The notes under the pieces: model-generated | Database searches by the model: none | Told to the model about the DNA's origin: nothing | What the model saw: only the letters and a program-made list of their open reading frames with translations | Part shown: positions 1 through 64,000 of the stretch, one piece after another | Numbering within the stretch: the first letter of the stretch is position 1 | Layout of the letters: every line of letters begins with the position of its first letter | From: Rhizobiales bacterium Y(2018) | Lineage (GTDB): Bacteria; Pseudomonadota; Alphaproteobacteria; Rhizobiales; Aestuariivirgaceae | DNA length: 64,000 nucleotides | Assembly: GCA_005502925.1 (NCBI GenBank) | Contig: SCPD01000013.1 | Coordinates: 62,001 to 126,000, forward strand | Direction of reading: 5' to 3' | Program-made: the position numbers and the translations under genes

Positions 1-1
1 C

Positions 2-292
2 TACCAGGCGCCGCTGCATCCCTATTCGAAGTCGCTGCTCTCCGCCGTGCCGCAGATCGATCGCCGCCGGAATGACGGCCGCATGATCCTGCGCGGCGAG
101 CTGCCGTCGCCGTCGAACCCGCCCTCGGGATGCACGTTCCATCCGCGTTGTCCGCGCCGTGGACCTGAATGCGACACCAGAGTCCCCGTGCTTCGCGAGA
201 TGGCGCCGGGGCGCCGTGTCGCCTGCCATTACCCGCTCGACCCAGCGGTCGCACCACCACCAACAAAAAACAACCTGGAGAAAACGCCATGA
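2..292 (+). CDS. Peptide ABC transporter ATP-binding protein, C-terminal fragment
   Basis: Only the last ~96 codons are present; the start lies outside the window. The visible part is the C-terminal tail of DppD/DppF/OppD/OppF ATPases: the [12 protein letters not shown] stretch, then GCTFHPRCP and further cysteines typical of the oligo_HPY extension found in peptide-transporter ATPases. The Walker and signature motifs are not in view. Its stop overlaps the ATG of the next gene (ATGA at 289-292), so it is translationally coupled to a peptide-binding protein and must be the last ATPase of this import operon. Because the ATPase precedes the binding proteins, the order differs from the second peptide operon at 30.7-35.9 kb. 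Whether it is the DppD- or DppF-type subunit cannot be told from the tail. Confidence 0.9.
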
Positions 293-1881
293 AGAATCTG
301 CCCACCGGTCATGCCGGGATCTTCGCCGCGCCGATGCTGGCCGCGATTCTGGCCGCAACCGGCCTTGCCGGCACGGCGCTCGCGCAATCGGCCCTGGTCG
401 TCGCCTTGCCGGGTGATCCGCCGGTGATCAATTCGGGCGTCACGACCGACATCTCCTCGAGCAACTTGTCGGGGCAGGTTTACAATACGCTGGTGCGCCT
501 TGATCCGAAGGGACAGGTCATCCCGGCGCTGGCGCAATCCTGGGATATTTCCGCCGACGGCCTGACCTATACGTTCAAGCTGCATTCTGGCGTCAAATGG
601 CACGATGGCAAGCCCTTCGCTGCCGCGGACGTCGCCTGGAGCCTGTGGAACGTCAACAAGAAGTACAATGGCCCAGCATCCGGTCTTCTCGAAGCCGTGG
701 AGAAGATCGAGGCCGTCGATGACCTGACGGTCGCGTTCAAGCTGAAATACCCTTATCCGCCGCTGTTGCGCGGCTTGGCATATTTCAATTCCTCGACGAT
801 CCTGCCGAAGCACATCTTCGACAATGGCCAGGACCCGCGCGAGAACCCGGCGAATCTGAAACCGATCGGCACCGGTCCCTTCGTGTTCAAGGAATATTCG
901 AAGGGTAGCCACGTCATCTTCGAGCGTAATCCCGATTATCACCTCAAAGACCTGCCGAATGTCGATCGCCTGGTCTTCCAGATCATTCCGAATGAAGCGG
1001 CCCGCGGCCTGGCGCTGCAGAAGGGCGACGTCGACTTCATCCCCTATTATGCGATGCCGCTCGGTGAAGTCGAGGCGCTGCGCACCGATCCGAAGGTCGC
1101 GGTAACATTCGCCAAGCGCATGATCGCCGGAGAATTCATGGCGTTCCTCAATACACGGCAGGGGCCTCTCGCGAAAAAGGAAGTGCGCCAGGCGCTCTAT
1201 TACGCGATGAACCGGGAGGAGCTGCTGGCCAAAGCGGGCTTCGGCTACGGCAAGATCTCGGCCGGCCCGATCTCATCGGAACAGCCGATCTTCTATACCG
1301 ATCAGGTCAGGCACTACGGCTTCGATCCGGCCAAGGCGGAGACCATGCTCGATGCCGCCGGCTATCCGCGCGGCGCCGATGGAAAGCGCTTCAAGCTCAG
1401 AGTGAGCTTCGACCTCAAGGAAGGTCCGATGAACGACACCGCGCGTCTCATGCGCGTGCAGTTCGCCGCCGTTGGCGTCGATCTCGATATCCAGGGCATG
1501 GACAGCGGTGCCTGGCGAAATTCCGCGTTTCAGCAATGGGATTTCGACATCACGATGGGAAGCTTCTCAACCGGACCCGATCCCGCGGTCGGCGTCGAGC
1601 GCCTCTATACCTGCCGCAATATCGAGAAGCTGATGGCGCGCAACGCATCCGGCTACTGCAACTCCGCGCTTGACAAGATCTTCGCTCAGGCGGGTCGCGA
1701 GCAGGATGAAGCCAAGCGCGTCGCCCTCTATCACCAGGTGCAGAATATCCTGGCCGAGGACGCGCCGCATTGGTGGCTTTGGGATCGCTATTACCCGATC
1801 GCGTTCAACGCCGAGCTCGACGGCATCCTTGACGATCTCACCGGTTACGGCGCCTTCGACGTCGTGAAATGGAAGAATTGA
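289..1881 (+). CDS. Peptide/nickel-type ABC transporter substrate-binding protein (SBP_bac_5), copy 1
   Basis: This is a periplasmic binding protein of about 530 residues that should deliver oligopeptides or similar solutes to the permeases at 3.6-5.4 kb. The ATG at 289 is preferred because a GGAG lies 8 bases upstream and it leaves a normal Sec signal peptide ending near ALA-QS (residue ~33); longer reading frames from 169 overlap the ATPase gene. Family hallmarks are [17 protein letters not shown], then PIGTGPF, the region around [14 protein letters not shown], and a C-terminal [10 protein letters not shown] stretch. It is strikingly similar along its whole length to the next gene, so the two arose by tandem duplication. 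The substrate cannot be predicted from sequence alone. Confidence 0.93.
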
Positions 1882-1921
1882 ATCTGGCTCCACTCTCCCC
1901 AACGCTGAGGATCAGTTCGAA

Positions 1922-3502
1922 ATGTCCAAACATTTGAGAAAGATTTCGGCCGCATTGATGATTGCGGCGATGGCCATGGGCACTCCCGCCTGGGCCCAGA
2001 GCGATACCGGCGCGATGGTGGTCGGCCTGTCGGGGGATCCCACCCTGATCAATTCGGGCATCACCACCGAGATTAACTCCAGCGTCGTCGGCGCGCAGAT
2101 ATACAGCACGATCGTTCGCCTTGATCCCAAGGGTGAGCCGGCACCGTCGCTCGCGAAGTCATGGGAGGTCGCGCCGGATGGCCTGACCTATACGTTCAAG
2201 TTCTTCGACGGCATCAAGTGGCATGACGGCACGCCCTTCACGTCCAAGGACGTGGCCTGGAGCCTGCTCAACGTCAACAAGCTCTATAACGGGCCCGCTG
2301 GCGGCTTGCTCGAGGCAGTGCAGGCGATCGAGACGCCGGATGACCAGACGGCCGTGTTCAAGCTGGCGCGGCCCTATCCACCGCTGCTGCGCGGCCTCGC
2401 CTATTTCAACTCTTCGACGATCCTGCCGAAGCACATATTCGACAACGGCCAGGACCCGCGTCAGAACCCGGCTAATCTCAAGCCGATCGGCACCGGGCCG
2501 TTCATGTTCAAGGAAATGAAGAAAGGCAGCCACATCCTCCTCGAACGCTACCCCGACTATCATCTGGATGGGCCGAATGTAGAGCGGCTGATCTTTCAGA
2601 TCATCCCCAACGAAGCCGCCCGCGCTCTGGCGCTTGAGAAGGCTGAGATCGACTTCATCCCCTATCACGTGATGCCGCTCGGTGAAGTCGAGCGCCTGCA
2701 GACGAATAAGGCGATCGCCGTCGCGTTCCAGAAGCGGGTCATCGCCGGCCAGTACCAGGCCTTCCTCAATACGCGGGAAGGGCCGTTGGCGAACAAAGCC
2801 GTCCGGCAGGCTCTTTACTTCGCCATGAACCGCTCGGAGCTGTTGGCGAAAGCGGGCTTCGGTCACGGCAAGGTGTCCGATGGCGGGCCTTTTTCGTCCG
2901 AACTGCCGGTTTTCTATTCAGCCGACGTCAAGCAGTATGGATACGATCCGACGCTCGCCAATCGCATGCTCGACGAAGCAGGCTTCCCACGCGATGCAGG
3001 CGGCAAGCGCTTTTCGCTGCGCATCAGCTATTCGCTTTCCGAAGGCCCGATGAACGATGTCTCCAGGCTGCTGCGCTCGCAATTCGCGGCGGTAGGCGTC
3101 GAGCTGGTCGACAAGGGCATGGAAGCGTCGGCCTGGCGCGATACGTCCTTCGTAAAATGGGACTACGACATCACCATGGGATCCTTCGCCAGCGGTCCTG
3201 ATCCGGCGATCGGCGCCGAGGCCTTCTACACCTGCAAGCGCATCGAGAGGCTGTCGGGCCGCAACGCTTCCGGCTACTGCAACGCCGAAGTGGACAAGCT
3301 GTTCGAAGCGGGCGGACGCGAGCTCGATGAAGGCAAGCGGACCGAAGCCTATCGCAAGGCGGCGGCGATCCTTGCCGAAGACGTGCCGCATTGGTGGTTG
3401 TGGGACCGCTATTATCCGATCGCGTTCCAATCGAAGCTCGAGGGCATCACCGACGACGTTACCGGCTACGGTACGCTGGATCGGGTGCGCTGGGCGCAAT
3501 AA
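1922..3502 (+). CDS. Peptide/nickel-type ABC transporter substrate-binding protein (SBP_bac_5), copy 2
   Basis: This second periplasmic binding protein, 526 residues, follows copy 1 by 40 bases. It has a Sec signal peptide (cleavage near AWA-QS, residue ~25) and the same family landmarks as copy 1, including YTFKFFDGIKWHDGTPF, PIGTGPF and [10 protein letters not shown]. Differences from copy 1 are spread along the protein, with a short insertion around residue 320 and the conserved core intact, so both copies look functional. Two binding proteins sharing one permease pair usually widen or tune substrate range; that is inference here. A GC-rich hairpin (3514-3544) lies between its stop and the permease genes. 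Confidence 0.93.
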   Translation: MSKHLRKISAALMIAAMAMGTPAWAQSDTGAMVVGLSGDPTLINSGITTEINSSVVGAQIYSTIVRLDPKGEPAPSLAKSWEVAPDGLTYTFKFFDGIKWHDGTPFTSKDVAWSLLNVNKLYNGPAGGLLEAVQAIETPDDQTAVFKLARPYPPLLRGLAYFNSSTILPKHIFDNGQDPRQNPANLKPIGTGPFMFKEMKKGSHILLERYPDYHLDGPNVERLIFQIIPNEAARALALEKAEIDFIPYHVMPLGEVERLQTNKAIAVAFQKRVIAGQYQAFLNTREGPLANKAVRQALYFAMNRSELLAKAGFGHGKVSDGGPFSSELPVFYSADVKQYGYDPTLANRMLDEAGFPRDAGGKRFSLRISYSLSEGPMNDVSRLLRSQFAAVGVELVDKGMEASAWRDTSFVKWDYDITMGSFASGPDPAIGAEAFYTCKRIERLSGRNASGYCNAEVDKLFEAGGRELDEGKRTEAYRKAAAILAEDVPHWWLWDRYYPIAFQSKLEGITDDVTGYGTLDRVRWAQ

Positions 3503-3513
3503 CGCACATCCCT

Positions 3514-3544
3514 CGGCCGGCATCGCAAGGCGCGCTGCCGGCCG
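3514..3544 (+). other. Intercistronic hairpin between binding-protein and permease genes
   Basis: Perfect 9-bp arms CGGCCGGCA (3514-3522) and TGCCGGCCG (3536-3544) enclose a 13-base loop. No T-run follows, so it is not a typical intrinsic terminator. In transporter operons such hairpins commonly protect the upstream binding-protein message and lower permease expression; that role is inferred from position. Confidence 0.6.
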
Positions 3545-3575
3545 GACTTAAGACAGAATCCGGAGAAGCCCCGCC

Positions 3576-4547
3576 GTGTCGCTAATTCTCTATCTCCTGA
3601 AGCGGCTTCTTTACACGCTGCCCCTTATGGCCGGCGCGATTGCGATCATCTTTTTCCTGATCCACGCGGCGCCGGGCGATCCGGTGGATTATCTGATCGG
3701 CGAGGCTGGGGCGAGCCAGGAGGTCGTCGACCGGCTGCGCGCGCAGATGGGACTGGATCGGCCGGTCATCGTGCAGTTCGGCATCTACGCCTTCGAGGTT
3801 CTGGCCGGCAATCTGGGCTATTCGGTCGTGTCGGGTGCGCCGGTGCTGACCCTCATCCTGGAACGGTTTCCCGCAACGCTTCTCCTGATGGCGACGCAAT
3901 ATACGCTTGCCGCGATCATCGGCATCACGCTGGGTGTGGTGTCGGCGCGCCGTCCCAATTCGGCGACCGACAACGTCATCACCTTCTTCTCCCTTGCCAG
4001 CTTCGCCATCCCGGTATTCTGGCTCGGGCAAATGATGATTCTGATCTTCGGCTATTACCTCGACTGGTTTCCGATCCAGGGCATGACCAATCTGCGCAAG
4101 GGCTATACCGGCTTCGCCTATGTCCTCGATGTCGCCTATCACCTGACGCTGCCGGCGCTCACGCTCGCCATCTACAATGTCGGCCTTGTCCTGCGCCTGA
4201 CCCGCAGCAGCGTCATCCAGGTGACCGGGCAGGATTATATCAAGGTGGCGCGGGCCAAGGGTCTGTCGGAACGGACGGTGCTGTTCAAGCACGCCTTGCG
4301 AAATGCTCTGCTGCCGGTCGTGACGGTCATCGGCGTCGAGATACCGGGACTGATAGCCGGCGCCGTTCTGGCCGAGACGGTGTTCGGCTGGCCGGGCCTC
4401 GGGCGCCTGACGCTCGATGCCATCAACGCCCGCGATTATCCGCTGCTGATGGGCATGTTCCTGTTCATCTGCCTCTTCGTCATCCTCGCCAATCTGGTCG
4501 TGGACCTTCTCTACGCGGCGCTCGATCCGCGCATCCGCTACAGCTAG
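3576..4547 (+). CDS. Peptide ABC transporter permease, DppB/OppB type
   Basis: This inner-membrane permease of 323 residues is expected to have six membrane segments. The first spans about residues 10-30 (LPLMAGAIAIIFFLIHAAPG), followed by the DppB-type N-terminal loop with the conserved GLDRPVIVQFGIYAF. The cytoplasmic EAA loop, which contacts the ATPase, is at about residues 218-245 (GQDYIKVARAKGLSE). The start is GTG at 3576 with GGAG about 10 bases upstream. It is followed after 13 bases by the DppC-type partner, and the pair should form the channel fed by the two binding proteins upstream. Length and motifs are normal for the family. Substrate is unknown. Confidence 0.93.
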   Translation: MSLILYLLKRLLYTLPLMAGAIAIIFFLIHAAPGDPVDYLIGEAGASQEVVDRLRAQMGLDRPVIVQFGIYAFEVLAGNLGYSVVSGAPVLTLILERFPATLLLMATQYTLAAIIGITLGVVSARRPNSATDNVITFFSLASFAIPVFWLGQMMILIFGYYLDWFPIQGMTNLRKGYTGFAYVLDVAYHLTLPALTLAIYNVGLVLRLTRSSVIQVTGQDYIKVARAKGLSERTVLFKHALRNALLPVVTVIGVEIPGLIAGAVLAETVFGWPGLGRLTLDAINARDYPLLMGMFLFICLFVILANLVVDLLYAALDPRIRYS

Positions 4548-4560
4548 CCCGGGACCTCAG

Positions 4561-5409
4561 ATGAACGCCTCCGCTTCCTCCATCACGCCGGCCAATCGCT
4601 CCTGGCAGCGTTTCAAGGCGAACCGTAAGGCGCTGTTCGGTCTCGGCGTGCTCATTCTGTTTCTGCTGGCCGCCGTCGGCGCGGCGCAACTTGCTCCCTA
4701 TGATCAGCTCGCCATGGGAGCGTCCTTCCATCCGCCTTCGGCGGTGCATCTGCTCGGCACCGACAGTCTTGGCGAGGACATCTTCACGAACATTCTCTAC
4801 GGCGCGCGAACCTCCCTGATCGTGGGTTTCTGCGCCGTGATCACCTCGACGATATTGGGCACGCTCGTCGGCGCCACCGCGGGTTATTTCGGTGGGGCGC
4901 CGGATACGGTGCTCATGCGCGTGACGGAGATGTTCCAGATCCTGCCGCAATTCTTTCTGGCGATCGTCATCGTGGCGCTGTTCGGCTCCAGCATATGGAA
5001 TGTCATCCTGGTGATCGGCGTCCTCACCTGGCCGGTGACGGCGCGCCTGCTCAGGGCGGAGTTTCTCACTTTGCGCAACCGCGAATTTGTCGATGCCGCG
5101 CGCAGCCTGGGCATGTCGGACTTTGACATCATCACCCGCGAGATCCTTCCGAACGCGTTGCCGCCGATCATCGTCAACTGCACCTTGCAGATTTCGAGCG
5201 CCATCCTGCTCGAAACCAGCCTCAGCTTCTTAGGTCTGGGAGACCCCAATGTCATGAGCTGGGGAACGATGCTGCACAACGCCCAGGACTTCTTCAGCCG
5301 CGCCTGGTGGATGGCGGCCTTTCCGGGACTTGCCTTGTTCCTGGCGACCCTCAGCTTGAATCTTGTCGGTGATGGCCTCAATGACGCGCTTAATCCGAAG
5401 AATATCTGA
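4561..5409 (+). CDS. Peptide ABC transporter permease, DppC/OppC type
   Basis: This is the second inner-membrane permease, 282 residues. It has the DppC signature LLGTDSLGEDIFTNILYGAR after the first membrane segment and an EAA loop around residues 178-205 (FVDAARSLGMSDFDIITRE). The C-terminus ends with GLNDALNPKNI, the usual place for this family to stop. The gene ends at 5409, one base before the stop of the convergent oligopeptidase B gene, and no terminator is visible between them. It is the last gene of the operon in this orientation, so the ATPase genes lie upstream, beyond the window start. Confidence 0.93.
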   Translation: MNASASSITPANRSWQRFKANRKALFGLGVLILFLLAAVGAAQLAPYDQLAMGASFHPPSAVHLLGTDSLGEDIFTNILYGARTSLIVGFCAVITSTILGTLVGATAGYFGGAPDTVLMRVTEMFQILPQFFLAIVIVALFGSSIWNVILVIGVLTWPVTARLLRAEFLTLRNREFVDAARSLGMSDFDIITREILPNALPPIIVNCTLQISSAILLETSLSFLGLGDPNVMSWGTMLHNAQDFFSRAWWMAAFPGLALFLATLSLNLVGDGLNDALNPKNI

Positions 5410-7506
5410 TCAGGCCGTCTTTCCGCTCATCATCAATCCGAAGGCATAGACCAGCGCCACTTCCTTGAGCCGGTCGAAGCGTCCGGGTGCCCCGCCATGA
5501 CCCGCCTCCATCTGCGTCTTGAGCAGTAAGAGATTCTTGTCGGTCTTGCGGTCACGCAAACGCGCCACCCATTTGGCCGGCTCCCAATAAGTGACGCGCG
5601 GATCGGTGAGGCCGCCCACCGCCAGGATGTTGGGATAGTCCTTTGCCGCCACATTGTCATAGGGCGAGTAGGCGGCGATGATATCGTAGAATTCCTTGCT
5701 GGCGATCGGATTGCCCCACTCCGTCCATTCGGGCGGCGTCAGCGGCAGCGTATCGTCGAGCATGGTGGTGAGCACGTCGACGAACGGCACTTCGGCAATG
5801 ATCGCCTTGAAGAGCTCCGGCGCCATGTTGGCGACGGCGCCCATCAGCATGCCGCCAGCCGAGCCGCCCTGCGCCACGATCTGGCCCTTGCCGGTAAATC
5901 CGGCCGCGATCAGATGCCGCGCCGCCGAGTTGAAATCGTGGAAGGTGTTCTGCTTCTTCTCGCGTTTGCCGTCGGTGTACCAGTGATATCCCTTGTCCTG
6001 CCCGCCGCGGATATGGGCGATGGCATAGATGAAGCCGCGGTCGACGAGCGAAAGAATGTTGGTGTTGAAGCTCGCCGGAATGGTGATGCCGTATGAGCCG
6101 TAGCCGTAAAGCCACAAGGGTGCCGTTCCATCGATCGGCGTATCCTTGCGATAGAGCAGTGTCACCGGCACGGTCTCGCCGTCATGTGCCGGCGCCTGGA
6201 TGCGGCGGGTGACATAGTTCCGCGGGTCGTGGCCGGACGGCACTTCCTGGCGCTTGCGCATGACGCGGGTGCGATTGCGCATGTCGTAATCATAGACCTC
6301 GGACGGCGTCGTCATCGACGAATAGCTGAAGCGCAGAATGTCGGTGTCGTACTCGCGCATCTGGCCGAAGCCCAGTGCATAGGCCTCCTCGGCGAAGGCG
6401 ATCTCATGTTCGACGCCGGTCTGCATCTCACGCACCACGATGCGCGGCAGGCCATTTTCGCGCTCGAGGCGCACAAGCCATGATTTGAGAGCGATGATGC
6501 CGAGCACCAGCGTGCCGGGGCGATAGGCGATAAGATCCTTCCAGTTCTCGCGGCCCGGCGCTGCCACGGGCGCGGTGACGATCTTGAAATCCTCCGCGTC
6601 GTCGGCATTGGTGCGGATGATGAGCTGGTCTTCCCAGTGCTCGATGTCATATTCCACACTGCTCCGGCGCGCGGCGATCAGCCGTGGCGCAGCATCCGGC
6701 GTCGCCGTATCGATCAGATAGGCTTCCGATGTCTCATGGTCATGCGTATCGATGACGAAGAAGCGGTCCGACTGCGTCTTGCCGACGCCGGCGAAGAAGC
6801 CGGTATCCGTTTCCTCATAAACGAGACTGTCGGCGCTGGCGTCGGTGCCCAGCACGTGGCGGAAGATCTTGAGCGGGCGATGATGTTCGTCCTGCTGGGT
6901 ATAGAGGAGGCTCTTGCCGTCGGCCGCCCAGCTGGCGCCGCCGGCGGTGTTGTCGATCTCGTCCGCCAGGTCCTTGCCCACTGCCAGATCGCGTATGCGG
7001 ATGCGGAAGAATTCCGATCCCTTGTCGTCGGCCGACCAGGCGAGCAACTGATGGTCGGGAGAGATCGAGAAGCCGCCGAAGTCGAAGAACGGTTTCGAAC
7101 CTGCTTCGATCGTGCCGTCGATCAGAATCTCTTCGTCGCCCGAAAGATCGCGCTTCTTACGGCAAAAGCGCGGATGTTCGGCGCCGATGACATAGCTCGA
7201 ATAATAGGCATAGGGCCCATCGGGAGCCGGCACGCTCGAATCGTCTTCCTTGATGCGTCCCTTGAGTTCGGCGAACAGCCGCTCCTGCAGCTCCTTGGTG
7301 CCCGCCATGGCGTGTTCGGTATAGGTATTCTCGGCCTCGAGATAAGCGCGGATATCCTGCGCCAGAACGGATGGATCCTGCATGACCGTCTGCCAGTTCT
7401 CGGCCTTCAGCCAAGTATAATCGTCATGCCGGGTAATGCCATGACGCGTGTCGGCATGAGGGCGCTTCTCCGCGCGCGGCGGAACGATTTTTTCGTGTTT
7501 GGTCAT
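5410..7506 (-). CDS. ptrB: Oligopeptidase B (S9A serine peptidase)
   Basis: This cytoplasmic serine peptidase of 698 residues should cleave short peptides, in this family usually after Arg or Lys. An N-terminal seven-bladed beta-propeller (about residues 15-400) caps a C-terminal alpha/beta hydrolase domain. The catalytic triad can be placed: Ser549 in GGSAGG, Asp635 in GGLTDPRV and His670 in EAGHGG. The reading frame continues upstream to 7599, but the ATG at 7506 gives the usual MTKHEK start. It converges on the peptide import operon and ends one base from it; degradation of the imported peptides is a reasonable inference but not shown. Substrate preference (basic residues) depends on acidic residues that I did not map. 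Confidence 0.93.
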   Translation of the reverse strand: MTKHEKIVPPRAEKRPHADTRHGITRHDDYTWLKAENWQTVMQDPSVLAQDIRAYLEAENTYTEHAMAGTKELQERLFAELKGRIKEDDSSVPAPDGPYAYYSSYVIGAEHPRFCRKKRDLSGDEEILIDGTIEAGSKPFFDFGGFSISPDHQLLAWSADDKGSEFFRIRIRDLAVGKDLADEIDNTAGGASWAADGKSLLYTQQDEHHRPLKIFRHVLGTDASADSLVYEETDTGFFAGVGKTQSDRFFVIDTHDHETSEAYLIDTATPDAAPRLIAARRSSVEYDIEHWEDQLIIRTNADDAEDFKIVTAPVAAPGRENWKDLIAYRPGTLVLGIIALKSWLVRLERENGLPRIVVREMQTGVEHEIAFAEEAYALGFGQMREYDTDILRFSYSSMTTPSEVYDYDMRNRTRVMRKRQEVPSGHDPRNYVTRRIQAPAHDGETVPVTLLYRKDTPIDGTAPLWLYGYGSYGITIPASFNTNILSLVDRGFIYAIAHIRGGQDKGYHWYTDGKREKKQNTFHDFNSAARHLIAAGFTGKGQIVAQGGSAGGMLMGAVANMAPELFKAIIAEVPFVDVLTTMLDDTLPLTPPEWTEWGNPIASKEFYDIIAAYSPYDNVAAKDYPNILAVGGLTDPRVTYWEPAKWVARLRDRKTDKNLLLLKTQMEAGHGGAPGRFDRLKEVALVYAFGLMMSGKTA

Positions 7507-7659
7507 TCTTGCTTCGTCTGTCGTGGGGCGAGCTTGAGCGCTGTGCCGTTCATGATGGGATGGGATTGAGGAGGGAAGATAGACGGACAGGCCTCCCACC
7601 GCAAATCGGCCTCCTGTGCCGATGCGTCAGGCGGTAACCGTCCGTTAAGCATAACATCA

Positions 7660-9300
7660 GTGGTAAATGGTTCCTCTATGGCGTTCGGCAAGGGCTTAAG
7701 CAGTTTTAGAGGCTTAGGCGGCTTAAATGGCGGCTCTGCGATCAAGGAGACACGGCGGAGCATGTCGAGCGTGCGGCCTGAAGATGGACTGCCCGTGCGC
7801 CGCGTCATAACCGCGGACTCTTTCCGCGCGCTCAAGCTCAAGCTGAATGGGAGCAAGCCGCCGCCGGGGGCTGTCGTGCCGCCCATTCCAGCCCCACAGC
7901 AGGCCTTGCCGCCAAAGGCCCCAGAGTTGCCGGCGGATCCCGCGCTGTCGGTTGCGACGGTTGAAGCGCTGCCGCCGCAGCAATCCGAGCCGCTTGCCGA
8001 GAGCACTGTCGCCCCGATTCCGGATCCGCTTGAGCCGATTCTGCTGCCCGCGCCCGAACCGCTCGAAGTTGAATCCAAGCCGTTGGAGCCGGAATCCGGG
8101 CAGCCGATGGCCGAGATCGTCGTCGAGCCTGCGACTGCGGATCCGGTACCTGAGGCGCCTGCCGAGCCGCCAGAAGCGCAAGCGGCGGAAGGACAGGCCC
8201 GGGACACGGCTTCGTCCGCGCCACCGCTGGCGCCTGCGCCGCGCGATGAGCCGCCTGCCGATTCCGTCCCGGTCAAGCCGGGCAATCCCGGCTTCGTCGA
8301 GCGCCGGGTCCTCGAACGGCCGCTGCCCGAAGCTCCGGAAGCGGGCGAGCGGGCCCATGCGCTGCTCGATATCATGGCCATACCGACCGCCGGCTCCTTG
8401 CCGCAGGAACGTGCCCTCGCCAATGACACGCTGCTGCGTCTCATTCCACGTATGCCGCTGAAGAGCCTGCGTCACCTGGCCGAGCGGGTCTGCCTGATGG
8501 AGGTGCCCTCGCAGATGTTGGTCCGCCGGCTGATCAACGATCCGCGTATCGAGGTGTCGGGCCCTCTGCTCGAAAACGCCATGACCGTGGATGACAGCGA
8601 TCTTATTGCCGTTTGCAGCTCCGGCAACCCGGCCAAGCTCAAGCTGATGGCGCGGCGGCGGTTGATTTCCCCCGCGCTTTCGGAAGCGCTCATTCAGTCG
8701 AATGATGTCGAGACGCTGCTCAATCTCGTCCGCAATCAGGGGGCGTCCTTCTCGATCGAGGCCATGTGGCGCCTGACCCGCTTTGCCGCCGCCCATCCGG
8801 TGCTTCAGGCGCCTTTGGTGACCCGTCAGGACACGCCATCGCCGATCGCCTTCCAGCTCTTCTGGCGCCTGCCGTCGGAACTGCGCCGCTATGTGCTGTC
8901 GCGCTTCCTCACCGATTCGGAGACCATCTCCAAGATCCTCATCATGAATGCGGAAAACGAGGGAATGGAGCGGAAATTTGCCGATCTTTCATTGCTTTCC
9001 AAGCTCGAGACGGCGTCAGCCGAGGAGCAGGGCGCGATCTATGCCGAGCTTGTCCATGTGAGCAAGGAGGCGGGCGCCCGGATCGCCGAGGACCAGGGCG
9101 GGGAGGCGCTGACGGTGGCCTTGAAGGCAGCCGGTCTCACTCGGGCGCAGTTCGCCGGTGTCGTCGATAAGCGCCAGGACGCCGAGGCGCTGAAGGCCAT
9201 TTTCGACACGCTTTCCTTCAACAAGGCGCGCGTGCTTCTCACTTATTGGGATTGGGCCGCCCGGCGCACCGGTCCCTATGCCCGTATCGCCGCCGCCTGA
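7660..9300 (+). CDS. DUF2336 protein with long proline-rich N-terminal region
   Basis: This 546-residue protein has a Pro/Ala/Glu-rich, probably disordered segment (about residues 55-215), followed by an all-helical DUF2336-type region (about 230-450) with short HEAT-like helices such as HLAERVCLMEVPSQMLVRRL and RLINDPRIEVSGPLL. DUF2336 is a family found mainly in alphaproteobacteria and has no established biochemical role. No signal peptide, membrane segment or catalytic motif is seen. The listed start is GTG at 7660; ATG at 7678 (MAFGKG) is equally possible, since neither has a clear ribosome binding site. The gene is divergent from oligopeptidase B (153-base gap) and is followed by mucR. 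Confidence 0.85.
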   Translation: MVNGSSMAFGKGLSSFRGLGGLNGGSAIKETRRSMSSVRPEDGLPVRRVITADSFRALKLKLNGSKPPPGAVVPPIPAPQQALPPKAPELPADPALSVATVEALPPQQSEPLAESTVAPIPDPLEPILLPAPEPLEVESKPLEPESGQPMAEIVVEPATADPVPEAPAEPPEAQAAEGQARDTASSAPPLAPAPRDEPPADSVPVKPGNPGFVERRVLERPLPEAPEAGERAHALLDIMAIPTAGSLPQERALANDTLLRLIPRMPLKSLRHLAERVCLMEVPSQMLVRRLINDPRIEVSGPLLENAMTVDDSDLIAVCSSGNPAKLKLMARRRLISPALSEALIQSNDVETLLNLVRNQGASFSIEAMWRLTRFAAAHPVLQAPLVTRQDTPSPIAFQLFWRLPSELRRYVLSRFLTDSETISKILIMNAENEGMERKFADLSLLSKLETASAEEQGAIYAELVHVSKEAGARIAEDQGGEALTVALKAAGLTRAQFAGVVDKRQDAEALKAIFDTLSFNKARVLLTYWDWAARRTGPYARIAAA

Positions 9301-9397
9301 AGCGATCACTTCGCGTCGCCGAAATCGATCGGTGTACCGAGATTCAGGCATTGCAGAGCTTCGACCGGTGAGAGGTGTAGAAAACTTACGCTCCCGG

Positions 9398-9448
9398 TCT
9401 ATTGATTCGTCTTACAATAGATGAAATAAAACCCGGTCCTTAACCGGG
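9398..9448 (+). promoter_or_regulatory. mucR leader: inverted repeat and 5' hairpin
   Basis: Upstream of mucR there is an inverted repeat with 7-base arms TCTATTG (9398-9404) and CAATAGA (9415-9421). After a short AT-rich stretch comes a hairpin with arms CCCGGT (9432-9437) and ACCGGG (9443-9448), 15 bases before the ATG. Ros/MucR regulators often repress their own genes at AT-rich sites, so the first repeat is a candidate operator; the second could act in the mRNA leader. Both roles are inferred. Confidence 0.4.
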
Positions 9449-9463
9449 GGCATTGCAAATCAT

Positions 9464-9880
9464 ATGCAGGAAAAAGGCAATCTTGTCGAACTGACAGCGG
9501 ATATCGTGGCGGCTTATGTGGGCAACAATACTGTGGCCCAGGCCGATCTGCCGAAGCTTATAGCCAACATCTACCGCTCGCTCGCTACCGCCACGCATGG
9601 GGCAGCGGAACCGAAGCCAGTCGAAACGGTCGAATTGAAACCGGCCGTTCCGATACGAAAATCGATCACGCCCGACTACATCATCTGTCTCGAGGACGGG
9701 AAGAAGTTCAAGTCGCTGAAGCGGCATTTGCGGACGCACTACGATCTCTCTCCCGAGCAGTATCGCGAGAAGTGGGGGCTGCCGGTCGACTATCCGATGG
9801 TGGCGCCCAGCTACGCGGAAGCGCGCTCGAACCTCGCCAAGAAGATCGGACTCGGACAGAACCGCGCCGAGAGACGTTGA
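9464..9880 (+). CDS. mucR: MucR/Ros family zinc-finger transcriptional regulator
   Basis: This DNA-binding regulator has 138 residues. Its C-terminal half is the prokaryotic Ros/MucR zinc-finger domain: the IICLEDGKKFKSLKRHLRTH core, followed by LSPEQYREKWGLP and the conserved YPMVAPSYAEARS tail. The metal ligands visible are one Cys, an Asp at the second position (CLED rather than CLEC) and two His in HLRTH; Cys-Asp-His-His coordination is known in this family. MucR proteins in rhizobia and Brucella act globally, controlling exopolysaccharide, motility, virulence and CtrA-linked genes. The N-terminal ~40 residues (LTADIVAAYVGNNTV) are the usual oligomerisation region. Length and domain order are normal. 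Confidence 0.95.
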   Translation: MQEKGNLVELTADIVAAYVGNNTVAQADLPKLIANIYRSLATATHGAAEPKPVETVELKPAVPIRKSITPDYIICLEDGKKFKSLKRHLRTHYDLSPEQYREKWGLPVDYPMVAPSYAEARSNLAKKIGLGQNRAERR

Positions 9881-10020
9881 GCATCACGCAGAGGAGCGGG
9901 GGGCGCAATGCGCGCGCCGACCGATCCGATCGTGATCCGAACGCAAGGACTTTTGGATCAGGTTCCGCATTTGGACTCTTGCGGCGCATCCCGCACGGAT
10001 TCATAAGGGCTTAGGACGCT

Positions 10021-10566
10021 GTGCTGGCGATTCGGGGCAATGGATTCGAGGATATGGCGAAGGGACAGGTAAACGCGGCCTTCAAGGCGCAGCTGATCAT
10101 CCCAGAACACCGCCAGCTCTACGAATATTGGCTTTTCAAGGCCGCCGGCCGACCGATGCCCGACAAGCGCGACATCAGCCCGGCCCACATTCCACGGCTT
10201 CTGCCCAATATCAGCCTGATCGAGGTGGAGATGCCGGGCGAGCGCTATCGCGTCCGCCTCGCCGGAACCCGTCTGCGCGACGTGCATGATTGCGAAACGA
10301 CCGGCCTCTATCTCGATGAGCTTGATTGGGGCGACAAGCGCGACTACTGGCTCGCCGCCTATCATCGTATCGCCGAGGAAGGCAAGCCGGCGCAGGGTGT
10401 CGTGCGTGGCCCACGTACCCAGAAAGAACATCTCGTTCAGTTCTGGCTCAAGCTTCCCTTGACCCATGGTGGCGACCGGGTCGGCATGATCCTGTGTTAC
10501 GACGCCTTCCTGCCGGGCTCGGAAGTCATCGAGACCATCGAAGAAAAACTCGCCGCAGCGCGCTGA
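10021..10566 (+). CDS. PAS-domain protein, PAS_5-like
   Basis: This 181-residue soluble protein resembles the PAS_5 family, widespread in alphaproteobacteria and consisting of a single PAS-like fold with no output domain. Conserved features seen include LYEYWLFKAAGRPMPDKRD near the N-terminus, IPRLLPNISLIEV and RYRVRLAGTRLRDV. No signal peptide or membrane segment is present. The start is GTG at 10021 with a TAGGA just upstream; an ATG at 10054 is possible but has its GAGG only two bases away, which is too close. It stands alone between mucR and a TetR-family gene. No function is assigned; a sensory or ligand-binding role would be inference. Confidence 0.75.
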   Translation: MLAIRGNGFEDMAKGQVNAAFKAQLIIPEHRQLYEYWLFKAAGRPMPDKRDISPAHIPRLLPNISLIEVEMPGERYRVRLAGTRLRDVHDCETTGLYLDELDWGDKRDYWLAAYHRIAEEGKPAQGVVRGPRTQKEHLVQFWLKLPLTHGGDRVGMILCYDAFLPGSEVIETIEEKLAAAR

Positions 10567-10614
10567 GCGGGAACTGTCCCATCATTCATCACGACGCCGC
10601 CGGTAACTTGCCGG

Positions 10615-10672
10615 TTGACTCATTTTGCCAATGAATGGCAGTATCACTGCCAACATGACAGTAGAACTGCCA
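10615..10672 (+). promoter_or_regulatory. Promoter with two tandem palindromic operators for the TetR-type gene
   Basis: A -35-like TTGACT (10615-10620) is followed by a perfect 17-base palindrome TGGCAGT-ATC-ACTGCCA (10636-10652), which overlaps the likely -10 (CAGTAT, 10639-10644). Exactly 20 bases on is a near-copy, TGACAGT-AGA-ACTGCCA (10656-10672), with one mismatched arm position. Two same-face dyads over the promoter and start of a TetR-family gene strongly suggest autorepression. The arrangement is directly visible; the regulator binding is inferred. Confidence 0.7.
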
Positions 10673-11269
10673 AAAGCCGATATGCGGGCCGATCTCGCCG
10701 CTCTCACTGAGGAGCGCGTCATGCAGGCCTTGGCCAGTCTTCTGACGGCGGGAGCCGGCGAAGTCACCTTCCGGGCCCTGGCGAACGCCTCGCGTGTGCC
10801 CGAGCGCACCCTCTACCGTTATTACCCGAACCGCGATCAGCTCTTCGGGGCCTTCTGGACCTGGCTCAACGATCGGCTGGGCATGCCGCCGCCGCCGAGT
10901 TCTCCCGACGAGCTCATCGCCGGCATAACCCGGATCTTCGCCGCCTTTTCGGCGGATGCGCCGCTCATCCGCGCCATGCTGCATGATCCCCAGGGGCGCG
11001 CCACACGGCTCGCGCATAGCGAGGCGCGCCGCAAGCGGCTGCGCACCGCGCTCGAGCCGGTCCTGGAGCCGCTGGCCGCCGCCGAGCGCAAGCGGCTCGT
11101 CGCCGCCATCCAGGCTCTGATCTCGGCTGCCGGCTGGGAGACGATGCAGGATTATTGTCAGCTGACCTCGCAGGAGGCGGCCGAGACGGCGCAATGGGCG
11201 GTGGCGGCGCTCATCGCTGCCGCGAAGGATCGCGCGGCGGCAAGGCCAGCCAAACGGAAGAAGGCATAA
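10655..11269 (+). CDS. TetR/AcrR family transcriptional regulator
   Basis: The protein has an N-terminal helix-turn-helix with the TetR pattern (VTFRALANASRVPERTLYRY, then YPNRDQLFGAFW) and a helical C-terminal ligand-binding half ending in a basic AKRKKA tail. Three starts are possible: 10625, 10655 and 10682. The ATG at 10655 is listed, but tandem palindromes at 10636-10672 overlap it, and the ATG at 10682 would leave both operators fully upstream. The downstream VOC-like gene begins 5 bases after the stop, so the two are probably co-transcribed and co-repressed. Ligand and targets beyond this operon are unknown. Confidence 0.88.
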   Translation: MTVELPKADMRADLAALTEERVMQALASLLTAGAGEVTFRALANASRVPERTLYRYYPNRDQLFGAFWTWLNDRLGMPPPPSSPDELIAGITRIFAAFSADAPLIRAMLHDPQGRATRLAHSEARRKRLRTALEPVLEPLAAAERKRLVAAIQALISAAGWETMQDYCQLTSQEAAETAQWAVAALIAAAKDRAAARPAKRKKA

Positions 11270-11274
11270 ACCCT

Positions 11275-11763
11275 ATGCTGCATCATGCTTCATTCTGCGT
11301 GCGCGATCCGGCCCTGGTGGCGGAGGTTCTGGCGGAGATGCTCACGGCCACTGTCTTGCGGGCACCGGCACCGCCATTCCCGCCCAATTCGTGGTTCGTC
11401 CTCTATGGCGACGAGGCCGGCTCCTTCATCGAGATTCTTCCCTGGCAAACGGTCCTGACACCGGACAGCCGCTTCGGTATCGCCCAGGATGACGCCATGC
11501 GGCCATTCTCCGGCGCGCATGTTCTGCTCAGTACGCCGAGAAGCGAAGCCGAGCTCGAAGCGCTGGCCGCGCATCACGGCTGGCCCACGCAACGGGTCGA
11601 TGCCAAGCTCTTCAAGGTTCTCAAGCTGTGGATCGAAAAGACGGCGCTGGTCGAGTTCCTCACGCCAGACACCCGGCAGGCCTATATCGATACCTTCGGC
11701 GGCATGGGGATTCCTGACCTCGACGGCAAGCTTCGGCGGCTGGAAAATCCTGGATCCGCGTGA
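11275..11763 (+). CDS. Glyoxalase/VOC-like hypothetical protein
   Basis: This 162-residue protein begins MLHHASFCVRDP and contains a second similar half around FSGAHVLLSTPRSEAELEAL, as expected of the vicinal oxygen chelate (glyoxalase/dioxygenase) fold. A glutamate in SFIEILPW could be a metal ligand; a full set of ligands is not obvious, so an enzyme activity cannot be claimed. The ATG at 11275 lies 5 bases after the TetR stop; the longer frame from 11155 overlaps that gene and is rejected. As the partner of an autoregulated TetR gene it may act on, or bind, the small molecule that the regulator senses. That link is inference. Confidence 0.65.
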   Translation: MLHHASFCVRDPALVAEVLAEMLTATVLRAPAPPFPPNSWFVLYGDEAGSFIEILPWQTVLTPDSRFGIAQDDAMRPFSGAHVLLSTPRSEAELEALAAHHGWPTQRVDAKLFKVLKLWIEKTALVEFLTPDTRQAYIDTFGGMGIPDLDGKLRRLENPGSA

Positions 11764-11764
11764 C

Positions 11765-11790
11765 GGAACCGAAAGCGTAGGCCGTCAGTT
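11765..11790 (+). promoter_or_regulatory. Weak match to an EcfG-type general stress promoter
   Basis: GGAAC at 11765-11769 is followed after 17 bases by AGTT (11787-11790), close to the alphaproteobacterial EcfG consensus GGAAC-N16/17-CGTT, and about 8 bases before the BA14K start at 11798. The first base of the -10 differs from consensus, so this is only a candidate. Confidence 0.3.
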
Positions 11791-11797
11791 CCTCAAT

Positions 11798-12262
11798 ATG
11801 AACAAAATCGCACCGCTCAATCCTGTCATGCGCCCTGCATCATCGATTTTGGCTCTTCTGTTGCTCGCCGCCGGCTACATGGCCGATTTGCCCGGCGCGC
11901 AAGCCGATACGTGCCGCTTCACCACGTGCGGGGCGCGCGAGCGCATGTTCGGCACCAAGCCGCTTTATCGTGAGCCGGGTGTCGGCGGCAACCGCAGCCC
12001 GAACGACATCTACAATCAGCAGAACCAGCAGCGCTTCAAGCCCGGTATCAAGGCGGAACCTTTCGACATGGGCTCACCGATCGATCCGACGCGGCCTCTG
12101 GTGAAGAAGCAGAAAATCCGGACCTTCAACACCGACAACCCGCAGGTGCGCACCGAGCATGCGCGTTGGTGCCGGCAGCATTACCGGTCCTATGTCGGGG
12201 CTTCCGATACCTATACGACCTATGACGGCCGCACGGTCTTCTGCGACAGCCCGTACAACTGA
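11798..12262 (+). CDS. BA14K-like exported protein
   Basis: This small secreted or envelope protein of 154 residues carries an N-terminal hydrophobic signal (SSILALLLLAAGYMADLPGAQA, about residues 15-36) and a C-terminal BA14K-type motif: HARWCRQHYRSY, then DTYTTYDGRTVFC and SPY. BA14K proteins of Brucella and rhizobia are small exported proteins reported to be immunoreactive and lectin-like; the molecular role is unclear. Four cysteines remain after the signal, so disulfides are likely. The ATG at 11798 is preferred over the longer frame from 11489, which overlaps the VOC-like gene; ATG 11831 is an alternative. A possible EcfG-type promoter lies just upstream. Confidence 0.8.
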   Translation: MNKIAPLNPVMRPASSILALLLLAAGYMADLPGAQADTCRFTTCGARERMFGTKPLYREPGVGGNRSPNDIYNQQNQQRFKPGIKAEPFDMGSPIDPTRPLVKKQKIRTFNTDNPQVRTEHARWCRQHYRSYVGASDTYTTYDGRTVFCDSPYN

Positions 12263-12267
12263 TCGTT

Positions 12268-12320
12268 TAGAGCATCGGACCGAAAAGTGCGAAGCGGTTT
12301 TCGGATAATCCGATGCGCAG
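12268..12320. repeat. Rhizobial-type palindromic intergenic element
   Basis: Nested inverted repeats are visible: outer arms GCATCGGA (12272-12279) and TCCGATGC (12309-12316), inner arms CCGAAAA (12280-12286) and TTTTCGG (12298-12304). The TAGAGCAT...CCGAAAAGTG...GCGGTTTTCGGA layout resembles palindromic elements repeated many times in rhizobial genomes. It sits between the convergent BA14K and SufE genes, where it could also form a bidirectional mRNA end. Confidence 0.65.
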
Positions 12321-12329
12321 AATAAAGAC

Positions 12330-12761
12330 TTAGAGCGCGCGGGCGAGCGCCGCCTGGGCGTCCGACTTGATACGCGTCACCATCGAGGCAACGCCGTTCG
12401 ACCGTTGCGGCGTCAGATGCTCGCGCAGGCCTAGCTCGTCGAGAATAACGCCCGCGTCGATGGCGAGGATCTCCGATGCGGCCTTACCCGAGAACAGGCG
12501 GAAGATGATGGCAATGAGGCCCTTGACGATGAGCGCGTCGCTGTCGCCGGTGAAGGAGAGGCGCGGTTCGCTGCCATTCTTCTCCTGGTGCGCGGCGATC
12601 CAGACCTGGCTGGCGCAGCCCTGGACCTTGTTGGCGGGAATGCGCTCCGCTTCGGCGAGCGGCGGCATGGCACGGCCCAGCTCGATCACATAGCGATAGC
12701 GGTCTTCCCACTCGTCTATGACAGCAAAATCTTCCTTGAGGGTTTCTATGGTTTCCTGCAT
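12330..12761 (-). CDS. sufE: SufE, cysteine desulfuration protein
   Basis: This 143-residue SufE-family protein accepts sulfur from a SufS-type cysteine desulfurase and passes it on for Fe-S cluster assembly in the cytoplasm. The sulfur-accepting cysteine is Cys49 in the conserved KVQGCASQVW motif. Other family landmarks are the N-terminal RYRYVIELGR, GLIAIIFRLFSGK and a C-terminal LGLREHLTPQRSNG. Length is typical. The gene stands alone, away from a suf operon, as is common in rhizobia. It converges on the BA14K gene across a palindromic repeat. Confidence 0.95.
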   Translation of the reverse strand: MQETIETLKEDFAVIDEWEDRYRYVIELGRAMPPLAEAERIPANKVQGCASQVWIAAHQEKNGSEPRLSFTGDSDALIVKGLIAIIFRLFSGKAASEILAIDAGVILDELGLREHLTPQRSNGVASMVTRIKSDAQAALARAL

Positions 12762-12830
12762 GTGCCTCTGGCCTTACAGCCTTCAAATAGGCGTTTGGTG
12801 GCACGATCTCAAGCGCGGTTCCGTCTGCGT

Positions 12831-13472
12831 TCAGGCCCGCGGGGGATCATCCTTGCCGGCTTGAGCCGGTTTTTCCGGGAAAGCGGCCCGTCGCGCCTTG
12901 TGGCGATAGGCCCTTGCGACTTGGTCCTGGCGCGGCGTGAACAGGTCCGTGTGGGACTGATCCGCCATGGCGAGCAGCAACTCCTCGATATCGTCCTGTC
13001 CAATGGTCTCGCCAGGCCCGATTATATGCCGGACAGTGACGCCTCTTTCCTTGAGCGCGCGCGCCACCAGCAGGCAGCGATGGCAATCGAGCGGATCGCG
13101 CTCGGCGCACATCAGCGCAATCCGATAGGTCCTGGCGCCGTCGATGACACGGTCGAGCCCTTGGGCGAAGCTTTCGTTCCGCGCCATCTTCTCGTAGTCG
13201 GCAACGCCGTCGCTGTAGAGCTCCGATGTTTTCGGCCGGCCGCCGAGTTCATCGCCCAGAAACACATAGACGATCTTCTCGCTGCCAAGATTCTCTTTGA
13301 GTGTCTCGCGATTGAACTGGGGAACGTGCCGCGAATAAGGCTGGCTGCGCACATCGCAGAGCGCCGTCACCTGCGCTTCGCGCAGGAGCTGGAGGAAATC
13401 CGCGAAGGATTGTGTGGAGTGGCCGATCGTCAGCACCTCCACCGCTGTGGGTATGTCACTCATGAGATGCAT
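12831..13472 (-). CDS. DUF488 family protein
   Basis: This 213-residue soluble protein belongs to DUF488: TIGHSTQSFADFLQLL near the N-terminus, CDVRSQPYSRHVPQFN, and the conserved cysteine-containing CAERDPLDCHRCLLVARAL in the C-terminal half. The family has no settled function. Start ATG at 13472 and ATG at 13463 (MSDIPT) are both possible and neither has a strong ribosome binding site. The last ~40 residues are polar and probably disordered. It lies 69 bases upstream of sufE on the same strand; whether the two are co-transcribed is unclear. Confidence 0.85.
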   Translation of the reverse strand: MHLMSDIPTAVEVLTIGHSTQSFADFLQLLREAQVTALCDVRSQPYSRHVPQFNRETLKENLGSEKIVYVFLGDELGGRPKTSELYSDGVADYEKMARNESFAQGLDRVIDGARTYRIALMCAERDPLDCHRCLLVARALKERGVTVRHIIGPGETIGQDDIEELLLAMADQSHTDLFTPRQDQVARAYRHKARRAAFPEKPAQAGKDDPPRA

Positions 13473-13521
13473 CAGATTAGGGGCGCTGCGGCCAGCAGAT
13501 CAACCGAAACGCGGCTGGTAA

Positions 13522-13905
13522 TCAGCCTTGATTGGCGGGAGCTCGCCATTCCGGGATCAGATCCTCGAGTTCGAGCGTATTCTGACTCGGCCGTTGCGGT
13601 TCGCCCGATGCGGTCGTGACGTCTGCGGGCGCCTCGCCGGCGCGTTCATTCGCCCATTCATAGAGGAGTTCGATGCCGTATTTCGCCTTGCCTTCGAGCT
13701 TGACGGCGACGTAGTGCGCGGTGTCGCAGACGGCGGCTTGGCGGCTGCAGAAGTCGCGCATATCGGCGACCGTCGAAACGGCGGCCATGAGGAGTTCCGT
13801 CGCCGGCGGGTCGGCTTCGGTCGATGTGCTGAGGCGCTCTTCCGGCGGCGACGGCATGAAGACCACCACGGCGGTGAGCAAGACGAGCGTCCTGATGATG
13901 CGCAT
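13522..13905 (-). CDS. DUF5330-like small exported protein
   Basis: This 127-residue protein has a short N-terminal hydrophobic stretch (RTLVLLTAVVVFMPS) that should act as a signal or anchor. A central region follows with two cysteines (DFCSRQAAVCDTAHYVAVKL) and the segment AKYGIELLYEW, resembling rhizobial DUF5330 proteins. The C-terminus is polar (about residues 90-127). A GGGG stretch lies about nine bases upstream of the ATG. The function of the family is unknown. The gene is divergent from the peptidoglycan-binding protein gene at 14151 (245-base gap). Confidence 0.65.
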   Translation of the reverse strand: MRIIRTLVLLTAVVVFMPSPPEERLSTSTEADPPATELLMAAVSTVADMRDFCSRQAAVCDTAHYVAVKLEGKAKYGIELLYEWANERAGEAPADVTTASGEPQRPSQNTLELEDLIPEWRAPANQG

Positions 13906-14150
13906 ATTCGTTTCCCCTATCCATCGCCAGGAATAGCGCCTGCGGCTTTCGCCCGCTTGAAAGTAGGCGAGTCAATTCGAGTCAAAGTTTTGGCAAGTTT
14001 TAAGTATTTCATTAACCATTCGGAAATCATGACGCCTTACCCGTTAAGCCCCGCGACAACCCGGTATTAAGCATCCCGGATGCATTATCGGGGGCAGGGG
14101 ACTGGCGTCAGAGCCGGTATAGGGCAAGTTTGAGTTGGGTCCGGCGTTGA

Positions 14151-14837
14151 ATGAGTGATTATCAAGAGGATGACGCGCCGCGTTTGGGCGTTTCGACGAT
14201 TGTCGTCGCACTGACGGTGGCGATGCTTTCTGTTGCCATCATCTACAACACGCTCACCCGGTCGGCGCCGCCCGCCGCCATCGCGCAGGACGGGGCTTCC
14301 GAGCCGGATCCGATCACCGGGTCGACCCGGGTGACGGTCGATGCCGGCGGCGACGAGCAGGGCGGTACGGTTACCTTGCGTTATGATGCAACGATCGAAA
14401 GCGTGCAGCGCGAACTCGCGGCCTCCGGCCTCTATAGCGGCCAGGTCGACGGCGTCTCCGGTCGGCGCACCAAACTCGCCATTATCGCCTATCAGCGCGC
14501 CAACGGGCTCGACGAGACCGGCCAGGCTTCCACTGATCTCATCGAGCACATCCGATATACCCGCCAGATCAACGAAGCGGTGAACATGACGGACGCTGGC
14601 ACGGCGGCGCCCCGCGCCACCGCTCCGTCGGTCAAGCCTGTCGATACGGTCACCCGCGTCCAGGTCGGCCTTGCCGAACTCGGCTATGAGCCGGGTGCCA
14701 TCAACGGCCAGCTCGGCCAGCAGACCCGCAACGCCATTCTCAAATTCGAGCGCGACCGCGGCATTGCGCCGACCGGCGACATCAGTTCCACGCTGATCGC
14801 CGAGCTGGACAAGATGAGCGCGCGCAGCGCCAATTGA
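14151..14837 (+). CDS. Membrane-anchored peptidoglycan-binding protein with two PGB_1 domains
   Basis: This 228-residue protein has a single N-terminal membrane anchor (about residues 17-35, TIVVALTVAMLSVAIIYNTL) and two PGB_1-type peptidoglycan-binding domains. The first is at about residues 78-125 (VQRELAASGLYSGQVDGVSG) and the second at about 168-220 (VQVGLAELGYEPGAINGQLG). It should face the periplasm and bind the cell wall; no catalytic domain is present. Its stop overlaps the start of the DUF1491 gene by one base (TGATG), so the two are translationally coupled. Its exact role is not known. Confidence 0.85.
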   Translation: MSDYQEDDAPRLGVSTIVVALTVAMLSVAIIYNTLTRSAPPAAIAQDGASEPDPITGSTRVTVDAGGDEQGGTVTLRYDATIESVQRELAASGLYSGQVDGVSGRRTKLAIIAYQRANGLDETGQASTDLIEHIRYTRQINEAVNMTDAGTAAPRATAPSVKPVDTVTRVQVGLAELGYEPGAINGQLGQQTRNAILKFERDRGIAPTGDISSTLIAELDKMSARSAN

Positions 14838-15178
14838 TGCGGCTCAAATCCGAAATCTGGGTTCACGCGCTGCTGCGCCGCTGCTTCGTGCAAGGCATGT
14901 TCGGCGCCGTCCTGCGCAAGGGCGCGGAGGAGGCGGGCGCAGTCTATGTCGTGATCAACCATCTCGACGGTACGGTGAAGCTCCTGGGGCCACCGCCCGG
15001 CTCCTCCATCGACGAGCAGGGCGAACGTCTATGGATCGAAGTCTCGCCGCCCGTCACCTCGGCTCTCGACGTCCAGCCCTTCATCGATAAATTGACAAAG
15101 TTCGACCCCGATATCTGGGTCGTCGAGATCGAGGACCGCACTGGAACCGCCGGCCTGACCGTCACGCCCTCCATTTGA
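14837..15178 (+). CDS. DUF1491 family protein
   Basis: This 113-residue protein begins MRLKSEIWVHALLRRC and includes FGAVLRKGAEEAGAVYVVIN and a C-terminal DPDIWVVEIEDR, matching DUF1491, a small alphaproteobacterial family of unknown function. There is no signal peptide or membrane segment. The ATG at 14837 overlaps the stop of the preceding peptidoglycan-binding protein gene; a TTG three bases earlier is less likely. Conserved pairing with an envelope protein gene is suggestive, but no role is assigned. Confidence 0.8.
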   Translation: MRLKSEIWVHALLRRCFVQGMFGAVLRKGAEEAGAVYVVINHLDGTVKLLGPPPGSSIDEQGERLWIEVSPPVTSALDVQPFIDKLTKFDPDIWVVEIEDRTGTAGLTVTPSI

Positions 15179-15199
15179 AGGGCCAACCGTCACAATCGG

Positions 15200-15215
15200 T
15201 TAGCTCTTTATTAAC
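15200..15215 (+). promoter_or_regulatory. Imperfect CtrA-type box
   Basis: TTAG (15200-15203), seven bases, then TTAAC (15211-15215) differs from the CtrA consensus TTAA-N7-TTAAC at one position. It is about 70 bases upstream of the small gene at 15283. This is a weak candidate, listed because two perfect boxes occur elsewhere in the window. Confidence 0.3.
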
Positions 15216-15282
15216 CACACACGAGCGTTAATGCCGGAAGCCGGTTCGCGCCTGCCGCGCCGGGTTTCGAAGGTGAAGGGTG

Positions 15283-15486
15283 ATGGGGACGATACTGACT
15301 TTTCCGCGCGATCGCGTGCCGCAACGGGCAGCTAAGGCGCATGAGGGTTCGGCGGAGATCGTGATCTTCCCGGGCGTGCGTATCGAACGCTACGATTTCA
15401 GCCTGGCCGACCGTCTGCCGCCGCCGCGCCGGCGTGGCCGCCCGTCGCGCATGCAGGCGCTCGAAGCAGACCATCCTCGTTCCTGA
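15283..15486 (+). CDS. Small hypothetical protein
   Basis: This 67-residue basic protein starts MGTILTFPRDRVPQR and ends with an Arg/Pro-rich stretch (RLPPPRRRGRPSRMQALEAD). The ATG at 15283 has AAGGTGAAGGG a few bases upstream, a good ribosome binding site; GTG at 15280 is less likely. A hydrophobic core, a signal peptide and recognisable domains are all absent. Small proteins with this ILTFPRD opening occur in related bacteria, to my recollection, but their role is unknown. The PRRRGRPSR segment resembles an AT-hook-like basic patch, which is speculation. It converges on the SDR gene. Confidence 0.6.
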   Translation: MGTILTFPRDRVPQRAAKAHEGSAEIVIFPGVRIERYDFSLADRLPPPRRRGRPSRMQALEADHPRS

Positions 15487-16209
15487 TCAATATTCCTGCC
15501 TTGTCGGCGCGATCGTCAGCTCCTGCAGGATCACGTTCTGCGGCATCTGATAGGCGAAAAGGATCGTCTTCGCCACATCCTCCGACGTGATCGGCCCGAC
15601 CGCATCGCGTCCCTTTTCCCAGAACTCCTTCGCCGCCTTGTTCTTCATCGTGCTCGGAATATCCGTATCGGTGAGGCCGGGCGACACGACGATCACCCGG
15701 ACATCGAAGGGCGCCATATTGCGCCTGGCTCCCTCGCTCACCGCATGGACGAAATATTTGGTGCCGCAATAGACGTCGTGGCTTGGATAGGATTTGCGCC
15801 CGGCGATCGAGGAGATGTTGATGATCGTGCCGTGCCGGCGCGCTTTCATCGCCGGCATCACCGCATGCATGCAGTTGAGGACACCGACGCAATTGATGTC
15901 GATAAGGTCGCGCCACTCTGCCGGATCCTGATCTTCGAGCTTGGCGAGCGGCGCGATGCCGGCATTGTTCACGAGGCAGTCGACGGGTCCATATTTGGCC
16001 TCAGCCTCGGTGATGGCGACGGTCACCGCTTCGCGGTCGCGCACATCGGCGGCGGCGCAGACGGCATCGCCGAGCCCGAGATTGCGCAGGGGCTCGATCC
16101 GGCGTCCGGTCAGCAGCAGCGGATATCCTGATTGCGCGAAGGCTTGCGCCGTTGCTTTGCCGATGCCGGAGCCGGCACCCGTGATCATGACCAGTGGCTT
16201 GTCGGCCAT
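15487..16209 (-). CDS. Short-chain dehydrogenase/reductase (YdfG-like)
   Basis: This 240-residue NAD(P)-dependent oxidoreductase has a classical SDR Rossmann fold: TGAGSGIG at residues 10-17, NNAG at 81-84, Ser133/Ser134 in NISSIAG, and the catalytic Tyr147-x3-Lys151 (YCGTK). The pattern TGRR at 34-37 after the second strand suggests a preference for NADP(H). It most resembles YdfG-like enzymes that oxidise short hydroxy acids such as L-allo-threonine or 3-hydroxypropionate; the substrate here is inferred only at family level. The gene is single, with no obvious functional partner beside it. Confidence 0.9.
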   Translation of the reverse strand: MADKPLVMITGAGSGIGKATAQAFAQSGYPLLLTGRRIEPLRNLGLGDAVCAAADVRDREAVTVAITEAEAKYGPVDCLVNNAGIAPLAKLEDQDPAEWRDLIDINCVGVLNCMHAVMPAMKARRHGTIINISSIAGRKSYPSHDVYCGTKYFVHAVSEGARRNMAPFDVRVIVVSPGLTDTDIPSTMKNKAAKEFWEKGRDAVGPITSEDVAKTILFAYQMPQNVILQELTIAPTRQEY

Positions 16210-16298
16210 CGCTTCCCCCGGTTTTGTTGCGTTTGATACGGTTAGAACGTGCCCGGGGCGAGCCTGTCAATGGCGATCAAAGTGTCATGCACGCGAGG

Positions 16299-16856
16299 TC
16301 AAGCCGGATTGAGCGTGCAGGACGAGCGCGACAGCGTTTCGGCGAAGAGCTTGCGCTGCTCGGGATAGTCGAGCGCGACCCAGAATACCGCGATGCCATA
16401 GGACTCCGGAACCTCGACCGACCAGCCGTCGCCAAGCGCGCGGGCCCTTTCGGACTGATCGCTGCTCAGGAGCTCCATGATGCTGGGCGCGCGCTTCACC
16501 GAAAGCTTGAATTTGTCGATGCCGGCCTGGCGATCATTGATCGTGTAGAGATCGGCGCCCTTGTCGGAATAAAGGGTGAGCGACCAGAATGTGTCGGGCA
16601 TCTCCGCCATCACCGACAATTCGCCCTTGCTGATGTCGAAGAGGCATTTGCCGGCGACCGCCTCGCTTTCGGTCTCGCCGAGGAGACGCATCTGCTCGGG
16701 CCCATCGAGAAGGATGAAACGGTTGGCGTTGCCTTCCTCGGGGTTGCCGCCCATCAGCCGCTGCATCGCGTAGGTCGGCGCAATCAGCACGTAACTCAGA
16801 TGCGACACTGCGCCGAGGACCAGGGCGACGGCGGCCCAAAACAGGATGGTCCTCAT
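16299..16856 (-). CDS. DUF1254-like membrane-anchored protein
   Basis: This 185-residue protein has one N-terminal membrane segment (about residues 3-25, TILFWAAVALVLGAVSHLSYV) and a periplasmic domain that looks like DUF1254 (FDISKGELSVMAEMPDTFWS followed by LYSDKGADLYTINDRQAG). It overlaps the upstream DUF1214 gene by four bases (16853-16856), so the two are translated together. In many bacteria DUF1254 and DUF1214 form one exported protein; here they are two separate anchored proteins. Their function is unknown. The operon lies just downstream of, and on the same strand as, the PBP1A-type gene, 36 bases after its stop. Confidence 0.7.
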   Translation of the reverse strand: MRTILFWAAVALVLGAVSHLSYVLIAPTYAMQRLMGGNPEEGNANRFILLDGPEQMRLLGETESEAVAGKCLFDISKGELSVMAEMPDTFWSLTLYSDKGADLYTINDRQAGIDKFKLSVKRAPSIMELLSSDQSERARALGDGWSVEVPESYGIAVFWVALDYPEQRKLFAETLSRSSCTLNPA

Positions 16857-17419
16857 GGGCAGGCCTCGCGCTTGATGCGCGGCAGCATCACCACCGAGGC
16901 GGCGTTGTTGAGGCCCGAGCCGGGCCTGAGCTTCAGCACCAGCGCGAAATGCGACAGATCGCCGGGGCTCATCCAGTTGCCGGCCTTGGGCGTGCGCGAG
17001 ATGGTGATACGCATCGAGCCGTCCGGTTCGGCGATGAGGCGCGGCGAGGTGAAGGTGACGTCGGAAGGCTGCTTGGCATCCTCATCGGCGAGTGCCAGCT
17101 GCCACCAGCGCGCCGAAAGCCGCGGGCCCTGGATGACATAGTCGCAATCGCCATCGAGGCCCGCGCCATCATCGTCGCGGGTCGCCTCGAACAGCAGTTC
17201 CTGGCCGAGCGCCGGCGGCAGCCGGCCGAACATCAGATAATGCGCGTTGACATAGGGATTGCGGATCGACGCCGTGCCGGAGAACCATGATTTCCATGGG
17301 CCACCGCCCGCCGTCATTGCGGTTGCCGTCCGCTCGATCGACCATTGCGCGGTGACGATGCCGATGACGCCGCCGAGAAACAGGATGCCGGCGGCCTTGA
17401 TTAAAGAGCCCAGCCTCAT
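16853..17419 (-). CDS. DUF1214 membrane-anchored protein
   Basis: This 188-residue protein has an N-terminal membrane anchor (about residues 7-27, IKAAGILFLGGVIGIVTAQW) followed by a DUF1214-type periplasmic domain: NPYVNAHYLMFGRLP, DGDCDYVIQGP, SARWWQLALADED, and a C-terminal KAGNWMSPGDLSHFALVLKL. It is the first gene of a two-gene unit with the DUF1254-like gene, joined by an ATGA overlap. The proteins together probably form the two halves of what is one chain in other species, which is inference from family architecture. Proximity to a PBP1A gene hints at an envelope role but does not establish one. Confidence 0.8.
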   Translation of the reverse strand: MRLGSLIKAAGILFLGGVIGIVTAQWSIERTATAMTAGGGPWKSWFSGTASIRNPYVNAHYLMFGRLPPALGQELLFEATRDDDGAGLDGDCDYVIQGPRLSARWWQLALADEDAKQPSDVTFTSPRLIAEPDGSMRITISRTPKAGNWMSPGDLSHFALVLKLRPGSGLNNAASVVMLPRIKREACP

Positions 17420-17455
17420 GCGCTTCGCGATCCGGCCGCCATCAGCAAGGTCCCC

Positions 17456-19858
17456 TTAGTCGAACAGATTATCCAGGAAGTTGCCATCCGACTTCTTCTT
17501 CTTTTTCTTTTTGGTGTTGGCGTCGGGAAGTACAAGTGTCGCATCCTTCTTCTTCTTCCGTTTCGCCTTTCGGTTATCTTCATCTCCGTTGAAGATGCTG
17601 AACATGTCCTTCAGGACATTGACCACCGGATCATCCGATTCACGCGGCCTTACGATCGCAACGTCTTCCTCGGTCGGCGCCGGTGCAGCCTTCCGTCGTT
17701 TAGGCGGCTTCGTGATCTTGACCGATGGATCGGAGGTGATCGTCTTGGCGGATGCCCGCTTGCCGGCATCTGGTATGACCGCGACCGTCTGCTCGCCCGG
17801 CGTTTCGGTGCTCGCATCGGCGATCACATCGTCGGCGCTCATATCTGGCACGTCCTCAAGCGGCGCGGCCGGATTTTCCAGCGCATATCGTACATAGCGC
17901 TCTTCCATCGGCACGCCGGGGAGCGCGGTGCCGACCTGCGGCTGCTCGGCCCACAACATGACTTCCTTCCAGGTGGCGGCGGGCAGCAGGCCGCCGGTCA
18001 CATTGTTCATCGGTGTGAAGTCGTCATTGCCGTACCAGACGCCGGTCACATTATGGGCGGTGAAGCCGATGAACCAGGCGTCGCGATAGCTCTGATTGGT
18101 GCCGGTCTTGCCGGCTTGCGGCGTGAAGCCCAGAAGGGCTCGCCGGCCGGTACCGCTCTCGACCACGGCGTTCATCATGTGGTTGAGCTCGGCGATCTTC
18201 TCTTCCGGCACCGACTGAACGCGTTCCTGCGCCTGCGGGTCCTTGGCGCGGCTGTAGATGACATCGCCATTGGGCCGTCTGATCTCCAGCACCGTATAGG
18301 GCGTCGTGACGACGCCGCCTTGCGCGAAGGTGCCATAGGCAGTGGTGATGTCGAACAGCGTCATGGCGCTGGTGCCGAGCACCATCGGCGGCCAGGTCTC
18401 GAGCTCGGCCTTGAGGCCGACCTTATGTGCCGTCTCGATGATCGCCGGGCGGCCGAAATCGATCGACAGCCTGACCGGAACGGAATTGTAGGATTTGGCC
18501 AGCGCCGTGGTGAGCGAGACGCGTCCGCCATATTTGCCGGTGTAGTTGCGCGGCGCCCAGCCGCCGACCGCGACCGGCCCGTCGAGCACGGTCGATTCCG
18601 GTGTGTAGCCGTTGAGGAGTGCTGCCAGATAGACGAATGGCTTGAAAGACGAGCCCGGCTGGCGCATCGCGTCGGTGGCACGGTTGAACTGGCTGTTTTC
18701 GTAGTCGCGTCCGCCTACGATCGCCTTGACGGCGCCGTCGGGCGTCATCGTCACCACCGCGGCCTGGGTGGCGTGATATTGCGGACCTTCGGTATCGAGC
18801 GTCTTGTTGACGATGCGCTGGGCGGCTTCCTGCAGCTTGGCGTTGATCGTCGTTTTCACCTCGATAACAAAGTCGCCGGTGATGTGCTTGGCCTCGATCA
18901 GCGCCAGCGTATCGGCATAGGCCTTGTCGAGGAACCAGTCGGGGCTCGTCACCGCCGGCGAATTGACGAGATCGGCCGGCTCGCGCCGTGCCTGCACCAG
19001 CTGGCCTTGCGTGATGAAGCCCGCATCGAGCATGCGGTAGAGCACGACATTGGCGCGGGCGCGCGCCTGCGCCATGCTCACATGCGGCGCATATTTGGAG
19101 GGCGCCTTGAACAGGCCGGCCAACATCGACGCCTCGGCGAGATTCACGTCGCGTATCGACTTGCCGAAATAATACTGTGCCGCCGCTTCGACGCCGTAAT
19201 TGCCGCCGCCCAGATAAGAGCGGTCGAGATAGAGCTTGAGGATCTCATCCTTCGACAGGCGCGCCTCGATCCACAGGCTGAGGAAGGCTTCATGGACCTT
19301 GCGCCTGATGGTGCGCTCGGGGCTGAGGAAGAGATTCTTCGCCACCTGCTGGGTGATCGACGAGCCGCCCTGCACCACGTCATTGGCGCGCGCATTCTGG
19401 ATAATGGCGCGGAAGGTGCCGAGCACGTCGACGCCGAAATGCTGATAGAAGCGGGCGTCTTCGGTGGCGAGCACCGCCTTGATCACATGTGGCGGAATAT
19501 CCTCGAGCGGGATGGCGTCGTCCTGGCGGATGCCGCGCCGGCCAATGATCTCGCCATTGTCGTCGGTGAAGGTGATCGCGTAGTCGCGGCCCTTGTTCCA
19601 CACGTCCCCGGTGCCGGAAAACGGCGGCAGGGCGAAAGCGAGGAGTCCGAAGGCGACGACCGTGCCGAAGGTCGCCATGTCGTCGGTCAGATCGATGATC
19701 ACCCGCTTGACGCCCGACAGGCGGAAGCGGTGGACGAAGGAGGAATAGGCCGAGATTCCCCGCCGGATCGCGTCGATGACCTCATAGACGCCCGAGCTCA
19801 CATAGGAGTCGAGCCACATCATGGTCTGATAGCTGGATTTTTTTGGCGATTTGGCCAA
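17456..19858 (-). CDS. Bifunctional penicillin-binding protein 1A-type (glycosyltransferase/transpeptidase)
   Basis: This 800-residue inner-membrane enzyme polymerises and crosslinks peptidoglycan. A membrane anchor at about residues 62-80 is followed by a GT51 glycosyltransferase domain with catalytic Glu133 (ATEDARFY) and GGSSITQQVAKNLFL. The transpeptidase domain has Ser403-x2-Lys406 (SSFK), Ser456-x-Asn (SYNS) and Lys584-Thr-Gly. The C-terminal ~130 residues are low-complexity and end in a very lysine-rich tail (KKKKKKSDGNFLDNLFD), longer and more basic than in typical PBP1A. It starts 92 bases from the divergent CofD-like gene. PBP1A, PBP1C-like and PBP2A-like names are all used for such proteins, so I leave the symbol blank. 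Confidence 0.95.
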   Translation of the reverse strand: MAKSPKKSSYQTMMWLDSYVSSGVYEVIDAIRRGISAYSSFVHRFRLSGVKRVIIDLTDDMATFGTVVAFGLLAFALPPFSGTGDVWNKGRDYAITFTDDNGEIIGRRGIRQDDAIPLEDIPPHVIKAVLATEDARFYQHFGVDVLGTFRAIIQNARANDVVQGGSSITQQVAKNLFLSPERTIRRKVHEAFLSLWIEARLSKDEILKLYLDRSYLGGGNYGVEAAAQYYFGKSIRDVNLAEASMLAGLFKAPSKYAPHVSMAQARARANVVLYRMLDAGFITQGQLVQARREPADLVNSPAVTSPDWFLDKAYADTLALIEAKHITGDFVIEVKTTINAKLQEAAQRIVNKTLDTEGPQYHATQAAVVTMTPDGAVKAIVGGRDYENSQFNRATDAMRQPGSSFKPFVYLAALLNGYTPESTVLDGPVAVGGWAPRNYTGKYGGRVSLTTALAKSYNSVPVRLSIDFGRPAIIETAHKVGLKAELETWPPMVLGTSAMTLFDITTAYGTFAQGGVVTTPYTVLEIRRPNGDVIYSRAKDPQAQERVQSVPEEKIAELNHMMNAVVESGTGRRALLGFTPQAGKTGTNQSYRDAWFIGFTAHNVTGVWYGNDDFTPMNNVTGGLLPAATWKEVMLWAEQPQVGTALPGVPMEERYVRYALENPAAPLEDVPDMSADDVIADASTETPGEQTVAVIPDAGKRASAKTITSDPSVKITKPPKRRKAAPAPTEEDVAIVRPRESDDPVVNVLKDMFSIFNGDEDNRKAKRKKKKDATLVLPDANTKKKKKKKSDGNFLDNLFD

Positions 19859-19950
19859 GATCGGCGTCCGTTATCCTGTGCCGAACCCTTTACCACTGGT
19901 TGGCAGGCGGTTTCCACTTACTTGAAGAATATGACGGAAAGGGGCCGGAA

Positions 19951-21129
19951 ATGGGCGTGACCCTGGGCCCGGTTCCTGGCAAAAACGCCGTAATGAACGA
20001 AATTCGATCCAGGGCCGGAACCGACGGGCCTCACATCGTCATTCTGGCCGGCGGCACCGCGTCGCGGAACCTGACCATTACCTTGATCCGCCAGGGGGTG
20101 CGGGTGACGAGGCTGGTGCCGGCTTGGGATTCAGGCGGCTCCTCCAAATCCATCCGTGAGGCCCTGCATATCCTCCCCGTCGGCGACATCCGCCAGGCCC
20201 TGATGACCATGGCCTATGCCGAGGGCCATGCTGGCGATGTGGTACGCATCTTCAATGCCCGTCTGTCGGAGACCGGCAACGCCGCCGCACTCGCCCGCGA
20301 GCTGGCTTTCTACGCGCACGGCTCGCATCCGGTGATCAAGGCGATGAAGCCGGAGCTCGCCGAGGCCATCCTGCGCTATCTTAGGGGTTTCATCGCCGCC
20401 GCCGGGCCGGGTTTCGACCTGAGGCGCGGCAGCATCGGCAACTTCATCCTGACCGGCGCGCTCCTCGCCGAGCACGGCGATATCAATGCGGCGATCCTGG
20501 CCTTCAAATCGCTCTGCGGCATCGCCGGCAATGTCTGGCCGGTGTCACAGGATCGTGACCTAACCTTGCGGGCGGCGCTCAAGGACGGCCGCTCGATCGA
20601 CGGTCAGCATTTGATCACGGCGCTGGGCGAGGAGGAGGCTGCCATGGGGATCGCCACCGTCACGCTCGGCGCGGCCACGGCCAATCCGCGGGCGCTTGCG
20701 GCGATCGCCGATGCCGATGCGATCGTCTATGGGCCGGGAAGTTTCTTCACGAGCATCCTGCCGCATCTCCTGGTCGAGGGCATGGCAGCGGCGATCGCAA
20801 GCGTCGCAGCTCCCAAGATCCTCGTCGGCAACATGCTGGAGGATCGCGAGACCCGCCGGCTGAGTGTCGATGAGATGGCCGGGCGCTTGCGCCATGCCGG
20901 GGCGGGTCAGCCGGTTCTTTCGCATCTGCTCGCCCATGAAAGCGCGGTGCCGGGCGAGCGCGTGGTCGGTGCGGCGCGCTTCGTCGCGCGCGGGGCGGCG
21001 CCCTTGCCGGACATTGCCGTCATCGCGCGCGATTTCGAGGATCCCTGGCATCGCGGCCAGCATGATGCCGGGCTTCTGGCCGCGGAGATTTTGCAACTTG
21101 CCATGGAAGGCGTAAGACACGCGCGATGA
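19951..21129 (+). CDS. CofD/YvcK-family protein (2-phospho-L-lactate transferase-like)
   Basis: This 392-residue protein shares the CofD/YvcK core: AGGT at residues 33-36, the DSGGSS loop at 60-65 followed by [17 protein letters not shown], and a [14 protein letters not shown] motif at about 260-273. CofD transfers a lactyl-phosphate group in coenzyme F420 synthesis, while YvcK proteins bind UDP-sugars and influence cell shape and carbon metabolism. No F420 genes are near, and the PBP1A gene is divergent 92 bases away, so a YvcK-like envelope role fits better; this is inference. The ATG at 19951 is chosen for a purine-rich GGAAAGGGG just upstream; ATG 19993 is possible. It overlaps the YcgN-like gene by ATGA. 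Confidence 0.8.
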
Positions 21130-21587
21130 GCGAGCCCTTCTGGAAGACCAAGACCCTCACCGAAATGACGCCGCAGGAATGGGAAAGCCTGTGCGACGGG
21201 TGCGGACGCTGCTGCCTCGTCAAGCTCGAGGACGAAGACACCGGCAAGATCCATTTCACCAATCTCGCCTGCAAATTGCTCGACCGCCGGACCTGCCGCT
21301 GCAGCGACTACACTCACCGCAGCGCCCGGGTGCCGGATTGCGTGCGCCTCACGCCTGAGAATGTCGGCAAGCTCAACTGGTTGCCGGACACGTGCGCCTA
21401 TCGCCGCCTCGCCAAGGGCCAGCCACTCTCCTGGTGGCATCCGTTGGTTTCCGGACGCAAGGGCACTGTCGCCGAGGCCGGCATCTCGGTCGGTGGCCAG
21501 GTGCGCTCCGAAGAGGGCGTCGCCGAGGCAGATCTCGAGGACCATCTCTGGAAGCTGCCGCGCGCCAAACGTCCGGCGGCCTCCTGA
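21126..21587 (+). CDS. YcgN/UPF0260-type cysteine-cluster protein
   Basis: This 153-residue protein carries the UPF0260 (YcgN) cysteine pattern: Cys23, Cys26, Cys29 and Cys30 in LCDGCGRCC, then Cys49, Cys57, Cys59, Cys72 and Cys90. The pattern suggests metal or Fe-S binding, although no activity is established for the family. There is no signal peptide. Its ATG overlaps the stop of the CofD/YvcK-like gene (ATGA, 21126-21129), so the two are translationally coupled. The C-terminus ([14 protein letters not shown]) is the normal end for the family. Confidence 0.9.
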
Positions 21588-21875
21588 CCGAATCGCAGCG
21601 GCAGTTTTGCGATCACTCGCTCCTGTCTATGGGCGATTGCACCGGGCTCTCGCTTAGTTTTTCGGCGCCTGTGTCATGAAAGTCACAGTACACTCTGTGG
21701 ATCGATCTGAATAATCATTAAATATCAATTGCTTGCGAGCGTTGTGTCATCGTGGCGCAAAAGCCTGGCTGAGCAAGGACTTCTGGTCGGACGCGCATTT
21801 ATGACTTAACCTCCAACTCGTTTTTTCGAGGGAAAAAGCAGGGGACTGAAGGCGGCCGGCAACGGCCGCCTTTTT
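21588..21875 (+). other. Intergenic region, possible small RNA
   Basis: No protein-coding gene is evident in these 288 bases between the YcgN-like gene and the convergent acetyltransferase gene. The stretch from about 21660 to 21840 is AT-rich compared with its surroundings, contains small dyads such as CACAG/CTGTG (21685-21700) and CTCG-T6-CGAG near 21817-21830, and ends in a strong intrinsic terminator at 21851-21875. It could be a 3' untranslated region or an independent small RNA. Confidence 0.35.
21851..21875 (+). terminator. Intrinsic terminator
   Basis: A perfect 8-bp stem GGCGGCCG (21851-21858) / CGGCCGCC (21863-21870) with loop GCAA is followed by five T residues. The orientation is plus strand. 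It ends either the CofD/YcgN transcript, 264 bases after its last stop codon, or a small RNA starting in between. Confidence 0.85.
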
Positions 21876-22319
21876 CTATGCGAGAAGCAGGTGATGCGTC
21901 ACCGTCTCCAGACCCTCGACGCGGGTGAAGCCCAGATGCTCGTAGAAGCCGAAAGCGGCTGGCGGGGCGCGAAGATTGAGTCGGCTGAAATGCCGCCCGG
22001 CATCGCGGATGGCGTTTTCGATGAGGAGCCGGCCGATGCCCGAGCCGCGCTGACCTTCCAGGGTATAGACATGACGCACGCGTCCGATCCGGGGATCACC
22101 CGCATGGGGATCGATGCTGCGTCCGCCGATGCCGAGGAGCGCATCGTCCAGGAAGGCACCGGCCAGCATCTCGCCTGGCCGGTTGAAGCGGTGATCGGCA
22201 TCGCTCTCCCAACCCAGCCTGAGCCTCTCGAGCATCCGGAATCCATGCCGTAAACTCTCACTTTCCAGTTCACCGAAGCCCATGGTGCCAGGGGTGATGG
22301 GGCGCAATTGAACCGGCAT
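21876..22319 (-). CDS. GNAT family N-acetyltransferase
   Basis: This 147-residue acyl-CoA-dependent acetyltransferase has the GNAT motif A pattern VRHVYTLEGQRGSGIGRLLI, in which QRGSGIG binds the pyrophosphate of acetyl-CoA, and a typical C-terminal strand (NLRAPPAAFGFYEHLGFTRV). The ATG at 22319 is chosen because GGGAG lies six bases upstream; the longer frame to 22379 adds 20 residues without family similarity. The substrate is unknown. The gene is divergent from the small periplasmic protein gene at 22417 and converges on the terminator at 21851-21875. Confidence 0.88.
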   Translation of the reverse strand: MPVQLRPITPGTMGFGELESESLRHGFRMLERLRLGWESDADHRFNRPGEMLAGAFLDDALLGIGGRSIDPHAGDPRIGRVRHVYTLEGQRGSGIGRLLIENAIRDAGRHFSRLNLRAPPAAFGFYEHLGFTRVEGLETVTHHLLLA

Positions 22320-22416
22320 TGAAAACTCCCATATCTGCAAGGCTTTAGCGTGGATTGCAGCAGGCTCGCCGCCATTCATGCGGGGTTCATCTTATGGAGC
22401 CTAGCTTGCCCGTGAA

Positions 22417-22749
22417 ATGCGTCGGATACTCACCATAGCTGCGCTCGCAGTCTCGCTGCTGGCTGCCCAGGGACCTGCCTTTGCGCAGTCGCCCAACATC
22501 CAGCTGCAGGTGAAACCAAATTTGCAGATCCAGCCCAAGCTCAACCAGCTCAAGGTCAACAAGCCGCCAACTATACCGCGGACGATTCCCTTGTCGGTGG
22601 TGACCCGGAACATCCAGAGCCAGATCGCAAACTCCAGGGTCTTGAAGCTCGTCCCCTTGCCTAGCGGAGACATTGTTGCCACCATCAAGGTCCAGAACCA
22701 AATCAAGAAAGTTCGGGTCGATGGGCAAACGGGTGCGATACAGAACTGA
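22417..22749 (+). CDS. Small periplasmic protein, possible FeuN-like sensor-kinase modulator
   Basis: This 110-residue protein has a Sec signal peptide (cleavage near AFA-QS, residue ~23). Its mature part is rich in Gln, Lys, Leu and Pro and ends with a PepSY-like strand pattern (VLKLVPLPSGDIVATIKV, then VRVDGQTG). It lies 33 bases upstream of an OmpR-type regulator and kinase pair on the same strand. In Sinorhizobium, feuP-feuQ are linked to feuN, whose small periplasmic product restrains the kinase FeuQ. Position, size and export fit that role, but I have no sequence-level proof of homology. PepSY-type proteins upstream of PhoPQ-like pairs are an alternative comparison. Confidence 0.7.
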   Translation: MRRILTIAALAVSLLAAQGPAFAQSPNIQLQVKPNLQIQPKLNQLKVNKPPTIPRTIPLSVVTRNIQSQIANSRVLKLVPLPSGDIVATIKVQNQIKKVRVDGQTGAIQN

Positions 22750-22782
22750 GCCCGTTCCATTGGGCTGAACTAGGGGAAATTC

Positions 22783-23454
22783 ATGAGACTACTCGTCGTC
22801 GAAGACGATCCTGATCTGAACCGTCAACTGGTGACGGCGCTCACCGATGCGGGTTATGCCGTCGATGCCGCGAAAGATGGCGAGGAGGGCCATTATCTGG
22901 GCGAGACCGAGCCTTATGACGCGGTCATCCTGGATCTCGGCCTGCCTGTCCTCGACGGCGTCAGCGTGCTCGAGAAATGGCGCCGCGCCGACAAGAAGAT
23001 GCCGGTGCTCATTCTCACCGCGCGCGACCGCTGGAGCGACAAGGTGCAAGGCTTCGACGCCGGCGCCGACGACTATGTGGCGAAGCCCTTCCATATGGAG
23101 GAGGTGCTGGCCCGCGTGCGCGCGCTGCTGCGCCGTTCCGCCGGCCATGCCACCAGTGAAATCTCCTGCGGATCTTTGCTGCTCGACACCAAGAGCGCCC
23201 GTGTGACGGTCGACGGCCATGCGATCAAGCTCACCTCGCTCGAATTCCGCCTGCTCGCTTATCTGATGCATCACAAGGGCAAGGTGGTGTCGCGCACCGA
23301 ATTGGTCGAGCATCTCTACGACCAGGATTTCGATCGCGACTCGAACACCATCGAGGTGTTTGTCGGCCGTCTGCGCAAGAAGCTCGGCGTCGATGTGCTG
23401 AAGACCATCCGCGGCATGGGATATTGCGTGTCCGAGCCGGATGATGCGGCGTAA
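22783..23454 (+). CDS. feuP: OmpR-family response regulator, FeuP/PhoP-like
   Basis: This 223-residue regulator has a receiver domain (residues 1-115) with acidic residues Glu7, Asp8 and Asp9, phosphoacceptor Asp51 (ILDLGLP) and conserved Lys near KPFH. A winged-helix OmpR-type DNA-binding domain follows (about 125-220, including FRLLAYLMHHKGKVVSRTEL and TIEVFVGRLRKKLG). The GEEGHYLGETEPYDAVILDL segment resembles FeuP of Sinorhizobium, which with FeuQ supports osmoadaptation and cyclic glucan export; the symbol is assigned on that recollection. The reading frame overlaps the kinase start by 14 bases, typical of coupled two-component genes. Confidence 0.8.
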   Translation: MRLLVVEDDPDLNRQLVTALTDAGYAVDAAKDGEEGHYLGETEPYDAVILDLGLPVLDGVSVLEKWRRADKKMPVLILTARDRWSDKVQGFDAGADDYVAKPFHMEEVLARVRALLRRSAGHATSEISCGSLLLDTKSARVTVDGHAIKLTSLEFRLLAYLMHHKGKVVSRTELVEHLYDQDFDRDSNTIEVFVGRLRKKLGVDVLKTIRGMGYCVSEPDDAA

Positions 23455-24820
23455 CTCACTCGCGCTACGGCTTGTCGTCTCTTCAGCCATCGTCGCCATC
23501 GTTCTGCTCGTCAGCGCCGCCATCCTGCTGGCGAGCCTCTTCCAGGCGGCGCTCGAGCGCAATTTCGATGCGCGGCTGCGCGCCGTCATGGATGGCCTTC
23601 TCGCCAATGTCGAGGTGAATGAAGACGGTTCGCCCGCCATTCAAAGCGAGCTTGCCGACACCCGTTTCACGCTGCCCTTGTCCGGTTGGTACTGGCAGGT
23701 GACGCCGCCCAGTCAGGGCGTCGTCGATCTCGCTTCGCCCTCATTGCTCGAAAAGCGTCTCGAGCCCAGCCAGGCCGATCTTGCCGATCGCGACGAGGAG
23801 GGGCTCGCGCATTTCTATCTCTATGACGCCAACGGCACGCGTCTCAGGGTCATCGAACAGCGCTACAAGCTCTATGACAAGGCCGATCAATATTCCTTCA
23901 TGGTGGCCGGCAATTTCGACGAGCTGAAAGTGGAGGCGACGGCCTTCCGCCAGACGCTGGTCGCCATGCTGACGCTCCTGGGGCTCGGTCTCCTCATCGC
24001 CATTCTCGTCCAGGTGCGTTTTGGCCTCAGGCCCTTGCGAACCTTGCAGAACCGGCTGACGGCGATCCGCGAGGGCAAGGCCGAACGGCTGGAAGGGGCC
24101 TATCCCGACGAGATCCAGCCGGTCGCCGACGAGCTCAATCTGCTCATCCAGTCCAATTCCGAGATCGTCGATAGGGCGCGCACCCAGGTCGGCAATCTCG
24201 CGCATGCGTTGAAGACGCCGCTGAGCGTGCTGCACAACGAGGCGAAGCTGCAGCCGGGTTTCCTGGCCGACAAAGTGTCCGAGCAGACCCAGGTGATGCG
24301 CGATCAGGTCAATCTCTATCTCGATCGCGCCCGCCGCGCCGCCCGGGCCCAGACGCTGGGCTCCATCACGGAAGTGGAGCCGGTGCTGGCGGCCCTTGCC
24401 CGCACCCTGGAGCGCATTCATCTCGACAAAGGTGTCTCGATCGCGATCGACTGTCCGCGCGGCACCAAGTTCCGCGGTGAGAAGCAGGACCTCGAGGAGA
24501 TGGCCGGCAATCTTCTCGACAATGCCTGCAAGTGGGCGACGTCGAAGGTGAGCGTCGCGGTCGGCCCCAGCACCGATGCGCCTCCCGATGGCCGCCTGTG
24601 GATCGACCTGGTGGTCGGCGATGATGGTCCGGGTCTGCCGCCCGACAAGCGCAAGGAGCCGCCGGTGCGCGGGCGAAGGCTCGATGAAACGAAGCCAGGT
24701 TCGGGCCTCGGACTCTCCATCGTTTCCGAAACGGCAGCCATGTATGGCGGTGGCCTAAGTCTAGACCAATCTAAGTTGGGTGGCCTTGCAGTGAAGCTGC
24801 GACTTCCGGCTGTGCTGTAA
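23441..24820 (+). CDS. feuQ: Sensor histidine kinase, FeuQ/PhoQ-like
   Basis: This 459-residue inner-membrane kinase has two membrane segments (about residues 10-32 and 172-192), a periplasmic sensor loop between them, and a HAMP-like linker. The dimerisation domain has His255 in NLAHALKTPL. The ATP-binding domain has the N box DNACKWA, G1 box GDDGPGLPP and G2 box GSGLGLSI. The TPLSVL after the His is typical of the PhoQ/FeuQ group. ATG at 23441 and ATG at 23444 are both inside the regulator gene. The partner regulator is directly upstream, and a small periplasmic protein gene before that may modulate it. The signal sensed is unknown. Confidence 0.85.
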   Translation: MMRRNSLALRLVVSSAIVAIVLLVSAAILLASLFQAALERNFDARLRAVMDGLLANVEVNEDGSPAIQSELADTRFTLPLSGWYWQVTPPSQGVVDLASPSLLEKRLEPSQADLADRDEEGLAHFYLYDANGTRLRVIEQRYKLYDKADQYSFMVAGNFDELKVEATAFRQTLVAMLTLLGLGLLIAILVQVRFGLRPLRTLQNRLTAIREGKAERLEGAYPDEIQPVADELNLLIQSNSEIVDRARTQVGNLAHALKTPLSVLHNEAKLQPGFLADKVSEQTQVMRDQVNLYLDRARRAARAQTLGSITEVEPVLAALARTLERIHLDKGVSIAIDCPRGTKFRGEKQDLEEMAGNLLDNACKWATSKVSVAVGPSTDAPPDGRLWIDLVVGDDGPGLPPDKRKEPPVRGRRLDETKPGSGLGLSIVSETAAMYGGGLSLDQSKLGGLAVKLRLPAVL

Positions 24821-25343
24821 TTGCGACCAAAGTCCACACGTGTCCTGACGCTAATGTAAGTATTTGAATTGCTAAGGTGAAATGGTGGATTCTGGTCCGA
24901 TTAGAGGGACTTGCACTGTCTAGCGGGCCGAAAGTTATTTGATTTTCATGATATGTATTCTATTTTCAGCGGGCCCCTGTCCAAAGAGCAGCGCATGCAC
25001 AAATTCAGGATAGGGAAGGCGCTTCATATTTTTGGTGATAATAAACAAGTTCGGTAGGGTGCTGTCTGCAAATTGCCCCCGGTCGCGGGCGCACTCCTAT
25101 CGGGGGGGAGCGGGTCTTCTGGACCCGCTCCCTTTTCAATTTGGCATGACCGGTCAGAATATCCAATTCCTCATATAGATTTCGATTCATCTGAAGTGAA
25201 ATATATCTTCAGTTTTCTACTATAAGTTTCAGTGAATATTATGATTCCATGTATTTAAAATTGCGCTCCGGACCGGAAATACTTTAATAACGAAGATGAT
25301 TCACAGTCGTGATCATTGAATTTCCAGGTTCTTGGAGGGAGCT
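24821..25343 (+). other. Long AT-rich intergenic region before the fimbrial locus
   Basis: No protein-coding gene is evident in this 523-base stretch. It is noticeably richer in A and T than the flanking genes. It contains a TTGCAC (24911-24916) followed after 18 bases by TTATTT (24935-24940) as a possible promoter, the arms GCGGGCC (24923-24929) and GCGGGCCC (24970-24977), and a strong intrinsic terminator at 25106-25136. The ~170 bases before that terminator may be a small RNA. The part after the terminator is AT-rich leader for the pilin gene. Confidence 0.4.
25106..25136 (+). terminator. Strong intrinsic terminator
   Basis: A perfect 11-bp stem GGGAGCGGGTC (25106-25116) / GACCCGCTCCC (25122-25132) with a five-base loop is followed by TTTT. 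It lies 286 bases after the kinase stop and 207 bases before the pilin start, so it terminates either read-through from the feuPQ-like operon or a small RNA encoded between. Confidence 0.88.
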
Positions 25344-25847
25344 ATGCGTAATAAATCGCAGATTCTGGGAGGGGTTGCAGTCTTTGCGTGTATCGGCCTC
25401 GTTGGAATGGTGCAGGCAGCGACCGTCAACACCAATCTCAGTGTGACCATCACCATCACCAACGAATGCACCGGCGCCTCGACGACCGCCATCAATTTCG
25501 GCTCGCACGGCTTTCTGACCACCGACGTCGACAATACCGGGACGATCAAGGTCACCTGCACCAATGGCGCGGCTTACACTATCGGACTCGGCGCCGGCAC
25601 GGGCTCCGGGGCGACCGTCACCGACCGCAAGATGACCGTGAACGCAGGCACCGCTACCATCAACTATCAATTGTTCCGTGAAACCGGGCGCACGACCAAC
25701 TGGGGCAATACGCCTCCCACCGACACGGTGAGCGGCACCGGCTCGGGATCGGAGCAGACCATCACGGTCTTCGGCCGGGTGCCGGCCCAGGCCTCGCCGA
25801 TTGCCGGCACCTACAACGACACCGTCGTCGTCTCGATAAACTATTGA
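25344..25847 (+). CDS. Spore coat U (SCPU) domain pilin-like protein
   Basis: This 167-residue exported subunit has a signal peptide (cleavage near VQA-AT, residue ~25) and a single SCPU domain. Cys42 and Cys72 are placed like the disulfide pair of such subunits, and the protein ends in a beta-strand TYNDTVVVSINY. The ATG at 25344 has a near-perfect GGAGGGAG six bases upstream, better than the TTG at 25332. SCPU proteins are secreted by dedicated chaperone-usher systems and form thin surface fibres or coats; Csu pili of Acinetobacter are the best known. The chaperone, usher and a second SCPU gene follow immediately. Strong translation signals suit a major subunit. Confidence 0.9.
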   Translation: MRNKSQILGGVAVFACIGLVGMVQAATVNTNLSVTITITNECTGASTTAINFGSHGFLTTDVDNTGTIKVTCTNGAAYTIGLGAGTGSGATVTDRKMTVNAGTATINYQLFRETGRTTNWGNTPPTDTVSGTGSGSEQTITVFGRVPAQASPIAGTYNDTVVVSINY

Positions 25848-25855
25848 GGGCGCCT

Positions 25856-26587
25856 ATGCCCCGTCGCCCCAACAAGGCCGCTGTCGTCGCCGCGCTCTGG
25901 GCCTGTCTCGGCGCATCGTCCGGGGCTCTGGCGGCCTCGCTCAGCGTGTCGCCGACCCTTGTCGATCAGCCGGCGCCCGCCAGCACGGCCTCGGTGACGG
26001 TGCAGACGCAGGGCAATGATCCGGTCCGTGTCCAGGTGCGCCTGTTCCGCTGGGTGCAGATTGACGGCAAGGATCGGCTGGAACCGACACGCGACGTGGT
26101 GGCGAGCCCGCCTCTGCTCAAGATCGCGCCTGGCATGGACTATACGGTGCGCGTCGTGCGCATCGTCAAACGGCCCGTGGCGGGCGAAGAGAGCTATCGG
26201 CTCCTCGTCGACCAGTTGCCCGAGCCCAAGGACAGGAAGGCCAACCAGATCACTCTGGTCATTCGCCACTCCATTCCTGTGTTCTTTCGGGCGGGCGATG
26301 CGGATCCGCCGGCGATCGGCTGGGGCGTTGCGCGTACCAAACAAGGCCTCGTGCTCACCGCGCGCAATGATGGTGACCGGCGGTTCAAGCTCACCAATCT
26401 CGTGGTGAAGGCGGCTTCCGGGAAAGTATTGCGCCGGATCGATGGTCTGGCGGGCTATGTCCTTGCCCATTCCTCCATGAGCTGGGCTTTGACAGGGCAG
26501 GCGGCGGCCGGCAGCGCCGTCGAAATTGCGGGACAAGGAGAAGGTGGACCCTTCCATGGAACGAGCTTGGTCAAGCCGTCTCCATAG
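25856..26587 (+). CDS. PapD-like periplasmic fimbrial chaperone
   Basis: This 243-residue protein has a signal peptide (cleavage near ALA-AS, residue ~28) and the two immunoglobulin-like domains of pilus chaperones: LSVSPTLVDQPAPASTASVTVQ opens the first, followed by RVQVRLFRWVQ and YRLLVDQLP, and the second ends near SSMSWAL. It binds subunits in the periplasm by donor-strand complementation. The ATG at 25856 has GAGGG upstream; the TTG at 25844 overlaps the pilin stop and is less likely. Eight bases separate it from the pilin gene, and its end overlaps the usher start by 32 bases, so it is part of one operon. The family assignment is clear; the subgroup is the SCPU-type. Confidence 0.88.
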   Translation: MPRRPNKAAVVAALWACLGASSGALAASLSVSPTLVDQPAPASTASVTVQTQGNDPVRVQVRLFRWVQIDGKDRLEPTRDVVASPPLLKIAPGMDYTVRVVRIVKRPVAGEESYRLLVDQLPEPKDRKANQITLVIRHSIPVFFRAGDADPPAIGWGVARTKQGLVLTARNDGDRRFKLTNLVVKAASGKVLRRIDGLAGYVLAHSSMSWALTGQAAAGSAVEIAGQGEGGPFHGTSLVKPSP

Positions 26588-29042
26588 ATTTCTCGTCTCT
26601 GCTCTTTGGTTCTTCGGTCTGTTGACGATGGCGGCTCACGCGAGCGAGGCGTCCAAAGGCGACCGGCTGCCTGGAGCGGACGAGACAAAGGAAATCGCGG
26701 CGGGAGCTCCGGAAGCGTGGCCCCTCGATCAGGATTCCGTTGCCGAAGATCAGACGCCGAGCGTCGATCTGCAGCTGGAAACCTTCATCAACGGGGTTTC
26801 GACCGGCATGGTCGGCGGGTTCCGCCTGAATGCCGACGGCTCGCTTTCGGTGGCGCCCGATGAACTGCGCGAGCTCGGCCTCATCCCGGATCCTCGCGCG
26901 TTGGCCCCCGACGGCATGATCGATCTGAAGCGCCTGCCTGGAATAACTTATGTGTATAGCGAAGTGGACCAGGCGATCCGTTTCACCGCCGGTGACCGTC
27001 AGCGCATCGCGCGCCGGATCGGTATCGAGCGTGGCGAGGAAGGTGATGCTGCCGATGTCGAGCGTGGCTTCGGCGCATTGTTGAACTACACGCTGAGCGC
27101 CAGCTTCGATACCGAGCAATATTGGCGCATGCCGGACTATACCGGCCTGTTCGGCTATTTCGACGCGCGCTTCTTCACCGCCTATGGCACCCTCGACAGT
27201 TCGTTCTCGGCGCGCAGCGATCCGGGCCGCAACTATGACTATGTCACGCGCCTCGATACGGCATGGGGCTATTCGGATCCCGAAACGATGCGGACTTACA
27301 TCGCCGGCGATTTCATTTCGAGTGGTCTCGCCTGGACGCGGCCGATCCGCATGGGGGGCGTTCAGCTGCGTCGCAATTTCGGCCTGCGGCCCGATCTGAT
27401 GACGCTTCCCGTGCCGGAGCTTTCAGGCTCGGCCGCCGTCCCGTCTGCCGTCGACATCTACATGAATGGGGTCAGGACTTATTCGAACGATGTGCCGAGC
27501 GGCCCCTTCGTCGTCGATGGGCTGCCGGTGATCACTGGCCCCGGCATCGCGAGAGTCGTGGTGCGCGACACGGCCACCGGTCAGGAGACCGAAACCGAGG
27601 TCGCCTTCTACGCCTCGGCGTTGCTGCTGCGGCCCGGCCTCTTCGACTACGCCTTCGAAGCGGGCTTCGCGCGCCGCGACTACGGCATAGAGTCCGATTC
27701 CTACGACGGTGCGCCTGTTGCCAGCGCCAGCCTGCGTTACGGCCTCACCGACCATCTGACCCTCGAAGGCCATGCCGAGGCGGGCGCCGGGCTGGTGAAT
27801 GGTGGTGCCGGCATGGCCGTGGCGCTGGGCGGCTGGGGTGTCGGTAGCCTGGCCGGCGCCGCGAGCGAATTCGAAGGGGATGCCGGCTTTCTCGTCTCGG
27901 CGTCGCTCGATGCGGCCATCCTTGCCGACTGGCGGCTCTATATCCGCAGCCAGCGAACCTTCGGCGCCTACGAAGATCTTGCTTCGGTGACGGCGGATAT
28001 CGACGATGACGACCTGCGCTTTTTCTCGGCGCGTCCACCCAAGGCGCTCGACCAGATTTCGCTCGCCATACCGCTCGCCTTCGATTCCTCCTCGCTCAAT
28101 CTGAGTTTTACCCATATCGAGGACGACGAAGACGACTCGAAGGTGGCGAGTGTCTCTTACAACCGGCAGCTCTTCACCAACACCACGCTCTTTGCCTCCG
28201 CCTATGCCGATATCGAGGACATCGACGACTTCGGCGCCTATGCTGGCATCTCGATGCAATGGGGCGGCGGCCTCACCAGCGCCGCCGGTGTCGAGCATCA
28301 GGCCGGCCACACCAGCGCCTTCGTCGATCTGATCAAGCCCGATCAGGATGAGGAGGACAGCTTCGGCTGGCGCTTGCGCGCCGGCCTCGGCGATGAGGTC
28401 AACACGCGCGCCGCCGCCTCCTATGTCGCGCGTTATGCCCGCATCGAGGCGGGCGCTCAGCAATATGGCGACTCCGCCAATGCCGCGGCCCAGATCAGCG
28501 GCGCGGTCGTAGCGACCGGCGGTGACTTATTTCTCACCCGCCAGATCGATGATTCCTTCGTCGTCGTCGATGTTGGCACGCCCGATGTGGAGGTAATGGC
28601 GGCCAACCGGCCGGCCGGCAGATCGGGACAGTCGGGCAAGGTGATCGTGCCGCGTCTCACGGCTTATGAAAAGACGCGCATCGCCATCGATCCGACGAAT
28701 CTGCCCGTCGATGCCGATGTGCCGGAAACAAGTCGCGTGGTGCGTCCCGCCGACAAGACCGGTGTCGTCGTGACTTTCAGGGCCAAGGCCGAGAGTGCTG
28801 CGGCGCGTGTCCAGTTTGTCGACGCCGATAACCAGCCGCTCGAGCCGGGGCTCTCCGGATCGACCGAGGCGGGGCAGTCCGAATTCATCGTCGGCTATGA
28901 TGGCGAGGCCTATGTCACCGGGCTCGGCTCCCTCAATGCCGTGATCATCGATCTCGCCGACGGCACGCAATGCCGCGCCAGTTTTGAGTTCCGCAAGGTG
29001 CCCGGCGAGCAGCAACTGATATCGGGAGTACCCTGCCGATGA
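26556..29042 (+). CDS. Outer-membrane usher of the SCPU chaperone-usher locus
   Basis: This 828-residue FimD/PapC-type usher forms the outer-membrane channel through which subunits are exported and assembled. Regions seen are the signal peptide (about residues 1-30), the periplasmic N-terminal domain (SVDLQLETFINGVSTGMVGG), a large transmembrane barrel with the plug motif around VDIYMNGVRTYSNDVPSGPF, and the C-terminal domain ending in RASFEFRKVPGEQQLISGVPC. The ATG at 26556 is used; alternatives at 26526 and 26544 are further into the chaperone gene. The stop overlaps the next ATG (ATGA, 29039-29042). Many acidic residues occur in the predicted barrel loops. Confidence 0.9.
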   Translation: MERAWSSRLHRFLVSALWFFGLLTMAAHASEASKGDRLPGADETKEIAAGAPEAWPLDQDSVAEDQTPSVDLQLETFINGVSTGMVGGFRLNADGSLSVAPDELRELGLIPDPRALAPDGMIDLKRLPGITYVYSEVDQAIRFTAGDRQRIARRIGIERGEEGDAADVERGFGALLNYTLSASFDTEQYWRMPDYTGLFGYFDARFFTAYGTLDSSFSARSDPGRNYDYVTRLDTAWGYSDPETMRTYIAGDFISSGLAWTRPIRMGGVQLRRNFGLRPDLMTLPVPELSGSAAVPSAVDIYMNGVRTYSNDVPSGPFVVDGLPVITGPGIARVVVRDTATGQETETEVAFYASALLLRPGLFDYAFEAGFARRDYGIESDSYDGAPVASASLRYGLTDHLTLEGHAEAGAGLVNGGAGMAVALGGWGVGSLAGAASEFEGDAGFLVSASLDAAILADWRLYIRSQRTFGAYEDLASVTADIDDDDLRFFSARPPKALDQISLAIPLAFDSSSLNLSFTHIEDDEDDSKVASVSYNRQLFTNTTLFASAYADIEDIDDFGAYAGISMQWGGGLTSAAGVEHQAGHTSAFVDLIKPDQDEEDSFGWRLRAGLGDEVNTRAAASYVARYARIEAGAQQYGDSANAAAQISGAVVATGGDLFLTRQIDDSFVVVDVGTPDVEVMAANRPAGRSGQSGKVIVPRLTAYEKTRIAIDPTNLPVDADVPETSRVVRPADKTGVVVTFRAKAESAAARVQFVDADNQPLEPGLSGSTEAGQSEFIVGYDGEAYVTGLGSLNAVIIDLADGTQCRASFEFRKVPGEQQLISGVPCR

Positions 29043-30016
29043 GACGTGTCTGGTGGCTGATCCTGTGCGGCATGATCTTTCTCCATGATGTCGGCCGCGC
29101 CGAAGCGCTCTCCTGCACCGCCAATATGGGCACACCGGTGACCTTCAGCGGATTGGACATTCTCTCGGGCGCCCCGGTCAATGCCGCCTCGACGCTCTCG
29201 GTCACCTGCACCGTCAGCACGCTCGACGGCCTGGTCGGCGCGCTTCTGACGGTAAGCATCTGCCCGGATATCGGCGAGGGCACCGGCGGTTCGACGGGCG
29301 GTGTGCGCCAGCTCGCCCTCAATCCGAGTGACAAGCTTCTTTACAACATCTACCAGGACTCGAACCGCCAAGTGCCTTGGGGGCATGGCGACATTCCCGC
29401 ACTCGGCACAGTGCCGGTCATGACCATGACCGTCACGGTCCCCCTGCTCGGTACCGCGTCCAATACCGTCTCGCGCGACGTCTATTTTCAGCTCAACGGC
29501 TCGCAGCAAACCGCTCCCACCGGAACTTACACCTCGAATTTCTCGGGCACGCATACGCGGATCCGCGCCGGCATTGGGCTTCTGAGCGTGTGCTCGGGGT
29601 TGTTCCCCGCCACGACGACGGCGCCGTTTCTGGTTCAGGCGACCATCGACAAGAACTGCACGGTCACGACACAGGGCGTCAACTTCGGCAATGTCGGTTT
29701 GCTCAACAGTGACATCGACGCTGAAGGGCGGGTGCGCGTCACCTGCACGAAGTCGACCGACTACAGTGTCGGCTTGGGCTTCGGCGCTCTCACGCCGACG
29801 ACTCGTCAGATGAAGAAAGGTACCGATGTCGTCGTCTATGGTCTCTATCGCGATATTGCCCGGACGCTGGGATGGGGCGACACGGCGGGCCTCATGCCGA
29901 CCGGCACCGGCACCGGCCTGACCGAGAGTTATCCTGTCTATGGCCGGGTGAAGCCGCAGCCCAACCCGCCGGTCGGAACCTATAATGACCTGGTGCCGGT
30001 GATCATCACCTACTGA
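29039..30016 (+). CDS. Double SCPU-domain subunit, possible tip adhesin
   Basis: This 325-residue exported protein has a signal peptide (cleavage near AEA-LS, residue ~23) and two SCPU domains in tandem. The first runs from about residue 24 to 165 (LSCTANMGTPVTFSGLDILS), the second from about 197 to 325 (NCTVTTQGVNFGNVGLLNSD). The second resembles the pilin at 25344, with matching VTCTKSTDYSVGLG and a final GTYNDLVPVIITY. It is the last gene of the operon and overlaps the usher stop. In Csu-like systems a two-domain subunit sits at the fibre tip and mediates adhesion, so a tip role is a reasonable inference. Confidence 0.85.
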   Translation: MRRVWWLILCGMIFLHDVGRAEALSCTANMGTPVTFSGLDILSGAPVNAASTLSVTCTVSTLDGLVGALLTVSICPDIGEGTGGSTGGVRQLALNPSDKLLYNIYQDSNRQVPWGHGDIPALGTVPVMTMTVTVPLLGTASNTVSRDVYFQLNGSQQTAPTGTYTSNFSGTHTRIRAGIGLLSVCSGLFPATTTAPFLVQATIDKNCTVTTQGVNFGNVGLLNSDIDAEGRVRVTCTKSTDYSVGLGFGALTPTTRQMKKGTDVVVYGLYRDIARTLGWGDTAGLMPTGTGTGLTESYPVYGRVKPQPNPPVGTYNDLVPVIITY

Positions 30017-30022
30017 AGCACG

Positions 30023-30700
30023 TCACCCTTTGGTCAGCCTCGACTTGTGCGAATTCATCCACACCACGCGGGCTTCTGCGGTGCCGACATTCCGGTAGCT
30101 GTGCGGCAGGCTCGAATTGAAGAAGAAGGATCCGCCGGGACCCAGAAGATGCACCCGGCCGTCGACCGTGAGCTCCAGATAGCCCGTCACCACATAACCT
30201 ACTTCTTCGCCCGCATGCGAATAACTCCCCGATGAGCCGCCGCCCGGCGGGATGACATGCACATTGGCGTCGATGGTGCGCGTTTCACCTGCCGGCACCA
30301 TGCGTTCGAGCATCACATCCGGCGTCTTGCCGGCACCGGCGCCCAGCGACAGCACTGGCCGCTCGCCATTGTTGTAGAGGGTAACGGGCTCGAGGCTCTT
30401 GCCGCCGAACAGGCCGGCGTAATTGGTGCCGAGCACGTCGGCGATGCCGAGCACCACCGAAAGCGACGGCGTGATGTGGTTGCGCTCGATCTTCGACAGC
30501 AGGCTTTCCGAGCAGCCGATCTTGTCGCCCAACTGCTTGAGGGTGAGCTTCTTGAGCTTGCGCGCATGGCGGATGCGCGCACCAAGCTCCTCGATACGGT
30601 CTCTCTTGTTGTCATGGGCAAGCATGCAGGCAGGATGACGGAATGTCCCGCCGGCCGCAATCGCCTTTTTGATTGACAGCGGGTCAAATTTTCCGTTCAT
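30023..30700 (-). CDS. XRE-family regulator with C-terminal cupin domain
   Basis: The protein has a helix-turn-helix (about residues 40-95, ARIRHARKLKKLTLKQLGDK then GCSESLLSKIE) and a C-terminal cupin domain (about 150-220, HAGEEVGYVVTGYLELTVDG and a GPGGSFFFNSSLPHSYRN motif). Such regulators sense a small molecule with the cupin and control adjacent catabolic or transport genes. The start is uncertain: ATG 30700 lies 33 bases from the divergent binding-protein gene, while ATG 30625 would give 200 residues and free a 108-base regulatory region containing a palindrome and a promoter-like pair (30673-30701). It converges on the SCPU subunit gene across a 6-base gap. Confidence 0.85.
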   Translation of the reverse strand: MNGKFDPLSIKKAIAAGGTFRHPACMLAHDNKRDRIEELGARIRHARKLKKLTLKQLGDKIGCSESLLSKIERNHITPSLSVVLGIADVLGTNYAGLFGGKSLEPVTLYNNGERPVLSLGAGAGKTPDVMLERMVPAGETRTIDANVHVIPPGGGSSGSYSHAGEEVGYVVTGYLELTVDGRVHLLGPGGSFFFNSSLPHSYRNVGTAEARVVWMNSHKSRLTKG

Positions 30701-30716
30701 TCAAGTCCGTTCAAGT
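30673..30716 (+). promoter_or_regulatory. Candidate operator/promoter between XRE-cupin and peptide-transport genes
   Basis: TTGACA (30673-30678), 17 bases, TTCATT (30696-30701) is a plausible promoter for the transport operon. The -35 is inside a palindrome TTGAC-AGCGG-GTCAA (30673-30687). Downstream are two direct repeats TTCAAGT at 30700-30706 and 30710-30716, one helical turn apart. Regulation by the XRE-cupin protein is inferred from position. Confidence 0.4.
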
Positions 30717-30733
30717 TTTGGGGAGGTCTCACA

Positions 30734-32302
30734 ATGACAATAAAAATGCAGATCGGACGCCGGCAATTCCTGAAATCAGGCGCGGCCGGCCTGGCGCTCG
30801 CGGCTCTGGCGCCGTCGTTGATTCTGTCGGCCAAGGCCGAGGATCCGATGCGCGGCGGCACGCTGAAGCTCGGTTTCTCCGCCGATCCCGCCGGTTTCGA
30901 TCCCGCCCGCGGTCCTTCCGGCATGTCGCATGTGGTGATCGAGCAGATCTATTCGACCTTGATGTCGCTCGATCCCGACGCGGTGCCTTATCCCGATCTT
31001 GCCGAAAAATACGAGCAATCGGCCGACGGTCTCGAATACACCTTCCATCTGCGCAAAGGCGTGAAGTTCCATGACGGCTCGGACCTCACCGCCGAAGACG
31101 TCAAATTCACTTTCGATCGGTTGCGCGCCAAGGACACCGGCTATTCCTATGGCTCGCAGGTCGAGACGATCAAGGAAGTGGTGGTGGTCGATCCGCACAC
31201 CGTCACCTTCAAGCTGGCCCAGACCACCGGTCCGTTCCTCGTTTATATGGCCTTCCCCGGCTCCTCGATCGTGCCGAAGAAGCTGGTCGAGGGCGGCCAT
31301 GACCTCAATGCCAAGCCGGTCGGCAGCGGGCCGTTCAAATTCGTCTCCTACGAGCCGCGCTCAATGGTGAAATTCACCCGCAACGAGGGCTTCTATGAGG
31401 CCGGCAAGCCCTATGTCGATGCGCTCGAATTCCATCTCATCGCCGACATCACCGCGCTCACCAATGCGGTGATCTCGGGCAACATCAACTTCTCCAACGA
31501 GATTCCACCCAAGGACTGGCAGACGGTTTCAGCCACGCCCGGCCTCGTCGGTCTGACCTTGGAAGGCAGCCGCTATTACTGGCTGCTGATGAACAACACG
31601 GTGGCGCCGCTCGACAATCCGAAAGTACGTCAGGCCATCGCTCATGCGATCGACCGCAGTGCCATCGTCGCCGGCGTCTTCTTCGGCCAGGCCGTGCCCT
31701 TCAAGGGCGGCGTCATCCCCGAATGGAGCTGGGGCTACGCCGGCATCGACTATTTCACGCCGGAGGCCAATCCGGAGAAGGCCAAGGCCTTGCTCGCCGA
31801 AGCGGGCCATGCCGATGGCTTCGCGACCTCGATCACCATGGCGTCGTCCTTCCCGGCCATGGTCGCCATGGCGCCGATCATCCAGGCCAATCTGGCCGCC
31901 ATCGGCATCAAGGCCGAGATCAAGACCATGGAAATCCCGCGTTATTGGGACGAGGTCTGGGGCCCGTCGAAATTCGACATGACGTCGATGTATTGGGTCT
32001 CGCCCTTGGCCGATCCGGACGACTTCGTCACCAACAACTATGCCTGCGGCATGGCCATCAACGTCCAGAAGAGCTGCAGCAAGGCGATGGACGAGGCGTT
32101 GGCCAAGGCCAAGTCGGGCGCCACCCAGGAGGCGCGCAAGGCGGCCTATGCAGAGCAGCAGAAATTGTCGCTCGAGGAAATGCCGATCGTGCCGCTGGTC
32201 AATTCGCTGATCCTCACCGCGCATACCGACAAGCTCAAGAACTACAAGCCGATGCGCACCGGCTTCCTGAAGACGCTGAAAGACGCCTGGCTCGAGCCTT
32301 GA
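30734..32302 (+). CDS. Peptide-type ABC transporter substrate-binding protein with Tat-type signal
   Basis: This 522-residue periplasmic SBP_bac_5 protein has a twin-arginine-type leader (GRRQFLKSGAAGLALAALAP, residues 8-27), so it may be folded before export. Family landmarks include YTFHLRKGVKFHDGSDLTAE, PVGSGPFKF and VRQAIAHAIDRSAI. GGGGAGG lies about nine bases before the ATG. It is distinct from, though in the same superfamily as, the tandem pair at 0.3-3.5 kb, and heads the operon that continues through two permeases, two ATPases, DUF1028 and an M20 deacylase. Two Cys residues (near YACGMAINVQKSCSK) are typical of DppA-like proteins. The ligand is inferred to be a peptide or acylated amino acid. 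Confidence 0.92.
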   Translation: MTIKMQIGRRQFLKSGAAGLALAALAPSLILSAKAEDPMRGGTLKLGFSADPAGFDPARGPSGMSHVVIEQIYSTLMSLDPDAVPYPDLAEKYEQSADGLEYTFHLRKGVKFHDGSDLTAEDVKFTFDRLRAKDTGYSYGSQVETIKEVVVVDPHTVTFKLAQTTGPFLVYMAFPGSSIVPKKLVEGGHDLNAKPVGSGPFKFVSYEPRSMVKFTRNEGFYEAGKPYVDALEFHLIADITALTNAVISGNINFSNEIPPKDWQTVSATPGLVGLTLEGSRYYWLLMNNTVAPLDNPKVRQAIAHAIDRSAIVAGVFFGQAVPFKGGVIPEWSWGYAGIDYFTPEANPEKAKALLAEAGHADGFATSITMASSFPAMVAMAPIIQANLAAIGIKAEIKTMEIPRYWDEVWGPSKFDMTSMYWVSPLADPDDFVTNNYACGMAINVQKSCSKAMDEALAKAKSGATQEARKAAYAEQQKLSLEEMPIVPLVNSLILTAHTDKLKNYKPMRTGFLKTLKDAWLEP

Positions 32303-32309
32303 TCTCCTC

Positions 32310-32340
32310 ATCCCCTCTCCTCCGCCGGACGAGAGGGGAT
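32310..32340 (+). other. Intercistronic hairpin after the binding-protein gene
   Basis: Perfect 10-bp arms ATCCCCTCTC (32310-32319) and GAGAGGGGAT (32331-32340) enclose an 11-base loop just after the binding-protein stop. Only two T residues follow, so complete termination is unlikely. It probably protects the binding-protein message and reduces expression of the downstream permeases, as in the first peptide operon (3514-3544). A 100-base spacer follows before the permease gene. Confidence 0.6.
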
Positions 32341-32440
32341 TTCATGAATGCCACGATAATGTTTCATTCAATCCGTGAGTTTGGCGTAAATCCGGTGTAT
32401 CGACGCTGCTCATGCGACACCTGGAATCCGGGACTCTAGC

Positions 32441-33391
32441 TTGCGCGGCCTGATCCTTTCGCGCCTCGCCGCCTTTGCGCTGACGCTCATCGTCGCGTCG
32501 AGCATCCTGTTCGTCGCCGTCAATGTGGTGCCGGGCTCGGCGGCGCGCTCGGCGCTTGGCATCGATGCGACGCCGCAGGCCTTGGCGCGCTTCGAGGCGC
32601 AACATGGGCTCGACCGTCCGCTCGTCGTCCAATATGCCGAATGGCTGGGCAAGACCTTCACCGGCGATTTCGGCAAGAGCTTCCAGAACGGCGTCGATGT
32701 CGGCCCTGAGCTTTTGCGCCGCCTGCCGGTGACGCTCGAGCTTGCGATCTTCGCCTTCATCATCGCCAATCTGATCGCTCTGCCGCTCGGCGCCTTCGCC
32801 GCGATGCGCCATCAGCGCGCCGCCGACAAGGGCATCTCGCTGCTCGCAAGCCTCCTGGGTGCCGTGCCCAATTTCTGGCTGGCGACGCTGCTGGTCATGG
32901 TGCTGACGCTCCATTTCAGGCTGCTGCCGCCTGGCGGCTACACACCCTTCACCGTCAACCCCGTCATGAATCTGAAGCAGATGATCATGCCGGCCCTGTC
33001 GCTCGGCATCGTGTCGTCGGCGCTTCTCATCCGCATCATGCGCACGGCGATGATCGAGGTCCTGTCCTCCGATTATATCCGTACCGCCCGCGCCAAGGGG
33101 GCGAAGGAGGGTATCGTGGTGATGCGCCATGCCATCCGCAATGCGATGACGCCTTATGTGAATGTCGCCGCGGTGGAATTCGGCTTCCTCTTCGGCTCGG
33201 TCGTCGTGATCGAGGATATCTTCCTGCTGCCGGGCATCGGCTCCTTCGTCCTCGTCGGCATCATCAACCGCGACTATCCGGTGCTGCTGGCGAGCGCGCT
33301 CACCATCACGCTTGTCGTGCTCATCATCAATCTGATCGTCGATATCGTAGTCGGCCGCCTCGACCCGCGCCGGGTGACGAGGCATCAATGA
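32441..33391 (+). CDS. Peptide ABC transporter permease, DppB type
   Basis: This 316-residue inner-membrane permease has a first membrane segment at about residues 8-28 and the DppB-type loop around HGLDRPLVVQYAEWLGKTF. Its EAA loop is at about residues 205-235 (DYIRTARAKGAKEG, then HAIRNAMTP). The start is listed as TTG at 32441, since no ATG or GTG lies in frame nearby and no strong ribosome binding site is seen, so a poor start is a real possibility. The stop overlaps the DppC-type gene (ATGA, 33388-33391). Together they form the channel for the Tat-type binding protein. Confidence 0.9.
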   Translation: MRGLILSRLAAFALTLIVASSILFVAVNVVPGSAARSALGIDATPQALARFEAQHGLDRPLVVQYAEWLGKTFTGDFGKSFQNGVDVGPELLRRLPVTLELAIFAFIIANLIALPLGAFAAMRHQRAADKGISLLASLLGAVPNFWLATLLVMVLTLHFRLLPPGGYTPFTVNPVMNLKQMIMPALSLGIVSSALLIRIMRTAMIEVLSSDYIRTARAKGAKEGIVVMRHAIRNAMTPYVNVAAVEFGFLFGSVVVIEDIFLLPGIGSFVLVGIINRDYPVLLASALTITLVVLIINLIVDIVVGRLDPRRVTRHQ

Positions 33392-34230
33392 CCACAGCTG
33401 CGCGCAAACCCTTCAACTGGCGGCGCTGGCGCCTCGTCGTCACCGGCGGCACCATTGTCGGCACGATTATGCTGCTGGCGATCCTGGCGCCCTGGGTGGC
33501 GCCTTATTCGCCCTTCGATCTCAACGTCGCCCAGATGCTGAAGGGACCATCGGCAGCGCATCTCCTCGGCACCGATGAGCTCGGCCGTGATGTGCTTTCG
33601 CGCGTCATCCACGCCGCGCGCCTGTCGATGATGGTGGCGGTGCTCGCTTCCCTGGTCGGTCTCGTCTTCGGCACCCTCATCGGCACGCTCGCCGCCTATT
33701 TCGGCGGTATTGTCGATCTCGTTCTGATGCGGCTGATGGAGATCCTGTTCTCCTTCCCGGCGATCCTCCTCGCCATCGTGCTGATGGCGAGCCTCGGCAC
33801 CAGCATCTTCAACGCCATGATCGCCATCGGCATCATCTTCATTCCGGGTTTCGCCCGACTGGCGCGCGCCACCGCCGAGAGCGTGTTGCGCCAGCAATAT
33901 GTCGAGCAGGCGCGCGCCATCGGCATGAGCCATACGCGCATCCTCGTCCGCGAGATCCTGCCCAATATCCTGGCGCCGCTCCTGGTCGAGGCGGCCGTCG
34001 CCTTCTCCTACGCCGTACTGCTCGAAAGCGCTCTGTCCTTTTTGGGGTTAGGCGCCCAGCCGCCCGACCCGTCCTGGGGCAACATGCTCAATACCGGCCG
34101 CGGTTTCATGGGCGTGGCGCCCTGGCTCAGCATCGTGCCGGGCGCCGCCATCTTCCTGACCGTGCTCGGCTTCAACATGCTGGGCGACGGCCTGCGCGAC
34201 GCCTTCGATCCGCAGTTGAGGGACGAATGA
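33388..34230 (+). CDS. Peptide ABC transporter permease, DppC type
   Basis: This 280-residue inner-membrane permease has a conserved LLGTDELGRDVLSRVIHAAR segment after the first membrane span and an EAA loop at about residues 170-200 (YVEQARAIGMSHTRILVREI). The C-terminal GDGLRDAFDPQL is the usual end of DppC proteins. Both ends overlap the neighbouring genes by four bases (ATGA at 33388-33391 and 34227-34230), so translation is coupled along the operon. Confidence 0.93.
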   Translation: MTTAARKPFNWRRWRLVVTGGTIVGTIMLLAILAPWVAPYSPFDLNVAQMLKGPSAAHLLGTDELGRDVLSRVIHAARLSMMVAVLASLVGLVFGTLIGTLAAYFGGIVDLVLMRLMEILFSFPAILLAIVLMASLGTSIFNAMIAIGIIFIPGFARLARATAESVLRQQYVEQARAIGMSHTRILVREILPNILAPLLVEAAVAFSYAVLLESALSFLGLGAQPPDPSWGNMLNTGRGFMGVAPWLSIVPGAAIFLTVLGFNMLGDGLRDAFDPQLRDE

Positions 34231-35066
34231 GCGAGTTCCGTCCCCATGCGCAAGGTGCGGCGCGCCCAGCCCTCGCCATCCGCGATCTCACCGTCGACTT
34301 CCAGCGTCGCAGCGGAGCTCTGCGCACCGTCGACAAGGTCAGTCTCGATGTCTGGCCGAAAGAGATCGTCGGCGTCATCGGCGAATCGGGCTCCGGCAAG
34401 ACCATGACGGCGCTCTCCGCGATGCGGCTTCTGCCGCATGGCGCGAGGATCGGCGGCGCCATCGCGCTCGGCGGCCGCGACCTCGTGGATATCGGCGAGA
34501 GCGAGATGCGCGCTCTGCGCGGCGACCGTATCGCTCTCATTCCGCAGGACGCGATGCAGTCGCTCAACCCGACCATGCGGGTCGGCCGCCAGGTGGGCGA
34601 GCCCTATGAGTTCCACCGCAAGCAGTCCTATGGCGCCATCTGGTCCAAGGTGGTCGAATTGCTGCGCGCGGTGAAGATCGCCGATCCCGAGACCCGGGCG
34701 CGCGACTACCCGCATCAATTTTCGGGCGGCATGCAGCAGCGCGCCATGATCGCCATGGGGCTGGCGCTCGACCCCGAGCTCATCATCGCCGATGAGCCGA
34801 CGACGGCGCTCGACGTCACCGTTCAGGCGCGCATCCTCAAGCTCCTGCGGGATATCCGCGACGAGCGCGGCTCCGCCATCCTGTTCATCACCCATGAGCT
34901 CGGTATCGTCGCCGAGCTGTGCGACTGGGTCTATGTGATGAAGGACGGCAAGGTCGTCGAGGACGGTCCGGTGAAGCGTATCTTCGAGGCGCCCAAGGCC
35001 GATTATACCCGCATGCTGCTCGAGGCGACCCCCAGCATTCATCGCCGCAAAGGGGCAAAGCGATGA
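34227..35066 (+). CDS. Peptide ABC transporter ATP-binding protein, DppD type
   Basis: This 279-residue ATPase energises the importer at the cytoplasmic side. It has the Walker A motif GESGSGKT (residues 52-59), signature FSGGMQQRA, and Walker B IIADEPTTALD, followed by the H-loop in FITHELGIVAELCDWVYVM. The oligo_HPY-type tail is short: the protein ends soon after KADYTRMLLEATPS, without the long cysteine-containing extension seen in the fragment at the start of the window. Its stop overlaps the DppF-type gene by four bases, as expected for a heterodimeric pair. Confidence 0.92.
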   Translation: MSEFRPHAQGAARPALAIRDLTVDFQRRSGALRTVDKVSLDVWPKEIVGVIGESGSGKTMTALSAMRLLPHGARIGGAIALGGRDLVDIGESEMRALRGDRIALIPQDAMQSLNPTMRVGRQVGEPYEFHRKQSYGAIWSKVVELLRAVKIADPETRARDYPHQFSGGMQQRAMIAMGLALDPELIIADEPTTALDVTVQARILKLLRDIRDERGSAILFITHELGIVAELCDWVYVMKDGKVVEDGPVKRIFEAPKADYTRMLLEATPSIHRRKGAKR

Positions 35067-35863
35067 GCGAGCCGGTGGTGCGCATCGAGAATGTGTCGAA
35101 GGTCTTCCGGCAAGGCGGCCTGTTCAACCGCGCGCCGGGCTTCAAGGCCGTGTCGAATGTTTCGCTTAACCTCGCCAAGAACCGCACCCTCGGCATCGTT
35201 GGCGAGTCCGGGTCCGGCAAGTCGACCCTGCTGCGCATGGTATTGCGACTCATCCAGCCGAGCGAAGGCCGCATCCTGGTCAATGGCGCCGAGATATGGT
35301 CCCTGCGCGGTGGCGAGCTCAAGGCGCTGCGCCGCCAGGTGCAGCCGATCTTCCAGAATCCGGCTTCATCCTTCAATCCGCGCCAGACCATCCGCGCGAT
35401 CCTGTCGGCGCCGCTCGAGGTCCATGGCATCGGCTCGGTGGCGGAACGGCGCGAGCGCATAACCACGCTGCTGCGCCGCGTCGGCCTGGATCCCGCGATC
35501 GAGAACCGCCTGCCGCATCAATTGTCGGGCGGCCAGAAGCAACGCATCGCCATCGCCCGCGCGGTGATCTTAGGACCCAGCGTGGTGCTGGCGGACGAGC
35601 CTACGTCGGCACTCGACGTCTCGGTCCAGGCTCAGGTTTTGAAGCTCTTCGCCGACATCAAATATGATTTCGGCCTCACCACAATCTTCGTCAGCCATAA
35701 TCTCGCGGTCATCCGCGAGGTCAGCGACGAGGTCGCCGTCATGCGCCGGGGCGAGGTGGTGGAGCAGGGTGAGGCCGACCGGATCTTCGAAGATCCGCAG
35801 CATGACTATACGCGTGAACTCTTGGCCGCCGTGCCGTCGCCCGCCTTTATGGCGCGGGCCTGA
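35063..35863 (+). CDS. Peptide ABC transporter ATP-binding protein, DppF type
   Basis: This 266-residue ATPase pairs with the DppD-type subunit. It has Walker A GESGSGKST, signature LSGGQKQRI and Walker B VVLADEPTSALD, with FVSHNLAVIREVSDEVAVM after it. The ATG at 35063 overlaps the previous stop; the longer frame from 34919 is rejected because it lies in the DppD coding region. The tail is short (EDPQHDYTRELLAAVPSPAF), with no cysteine cluster. The DUF1028 gene begins 17 bases later behind a very good ribosome binding site. Confidence 0.92.
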   Translation: MSEPVVRIENVSKVFRQGGLFNRAPGFKAVSNVSLNLAKNRTLGIVGESGSGKSTLLRMVLRLIQPSEGRILVNGAEIWSLRGGELKALRRQVQPIFQNPASSFNPRQTIRAILSAPLEVHGIGSVAERRERITTLLRRVGLDPAIENRLPHQLSGGQKQRIAIARAVILGPSVVLADEPTSALDVSVQAQVLKLFADIKYDFGLTTIFVSHNLAVIREVSDEVAVMRRGEVVEQGEADRIFEDPQHDYTRELLAAVPSPAFMARA

Positions 35864-35880
35864 CCCAAAGGAGACCGATC

Positions 35881-36618
35881 ATGATCCAGCTCGCCACTTT
35901 CTCCATCGCCGCCCGCTGCCCGCGCACCGGCATGCTCGGGGTCGCCGTCTCGACCGCGGTGCCCGCCATTGGCGGCCTGTGCCCGTTCGTCGCCCCGCGG
36001 ATCGGCGCGGTGGCGACCCAGTCCTGGGTCAATCCCTATCTCGGTATCGACGGGCTGGCGCTGATGAAATCGGGCATGACGGCCAAGGCGGCGCTCGACA
36101 AGCTCCTCGCCGAGGATCCGGGCCGCGAGGTGCGCCAGATCGGCATCGTCGATGCTGAAGGCAATGCCGCCGCCTTCACCGGCAGGGACTGCACGGACTG
36201 GTGCGGCCATGAAGTGGGCGAGGGCTTCGCCGTCCAGGGCAATATGCTGGTGAGCGGCGAGACCGTCGCCCACATGGCCAGGGCCGCACGCGACAGCGCG
36301 GCGCTGAATCTTCCCGAGCGCCTGATGCGCGTGCTGGAGGCGGGACAGGCGGCTGGCGGCGACAAGCGCGGCAAGCAGTCGGCCTATATGAAGGTGCATG
36401 ATGCCGAGGACTATCCCTATCTCCAGCTGGGTGTCGACGATCACGCCTCGCCGGTCAAGGAACTGCGCCGCGTCTATGAGGTGGCGCGTGCCCAGTGCCT
36501 GCCTTTCGTCACGGGTCTCTCGACACGCCAGAGCAGCGTCGGCCATCTGTCGGCGGAGACCACCGCCATGCTGATGACGCCGCCGCAAGGCCGGCCGCAG
36601 CGGGTGGACGGCGAATGA
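35881..36618 (+). CDS. DUF1028 family protein (putative Ntn-hydrolase-like)
   Basis: This 245-residue cytoplasmic protein belongs to DUF1028: it opens with TFSIAARCPRTGMLGVAVST and contains ATQSWVNPYLG, GRDCTDWCGHEVGEGFAVQGNML and YPYLQLGVDDH. The family has an Ntn-hydrolase-like fold as I recall; its activity is not established. An AAGGAG lies eight bases upstream. It is encoded between a peptide importer and an M20 deacylase (ATGA overlap at 36615-36618), so it probably helps process the imported solute. That role is inference from operon position. Confidence 0.85.
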   Translation: MIQLATFSIAARCPRTGMLGVAVSTAVPAIGGLCPFVAPRIGAVATQSWVNPYLGIDGLALMKSGMTAKAALDKLLAEDPGREVRQIGIVDAEGNAAAFTGRDCTDWCGHEVGEGFAVQGNMLVSGETVAHMARAARDSAALNLPERLMRVLEAGQAAGGDKRGKQSAYMKVHDAEDYPYLQLGVDDHASPVKELRRVYEVARAQCLPFVTGLSTRQSSVGHLSAETTAMLMTPPQGRPQRVDGE

Positions 36619-37781
36619 CCATGTCGTCTTCCGTGCCTGCGCAGAGCCGTGCAATTCTCGAGCGTCTGGTTTCCTTCGACACGACCAGCCGCAATACCAA
36701 CCTGCCGCTCATCGATTATGTCGAGGAGTATCTCGCGCGCCACGGCGTGCGCGCGCGCCGCGTCGGCGGCGCCGATCCGGGCAAGGTCAATCTGTTCGCC
36801 ACCATCGGCCCCGACGCGCCGGGCGGCCTCATCCTCTCCGGCCATACCGATTGCGTGCCGGTCGACGACCAGGACTGGTCGAGCGATCCCTTCGTGCTCG
36901 CCGAGCACGATGGCAAGCTCTTCGGCCGCGGCAGCGCCGATATGAAAGGCTTTCTCGCCTGCGTGCTCGCGTTGGTGCCGGAGCTCGTCGCCAGGCCCCG
37001 CGCCAAGCCGATCCATATCGCTTTCTCTTATGACGAGGAGGTCGGCTGCACCGGCGTTCTCGAGCTCATCGACGACCTGAAAGCGCGGGGCTTCGCGGCA
37101 GATATGTGCCTGGTTGGCGAGCCGACCGGCATGGAGCTGGTCATCGCCCACAAGAGCGGGCGCGCCTATCGTTGCCGGGTCACCGGCCTCGAAGCGCATT
37201 CGAGCCTGGCGCCGCGCGCCGTCAATGCCATCGAGACCGCGGCGCGCCTGATTGCCGGCATCGCCGAGATCGCCCGGGAATTCGCACGGGGTGCGCGCGA
37301 TGACGATTTCGACCTGCCGCATGCGACCATCAATACCGGCCTGATCGAGGGCGGCACCGGCATGAATATCGTGCCGCATCATTGCAGCTTCACTTTTGAA
37401 TACCGCCTGCTGTCGGGGCAGGATCCCGAAGAGGTCTTCGCCCGCGTGAAGGCCATGGCCGACGCTCTGCTGCCGGCGATGCGCGCCATCCATAAGGGCG
37501 CCGATATCAGCTTCGAGCAGGTCTATGACTATCCGGGCCACTTCATCCCCGGCGACGCGCCGGCGGTGCGGCGCATGGTGAAGCTCCTCGGCTCGAACCG
37601 TCTCGCTAAGGTCGCTTATGGCACCGAGGCCGGGCATTTCCAGAATGGCCTCGGCGTGCCGACCGTCATCTGCGGCCCCGGCGACATCGCAGTGGCGCAC
37701 AAGCCGGATGAATTCGTGACACTCGACCAGCTCAGCCGCTGTGAGGATCTGTTGAAGCGGTTGTGCAACGAGGCGGCGTAG
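36615..37781 (+). CDS. argE: Acetylornithine deacetylase-like M20 metallopeptidase
   Basis: This 388-residue M20 enzyme should remove an acyl group from an amino acid using two metal ions. Ligands visible are His77 (SGHTD), Asp109 (GSADMKG) and Glu142 next to catalytic Glu141 (YDEEVGC), with a dimerisation domain from about residue 180 to 290 and a final His near FHxxx-type VAHKPDEF. It resembles ArgE (N-acetylornithine to ornithine plus acetate). Since it ends a peptide-transport operon with DUF1028 rather than sitting with arginine genes, a scavenging role on another N-acyl amino acid is just as likely. The ATG at 36615 overlaps the DUF1028 stop; the frame from 36495 is rejected. Confidence 0.85.
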   Translation: MTMSSSVPAQSRAILERLVSFDTTSRNTNLPLIDYVEEYLARHGVRARRVGGADPGKVNLFATIGPDAPGGLILSGHTDCVPVDDQDWSSDPFVLAEHDGKLFGRGSADMKGFLACVLALVPELVARPRAKPIHIAFSYDEEVGCTGVLELIDDLKARGFAADMCLVGEPTGMELVIAHKSGRAYRCRVTGLEAHSSLAPRAVNAIETAARLIAGIAEIAREFARGARDDDFDLPHATINTGLIEGGTGMNIVPHHCSFTFEYRLLSGQDPEEVFARVKAMADALLPAMRAIHKGADISFEQVYDYPGHFIPGDAPAVRRMVKLLGSNRLAKVAYGTEAGHFQNGLGVPTVICGPGDIAVAHKPDEFVTLDQLSRCEDLLKRLCNEAA

Positions 37782-37792
37782 CAAAGGCAAAT

Positions 37793-37961
37793 CTCCCTCC
37801 GCCGCGCGAAGCGCGGGGAGGGTGGCCGCCCGCAGGGCGGACGGGTGGGGTCTTTCCACCGACAAGTGTTCGTCAATTGACCTGATAGGTCTCTCTGCGG
37901 AGCGACCCCACCCGTCGCGCGTTCCGCGCGCCACCCTCCCCGCCTTCGGCGGCGGAGGGAG
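37793..37961. repeat. 169-bp palindromic intergenic element
   Basis: The outer 12 bases at each end are perfect inverted repeats (CTCCCTCCGCCG at 37793-37804 and its complement at 37950-37961). The inner ends ACGGGTGGGGTC (37841-37852) and GACCCCACCCGT (37904-37915) are also perfect complements. Each half contains its own small hairpins (for example CGCGCGAAGCGCG near 37804-37816). Elements with this CTCCCTCCGCC...GGGTGGGG layout recur in alphaproteobacterial genomes, as far as I recall. No transposase is present. Confidence 0.75.
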
Positions 37962-37965
37962 AGTA

Positions 37966-38071
37966 CCGCTGTTGTTCCCCTGCAAATCTGCAGCGGAATT
38001 TACAGGGGATTATCAGCGGATTTGCAGGGATCTACAGGGATTTCCGGGAACGCGGCGGAACAGCGGATTTC
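37966..38071. repeat. Cluster of CAGCGGA direct repeats between inverted arms
   Basis: CAGCGGA occurs at 37991-37997, 38014-38020 and 38061-38067, with ACAGGG copies at 38002 and 38034 and GCAGGGA at 38024. The cluster is bounded by CCGCTGTT (37966-37973) and its complement AACAGCGG (38059-38066). Spacings of 23 and 47 bases between the repeats suggest a unit of about 23.5. The role is unknown. Confidence 0.5.
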
Positions 38072-38119
38072 CTCAACCGTCCGCCATCCTCACAATATCC
38101 AACGACTATGCGCGAGGAT

Positions 38120-39109
38120 TCAAGCCCCGCCCGCCGTCTCGAGCACCGGCACGCCACGCTCGCGATAGGGGGTGCGGCCATAGAAGGCGCGGTAGCATTT
38201 CGAGAAATGCGAGGGCGATGAGAAGCCGCAAGCGAGCGCCACATTGATCACCGACATGTCGGTCTGCAGCAGCAGCGAGCGCGCCTTCTTGAGGCGCAGC
38301 TCGAGATAGTAACGCTTGGGCGAGCGGTCGAGATAACGCCGGAACAGGCGCTCGAGCTGGCGCGCCGAGAGGCCGGCCTGGCGCGCGAGCACGCTCGGCG
38401 ACAAGGGCTCTTCGAGATTGCCCTCCATTTCCTCGATGATGCCGACGAGCTTGGGATGGCGCGCCCCGATACGGGCGGGCAGCGACATGCGCTGATGCTC
38501 GCTGTGATGGCGGATCGGCGAATGCAGCACGAGTTCGGCGACATTGGCGGCGAGGTCGGGCCCATGCTGGCTGGCGATCAGCGCCAGCATCATGTCGAGC
38601 GCCGAGGTGCCGCCGGCGCTGGTGAAGCGGTCGCGGTCGATCTCGAACAGGCCGCCTGTCGCCTGGATCTCCGGGAATGCTTCCGAGAAGCCGGGCAGGT
38701 TCTCCCAATGGATGGTGCAGCGATAGCCATCGAGGATATGGGCCTCGGCGAGGATATGGGCGCCGGTGCACACCGCCCCGATATCCATGCCGCGGCGCGC
38801 CGCCTTGCGCAACCAGTTCACCAGCCGCTTGTCGACATGGTGTTGGACATTGAGCCCGCCGCAGACGATGACCGTGTCATGCTCGTTGATATGGTCGAGA
38901 TCGCCGTCGACCATGGCGAGGATGCCATTGGAGGCGGCGACGGGCTTGCCGTCCACCGAATGCATGGCCCATTTATAGAGCGGCTTTTCGGCGCAGCGAT
39001 TGGCGAGGCGCAGGGGCTCGATGGCCGCGGTGGCCGGCATCATGGTGAATTCCGGCACCATGATGAATGCGAATTTCTGCGGCCATTCCTGGGGCTTGTC
39101 GCCGAACAT
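38120..39109 (-). CDS. GlxA-family AraC-type transcriptional regulator
   Basis: This 329-residue regulator has an N-terminal DJ-1/PfpI-like domain (about residues 12-190, FAFIMVPEFTMMPATAAIEP and TGAHILAEAHILDGYRCTIH) and a C-terminal AraC-type DNA-binding domain (about 220-315, GLSARQLERLFRRYLDRSPK and ALACGFSSPSHFSKCYRAFY). This is the architecture of GlxA-family proteins such as GbdR and CdhR, which control glycine betaine and carnitine breakdown. It is divergent from a methylenetetrahydrofolate-reductase-like gene, and soxBDAG lies 12 kb away, so a link with methyl-group catabolism is plausible but not proven. The start ATG at 39109 lacks a strong ribosome binding site. Confidence 0.9.
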   Translation of the reverse strand: MFGDKPQEWPQKFAFIMVPEFTMMPATAAIEPLRLANRCAEKPLYKWAMHSVDGKPVAASNGILAMVDGDLDHINEHDTVIVCGGLNVQHHVDKRLVNWLRKAARRGMDIGAVCTGAHILAEAHILDGYRCTIHWENLPGFSEAFPEIQATGGLFEIDRDRFTSAGGTSALDMMLALIASQHGPDLAANVAELVLHSPIRHHSEHQRMSLPARIGARHPKLVGIIEEMEGNLEEPLSPSVLARQAGLSARQLERLFRRYLDRSPKRYYLELRLKKARSLLLQTDMSVINVALACGFSSPSHFSKCYRAFYGRTPYRERGVPVLETAGGA

Positions 39110-39315
39110 GGGGGTTCCGTTTGGGTTGTCCCATGGCCAATTAATACCAATCCAGGACTTTGTCCATCAGCGCCATCGGATGGCACGAAACCGACAGGCG
39201 GGGGAGGGGGCGGTCGCAACCGGAACTGCCGGTGTCGCAAATTCTCATGCAGCCGTCTAAGGGCCGGATAATGCTGGGGCGTTCCATCCGCCATCCGGAG
39301 TTCAAGGCAGTGAAT

Positions 39316-40203
39316 ATGTTCTCGAGGCTCAAGGTCGAAGCCGGTGACATGCCGGCGCTGGTTGCTGCCTTCCTGGCGAAGCTTTCCATCGAAATCACCC
39401 CCAGGCAGATCGAGAAGATAGCCCTTCTGAAGGAGCGCCTGCCGCAGGGCACCCAGGTCTTTGTCGCCTTGATCGACCCGGCCGACATCGCCCTCCAGAT
39501 CGATGCCGTGGCGGCCATCCGCACCGCCGGCCTCGAGCCGGTGCCGCATGTGCCGGCCCGCTTCGTGCGCGACGCGGCCGATCTCGAGCACCGGCTCCAG
39601 GCCTTCGCCGAGCGGGCTCAGGTCCGCCAGGTGCTGGTCCTGGGCGGCGGCGCGCCCCAGCCGCTGGGAATTTATGACGCGGCCATCCAGCTTCTCGAGA
39701 CCGGCCTCTTCCAGAAATACGGCATCCGCAAGATTGGCGTCGCCGGCCATCCGGAAGGCAATCCGGATATCGTCAAGGCCAAAGGCGAGGCGGTGCTCAT
39801 CAGCGCGCTGCGCGAGAAGCAGGCTTATCTGTCTGCCCATGACATCGAAGGCTACATCGCCACCCAGTTCCTGTTCGAGGCGGCTCCGGTGGCGTACTGG
39901 GCCAAGACGCTGCGCGATGCCGGCGTGACGCTGCCGATCCATGTCGGCGTGCCGGGCCCGGCCACCATCAAGACGCTGGTCAAATATGCCGCCATGTGCG
40001 GGGTGGGCAATTCCGCCCGATTCATCCGCAAGCAGGCGCTGAACGTCACCAAGCTCCTCACCGTGTCGAGCCCCGACGCCTTCGTCGAAAACCTGGCGAA
40101 GCTGCATTTCGAGAAGCCCGAGCTCGGCATTGCTGGCCCGCATCTCTATCCCTTTGGCGGCTTCGACAAGCTGCTCGACTGGGTGTCATCCCGCGTGCAG
40201 TGA
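39316..40203 (+). CDS. Methylenetetrahydrofolate reductase-like protein
   Basis: This protein of about 295 residues resembles the divergent group of methylenetetrahydrofolate reductases (MetF-like TIM barrel) seen near glycine betaine and sarcosine catabolic genes. Family-like stretches are LSIEITPRQIEK, VPHVPARFVRDAADLE, QVLVLGGGAPQP and IGVAGHPEGNPDI. The frame is open from 39160, and starts at 39247, 39271 or 39316 are possible; ATG 39316 (MFSRLKVEAG) best matches where related proteins begin. It lies 206 bases from the divergent GlxA-type regulator. Enzyme activity and role in C1 metabolism are inferred. Confidence 0.75.
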   Translation: MFSRLKVEAGDMPALVAAFLAKLSIEITPRQIEKIALLKERLPQGTQVFVALIDPADIALQIDAVAAIRTAGLEPVPHVPARFVRDAADLEHRLQAFAERAQVRQVLVLGGGAPQPLGIYDAAIQLLETGLFQKYGIRKIGVAGHPEGNPDIVKAKGEAVLISALREKQAYLSAHDIEGYIATQFLFEAAPVAYWAKTLRDAGVTLPIHVGVPGPATIKTLVKYAAMCGVGNSARFIRKQALNVTKLLTVSSPDAFVENLAKLHFEKPELGIAGPHLYPFGGFDKLLDWVSSRVQ

Positions 40204-40213
40204 GGTTTGCGCA

Positions 40214-41083
40214 TCAGCGGCCAGCTGGTACGACAAGGCGCTCTATCGCCGTCGTCAGGGAAATCGTGCCGCGTCGGTGTTCGCTGTCCTTCTGGCGCAT
40301 GAACAGACCGTTGGCGATCCCTTCAAACATGCCGAGAAGCGCTGCCGCCACCTCGCCCGGCACGCCGTCTTCGGCGAGCAGCGCGGCGCGTTGTTCCGGT
40401 GGGACCAGTATCGGCGCCACCGGGCGGCCGAGAACTTCGGCGAAAGCCGACGCCACATCGCCGGCGCTCCAGTCTTGCGGCCCGCCGAGTTCGATGACCC
40501 GCTTGCCCGTCCATTCCTCGCACAGCACGGCGGCTGCCGCGCGTCCGACATCGATGGTGCTCACCATCGGGATTTTCTGAGAGGGTTCGAGAAAGGTCGG
40601 CAGCACGCTGTCCGCCAGGACGGCTTTCGCCACCTCGCCCCAGGTCTCGACGAAATAGCCCGACCGCAGAAAGGCGGTGGCCGGCGCCGCCCCGTCCAGC
40701 AGCGCCTCGAACCGATTGAGGGTGGCGATGACGCCGGTGCCGGATTTGTGCTGCGCCCCGATGGAGGACAGGATGACGGCCTTGGGCAGGCGCGCCCGCT
40801 TTGCCGCATCGGCCAGCGCCGCGCCAAGCTCTTCCGTGCGCGCATAGGGATCGCCGCTCACCGGCGGCGGATTGAGAAGGAACGCGCCCGAGGCACCCCT
40901 CAGCGCATCGGTCATCGCGCCGGCATTCTCGATGCTGGCGACGGCTACCTCGGCGCCCAGCGCCGTCCACTTCGCACCCTGCTCCCGGCGGCGCAGGACG
41001 ACTCGCACCGTCTCGCCGCGCTCGAGGAGGGCACGCGCCACCTCGCCGCCGGCCCGCCCATTTGCTCCAACTACGACATACAT
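40214..41083 (-). CDS. NmrA-like NAD(P)-binding protein
   Basis: This 289-residue Rossmann-fold protein begins with the nucleotide-binding motif VVGANGRAGGEVARALLERG (GxxGxxG at residues 6-12) and lacks the SDR YxxxK catalytic pair in the usual place, as in NmrA-like redox sensors and atypical SDRs. Later segments such as FLRSGYFVETW and STIDVGRAAAAVL are typical of the family. GGAGGGAC lies seven bases before the ATG. It is divergent from a LysR-type regulator (66-base gap) that probably controls it. The substrate or ligand is unknown. Confidence 0.85.
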   Translation of the reverse strand: MYVVVGANGRAGGEVARALLERGETVRVVLRRREQGAKWTALGAEVAVASIENAGAMTDALRGASGAFLLNPPPVSGDPYARTEELGAALADAAKRARLPKAVILSSIGAQHKSGTGVIATLNRFEALLDGAAPATAFLRSGYFVETWGEVAKAVLADSVLPTFLEPSQKIPMVSTIDVGRAAAAVLCEEWTGKRVIELGGPQDWSAGDVASAFAEVLGRPVAPILVPPEQRAALLAEDGVPGEVAAALLGMFEGIANGLFMRQKDSEHRRGTISLTTAIERLVVPAGR

Positions 41084-41147
41084 GATCGTCCCTCCGTCAG
41101 TTCACGCGATGGAGAAGGATAGGAGCTGGGCAATTGATGCGTCCAAT

Positions 41148-41171
41148 GCATGATGTATATAGTCATCATGC
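41148..41171. promoter_or_regulatory. Perfect inverted repeat between nmrA-like and lysR-like genes
   Basis: Arms GCATGATG (41148-41155) and CATCATGC (41164-41171) are separated by eight AT-rich bases. The dyad overlaps two of the possible starts of the LysR gene, so if ATG 41168 is the true start it covers the start codon. It is a good candidate for the regulator's own site; this is inferred. Confidence 0.5.
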
Positions 41172-42100
41172 GCCAAGTGGATTTGCGTGCAATCGATCTC
41201 AACCTGCTGGTGGCCCTCGACGCGCTGCTGGAGGAAAGGAACGTCACCCGGGCGGCCCACCGGCTGGGCATGAGCCAGCCGGCCGCGAGCCGCGCCTTGG
41301 GGCGATTGCGCGCGCTGTTTTCGGATGCGCTGCTGGTCGACGCGCCGGGCGGCTATGGGCTCAGCGCCCGCGCCGAAGAGCTGCGCCCCCTGTTGCGCCG
41401 GACGCTCGCCGGTGTCGGCGAAATGCTGGAGGCGAACAGCTTCGATCCCGCAACGGCGACAGGCCGGATCCGGCTGCTGATGCCCGATCTCCAGGCCGCC
41501 GTGCTGGCACCTCATCTGCTCGCCCGCCTCGCCCACGAGGCGCCGTCCCTCGATCTCGATATTGCGGCGCCGGGCACCAACGGGATGGAAGCGCTGGAGC
41601 AGGGGACTGCCGATGCGATGGTGGCGCTGATCGACGACGCGCCGGCCGGCATCCACCGGCGCCGCCTCTATGACGAGGAACTCGTGACGCTGATGCGGGC
41701 GGATCATCCCGTGCGCGCCGAAACACTCACGCTCGACCGTTTCCTGGCGCTCGAGCATATCGTGGTGAGCGTCACTGGCGTTGGCTTGGCCCCTGTCGAT
41801 GAGGTGCTGGCGCGGCTGGGACGCACGCGGCGGGTGAGGCTGCGCGTGCCGAACTTCTTCGCCGCGGTCGAGATCGCCGCCCGCTCCGACCTCATCATGA
41901 CCTTGCCGGCGAGCCTGGCGCGAGCCGCCGCCAACATGCGGCGCCTGGTATCGCTGCCGCCGCCCCTCGACCTGGGAAGCTTTACGATGAGCCTCGCCTG
42001 GCATGCGCGCCAGCAGGACGCGCCCCGGCACATATGGCTGCGGCGCGCCATCGTCGCGGCGGCGATGGATATGTCGGCGGTGGACGAAGCTGAGAGCTGA
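41150..42100 (+). CDS. LysR-family transcriptional regulator
   Basis: This regulator of about 316 residues has a typical LysR helix-turn-helix near the N-terminus (LDALLEERNVTRAAHRLGMS, then QPAASRALGRLR) and an effector-binding domain from about residue 95 onwards. The start could be ATG 41150, 41153 or 41168; the last (MRQVDLRAIDLNLL) fits the usual LysR beginning. It is divergent from the NmrA-like gene with a dyad covering its start, the usual geometry for autoregulation and activation of the neighbour. The effector is unknown. Confidence 0.92.
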   Translation: MMYIVIMRQVDLRAIDLNLLVALDALLEERNVTRAAHRLGMSQPAASRALGRLRALFSDALLVDAPGGYGLSARAEELRPLLRRTLAGVGEMLEANSFDPATATGRIRLLMPDLQAAVLAPHLLARLAHEAPSLDLDIAAPGTNGMEALEQGTADAMVALIDDAPAGIHRRRLYDEELVTLMRADHPVRAETLTLDRFLALEHIVVSVTGVGLAPVDEVLARLGRTRRVRLRVPNFFAAVEIAARSDLIMTLPASLARAAANMRRLVSLPPPLDLGSFTMSLAWHARQQDAPRHIWLRRAIVAAAMDMSAVDEAES

Positions 42101-42141
42101 AGTCGTAGCGCGGGCACAACAGAGGTGGCGTATCTATCTCA

Positions 42142-42651
42142 TCACGGAATCTTGTTCGACTGTGTTCGCTTCAGCCTTCCCAACGTTTCAGGACTCGACG
42201 CCTGCTTCAGCAGCGACGGCCAATTGTCCGGGGGATTGCCGCGCTGAAGCATCTTGCGGAAGACGACGTAAGCATCTGTATCGCTTTCATAGGCACGCAG
42301 CGTGCTGTCGTCGTTCACCCAGCCCAGAATGATGGTGCCGCTGTTGCCGGACCGCTGATAGCGGAAGAAGAGCCTGAATTGCTGCAGGAATTTCGCCCGG
42401 AACCAGTGCCTGTATTCATCGCCGAGCGTGTCGCCCTGACGATAGACGTCACGTGCCGGGTCACTGGGGATGTCTTCGAAAGCAACCTTGAGAACAGCCG
42501 CGAGTAGTTTCGCGGCCCGCTTCCTTTTGTATCCCTTGCTGTCTTTCGCGCGAGCCTTCTCGACCTGCGCTATCATCGTCACCAACTGGCCGAGAAACAA
42601 CGGGTGGGCATAGATTGCCCAGCCATTGATCACGACCGGCGTCGCGGTCAC
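42142..42651 (-). CDS. yhaV: YhaV-family toxin (RNase-type)
   Basis: This 169-residue protein matches YhaV, the ribosome-dependent RNase toxin of the PrlF-YhaV type II toxin-antitoxin system. Landmarks are INGWAIYAHPLFLGQL near the N-terminus, KRAAKLLAAVLKVAFEDIP, HWFRAKFLQQFRLFFRY, TIILGWVNDDSTLRAYE and YVVFRKMLQRGNPPDNW. The conserved basic residues in RAKFLQQFRLFFR are candidates for RNA cleavage. Its start overlaps the antitoxin stop by four bases (42648-42651). Length is somewhat longer than the E. coli protein, with a polar C-terminus. It appears intact. Confidence 0.92.
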   Translation of the reverse strand: MTATPVVINGWAIYAHPLFLGQLVTMIAQVEKARAKDSKGYKRKRAAKLLAAVLKVAFEDIPSDPARDVYRQGDTLGDEYRHWFRAKFLQQFRLFFRYQRSGNSGTIILGWVNDDSTLRAYESDTDAYVVFRKMLQRGNPPDNWPSLLKQASSPETLGRLKRTQSNKIP

Positions 42652-42986
42652 GCGTCGTCGTCCGGCAACGCCTTGTCGAGATCGACAGTCACGCCGCGGA
42701 CAAGCTTCCTGCCGCGCTCCACCAAATCGCGCGGAACCGGCCTGATCCTGGTCGGGGCGTCCACCATATCTTTGGCCAGGAATGCCAGGAACTTGCCGAT
42801 CACTGGGTCGGGCTTGTTGATGTCCTCCTGCTTGGCAAGGACGACGGTGCCGTCAGCTAGGCCGCGGAACACGACGCGGTCACGTTTGCCAAGCGCCAGC
42901 ATCTTGCGGATTGCCGCCGGAACGGTCGTTTGGCCGCGGTCGGTAATGGTCGCCGGGATCTCGAGAAGCTTCGCATTCTTGGACAT
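42648..42986 (-). CDS. prlF: PrlF-family antitoxin (AbrB/SpoVT-type DNA-binding)
   Basis: This antitoxin of 112 residues opens with an AbrB/SpoVT swapped-hairpin domain (ATITDRGQTTVPAAIRKMLALG), which binds DNA and neutralises YhaV through its C-terminal half (KFLAFLAKDMVDAPTRIRPV). It ends in the acidic tail LDKALPDDDA. The frame is open to ATG 43010, but ATG 42986 (MSKNAKLLEI) sits six bases after a good -10, implying a leaderless message with the operator upstream. The antitoxin precedes the toxin with a four-base overlap, the standard order for this system. Confidence 0.9.
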   Translation of the reverse strand: MSKNAKLLEIPATITDRGQTTVPAAIRKMLALGKRDRVVFRGLADGTVVLAKQEDINKPDPVIGKFLAFLAKDMVDAPTRIRPVPRDLVERGRKLVRGVTVDLDKALPDDDA

Positions 42987-42992
42987 ACGAGC

Positions 42993-43020
42993 AATGTAAT
43001 GCATCTGCATTGTAAGTCAA
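42993..43020 (-). promoter_or_regulatory. PrlF-YhaV promoter with embedded operator
   Basis: On the minus strand TTGACT (43020-43015), 16 bases, TACATT (42998-42993) forms a good promoter. A dyad with arms AATGCA (42998-43003) and TGCATT (43006-43011) lies between the two boxes. The start codon at 42986 begins six bases past the -10, so the mRNA is probably leaderless. Autorepression by the antitoxin or complex is the usual pattern and is inferred. Confidence 0.6.
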
Positions 43021-43128
43021 GATTGACTGGAATTCGGGACCGCACCGGAGATTTTGTAAACGATACTCCAGATGCCGCTGGCGGGCGCCGTCCACCACAT
43101 CACCGTATTGGGTCATGCTCAAAAGAAG

Positions 43129-43157
43129 AAAAGGCCGCCTTGAAGGGTGGCCTTTTT
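43129..43157 (-). terminator. Terminator after the autotransporter gene
   Basis: A stem GGCCGCC (43133-43139) / GGTGGCC (43146-43152), with one G-T pair on the plus strand, is flanked by AAAA on one side and TTTTT on the other. It can work in both directions. For the minus-strand autotransporter transcript it lies about 35 bases past the stop codon. Confidence 0.7.
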
Positions 43158-43190
43158 GTTTCCTTTATCCAACTCTGTCTTGCGACAGAC

Positions 43191-46148
43191 TCAGAACACC
43201 ACCGCCAGCGTGGCGTTGAGGCCGTGATCCTGGGCATCGTCGGCGATCTCGCCGCTATAGGCGATGCCGAAGTTGGCGTCGGCCGAGAGCGACACATCGA
43301 AGCCCGCTTCCAGCACCGCCGCATCGCGCGCGATCGGCGCGCCGGCGATCACGAAGTCCGCCGAGCCGTCGAAGGCGAAGGTCGTTTCGGGACGCACATC
43401 GCCGAAAGCATGCCGCCAGCCTGCCATGGCGCGGAACGACGCCGGCATCTCGCCGAGATTGAAGCCGACCGCAGCGCGCAGGCCCAGCGTGGTGAAGGTG
43501 TTGTCATTGGTCTCGGAGTCGCTCGAGAGCGCCGCCGGCCCGCCACTCTCCTCGAAGTCGTCGGTCTTGGTCGAGACATAGGCCGCATTGGCGAAGGGCT
43601 CGAGCCTCAAGCTGTCGAGGTCGAAGATATAACCTGCTTCACCGAACACCTGCACGGTGCCGGCGTCGTAATCGGCATCGAGATCATCGCCCAGGGCTTC
43701 GCGTTCGGTGCTGATATCATGCCAGGCATAGGCGACGCCGGCGCGCAGGCCGAAGGCGTCGATCTGCGTGCCGCCATAAAGGCCGATCTGGTAGCTGTCG
43801 ACATCACCCGACGAGTCGCGGTCATCGGCATCGAAGCTCGAATGGGCGTAACCCGCGAGTACGCCCAGCCGCGTGGCCTCGCCGACGCCGATATCAGCAC
43901 CGGCCAGAATGCCGCCGGTATTGCGGGTGAAGTCTGCCGCATTGCCGTCGCTGTCGGTCTTGGCCCAGCTGCCGAAGCCGCGCGTCCACAGAGCGAGGCC
44001 CTGCGTGTCGGCCGGGCCATTCGTCACGCCGGCGGCGCTGAGGCCCATGACCTGACCGCCCGACGCGGCAACACCGTCGAAGGCCTGGCGCAAGCGGTCA
44101 TTGGCGGCATTGCGCCAGAAGCGGCTGTCCTGGTTGAGCATGCCGATGAGGGAGGCGTGCACTTCGCCGGACAACTGGTCGAGAAGTGCCCGCGCTTCCT
44201 CTTCGCTGCCCGCCATGGCGAGCGCCACCCACACGTCGCTGGTGACATCGAGCGTGTCGATGGCACCTGCAGTGGCCCGCTGGTTGTGCGTCTCGGCGAC
44301 CTCGACGAAGGCGACGTCGTTGCGCACCAGCTGCATCGTCACGTCGTTGCCGGTACCGCCGGCATAGTTGATCAGCGCATCGAGGAAGGGTTGATCGCTG
44401 GTGACCGGATTGAACGTGCCGACGACGGCATCGGTGCCGTCATTGTCGATGATGACATAGGGGCCGGTGAGGATGTCCCAGCTCTCGGCGGTGTTCGGCG
44501 TCAGGACGAGCTCAAGGTCGGCGCCGGCGATATCGACGGTGCCGTTGACGATCAGCTGGTCGGCGCTCGTCGGTGTCGCCTCGATCTCCAATATGCCGTG
44601 ATTGATGTAATTGGCATCGACGACCTGGGTGCCGATCGAATTGCCGGGCGCGTGGGTGCCGCCGGCTTCGATCTCGACCGTCTTGCCCGTGCTGCCGATA
44701 TTGCCAATGCCGCCGAGCCGCCCGCCGGTTTCGACGGTGATGTCGCCGCCGAGCTTTCCACCCGTGAGATTGCCGACGAACAGGCCGCCGCCCGACACCG
44801 TCGTCGTGCCGGTGAAAGTGGCGGAGCTGTCGCCGGTCAGAAGCAGCGTTCCCAGGCCCGATTTGATGATGTCTCCACCGCCTTCCAACTGACCGGCATA
44901 GGTCGTGTTGGTGGTCTGATTGATGGTCAGCTCCGCCGTCCCGACCGTGACCTTGCCCCCCGTGCCGGTGAGCGAGCTCATGGTCAGGTTGAAGCTGTTG
45001 AGATCGAGCGCGCCGCCATTCACCGTATAGCTGGTGTTGTTCACGAACGCGCCGGCGATCCCGGCGCGCAGTATGCCGCCCTCGACGACCGTGCCGCCCG
45101 TATAGGTATTGACGGCGGAAAGCACCGTGGTGCCGGCGATCTGCCGGATTGTGCCAATGCCGCTGACAGGGGTAGCGAAGGTGTACCCGGCGGAGGTATG
45201 GTTGAACACCACCTTGCTGTCGGCGACCGCAAGATTGACGGATGCCGCCTGCAGCGTGCCCGCGATCGCGGCGGGGTCACCTTCCTTGGCGCCGATATTG
45301 ATGATACCCGCGCCCGTAATACCCGCAGTCACCATGCCGGTGCCGGAGACGCCGACCCTCAATGTGCCGCTATCAGTGAGCGTCAGCTCGCCGTCGTTGA
45401 AGTGCCCGACATAGAGGTTGCCTTTGTCGGTGGCCCATTCGGATCCCAACCCGGTGATCGTGACGGCGCTGTCGCCGCTCTCGCCGATGATGCCGCCTGT
45501 CGTGCCGCCAGCGCCGGCATTGCCGCTGAACACCTTGCCACCGGCGGAGATGGTCATCGCGCCGGAGCCGATCTTGCCGACGCCAATCTGGCCATAGTTT
45601 GTCCAGGTCGAGCCCGCGCCGGTCACGAAGACAATGCCGCCATTGCCGATCGCGCCACCCGCCGCATTGGTGCCGCCGAGATCGCCGCCACCCTCGATCC
45701 TGAGCGTGCCGCCATATACCCGCGTCGTGCCGGTGAAGCCCGTTCCATCGCCGGTGAAGACGAGCATGCCGGCGCCTTGCTTGATGAAATTGGCGCCGCC
45801 GCCGCCGGTGATCAGGCCCGTCGCGATCAATGTCGTACCGGTATCCGTCTCGATGCGGCCGCCGAAGTTGGTGAAGTTGAGGGTGCGGCCGGTGGAGAAC
45901 GAGCCGGTTGTCTGAAGTATCGAAGCGGCGCCGACATTGGTCGACGCGTTGTATGATCCGCCGATGAAGGTCACGGTCTCGCCGGCGGGTCCGATGTCGC
46001 CATCGGTATTCGCAATGAGCGTCTCACCGTCATTGATGTTCACGGCGCCGGCATAACCGCCCGACAGCGCCAAGGCGCTCGCCGCCAATACCGTCAGCGC
46101 GGTGGTGCCCGTGAGGCCCCGCTTGAATCCCGTAAATGTCGCCCGCAT
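43191..46148 (-). CDS. Autotransporter (type Va) with repetitive beta-helix passenger
   Basis: This 985-residue outer-membrane protein starts with a signal-type segment (ALTVLAASALALSGGYAGAV, residues ~17-36). The passenger (about residues 37-670) is a repetitive glycine- and threonine-rich beta-helix with motifs such as GGTLRIEGGGDLGG and GTTTVSGGGLFVGNLTGG, matching the autotransporter-associated repeats PATR type. The C-terminal beta-barrel (about 700-985) ends in NATLAVVF with terminal Phe, recognised by BAM. Similar proteins mediate adhesion or autoaggregation; no protease motif is seen. A 1008-codon open frame on the opposite strand is a codon-bias shadow. It is divergent from the glycine-rich protein gene at 46790. 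Confidence 0.92.
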   Translation of the reverse strand: MRATFTGFKRGLTGTTALTVLAASALALSGGYAGAVNINDGETLIANTDGDIGPAGETVTFIGGSYNASTNVGAASILQTTGSFSTGRTLNFTNFGGRIETDTGTTLIATGLITGGGGANFIKQGAGMLVFTGDGTGFTGTTRVYGGTLRIEGGGDLGGTNAAGGAIGNGGIVFVTGAGSTWTNYGQIGVGKIGSGAMTISAGGKVFSGNAGAGGTTGGIIGESGDSAVTITGLGSEWATDKGNLYVGHFNDGELTLTDSGTLRVGVSGTGMVTAGITGAGIINIGAKEGDPAAIAGTLQAASVNLAVADSKVVFNHTSAGYTFATPVSGIGTIRQIAGTTVLSAVNTYTGGTVVEGGILRAGIAGAFVNNTSYTVNGGALDLNSFNLTMSSLTGTGGKVTVGTAELTINQTTNTTYAGQLEGGGDIIKSGLGTLLLTGDSSATFTGTTTVSGGGLFVGNLTGGKLGGDITVETGGRLGGIGNIGSTGKTVEIEAGGTHAPGNSIGTQVVDANYINHGILEIEATPTSADQLIVNGTVDIAGADLELVLTPNTAESWDILTGPYVIIDNDGTDAVVGTFNPVTSDQPFLDALINYAGGTGNDVTMQLVRNDVAFVEVAETHNQRATAGAIDTLDVTSDVWVALAMAGSEEEARALLDQLSGEVHASLIGMLNQDSRFWRNAANDRLRQAFDGVAASGGQVMGLSAAGVTNGPADTQGLALWTRGFGSWAKTDSDGNAADFTRNTGGILAGADIGVGEATRLGVLAGYAHSSFDADDRDSSGDVDSYQIGLYGGTQIDAFGLRAGVAYAWHDISTEREALGDDLDADYDAGTVQVFGEAGYIFDLDSLRLEPFANAAYVSTKTDDFEESGGPAALSSDSETNDNTFTTLGLRAAVGFNLGEMPASFRAMAGWRHAFGDVRPETTFAFDGSADFVIAGAPIARDAAVLEAGFDVSLSADANFGIAYSGEIADDAQDHGLNATLAVVF

Positions 46149-46789
46149 CCCCCAGCCCTCTCTCGCTCAGGTTATTTCTTCCACAGCGAGATGATGAGGA
46201 TCGTTGCCCCTGATCACGCGTCGCCCGGTAGCTTTTCTGACACAGCGTCAAATCTCGGGCAAGGGGTTAACGGCGAAGATTCATATCGTCTTAAAGTGAT
46301 CCTCAACTTTGAATAGAATTATCTCAATCGTGTGAACCTTATCGATACGAATTTCTGGTCACCCGCATAAAGTTTCTGTGGAAAAACCGATTCTCGCGGA
46401 TGTTGTAATCGCGCGACCGCCGGCTTTCACCCCGCCACGGAGAATTTGGCGCCGGGCACCCGACTTTCTTGGCGCGGGCCGGGAAGGGTGATTTTCATCA
46501 TTTCGGCAGCGTTTGCTCTAATCGAAATGAAACATCCGTTTTACCCCCGCTACACCGCTCAAATTGTTCCTGATTTTCTGAAATGCGCAAAGACGCTGCG
46601 TTAAGGGAATATTAACTACAATACATTCCAAATAAAACGCAAATATACACAAATATAGATTTGTTAATAGTAAGTTAACCTAACTATAGTTTTCCCGACG
46701 GACGCAGATATAGTTTGTATCACGCGTCTAGGACCAGAGAAGAGAGTGGACGTAGTAATTAACTAATCTCTCAACGGCGAGGTGAACAA
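46149..46789. other. Long AT-rich intergenic region between two surface-protein genes
   Basis: No gene is seen in these 641 bases. The half nearest the glycine-rich protein gene is strongly AT-rich and holds two perfect CtrA boxes and a promoter (listed separately). An inverted repeat with arms TCATTTCG (46498-46505) and CGAAATGA (46523-46530) lies in the middle. Promoter sequences for the autotransporter gene should be near 46149-46330, but no strong match could be picked. Confidence 0.6.
46601..46689 (+). promoter_or_regulatory. Two perfect CtrA boxes and a promoter upstream of the glycine-rich protein gene
   Basis: TTAA-gggaata-TTAAC (46601-46616) and TTAA-tagtaag-TTAAC (46664-46679) both match the CtrA consensus TTAA-N7-TTAAC exactly; their starts are 63 bases apart. 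The second overlaps a -35 TTGTTA (46661-46666) that is 17 bases from a -10 CTATAG (46684-46689), the usual place for CtrA-activated promoters. Transcription would begin near 46696, giving a leader of about 94 bases. Cell-cycle control by CtrA is inferred from the boxes. Confidence 0.75.
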
Positions 46790-47818
46790 ATGAAAACGGC
46801 GATTACCACGGGAAGACTGAATGTACTGGCGGCAGCGGTTTCCATGGCTGTGCTGGTCGGAATGGCCATCCCCGCTCAGGCTGAACAGGGCGGCGGTGGT
46901 CTTGGTGGCCTTGGCGGTGCCGTAGGTGGTGCCGTCGGCGGCGCGGTCGGTGCGGTTGGCGGTGTTGTCGGCGGTGTCGGCAATACGGTCGGCGGCGTTG
47001 TCGGCGGCCTGACGGGTGGCGGCTCGACGGGCGGTGGCCTGCTGGGTGGCGGCTCGACCGGCGGTCTGCTGGGCGGCGGTGGCCTGCTCGGTGGCGGCAC
47101 CAGCAGCACCAGCAGCAACACCACGGGTGGCGGCCTTCTCGGCGGCACGGGTGGCCTGCTCGGCGGCAGCGGCGGTTCGACCGGCGGTGGCGTCATCAAC
47201 AATTTCAACGGCAAGGGGATCGGTGTGAATCTTGGCGTCGCCAAGGTCGGCGTCGGCCTCAAGAACAAGAAAGGGCTCAAGGCCCTGATCAAGCTGCAGG
47301 CGCTGGGCAAGAACGGCGTGAACGCCAAGGTGGGCGCCAATCTTCTCGGCGAGAAGAGCCTGCTTGACGCCAAGGCCAAGGCCAATGTGCTGGGCAAGAA
47401 TGGTCTCACCGCCAAGGCGAACGCCAAGGCGCTCAGCAAGAACGGTGATCTGGTCAACGCCAAGGCCAAGGTGAATGCGTTGGGCAAGAACGGCCTGACG
47501 GCCAAAGTCGGCGCCAAGGTCGGCACCGATGGCATCGGCGTGAAGATTGGTCTGTCGCTGGGCGGCGGCAAAAAGCCGGGTGGTCCGGGTGGTCCGGGCG
47601 GGCCTGGTGGCCCCGGCGGACCTGGTGGCCCCGGCGGACCTGGCGGACCTGGCACCCCGGGCAACAACGGTGGCATCGGCAACGAAATCGCCGGCCTGTC
47701 CAACTATGAGCGCATGCAGCTCAAGAAGAAGTGCGGTGCGGTTCTCGCTTCGCCTTCCAGCTACAACCGTGATGCGGTTCAGGTATGCCGCGTCCTCGCC
47801 CAACTCGCGGGACTCTAG
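46790..47818 (+). CDS. Secreted glycine-rich protein with Ala/Lys repeats and collagen-like GGP tract
   Basis: This 342-residue protein has a clear signal peptide (cleavage near AQA-EQ, residue ~31) and four distinct parts. Residues 34-135 are Gly-rich with Val, Leu, Ser and Thr. Residues 158-258 are Ala/Lys-rich repeats of about 30 residues with a LGKNGLTAK core. Residues 264-287 are eight GGP triplets, followed by GTPGNN. Residues 300-342 form a small domain with Cys315 and Cys333 (SNYERMQLKKKCGAVL and RDAVQVCRVLAQL). I do not recognise a named family for the whole. Export, repeats and CtrA boxes suggest a cell-surface or pole/holdfast-like material made at a set cell-cycle stage; this is inference. 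Confidence 0.85.
   Translation: MKTAITTGRLNVLAAAVSMAVLVGMAIPAQAEQGGGGLGGLGGAVGGAVGGAVGAVGGVVGGVGNTVGGVVGGLTGGGSTGGGLLGGGSTGGLLGGGGLLGGGTSSTSSNTTGGGLLGGTGGLLGGSGGSTGGGVINNFNGKGIGVNLGVAKVGVGLKNKKGLKALIKLQALGKNGVNAKVGANLLGEKSLLDAKAKANVLGKNGLTAKANAKALSKNGDLVNAKAKVNALGKNGLTAKVGAKVGTDGIGVKIGLSLGGGKKPGGPGGPGGPGGPGGPGGPGGPGGPGTPGNNGGIGNEIAGLSNYERMQLKKKCGAVLASPSSYNRDAVQVCRVLAQLAGL
47579..47650 (+). repeat. GGP-coding tandem repeat (8 x 9 bases)
   Basis: Eight consecutive Gly-Gly-Pro codon triplets encode a collagen-like tract inside the glycine-rich protein. Codons vary between copies, so the tract is old enough to have diverged at third positions but could still change length by slippage or recombination. 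Confidence 0.85.
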
Positions 47819-47871
47819 AGCTAATCCCCCAGCTCCGGAAACAAGTCTCGTGATTGTCTGGTGACGGCATG

Positions 47872-47903
47872 CTGCGCGGTTCTTCGGAGCCGCGCAGTAT
47901 TTT
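47872..47903 (+). terminator. Intrinsic terminator after the glycine-rich protein gene
   Basis: An 11-bp stem (CTGCGCGGTTC at 47872-47882, GAGCCGCGCAG at 47887-47897, one G-T pair) is capped by a stable TTCG tetraloop and followed by TATTTTA. It lies 54 bases past the stop codon on the plus strand. Confidence 0.85.
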
Positions 47904-47948
47904 ATGGTCGGGCCTGACCCGACCATCCAGAAAAGCACAATGACGGGC

Positions 47949-49313
47949 TTAGTCCCTCGCGGCGTCCTTGCCCTTGCCCGTCGCGGGCATTGCGCCGCCG
48001 AAGACCTGAAAGAGGATCCGCCGCGGTACGAAGCGTTCGTCATTGACCAGAAAGCTGAAGGTGAAGGCGACGCCGAGCACAAGTATGTTGAGGAGGAAGG
48101 CATAGATGACGGCGCGATCCGGATAGCTGTCCTTGATGCTCGCGACCATCAGCGGTCCAACCACGCCGGCGGCCGACCAGGCGGTGAGGATGACGCCATA
48201 GAGGCGCGACATGCGCTTCGTCCCATAAACGTCGCTGACCATGGAAGGCATGATCGCGAAGCCGCCGCCGAAGCAGCTCAGCACGTAACACACGAGAGCG
48301 GCGAAGACCCACGGATTGTGCTCCGTCATCAGAAGGCCGAACACGACCAGCTGGGTGGCGAACAGGACACGAAAGGTATTGAGGCGGCCGAGCCGCTCCG
48401 AGACGGCGCCCCAGGCGATGCGCCCGAGGCCGTTGAACAGCGAGCTGACGGCGATCAGCGTGGCGCCATAGCCGGCCAGCACGGTGCGCTCCAGGGTCGG
48501 ATGATCGAGCCTCCAGATGTCCTGATACAGCGGCGATAGAAAGCTGATGATCGAGATGCCGGCTGTTATGTTAAGGAAGAAGACGAACCACATGATCGCA
48601 TATTGGCCGGCCAGCAGATAATCGCGGAGCGGCAGGTCAGCCTCTTGCTCGGCCCGCGCATAGGGACCTTCGCTTTGGCTCTCCTTTTGCGCCGCCGCGA
48701 CGAAGCCCTGGGGGAGGTAGCCCTCGGGTGGGTTCTTCAGCAGCGCAGCGGAGGCGATGGCGACCGAGCCGAGGATGGCGCCGAGTGCTGCAAAGACCAG
48801 CGTCAGGTTCCCGGCGAGCATGTGCATCAGGATCGGCGCCAGCAAGACGCTGAGGACGAAGGCGCCGAGCCCGAAGCCCATGGCGACGATGCCGGTCAGC
48901 TGGCCTCTCCGGTCGGGAAACCATTTGATGACGGTGGTCATCGGCGTCACATAGCCAAGGCCGATGCCGATCCCGCTGACGGCGCCATAGCCCAGATAGA
49001 ACAGCGGGAGACTCTCGACCGCAAGCGCGAAGGCTGCCAAGGCGTAGCCCGCCGCGAAGAGAATGCCGCCGGCGACGGCCAGCTTGCGCGGCCCGAACTT
49101 GGCAAGATTGACCCCGCCCCAGGCCGCCGACAGGCCGAGGCAGCAGATATTCAGGCTGAAGGCCCAGGACGTATCGGTATTGCTCCAGCGGAACTGCTCC
49201 ACCAGGAGGGGCTGGAAATAGCTCCAGGCATAGACGGTGCCGAGGCAGAGCTGCAGGACCGTGCAGGCGATGGCGACCAGCCACCGGTTGGGCGCACGAT
49301 CCGGTATGGGCAT
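47949..49313 (-). CDS. OFA-family major facilitator (oxalate/formate antiporter-like)
   Basis: This 454-residue membrane carrier should have 12 segments. It begins NRWLVAIACTVLQLCLGTVY, followed by AWSYFQPLL, the OFA-family hallmark; GYGAVSGIGIGLGYVTPM and KWFPDRRGQLTGIVAMGFGL are also typical, with a second half beginning near the cytoplasmic loop at about residues 205-230. OxlT exchanges oxalate for formate; other OFA members carry small monocarboxylates, so the substrate cannot be named. It is the last gene of a three-gene unit with a HAMP membrane protein and an orphan binding protein, 2 bases after the HAMP gene stop. It probably imports or exports the ligand sensed by them; that is inference. 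Confidence 0.88.
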   Translation of the reverse strand: MPIPDRAPNRWLVAIACTVLQLCLGTVYAWSYFQPLLVEQFRWSNTDTSWAFSLNICCLGLSAAWGGVNLAKFGPRKLAVAGGILFAAGYALAAFALAVESLPLFYLGYGAVSGIGIGLGYVTPMTTVIKWFPDRRGQLTGIVAMGFGLGAFVLSVLLAPILMHMLAGNLTLVFAALGAILGSVAIASAALLKNPPEGYLPQGFVAAAQKESQSEGPYARAEQEADLPLRDYLLAGQYAIMWFVFFLNITAGISIISFLSPLYQDIWRLDHPTLERTVLAGYGATLIAVSSLFNGLGRIAWGAVSERLGRLNTFRVLFATQLVVFGLLMTEHNPWVFAALVCYVLSCFGGGFAIMPSMVSDVYGTKRMSRLYGVILTAWSAAGVVGPLMVASIKDSYPDRAVIYAFLLNILVLGVAFTFSFLVNDERFVPRRILFQVFGGAMPATGKGKDAARD

Positions 49314-49315
49314 GC

Positions 49316-50029
49316 CTAGGCTCCTCCGCCGGAAGACTTGCGGATCAATCTGCTGAGCTCGCCCACTTCGTCGGTGCGCTTGAGCAGGGGGGCGAGCTGG
49401 TTGGCGGCGGGCGCCGAGTGCTTCTCGCCGGAGAGCGTATGCCAGGCATAGTTGCCGAGGAGATGAAGCGGCCGGGATACCTGATACATCAGCCCATAGG
49501 TGACCAGCACGCTGACCACGAAGATGATGGTGAGAAGATAGACGACCTTGCCGATGGCGGTCTGGACCTGCAAGGCGAAGTAGCCTTTGTCCATGCCGAC
49601 ATGCACGCGGCCGGCCTGGCCGCCGATAATGCCTGCCGTCACCTCCGAAAAGCCCCCCATGCCGGCGAGCGTGCGGTCATAGGTGTCCTTGGCGCTTTTG
49701 TAGTCGGCGGTGATCTCGTCGGGCACGCCCGGCACGAAGGTGTGGGCGATGATCGTTCCTTCCCCGTCGACGACGAAAACATAGGAGATGCCGGGGGTCT
49801 CGACATACTGGTCGATGACGGACTGAAGGGCCGGATAATTCTGGTTGACGATCAGGTCGCTGTCCGAATTGGCGATGGCGCGCGCGATCGCCCGGCTGCT
49901 GTTCAGGAAATAGTCGGTGAGCTGCCGGTCGACCGTGTGGACATAGATGATGGATGTCGAGACCAGGATGAGCCCCATGAGCGCGAACACGCCGAACAGG
50001 GTCTTCTGATAGAACCGGGCGATCCTCAT
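49316..50029 (-). CDS. Membrane sensor with periplasmic Cache-like domain and HAMP, no output domain
   Basis: This 237-residue protein has two membrane segments (about residues 11-30 and 162-182) flanking a periplasmic domain (31-161) of single-Cache/PAS type (ISYVFVVDGEGTIIAHTFVP), then a HAMP-like region (183-230) ending in TDEVGELSRLIRKSSGGGA. No kinase, cyclase or methyl-accepting region follows, and the stop is two bases before the OFA carrier start, so it is not an obvious truncation. ATG 50029 overlaps the stop of the binding-protein gene (50026-50028). It may pass a signal to the carrier or to a separate partner. Its function is not known. Confidence 0.7.
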   Translation of the reverse strand: MRIARFYQKTLFGVFALMGLILVSTSIIYVHTVDRQLTDYFLNSSRAIARAIANSDSDLIVNQNYPALQSVIDQYVETPGISYVFVVDGEGTIIAHTFVPGVPDEITADYKSAKDTYDRTLAGMGGFSEVTAGIIGGQAGRVHVGMDKGYFALQVQTAIGKVVYLLTIIFVVSVLVTYGLMYQVSRPLHLLGNYAWHTLSGEKHSAPAANQLAPLLKRTDEVGELSRLIRKSSGGGA

Positions 50030-51321
50030 CGTTTCAGCCAAGCCTCCCAATCACCGTCCTCTAAAGGCACGAACTGGCCGTTTTGGACCACGGTATAGTA
50101 AACCTGGTCCGAGGCTTGGCGCCGGTCCGTGGCGCCCCCGAAGGAGAGCCTCTGTCCGAGGCCCAGATCGATTTCGCCCATGGTCAGCGCGGCTTGCGCC
50201 AGCCCGGCGCGCTGTGGATCGGCACCCATCCGCTGCAGGATCGCGACGAACATCTTGGCGTTCAGATAGCCTTCGAAGCTGAGGAAGCTGTAGGGAAGGG
50301 GCGCATATTCCGATCCTTCAGTCTTTCCGCCGGGATAGAGCAGGGAATCCGGCGGCATGAGGGCGTCGCGATAGCGGTCCATCGCCGCGCGATATTCACG
50401 GGTGACGGGCATCGTGTCGTCCTGATAGCTCGGTACGACCTGCGAGCTCACCAGCCGGGACGTATAGTCCTTGCCGGATTTCTGCTCGGCAGCGGACAAG
50501 AGCCTGAGCATGGGGTCGCTGCCGACGAAGGAGATCGTCGCAACCGGACCGGCGACGCCCCTGTCGCGCATGTCGCGGACGAATCCGGCGCAGGCCGGAT
50601 AGGTGCCGATGCAGATGATGGCGTCGGGCTTGACGCGCTCCATGACCGCCACCTGGCCGTCATAGCTCTGATCATAGGGCGAGCCGCGCCGGTACGTGGC
50701 CTCGCCGGCGATCTTGAGCGCATGCTGGCTGAGCGCCTTGCGCACACCGGCCCATCCGGTGCGGCCATAGGCGTCGGCCTGATAGAACACCGCGATGCGG
50801 CTCCGGCCGGTGGCGACGAAATGATCGACGAGCCCCTTGGTCTCCTGGTCATATGACGCGCGCAGATTGAAGCTGAACGCGTCATAGGGGGGAACGCGGC
50901 TGGCGTCGGCTCCAGTGAAGGGGAAGAACAGGAGGAAATGCTCGGCCTGGCGCATCCTGAGAAGCGGCAGCGTGCGGATCATGGTCGGCGTGCCGACATA
51001 GGAGAACAGCGCGAAGACGTCATCCTTCATCAACTTCAGCGTGTTCTGGATCGCGAGGTCGGGCTGGTATTTGTCGTCATAGGCGGTGATCACGACCTGC
51101 CTGCCATTGACCCCGCCGGCCTCGTTGACCACCGTCAGATAGGCCATGGCGCCGCGGTAAAGCTCGATGCTGAGCGCCCGGGCGCTCGCCGAGAAATCCG
51201 CCGACATGCCGATACGGATTTCACTTTGGCCGGCGGCTGGTGTCGCGTCTTGCTGCGCCGAAGCCGGATTGCCGAAGAACGCCACAAGAGCCAGGAGGCT
51301 CAGTGCGAGGATCGGTCTCAA
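50026..51321 (-). CDS. LivJ-like (Peripla_BP_6) substrate-binding protein, orphan
   Basis: This ~431-residue periplasmic protein has the type I periplasmic-binding fold of amino acid/urea-type binding proteins: EIRIGMSADFSASARALSIE, then NEAGGVNGRQVVITAYDDKY, RIAVFYQADAYGRTGWAG and KPDAIICIGTYPACAGFVRD. A signal peptide ends near ASA-QQ. No permease or ATPase genes accompany it. The first TTG is at 51321, but a CTG at 51339 is in frame, only six bases after an AGGAG (51346-51350), and would add MQIKLS to give a better signal peptide; that CTG may be the true start. Its stop overlaps the sensor gene (ATGA), so it probably acts as a ligand receptor for that sensor. Confidence 0.8.
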   Translation of the reverse strand: MRPILALSLLALVAFFGNPASAQQDATPAAGQSEIRIGMSADFSASARALSIELYRGAMAYLTVVNEAGGVNGRQVVITAYDDKYQPDLAIQNTLKLMKDDVFALFSYVGTPTMIRTLPLLRMRQAEHFLLFFPFTGADASRVPPYDAFSFNLRASYDQETKGLVDHFVATGRSRIAVFYQADAYGRTGWAGVRKALSQHALKIAGEATYRRGSPYDQSYDGQVAVMERVKPDAIICIGTYPACAGFVRDMRDRGVAGPVATISFVGSDPMLRLLSAAEQKSGKDYTSRLVSSQVVPSYQDDTMPVTREYRAAMDRYRDALMPPDSLLYPGGKTEGSEYAPLPYSFLSFEGYLNAKMFVAILQRMGADPQRAGLAQAALTMGEIDLGLGQRLSFGGATDRRQASDQVYYTVVQNGQFVPLEDGDWEAWLKR

Positions 51322-51423
51322 ACTGAGCTTGATCTGCAGGTTCTTCTCCTACCTTTGAGCAGGAGACCTCTATCAGACCCAACGGAGACCTTCAACGACA
51401 CGCCGCGTCGTTGTTTCCGAGTC

Positions 51424-52035
51424 TCAGGTCGTCGGAACGGCCTGTTTCCCGAATTGGCGCACTTCCGCGACCGCCCGGCCATTGACGAGGAGCCAGTCCC
51501 ACGCATAATCGGCATAGGAGCGGAAGACATAGAGGTCGATCACATCGGGCTTCGTGCTGACGATATGGAGAAGTGCCGCGATCTCGGCGAAGCGCAGGCG
51601 GCGCGCCGTTCCCGCTTCATAGTCGGCCGACAGGAGATCGAGCGACGAGCCTTTGAGGAGAAGTGAGCGCGCCTGGTCGCCTTCGAGCCTGATGATGGTG
51701 CGCATGTCGGAGACATCGACGGCGAAGGAATGGAGGCCGGCAAGCGCCTGGCGCAAGGCGGTGAGCAGTTCTTCCGTCTTGGCGCGGGGACACAGGATGA
51801 GCCACTGATCGGGCGAGAGCCACAAAGCCTGGACCTCGCCCCAGGCGGTGCTCGTGCGCGGTGCGGTGGGCAGATCGAGATTGAGGGTCAGCTTCACCGC
51901 CGCCATGAACGCCGTGTCGTCCGGCAGCCCGCGGAGATCGATCATGCCGCGGCTCGTCATCTCGCGGATCTCGACGGTGAGGCCGGTCGGCGTCTCGCGG
52001 CCCTGAAGTGCCGTCTCGAACTGAGCGTCAGACAT
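51424..52035 (-). CDS. soxG: Sarcosine oxidase gamma subunit
   Basis: This 203-residue protein is the gamma subunit of heterotetrameric sarcosine oxidase, which oxidises sarcosine (N-methylglycine) to glycine with formation of hydrogen peroxide and 5,10-methylene-tetrahydrofolate. The family signature is seen in GMIDLRGLPDDTAFMAAVKL and in ALWLSPDQWLILCP, with a C-terminal DVSDMRTIIRLEGDQARSLL similar to the GcvT fold. It overlaps the end of soxA by eight bases, the standard order. Length is typical. It is the last gene of the operon, with 101 bases before the stop of the divergent-in-role binding-protein gene upstream of it on the same strand. Confidence 0.92.
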   Translation of the reverse strand: MSDAQFETALQGRETPTGLTVEIREMTSRGMIDLRGLPDDTAFMAAVKLTLNLDLPTAPRTSTAWGEVQALWLSPDQWLILCPRAKTEELLTALRQALAGLHSFAVDVSDMRTIIRLEGDQARSLLLKGSSLDLLSADYEAGTARRLRFAEIAALLHIVSTKPDVIDLYVFRSYADYAWDWLLVNGRAVAEVRQFGKQAVPTT

Positions 52036-55000
52036 TCTGCCGGCTCCCTTCCTTGTCGTAGAAAACCGGATCGGTGATCTTCGCTTTCACCACCTTGCCC
52101 TCGAGCGGGAAGGACAAGGTCTCGCCCATCCGGCTGCGGCCATTCTCGATCAGCGCCATGGCGATCGATCGGTCGAGGGTGGGGGAGTAGTAGGTCGAGG
52201 TCACCTGGCCGATCATTTCCATCGGCGGCTTGTCCTTGACGCTCCTGACCGCATAGGCGCCGTCGGGCAGGACTTCCTTCGGATCCTCGGTGAGAAGGCC
52301 GACCAGCTGCTTGCGTCCGGCACTTCTGAGGAATGACTGCTCGAGCGAGCGTTTGCCGATGAAATCCGCCTTCTTCTTGGAGACGAGCCCATCGAGCCCG
52401 ACATCGAAAGGTGTCACCGTGCCATCGGTCTCATCGCCGATGACAATGTAGCCTTTCTCGGCGCGCAGCACATGCAGCGCCTCGGTGCCATAGGCCTCGA
52501 TGCCGAATTCGGCGCCGGCGGCGAGGATGGCGTCCCACAGGCCGCGGCCGAAATGGGCCGGCGTCGCCACTTCATAGGAAAGCTCGCCCGAGAAGCTGAT
52601 GCGGTAGAGTCGCACCGGATAGGCGCCGAGCTTGCCTTCCTTCATCGCCATATGCGGGAAGCCCTCGGCCGAGATGTCGAAATCGGGCCCGAGCTTGGAG
52701 AGCACTTCGCGCGCCTTGGGGCCGGCAATCGCGAACTGCGCCCATTGCTCGGTAACGGGCGTCACGAAGACCTTGTACTGCGTCCATTCGGTCTGCAGCC
52801 ATTCCTCAAGCCAGGCGGCGATGCGATCGGCACCGCCCGACGTCGTGTGCATCAGGAAATGATCATCGGCGAGGCGCACCGTGACGCCGTCATCGGTGAG
52901 GAAGCCGAGCTCGTTCATCATGAGCCCGTAGCGGCAGCGCCCGACTTTCAGAGTCGAGAACATGTTCGTATAGATGCGGTCGAGGAATTCGGCCGCGTCC
53001 GGGCCTTTGATTTCGATCTTGCCGAGCGTCGAGGCGTCGAGCAGCCCGACCTTGTGGCGCACGGCGAGGATCTCGCGGTTGATCGCCGCATGTTTGTCTT
53101 CGCCGGCGCGCGGATAGGTATAAGCGCGCCGCCACTGGCCGACCGGCTCGAAATGGGCGCTCTGCGCCTGATGCCAGCGGAAGATCGGCGTGCGGCGGAT
53201 GGGCAGGAACAGCTTCTTGGTGAGCGTGCCGGCGATCGCGCCGAAGGAGAAGGGCGTGTAGGGCGGCCGGAAGGTGGTGATGCCGATCTCGGGGATCGTC
53301 TTGCCGGTCGCTTCCGCCAGCACACCGAGCCCGTTGAGATTCGACGTCTTGCCCTGGTCGGTCGCCATGCCGAAGGTCGTGTAGCGCTTGGTGTGCTCGA
53401 CCGATTCATACCCTTCGCGCTGGGCGAGCTCGAGATCGGCGGCGGTCACGTCGTTCTGGAAGTCGATGAAGTGCTTGTTGCCTTCATTGTATTTGCCGGT
53501 GGCGGGCGAGAACCAGATCGGCTCGAGCGGCTTCTGCTGGGCGGTTTCGACCTTGGGCCGGCTCATCGGGGACGATGTTGCCTTCACCGCCATTTCGCCG
53601 GCGGCATACGCTTCAGCGAGCGCCTGGGCCAGATCCATTGTGCCATTTGCGGCGCCCACGGCCTGGATGCGGTCGTGATGTGTGCCCGGCCGGTAGCTCT
53701 GCAGCGCGCTGTCGAAAGTGAGCTTGCCGCCATTGTGGCACCACAGATTGACGACCGGGTTGAAGCCGCCCGACATGGCGACGAAGTCGCAGACGATGCG
53801 GCTTTCATTGACGACGCGGCCCTGGCCCTTGCGCCACGGCGCAATCTTGACGCCATTGATGCCAAGCCCGCCATAGCTGCTTTCGACGCCGGCGATGGCG
53901 TGGCCGGGAATGATCTCGATGCCGGCATTGCGCGCATCGCGCACCGCGGCGCTGTCGGTGCCCTGGCGCACATCGATGATCGCCGCGATAGTGCCGCCGG
54001 CGCGCTTGAGGGCAAGCGCGGTCAGATAGGCATCGTCATTATTGGTGAAGACGACGCCTTTCATGCCGGGTGACACGCCATAACGCTCGACGAGGCCGCG
54101 CGCCGCGCTGGCGAGCATGATGCCCGGCCGGTCATTGTTGGCGAAGGCGATCGGGCGCTCGAGCGCGCCGGTGGCGAGGATCACTTCCTTGGCGCGCACC
54201 TTCCACAGGCGATGGCGCGGCGTGCCTTTGGCGAGGAGGGCGGGATCGTGATCGCAGACCCGCTCGAACAGCATGACATGATTATGATGCCAGTGGCCGA
54301 CCGCCGTGGTGCGGGTCATCGCATGGACATTCTCGGCGTCGGCGAGAAGCGCGGCGCGGCTTGCGACCCAGTCGAGCTGCGGCTCGCCGTCGATGGTGCC
54401 TTGCGAAAGATCAGCCATGCCGCCGAAACGCGGGCTTTCATCGCAGATGATGACGCGGGCGCCCGCGGCCTGGGCGGCTTCCGCCGCCGCGAGCCCGGCG
54501 ATGCCGGCGCCGATGACGAGCACGTCGCAATGGGCATGCATATGCTCATAAGTGTCGGGATCGCGGCCTTCCGGCGCCTTACCGAGGCCGGCGGCACGTC
54601 GGATCATCGGCTCATAGACATGTTTCCAGAAGGCCTGCGGCCACATGAAGGTCTTGTAGTAGAAGCCGCCCGGGATGAAGCGCGAGATCTTGCTGTTGAG
54701 GGCGCCGATATCGAGCTTGAGCGAGGGCCAGCGATTCTGGCTGACCGCGACGAGCCCGTCATGGAGCTCGACCTGGGTGGCGCGCAGATTGGGCTCGTGG
54801 CGCGAGCCTTCGCCGACGCCCACAAGCGCATTCATCTCCTCGGAGCCCAGACCCACGACGCCGCGCGGGCGGTGATATTTAAAGCTGCGCCCGAAGACGC
54901 GTTGGCCATTGGCGAGAACGGCGGCGGCGAGGGTGTCACCGTGATAGCCCGTCATGTTCTGGCCGTCGAAGGTGAAGCTCACCTTGCGGGCGCGGTCGAT

Positions 55001-55042
55001 CAGGCGGCCGCCCTGCGGCAGGCGATAGGGCTTGCCGGTCAT
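52028..55042 (-). CDS. soxA: Sarcosine oxidase alpha subunit
   Basis: This 1004-residue subunit binds NAD and tetrahydrofolate. An N-terminal 2Fe-2S-like ferredoxin fold (about residues 20-100, VSFTFDGQNMTGYHGDTLAA and RGVVGLGSEEMNALV) precedes a Rossmann region with GAGIAGLAAAEAAQAAGARV near residue 178. The C-terminal half (about 620-1000) is a GcvT-like folate-binding domain with FLDRIYTNMFSTLKVGRCRY and GLDGLVSKKKADFIGKRSLE. It is encoded between soxD and soxG with four- and eight-base overlaps. Length fits the family. Confidence 0.95.
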   Translation of the reverse strand: MTGKPYRLPQGGRLIDRARKVSFTFDGQNMTGYHGDTLAAAVLANGQRVFGRSFKYHRPRGVVGLGSEEMNALVGVGEGSRHEPNLRATQVELHDGLVAVSQNRWPSLKLDIGALNSKISRFIPGGFYYKTFMWPQAFWKHVYEPMIRRAAGLGKAPEGRDPDTYEHMHAHCDVLVIGAGIAGLAAAEAAQAAGARVIICDESPRFGGMADLSQGTIDGEPQLDWVASRAALLADAENVHAMTRTTAVGHWHHNHVMLFERVCDHDPALLAKGTPRHRLWKVRAKEVILATGALERPIAFANNDRPGIMLASAARGLVERYGVSPGMKGVVFTNNDDAYLTALALKRAGGTIAAIIDVRQGTDSAAVRDARNAGIEIIPGHAIAGVESSYGGLGINGVKIAPWRKGQGRVVNESRIVCDFVAMSGGFNPVVNLWCHNGGKLTFDSALQSYRPGTHHDRIQAVGAANGTMDLAQALAEAYAAGEMAVKATSSPMSRPKVETAQQKPLEPIWFSPATGKYNEGNKHFIDFQNDVTAADLELAQREGYESVEHTKRYTTFGMATDQGKTSNLNGLGVLAEATGKTIPEIGITTFRPPYTPFSFGAIAGTLTKKLFLPIRRTPIFRWHQAQSAHFEPVGQWRRAYTYPRAGEDKHAAINREILAVRHKVGLLDASTLGKIEIKGPDAAEFLDRIYTNMFSTLKVGRCRYGLMMNELGFLTDDGVTVRLADDHFLMHTTSGGADRIAAWLEEWLQTEWTQYKVFVTPVTEQWAQFAIAGPKAREVLSKLGPDFDISAEGFPHMAMKEGKLGAYPVRLYRISFSGELSYEVATPAHFGRGLWDAILAAGAEFGIEAYGTEALHVLRAEKGYIVIGDETDGTVTPFDVGLDGLVSKKKADFIGKRSLEQSFLRSAGRKQLVGLLTEDPKEVLPDGAYAVRSVKDKPPMEMIGQVTSTYYSPTLDRSIAMALIENGRSRMGETLSFPLEGKVVKAKITDPVFYDKEGSRQNV

Positions 55043-55392
55043 GCTTCAGATCCCTTCGCGAGCTTGTCCTTGAAGAAGATGGCCCATTCGCCGGTCGCCG
55101 CTTCCATTAAGGCGCGTGGCGGCAACTCGCTTATGCCATAGGTCGCCTTGAATTCCATCGTCACCGTGTCGCGCGCCGCATGGAACCACTTGCCGCAGCC
55201 GCGATCGCAGCGCCAGCGCTCGAAATGCAGGCCCTTGGGATTGTGCCGCATGAACAGGTAATCACGCTGCTCGGCATCGCTGACACTGGCGGGATCACGC
55301 GTCGCCGGGCGCGCGATATGCGCTTGCCCGCCATAATGGAAATCCGTCTCGTCGCCTTCGGCACCGCAGACATGGCAGTGAACGATCAGCAT
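55039..55392 (-). CDS. soxD: Sarcosine oxidase delta subunit
   Basis: This 117-residue subunit binds zinc: Cys6 and Cys9 in HCHVCG and Cys62 and Cys66 in RCDRGCGKWFH provide likely ligands. The conserved DYLFMRHNPKGLHFERWRC and YGISELPPR are seen. It overlaps the soxA start by four bases and lies 30 bases after soxB. The C-terminal ~20 residues differ from shorter family members but the core is intact. Confidence 0.92.
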   Translation of the reverse strand: MLIVHCHVCGAEGDETDFHYGGQAHIARPATRDPASVSDAEQRDYLFMRHNPKGLHFERWRCDRGCGKWFHAARDTVTMEFKATYGISELPPRALMEAATGEWAIFFKDKLAKGSEA

Positions 55393-55422
55393 GGATACGA
55401 GCTCCTGAGTACGTTCTTCATT

Positions 55423-56676
55423 TCAATGCGCCACCGCCGCTGCGACGCTTTCGTCGATCAGGCGGCCCTCGACGAAACGGTTGAGACCGAAAGGCTCGGC
55501 GATCGGATGCGGCCGGTCGTTGAAGATCGTGTCGGCGAAGACATAGCCAGAGCCTGGGATCGACTTGAAGCCGCCGGTGCCCCAGCCGCAATTGACATAG
55601 AGGCCGTCGATGTCGGTCTTGCCGATGATCGGCGAGCGGTCGCCGGTCATGTCGACGATGCCGCCCCACATGCGCAGCATTCTGAGCCGCGAGATGATCG
55701 GGAAGGTCTCGACCAGCGCCGTCACCGTATGCTCGAGCGCCGGGAAGGAGCCGCGCTGCGAGTAGTTATTGTAGGGATCGGTGCCGCCGCCCACCACCAA
55801 TTCGCCCTTGTCGGACTGGCTCAGATAGCCATGCACGGTATTGGCCATGATGACACAGTCGAGCACCGGCTTGATCGGCTCGGAGACGAGCGCCTGCAGG
55901 CAGAGGCTTTCGATCGGCAGCCTGAGGCCAGCTGTTTGCACCACGGTCGAGACATTACCGGCGGTAACGACGCCGATCTTCTTGGTCTTGATGAAGCCCT
56001 TTGAGGTTTCGAGGCCGGCGACCTTGCCGCCGTCGCGGCGGATGGAAAGCACTTCGCAGTTCTGGATGATGTCGACGCCCAGGCTGTCGGCGCCCCTGGC
56101 ATAACCCCAGGCCACCGCGTCATGGCGCCCGGTGCCGCCGCGCGGCTGGTAATAGGCGCCGAGGATGGGGTAGCGGCAATTGGGATCGTCATTGATGATC
56201 GGCGCGATCTTCTTCACCTCTTCCGGGGTGATCATCCGGCAATCGAGCCCGGCCAGCCGGTTGGCATGGGCGGTGCGCTTGAAGGCGCGGAATTCGTGCT
56301 CGGTCTGGCACAGCATCATCACGCCGCGCGGCGAGAACATCACATTGAAATTGAGATCGCGCGACAGATCCTCATAAAGCGAGCGGGCGAGCTCATAGAT
56401 GGCGATCGAGGGATCCTGCAGATAGTTGGACCGGATGATGGTGGTGTTGCGCCCGGTATTGCCGCCGCCGAGCCAGCCTTTCTCGACCACCGCGATATTG
56501 GTCAGCTTGTGAGTCTTGGCGAGATAATAGGCGGTGGCGAGGCCATGGCCGCCGGCGCCGACGATCACCGCGTCATATTCGGATTTGGGCGTGGGACTGC
56601 GCCAGGCGCGCTCCCAGTCCTTGTGATAGTTAATCGCGTTGCGCGCGAGCGAGAAGATCGAATAGCGGGACTTCAT
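55423..56676 (-). CDS. soxB: Sarcosine oxidase beta subunit
   Basis: This 417-residue flavoprotein binds FAD (AVIVGAGGHGLATAYYLAKT, about residues 36-55) and, in this enzyme class, covalently bound FMN on a histidine; a His in the RHDAVAWGYARGA stretch is a candidate. It contains the sarcosine-oxidation site and starts the soxBDAG operon. ATG 56676 (MKSRYSIFSLARN) is chosen, with AGG a few bases upstream; the frame to 56766 adds 30 unlikely residues. The conserved N-terminal YDAVIVGAGGHGLATAYYL is exact for the family. Glycine betaine breakdown would supply sarcosine, and a GlxA-type regulator with a MetF-like gene lies 12 kb upstream. Confidence 0.95.
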   Translation of the reverse strand: MKSRYSIFSLARNAINYHKDWERAWRSPTPKSEYDAVIVGAGGHGLATAYYLAKTHKLTNIAVVEKGWLGGGNTGRNTTIIRSNYLQDPSIAIYELARSLYEDLSRDLNFNVMFSPRGVMMLCQTEHEFRAFKRTAHANRLAGLDCRMITPEEVKKIAPIINDDPNCRYPILGAYYQPRGGTGRHDAVAWGYARGADSLGVDIIQNCEVLSIRRDGGKVAGLETSKGFIKTKKIGVVTAGNVSTVVQTAGLRLPIESLCLQALVSEPIKPVLDCVIMANTVHGYLSQSDKGELVVGGGTDPYNNYSQRGSFPALEHTVTALVETFPIISRLRMLRMWGGIVDMTGDRSPIIGKTDIDGLYVNCGWGTGGFKSIPGSGYVFADTIFNDRPHPIAEPFGLNRFVEGRLIDESVAAAVAH

Positions 56677-56831
56677 GTGAGCCTCAGCTGGACAAGTCCC
56701 GCTCTTTATCAAATGGGGGGTGGAGCCTCCACCGGTTTCCGACGCCCCATTGATGCCATGCGACAATGCGACGGACCCTTTTGAGAAGCGGGCGCATTAC
56801 ATTGGGCCGAGCCCCCGGAACTCTTGAGAGC

Positions 56832-57932
56832 ATGCTGAATTTCCTGGTTTTTGCGGTACTTGCGGCAGCCGTCGTGGTCGCCTTGTGCTGGCCCGTCCTG
56901 AAAGGGCGTGCCGGGGGGCCGGCGCGCGCCGAGTATGACGAGGCCGTCTTCCGCGACCAGCTGGCCGAGCTCGACCGGGACAAGGCCAGGGGCCTGATCG
57001 GGCCGGCCGAGGCCGATGCCGCCCGTAATGAGATCGCCCGCCGCCTCCTGGGCGTCGACCGTCGGATGCCGCAGGCGCAGGCCGCAGGCGCCGGCAAATG
57101 GCCGGTAGTGCTCGTGGCGGCCGTCGTGCCGGTGGCAGCTCTGGCTCTTTATATGACGATCGGCGCCCCCGGCCGGCCCGATATGCCGCTCAAAGAGCGT
57201 CTCGAAACCGCGCTCGCCAATAATGACGTCCAGGCCCTGATGGCCAAGGCCGAGGCCCATCTCGCCGAAAAGCCCGACGATCTGCGCGGCTGGGAGGTCC
57301 TGGCCCCGATCTACCGGGCAGCTGAGCGTTATGAGGACGCCGCCAAGGCCTATTTCAATGTCCTCCGCCTCAGGGGCCCGACGGCCGAAACCTATGCCGA
57401 TTATGGCGAGATGCTGGTTTTCGCAAATGCCGGCCTTGTCCCTAAGGAGGCGGCGGCGGCTTTCGCGGAAGCCCTGAAGTTCGACGTCAGATCGCCCAAA
57501 GGCCGCTTTTATGCCGGTCTCGCTTTGAAACAGGACGGCAAGCCCGACGAGGCTTTGGCGCTCTGGCGCGCACTCCTCGCCGAAACCGGGCCTGAGGACA
57601 GCTGGAAGCAGGTCCTCGAGGCGCAGATCGCCGCCTTGGCGCCGGCGCCGGGAGCCCCGCAGCTCTCCGACGAGCAGGTCGCGGCGACCCAGAATATGAC
57701 ATCGCAAGATCGCGAAAATATGATCCGCGGCATGGTTGACGGCCTCGAGGAGCGGCTTAAATCGGCGCCTGCCGATCTCGAGGGCTGGCAGCGCCTGATC
57801 CGGGCGCGCGCCGTATTGGGTGAAATGGACAAGGCGCGCGCGGCGTATTCTTCCGCGAAAGAGCAGTTCAAGGCCGACGAACAGGCGATGGCCGCCCTGG
57901 CGCAGTCGGCGAAGCAGCTGGGTATCGAATAA
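56832..57932 (+). CDS. ccmI: CcmI/CycH cytochrome c maturation protein
   Basis: This 366-residue protein chaperones apocytochrome c to the haem-ligation complex. Two N-terminal membrane segments (about residues 2-20 and 95-113) flank a cytoplasmic loop with [20 protein letters not shown], followed by a periplasmic TPR-rich domain ([40 protein letters not shown]). ATG 56832 ([13 protein letters not shown]) is preferred over the frame from 56766, which would add 22 residues. The gene overlaps the ccmE start by one base (57932), typical of the cycHJKL order of rhizobia. Confidence 0.92.
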
Positions 57933-58408
57933 TGGCAATGACGACGATGACATCGCGCAGCTCAAGGAAGCAGAAGCGCGCCGTGGTGATCCTGGCCGGT
58001 CTGGCGATTCTGGGGATCGCTGCCGGTCTCGTCCTCTATGCGCTCAGGGACACCATCGTCTTCTTCTATACGCCGAGCGAGATCGCCGAGAAGAATGTCG
58101 TGCCGGGCCAGCGTTTCCGCTTAGGCGGACTGGTCGAAGCGGGCAGTGTCGTCAAGGGCGAGGGCATGACGGTGCGCTTCGCCGTCACCGATATGATCAA
58201 GACCATCACGGTTGAATATAAAGGCCAACTGCCCGATCTCTTCCGCGAGGGCCAGGGCGTCGTCACCGAGGGCAAGCTCGACGCTTCGGGCAACTTCGTC
58301 GCCGACACGGTGCTCGCCAAGCATGACGAGACCTATATGCCGAAGGACGTTGCCGACCGCCTGAAGGAAAAGGGCGTGTGGAAGGAGGGCAAGGGAGCGG
58401 GCTCATGA
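57932..58408 (+). CDS. ccmE: CcmE haem chaperone (CycJ)
   Basis: This 158-residue haem chaperone is anchored by one N-terminal membrane segment (about residues 15-35) and carries an OB-fold periplasmic domain. The haem-binding His131 lies in [11 protein letters not shown], followed by the conserved tyrosine. The [19 protein letters not shown] segment is family-typical. It transfers haem from CcmC to CcmF. The start overlaps ccmI, and its stop overlaps the ccmF start (ATGA, 58405-58408). The C-terminal tail is short and lysine-rich. Confidence 0.95.
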
Positions 58409-60384
58409 TTGCCGAAACCGGACATTTCGCGCTCATCCTGGCGCTCGTCACCGCGCTGGCGCAATGTTTCGTGCCGCTCTATGGAGCGCATCGCGGCGAC
58501 CGCGCTTTGATGAGTGTCGCAGGCCCCGCCGCTCTGGCGCAGTTCTCGCTCATCGTCATCGCCTTCTTCTCGCTGATGCATGCCTATGTGACGTCGGACT
58601 TCTCGCTCGCCAATGTGTGGCAGAATTCGCATTCGGCGAAGCCGCTGCTCTATAAGATCTCCGGCGTCTGGGGCAATCACGAGGGCTCGATGGTCCTCTG
58701 GGTCCTGATCCTGGCGCTGTTCGGCGCCGGCGTCGCGCTCTTCGGCGGCAATCTGCCGCTCGAGCTCAAATCGCGCGTGCTGGCGGTCCAGGGCTCGATC
58801 GGCGTCGCCTTCCTGCTCTTCATCCTGTTCACCTCCAATCCGTTCCTGCGCCTCGACCCGGTGCCGATCGAGGGCAATGGCCTCAATCCGTTGCTGCAGG
58901 ATCCCGCACTCGCCTTCCATCCGCCCTTCCTCTATGCCGGTTATGTCGGCCTGTCGGTGTCCTTCTCCTTCGCCATCGCCGCGCTCATCGACGGCAAGGT
59001 CGACGCCGCCTGGGCGCGCTGGGTCAGGCCGTGGACGCTCGCCGCCTGGATGTTCCTCACCATCGGCATCGCCATGGGCTCGTGGTGGGCCTATTACGAA
59101 TTGGGCTGGGGCGGCTTCTGGTTCTGGGATCCGGTCGAGAACGCCTCCTTCATGCCCTGGCTCGTCGCCGCGGCGCTGCTCCATTCGGCGGTCGTCGTCG
59201 AGAAACGCAACGCGCTCAAGATCTGGACCATCCTGCTCGCCATATTGGCCTTCTCTCTGTCGCTGGTCGGCGCCTTCCTGGTGCGCTCGGGCGTCCTCAC
59301 CTCGGTGCATGCCTTCGCCGTCGATCCGGCGCGCGGCGTCTTCATCCTGCTCATTCTCTGCGTCTTCATCGGCGGCGCGCTGGCGCTGTTCGCCTGGCGG
59401 GCGCCGGTCCTCAAAGCGGGAGGTCTGTTCACGCCGATGAGTCGTGAAGGCGGGCTGGTGATGAACAACCTGCTGCTGTGCACCGCTTGCGCGTCGGTCT
59501 TCATCGGCACGCTTTATCCGCTGGCGCTCGAAACGTTGACGGGTGAGAAGATCTCGGTCGGACCGCCTTATTTCAATCTCACCTTCGGCCTGATCATGCT
59601 GCCGCTACTGCTGCTCGTGCCGGTGGGACCGCTCCTCACATGGAAACGCGCGCAGGCCTGGCCGGTGATTCAGCGCCTGTGGGCCGCGGCGCTCGGCACG
59701 CTCGCGGTGGTGATCCTGCTTCTGGTGGTGCTGCATCGCGGACCCTGGCTGACGCCTTTCGGTGTCGGCCTGGGCCTCTGGCTGGTGCTCGGCGCGCTGG
59801 TCGAGCTTTCCGAGCGTATCGCACTGTTCCGCACGCCCTGGGCCATGTCCTGGTCGCGGCTCAAGGGTCTGCCGCGCTCGGCGCTCGGCATGACGCTCGC
59901 CCATGCCGGCGTAGGCCTTGCGATCATCGGCATCTTCGCGGTGACGACCTGGCGCGAGGAACATATCGTGGCGATGAAGCCGGGCGATAAGCTCACCGTC
60001 GGCGGTTATGAGGTCACTTATATCGGCGAGGCGCCGATGACCGGCCCCAATTACACCGGCGATGCCGGGCGTTTCCGCGTCATGAGCGGCAATCGTGAAG
60101 TGGCGGTGCTCGCTTCGGAAAAGCGCCGCTTCCGGCCGGGCAATCAGGAGACGACCGAAGTCGGCCTGCTGCAGGCCTGGTCGGGCGATCTTTATGCCGT
60201 GATGGGCGATCGCATGAACGATGGCGCCCGCGCCATCCGCATCTATTTCAACCCGCTGATCTCGCTGATCTGGATCGGCACCTTCGTCATGTTCCTGGGC
60301 GGCTTCGTGTCGCTCACCGACCGGCGCTTCCGGGTGGGCGCACCCAAGACGGCGCGCAAGCTGCACGCCGTGCCGGCGGAGTGA
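58405..60384 (+). CDS. ccmF: CcmF haem lyase subunit (CycK)
   Basis: This 659-residue membrane protein ligates haem to apocytochrome c. It is highly hydrophobic with about 14-15 segments, and carries the WWD tryptophan-rich motif ([20 protein letters not shown], about residues 230-249) and periplasmic histidines typical of the family ([11 protein letters not shown]). ATG 58405 is chosen because it overlaps the ccmE stop; the frame from 58378 is within ccmE. It is followed by ccmH 3 bases later. Confidence 0.95.
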
Positions 60385-60387
60385 GCG

Positions 60388-60846
60388 ATGAAACGGCTCG
60401 GCGCCATATTCCTGCTGCTCTCGCTCTGGATCGTTCCGGCACAGGCGGTGCAGCCCGACGAGATCCTCGCCGATCCGGCGCTCGAGGCGCGCGCCCGCGA
60501 TCTGTCGACGGGATTGCGCTGTCTCGTCTGCCAGAACCAGTCGATCGATGATTCGAACGCGCCGCTCGCCCGCGATCTGCGCATCCTGTTGCGCGATAGA
60601 TTGAAGGCCGGCGACAGCGATGCCCAGGCAGTCGATTTCATCGTGGCGCGTTATGGCGATTATGTGTTGTTGCGTCCCCGCTTCAACGCCGCGACTTGGG
60701 CTTTGTGGATCGGCCCCTTCGCGCTGCTCGCGGCCGCCGCGGCTTTCCTCTTCATGCGTCGGCGCAACAAGCTGATTGACGCCGAAAGCGCGCTTGATCC
60801 GCAGGAGCAGGCCGAACTCGAGCGTCTGATGGATCGGCGCCCGTAA
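60388..60846 (+). CDS. ccmH: CcmH/CycL thioredoxin-like reductant
   Basis: This 152-residue protein keeps apocytochrome c cysteines reduced. It has a signal peptide (about residues 1-20), the CcmH active-site motif with Cys45 and Cys48 in LRCLVCQNQSIDDSNAPLAR, and one C-terminal membrane segment (about residues 104-124). It is short, lacking the C-terminal TPR region of fused CcmH proteins, because ccmI supplies that function separately here. The degP gene follows 144 bases later, as in the rhizobial cycHJKL-degP block. Confidence 0.95.
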   Translation: MKRLGAIFLLLSLWIVPAQAVQPDEILADPALEARARDLSTGLRCLVCQNQSIDDSNAPLARDLRILLRDRLKAGDSDAQAVDFIVARYGDYVLLRPRFNAATWALWIGPFALLAAAAAFLFMRRRNKLIDAESALDPQEQAELERLMDRRP

Positions 60847-60990
60847 AATTCCACTCACATCAAAGTGAAGCGGCGATTGAGCCTTAATCGCCTCGTATTA
60901 CAGAAGATTCACATTGCAGAAAGGTCGCCGTAAGCCGGTGACACCTAGGTTTAGTCTCACATGATCCGTATGGGATACAGGAGACTTCCT

Positions 60991-62484
60991 ATGAATACGA
61001 GCACCAAGGTGCGCAATCGCGTGATGGGCGCGATGGCTTTCGGCCTTCTGGCCGCGACGGCGCTTTCCGCTAATTTCATGATCGCCCCGTCGAAGCCCGT
61101 GCTGGCCGAAACCGCCCAGCAGGTGGCGCCGCAGGCCGGTTTCGCCGATCTCGCCGCCAAGGTGATGCCGGCGGTGGTCAGCGTCGAGGTCACTCTCGCC
61201 AATGTCGTCGATGACAGCAGCGGCGACGATGGCCAGGATGGGCCGGGCGTGCCGAACCTGCCGCAGGACAGCCCGTTCCGCGACTTCTTCAACCAGTTCC
61301 CGCAGTTCCGTGACCAGTTCCCGCAGGCGCCGCGCCAGCCGCGTGGCGGCATCGCTCAAGGGTCGGGCTTCGTGATCTCGGCCGATGGCTACGCCGTCAC
61401 CAACAACCATGTCGTCGGCAACGCGACGAAGGTGTCGGTGAAGTTCAGCGACGGCCAGCAGTATGACGCCAAGGTGATCGGCACCGATCCCAAGACCGAT
61501 CTCGCTCTGATCAAGATCGAAGGCGGCAAGGATTTCACCTTCGTGAGGTTCTCGGAGAAGGAGCCGCGTGTCGGCGACTGGGTGATGGCGGTCGGCAATC
61601 CCTTCGGCCTCGGCGGCACCGTGACCAGCGGCATCATCTCGGCCCGCGGCCGCGATATCGGCTCTGGCCCCTATGACGACTTCCTGCAGATCGACGCCTC
61701 GATCAACAAGGGCAATTCCGGTGGTCCGGCCTTCAATCTCGACGGCGACGTGGTCGGCATCAACACCGCCATCTATTCGCCCTCGGGCGGCAGCGTCGGC
61801 ATCGGCTTCGCCATTCCGGCGGCGACCGCCCAGGACGTGATCGCCAGCCTCAAGGACAATGGCAAGGTGACGCGCGGCTGGCTCGGCGTGCAGATCCAGC
61901 CGGTGACCGACGACATCGCCGAAGGCTTGAACCTCACGGATAAGAAGGGCGCACTCGTCGCCGATGTGACGGACAAGTCTCCCGCTCTCGCGGCCGGCAT
62001 CAAGACCGGCGACACGATCGTCAAGGTCGGCGCCGACGAGATCAGCGATCCGCGTGACCTCGCCAAGAAGGTGGCCCGCTACGCGCCCGGCAAGTCGGTC
62101 GATGTGACGATCATGCGCAACGGCAAGAGCATGGTCGTTCCGGTCGAGCTCGGCAAGATGCCCGGCGAGAAGCAGGAATTGGCCAGCGCCGACACCGCCT
62201 CTCCCGAGCGTGGCCTGGCCGAGCTCGGCGTGCGCCTGGCGCCCGCCGAGGACGGCGCCGGGGTCAAGGTGATCGACGTGAAGCCGGGCAGTGCGGCGGA
62301 AGACCGCGGCATCCGCGCCGGCGACGTGATCCTCGAAGTGGCCGGCAAGGAAGTCCATGAGCCCTCCGACGTCAAGGCCGCACTCCAGGCCGCGGCGAAG
62401 AGCTCGAGCAAGCAGGTTGTGATGCTGATCCGGTCGGGGGACAATCAGCGTTTCATCGCTTTGCCGGGCGCCGGCAAGGGCTGA
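60991..62484 (+). CDS. degP: DegP/HtrA-type periplasmic serine protease
   Basis: This 497-residue protease/chaperone has a signal region (about residues 15-40) and a trypsin-like domain with the triad His140 (TNNHVV), Asp170 (DLALIK) and Ser243 (GNSGGPAF). Two PDZ domains follow (about residues 280-365 and 390-490; GWLGVQIQPVTDDIAEGLNL begins the first). It degrades misfolded envelope proteins under stress. ATG 60991 (MNTSTK) has AGGAG about 8 bases upstream, so the frame from 60961 is not used. A Gln/Pro/Phe-rich segment (NQFPQFRDQFPQAPRQPRGG) is typical of the flexible linker. The two-component genes downstream may regulate envelope responses. Confidence 0.95.
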   Translation: MNTSTKVRNRVMGAMAFGLLAATALSANFMIAPSKPVLAETAQQVAPQAGFADLAAKVMPAVVSVEVTLANVVDDSSGDDGQDGPGVPNLPQDSPFRDFFNQFPQFRDQFPQAPRQPRGGIAQGSGFVISADGYAVTNNHVVGNATKVSVKFSDGQQYDAKVIGTDPKTDLALIKIEGGKDFTFVRFSEKEPRVGDWVMAVGNPFGLGGTVTSGIISARGRDIGSGPYDDFLQIDASINKGNSGGPAFNLDGDVVGINTAIYSPSGGSVGIGFAIPAATAQDVIASLKDNGKVTRGWLGVQIQPVTDDIAEGLNLTDKKGALVADVTDKSPALAAGIKTGDTIVKVGADEISDPRDLAKKVARYAPGKSVDVTIMRNGKSMVVPVELGKMPGEKQELASADTASPERGLAELGVRLAPAEDGAGVKVIDVKPGSAAEDRGIRAGDVILEVAGKEVHEPSDVKAALQAAAKSSSKQVVMLIRSGDNQRFIALPGAGKG

Positions 62485-62556
62485 GTTGAGTTAGCGTCTC
62501 GTGCGATGCTTGAGTGTCACACTCTCTCCCCCCGCTCCCGTGTGACATTCCAGGTG

Positions 62557-62585
62557 GCGGAGACAGGGTTAACCCCTGTCTCCGC
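62557..62585 (+). other. Strong hairpin between degP and the downstream regulator gene
   Basis: Perfect 12-base arms (GCGGAGACAGGG at 62557-62568 and its complement at 62574-62585) enclose TTAAC. There is no T-run, so full termination is doubtful. The dyad may partly terminate degP transcription, stabilise its mRNA, or be an operator for the downstream regulator; the sequence alone does not decide. Confidence 0.55.
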
Positions 62586-62639
62586 TCCCCAAGACCGAGG
62601 AAATGAAAGCAGAGAGGGGCTTTTCCTGAGGATAAAGTC

Positions 62640-63374
62640 ATGCAAGTGATGACCAACAGCAACTCCAAGCCAACCACACCCGGCAATGATCTGGAAACCA
62701 TGCGCATCCTGGTGATCGAGGATGATCGAGAAGCCGCCACCTGGCTCCTGAAAGGGCTGGCCGAGAGCGGTCATGTCGCCGACCACGCCGCCGACGGCGA
62801 GGAGGGCTTGGCTTTGGCGCGCGAGCGGGTCCACGACGTTCTGATCGTCGACCGCATGCTGCCCAAGCTCGACGGTCTCTCCATCATCCAGACCTTGCGC
62901 GCCGAAGGCGTCACCGCGCCGGTCCTGATCCTGAGCGCGCTCGGCGATGTCGACGAGCGGGTCAAGGGCCTCAGAGCCGGCGGCGACGACTATCTCGCCA
63001 AGCCTTACGCCTTTTCCGAGCTGCTCGCCCGCATCGAGGGCCTGTCGCGCCGCCGCCACCAGGAGCCGCAGCAGACCAAGCTCAAGGCCGCCGATCTCGA
63101 AATGGATCTCCTGACCCGCACGGTGGTGCGGTCGGGCCGGCCGATCATCCTGCAGCCGCGTGAATTCAAGCTGCTCGAATATCTCATGCGCAATGCCGGC
63201 CATGTGGTGACGCGCACCATGCTGCTGGAGAATGTCTGGGATTATCATTTCGATCCGCAGACCAATGTCATCGACGTCCATGTGTCGCGCCTGCGCGGCA
63301 AGATCGACAAGGGCTTCGACGAGCCGATCCTGCAGACGGTGCGTGGTGCCGGTTACATGATCCGATTGGCATAG
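62640..63374 (+). CDS. OmpR-family response regulator of a two-component pair
   Basis: This 244-residue regulator has a receiver domain (about residues 21-135; acidic Glu27-Asp28-Asp29, phosphoacceptor Asp71 in VDRMLPK, Lys in KPYAFSE) and an OmpR-type winged-helix domain (about 150-240, REFKLLEYLMRNAGHVVTRT, DVHVSRLRGKID). The ATG at 62640 has GAGGAT eight bases upstream and gives 20 extra N-terminal residues; ATG 62700 (MRILVI) is the other candidate. The kinase gene follows after 34 bases. Location after cycHJKL-degP matches the rhizobial arrangement; I do not assign a symbol. It may govern envelope stress or metal responses. Confidence 0.9.
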   Translation: MQVMTNSNSKPTTPGNDLETMRILVIEDDREAATWLLKGLAESGHVADHAADGEEGLALARERVHDVLIVDRMLPKLDGLSIIQTLRAEGVTAPVLILSALGDVDERVKGLRAGGDDYLAKPYAFSELLARIEGLSRRRHQEPQQTKLKAADLEMDLLTRTVVRSGRPIILQPREFKLLEYLMRNAGHVVTRTMLLENVWDYHFDPQTNVIDVHVSRLRGKIDKGFDEPILQTVRGAGYMIRLA

Positions 63375-63408
63375 TGCGACGGGAGCCCTTGCGCGCTATC
63401 ATGACCCC

Positions 63409-64000
63409 ATGAGCCCGCCGCACCAGTCTTCCAATCATTCGAGCTATTGGAAGCTATTCCATACGTCGACCTTCAGGCTGTCGGCCGTCTATCTGATCGT
63501 CTTCATCCTGTCGGTGGGGGCGATCCTCGCTTACATCTACTGGAACACGGCGGGACTTCTCGAGCGCCAGACCGACGAGACGATCCGCGCCGAGGTGCAG
63601 GGCCTCGCCGACCAGTACCGCATCCGCGGCCTCGACGGCGTCCTCGACACGGTGCGCCGGCGCTCGAGCGACGAATCGGGCTCGATCTATTTGCTCACCA
63701 CGCCGGAAGGCGTGCGCATGGCGGGCAACCTCGTCTCCGTCCCGGACGAAATCGCCATCGAGGATTCGGGCTGGACCGAATTCCCCTTCAATGTGAAGAC
63801 CAGCACCGGCACCGAGCCGCACCGGGCGCGCGCCTATTACACCGAGCTTCCCGGCGAGAATGTCCTGGTGGTCGGCCGCGATATCGAGGACATGCGGCAA
63901 TTCGCGACCATCATCCGCAACACGCTCATCACCGGCACGCTGATCGCGCTCGTGCTCGGCATCGGCGGCGGCCTGCTGACGAGCCGCAACTTCCTGCGCC
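63409..64000 (+). CDS. Sensor histidine kinase, N-terminal part (runs off the window)
   Basis: The first 197 codons are present. The N-terminus has a membrane segment at about residues 27-47 (SAVYLIVFILSVGAILAYIY), a periplasmic sensor region (48-167) containing GLADQYRIRGLDGVLDTVRR, and a second membrane segment beginning at about residue 170 (NTLITGTLIALVLGIGGGLL). The kinase and ATP-binding domains lie beyond the window. ATG 63409 follows the regulator stop by 34 bases, so it is the cognate kinase. The sensed signal is unknown. Confidence 0.88.
   Translation, partial: MSPPHQSSNHSSYWKLFHTSTFRLSAVYLIVFILSVGAILAYIYWNTAGLLERQTDETIRAEVQGLADQYRIRGLDGVLDTVRRRSSDESGSIYLLTTPEGVRMAGNLVSVPDEIAIEDSGWTEFPFNVKTSTGTEPHRARAYYTELPGENVLVVGRDIEDMRQFATIIRNTLITGTLIALVLGIGGGLLTSRNFLR

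Follow-up and report, generated by a model that had tools for sequence, protein, structure and literature searches.

The region 46595-46789 of the DNA analysed here, a stretch of 64 kb to which we refer as the window, is probably a CtrA-controlled sigma-70 promoter of the gene for a Gly-rich protein, in which phosphorylated CtrA (CtrA~P) would activate transcription from a box overlapping the −35 (box 2) and a second box, located upstream (box 1), would tune the response. Expression of the Gly-rich gene is probably timed by the cell cycle, because the gene is preceded by two perfect CtrA boxes that are almost unchanged in two related species. The reading of this region as a CtrA-type promoter is well supported by the comparative evidence reported below.

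The Box Pair and the Predicted Promoter

Box 1 (TTAAGGGAATATTAAC, 46601..46616, + strand) and box 2 (TTAATAGTAAGTTAAC, 46664..46679, + strand) match the consensus TTAA-N7-TTAAC with 0 mismatches on either strand, and were found exactly where a preliminary description of this DNA had located them. Since the opposite strand also matches, one base over, both boxes are full palindromes (GTTAA-N7-TTAAC). The motif TTAA-N7-TTAA occurs in the 64-kb window only at boxes 1 and 2, vs an expectation of 0.01 sites (mean of 100 dinucleotide shuffles). When the promoter region alone (46560-46790, 231 bp, 63% AT) was shuffled, again preserving dinucleotides (n = 5000), at least one site was obtained in 141 cases and two sites in 0. 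The distances of the two boxes from the ATG of the Gly-rich gene are 189 bp for box 1 and 126 bp for box 2.

The scan of 46100-48000 listed on the + strand a single promoter-like site, a sigma-70-like element at 46661..46690 in which 18 bp separate TTGTTA (46661-46666) from TATAGT (46685-46690). The −10 can alternatively be read as CTATAG, at 17 bp from TTGTTA; this is the spacing proposed in the preliminary description, together with the overlap of box 2 with the −35, and it was reproduced in our analysis. Placed from the position of the −10, the transcription start would fall near 46697, with the 5′ end of box 2 at about −33 and box 1 at about −96. A motif scan for SciP, GANTC and DnaA motifs in 46560-46790 found none, using the SciP half site given in PMC4287350 and the usual GANTC and DnaA patterns.

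The 5′ leader with the ribosome-binding region (GGCGAGGTGAAC, 46697..46789, + strand) was delimited by alignment, and includes GAGAG...CTCTC arms at 46742-46772. A leader RNA hairpin formed by these arms was considered and rejected, since the fold of 46696-46795 was no better than that of shuffled sequences (z −0.47; 60 of 200 shuffles folding as well), and a search of 45900-48000 against Rfam found nothing up to E 1. Downstream of the gene, a terminator-like hairpin at 47869..47900 (+ strand) is a consensus match alone, four such sites having been found vs 2.3 expected. Just past the predicted start, GACGCAGATATAGTTTGTATCACGCGTC at 46701-46728 is an inverted repeat, within which a second TATAGT (46709-46714) is kept in all three species compared.

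Conservation in the Genus

The genome that contains the window (7.1 Mb, in 37 contigs; the window corresponds to 62001-126000 of contig C4) would be placed, from its kinship with the congeners, near Taklimakanibacter. An orthologue of the Gly-rich gene, together with its promoter, is present in two of the four other genomes of the genus, namely G003 and G001 (T. lacteus), or in 3/5 counting its own; among the matches listed by the scan of the genome contigs, two loci correspond to these two orthologues. The promoter used as query against 60 genomes of the family gave three strong matches (own, G003 and G001), and the short matches seen in 13 genomes at E 0.16-0.9 were taken as chance. A search of the single-contig genome G002 with the protein (E 0.001) and with the promoter (E 1) found nothing, and in G004 (87% complete) there are only more distant relatives; the gene, therefore, looks accessory.

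The preliminary description had pointed to the conservation of the boxes in related genomes as a check of its reading. This was confirmed for box 2, which is identical at 16/16 positions in both G003 and G001, and for the box-to-box distance, which is 63 bp in all three species, even though 8 of the 46 bases of 46617-46662 differ in G001. It was confirmed only in part for box 1: all 16 positions agree in G003, but one differs in G001 (15/16), which has GTAA instead of TTAA as left half-site, so that this box is not perfect in every relative. The −10 hexamer is conserved at 6/6 positions in G001, and is identical across the three species. The two longest stretches shared without change by the three species measure 34 bp (46650-46683, holding box 2) and 22 bp (46602-46623, with most of box 1); one changed base (46684) separates the 34-bp run from another, of 10 bp, which starts at 46685 and holds the −10.

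Upstream of box 1, at 46400-46594, only 82 of 195 positions are identical to G001, and the sequences are barely alignable, vs 160/195 in G003; since the latter is the closer relative, the edge of conservation upstream of box 1 shows mainly against G001. Measured in bins of 20 bp, the identity with G001 ranges from 5 to 10 in each of the bins from 46420 to 46560, and then amounts to 11 (46580), 19 (46600), 14 (46620), 18 (46640) and 20 (46660). Within the leader (46700-46770), 69 of 71 positions are identical to G003 and 52 of 71 to G001. The N7 bases of both boxes are also identical across the three species, and, since this conservation exceeds what CtrA needs, another factor may contribute at the boxes.

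CtrA and Other Regulators Encoded by the Genome

A CtrA gene is present on contig C6 (C6:65089-65766), and its product matches NCBIfam NF045991 with 420.4 bits, vs an equivalog cut-off of 350. This protein shows 84% identity over 226 residues to a Caulobacter CtrA sequence, and the two do not differ at any residue from VHLTGKEYQ to CKLRKKLA, a stretch that covers most of the DNA-binding domain. The best match among solved structures is the CtrA receiver 4qpj. The CtrA query gave 45 matches in the genome, which thus encodes many further response regulators. Only one protein of the genome matches the MucR/Ros family (Pfam PF05443, above cut-off), and its gene is within the window, at 9464-9880; in Caulobacter, the CtrA motif is described at many promoters under MucR peaks (PMC4287350).

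Full Boxes across the Genome

The 7.1-Mb genome contains 23 TTAA-N7-TTAA sites, vs 40 sites of the reversed control AATT-N7-AATT, so that the motif is not over-represented by count. With the placement assigned by a simple ORF caller, 20 of the 23 sites (both boxes of the window counted) fall between genes with a predicted start at most 300 bp downstream, 1 is inside an ORF and 2 are intergenic otherwise. The control was examined on the 15 of its 40 sites that were retrieved as loci, 6 of which are inside an ORF and 8 upstream. AT-rich words favour intergenic DNA anyway, and the control sites, which lean there too, cover this bias in part. The signal resides in the pairing, position and conservation of the boxes rather than in their number.

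Of the 20 proteins near the sites that were compared with Pfam, 17 are encoded directly behind a site. Those with division, envelope or regulatory functions are MinC, FtsK, ParB, a DUF882/M15 peptidase, a response regulator, a YkuD transpeptidase, a sugar transferase, FecR and DUF1465; moreover, a site-associated ABC ATPase is followed by an FtsX-like permease, and we read the two as FtsE-FtsX. Less obvious fits are YebC/TACO1, a ribosome-hibernation type S30AE protein and a CarboxypepD_reg-like one, and the others are without family. The view that the genes near the other sites of the genome form a CtrA-like set is supported by these assignments; ftsK is described as a CtrA target in Caulobacter (PMC4287350).

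The only other sites less than 100 bp apart are those of minC (C11:1133821 and 1133860). These boxes (C11:1133821-1133874) are 39 bp apart, with the predicted start 28 bp from one and 67 bp from the other. G003 and G001 retain both of them, while the intervening DNA has changed, G001 having 9 bp less; searching G002 and G004 for the minC promoter gave no DNA match. The minC box pair is an internal positive control for the CtrA reading.

Proposed Mechanism and Rival Explanations

We infer that phosphorylated CtrA would bind box 2, covering the weak −35, and that CtrA~P in this position would help RNA polymerase to start from TATAGT, with the transcription of the Gly-rich gene following CtrA activity (in Caulobacter, this would be in predivisional cells). 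B-DNA has 10.5 bp per turn, and 63 bp correspond to six turns. Box 1, 63 bp upstream, would hold another CtrA dimer six helical turns away on the same DNA face, where it may set the sensitivity and the timing of the promoter, in the manner of the additional CtrA sites at Caulobacter pilA. CtrA-activated promoters are described as having mostly one site, and at pilA the upstream extra ones lower and delay the expression (PMC11264516). In the Caulobacter promoters reported to follow CtrA in predivisional cells, the 5′ end of the full motif is near −35, and the CtrA-repressed class is reported to have half motifs, with binding over the −10 (PMC4287350). By analogy, the position of box 2, at about −33 from the predicted start, would be that of the activating motifs.

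CtrA can both activate and repress, and the overlap of box 2 with the −35 would also suit a repressor: CtrA might bind both boxes and block RNA polymerase at the −35, with the protein made when CtrA is absent. The other close pair of the genome, at minC, points in the same direction, as in S. meliloti minCD is described as directly repressed by CtrA (PMC4433202). On the other hand, TTGTTA would be a weak −35 without an activator, and the arrangement of full motifs with the 5′ end near −35 goes, in the Caulobacter classes described above, with activation, the half motifs over the −10 being those of repression; on balance, we hold repression to be not very probable. It is unlikely that the main protein bound at the palindromes is a different regulator, either of the OmpR family or the silencer MucR acting on an AT-rich promoter, with an incidental match to CtrA. 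The N7 spacers conserved as well as the half-sites, the many response regulators found (45 matches of the CtrA query), the MucR gene in the window (9464-9880) and the CtrA motifs under many Caulobacter MucR peaks (PMC4287350) would agree with this possibility; however, CtrA fits without extra assumptions two perfect TTAA-N7-TTAAC sites whose motif is also found upstream of minC, ftsK and parB, and MucR could act jointly with CtrA.

The boxes lie in an intergenic region shared with a divergent autotransporter gene (43191-46148), at about 450 bp from its start, and G003 has the autotransporter at the corresponding position, so they might serve this gene, or both genes. In G001, however, the boxes are found at unchanged distance before the Gly-rich gene, the upstream gene is on the same strand and without Pfam match, none of the ORFs of 200 aa or more within 10 kb (locus L066) was recognised as an autotransporter, and the sequence past box 1 is not conserved. 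The boxes thus accompany the Gly-rich gene, and a role in the autotransporter expression appears very unlikely. The genome-wide number of sites, which is not raised (23 vs 40 in the control), would be expected of chance AT-rich sequence with no CtrA function, but the pairing, conservation and position of the boxes make this hardly conceivable.

Two observations concern the autotransporter side of the region. A toxin-antitoxin pair of the PrlF-YhaV type (Pfam) is located at 42142-43010, on the minus strand, between a LysR gene and the autotransporter. Moreover, no autotransporter being recognised beside the Gly-rich gene of G001, it looks as if a block had been inserted or lost there.

Comparison with Known Systems

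With the CtrA-activated promoter that we favour, the Gly-rich gene would probably be an additional direct target of CtrA; for the genus Taklimakanibacter, the open-licence full-text literature gave only name lists. A close likeness is to the pilA promoter of Caulobacter crescentus, as described in PMC11264516, in which a CtrA box at the −35 and upstream CtrA binding likewise precede the gene of an exported protein. At pilA there are three upstream sites, which are further from the consensus, two of them with 6-bp spacers, and the nearest is 31 bp upstream of Site 1; by contrast, the window promoter has one upstream box, perfect and N7-spaced, at 63 bp start to start, and its product, unlike that of pilA, is not a pilin. 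As for minCD, reported as a CtrA target in S. meliloti (PMC4433202), the minC of this genome also has two full boxes; however, minC is a core division gene and the spacing of its boxes varies, whereas the pair in the window precedes an apparently accessory gene and its spacing is fixed. The consensus TTAA-N7-TTAAC and the intergenic placement are shared with the CtrA regulon of Hyphomonas neptunium, in which 211 of 222 sites are reported as intergenic (PMC7200025); those sites were mapped by ChIP-seq, whereas the ones in the window are known from sequence alone.

The box pair provides a clean natural test promoter, with two perfect boxes, a fixed spacing and strong conservation. If the product is on the surface, this would be one more case in which the cell cycle times the cell exterior, in line with the precedents described for the CtrA-driven pili (PMC11264516) and the cell-cycle-regulated capsule of Caulobacter (PMC4241560).

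The Probably Exported Gly-Rich Protein and Its Family

The Gly-rich gene (46790..47818, + strand) is an ORF for a protein of 342 aa, which includes a signal peptide, a Gly-rich part, central repeats, a PGG linker and a C-terminal Cys module, and which is 92% identical to its orthologue in G003 and 71% to that in G001. The signal peptide, read by eye, spans about residues 1-31 and ends in ...AIPAQA. The central part (residues 146-257; 47225..47560, + strand), the length of which varies among the orthologues, would contain nine short beta strands with KNG-type turns, according to a low-confidence model. The linker (residues 263-286; 47576..47647, + strand) consists of PGG x 8, has 9 units in G003 and is absent in G001. 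The C-terminal helical module (residues 296-342; 47675..47815, + strand), with Cys315 and Cys333, is a conserved family signature. The AlphaFold model has a mean pLDDT of 36, so that the strands within 146-257 and the helices within 296-340 are to be taken as a sketch only; the block of residues 301-342 has pLDDT 54-68. The product is probably exported and located in the envelope or outside the cell, the signal read by eye being the one feature that points to a non-cytoplasmic place; the surface or pole structure suggested in the preliminary description would be one possibility.

In the preliminary description the protein was called collagen-like. We rejected this assignment, because there are only eight PGG units, the run is absent in the T. 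lacteus orthologue, which has a Gly/Asn/Ser linker there, and no collagen match was obtained in Pfam. The Pfam search gave no match up to E 1 for the protein, with KH_NusA_C alone appearing, by chance, at E 3.6 for the whole sequence and at 0.34 for its middle part. In NCBIfam no match was found up to E 10 for either the whole protein or its C-terminus, and the middle part had a chance S3 match at 0.022.

A profile of the C-terminal module (A3) found it in 26 of 297 genomes of the order, belonging to 13 of 122 genera, its own genome and G001 included, and gave no match in plasmids at E 0.01. Most of the family members that we read by eye combine a signal peptide and a C-terminal C-x17-C module with low-complexity repeats, which are usually Gly-rich; the window protein shares these traits with the order's secreted Gly-rich/repeat family, and the CtrA pair is found at the window gene and its two orthologues. 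No full box was found upstream of the paralogues, namely L003 and L117 of its own genome, L026 of G001, L029 and L035 of G003, L027/L030 of G004 (one gene) and L022 of G019, in a scan that left out the weak matches L021/L033, L023 and L024. Among the more distant members, counted as 26 loci with the matches lacking a locus left out, 25 were scanned by script, with upstream spans of 750 bp in 22 of the 25 and of 744, 486 and 300 bp in the others; one (L085) has a full box, which is single, and eight, L085 among them, have a box with one mismatch. The remaining locus, L092, was read separately and is without box. On the sample scanned, the paired CtrA boxes are a trait of this orthologous group and not of the family. 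The full TTAA-N7-TTAA upstream of L085, which belongs to another family of the order (G113), may possibly reflect an independent CtrA control.

The gene gives a handle on this secreted Gly-rich family of the order, which is unnamed in Pfam and NCBIfam. As a tentative and rather doubtful suggestion, this undescribed family of exported repeat proteins, with a Gly-zipper-like N part, beta-strand repeats and C-terminal helices capable of disulfide formation, might build an extracellular fibre or coat, which in Taklimakanibacter would be under a two-box CtrA timer and would be carried by one daughter or at one division stage. Repeated blocks of the KAKLDVLSKKxLxxLCxxxGGGxxCG type were observed in the related secreted proteins L003, L027, L029, L035, L099, L105, L108 and L117. 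Finally, one Gly-rich paralogue (L002/L003) seems to be split by an assembly break, its C-terminal and N-terminal parts being apart, as both parts sit at contig ends, the end of C6 and the start of C32.
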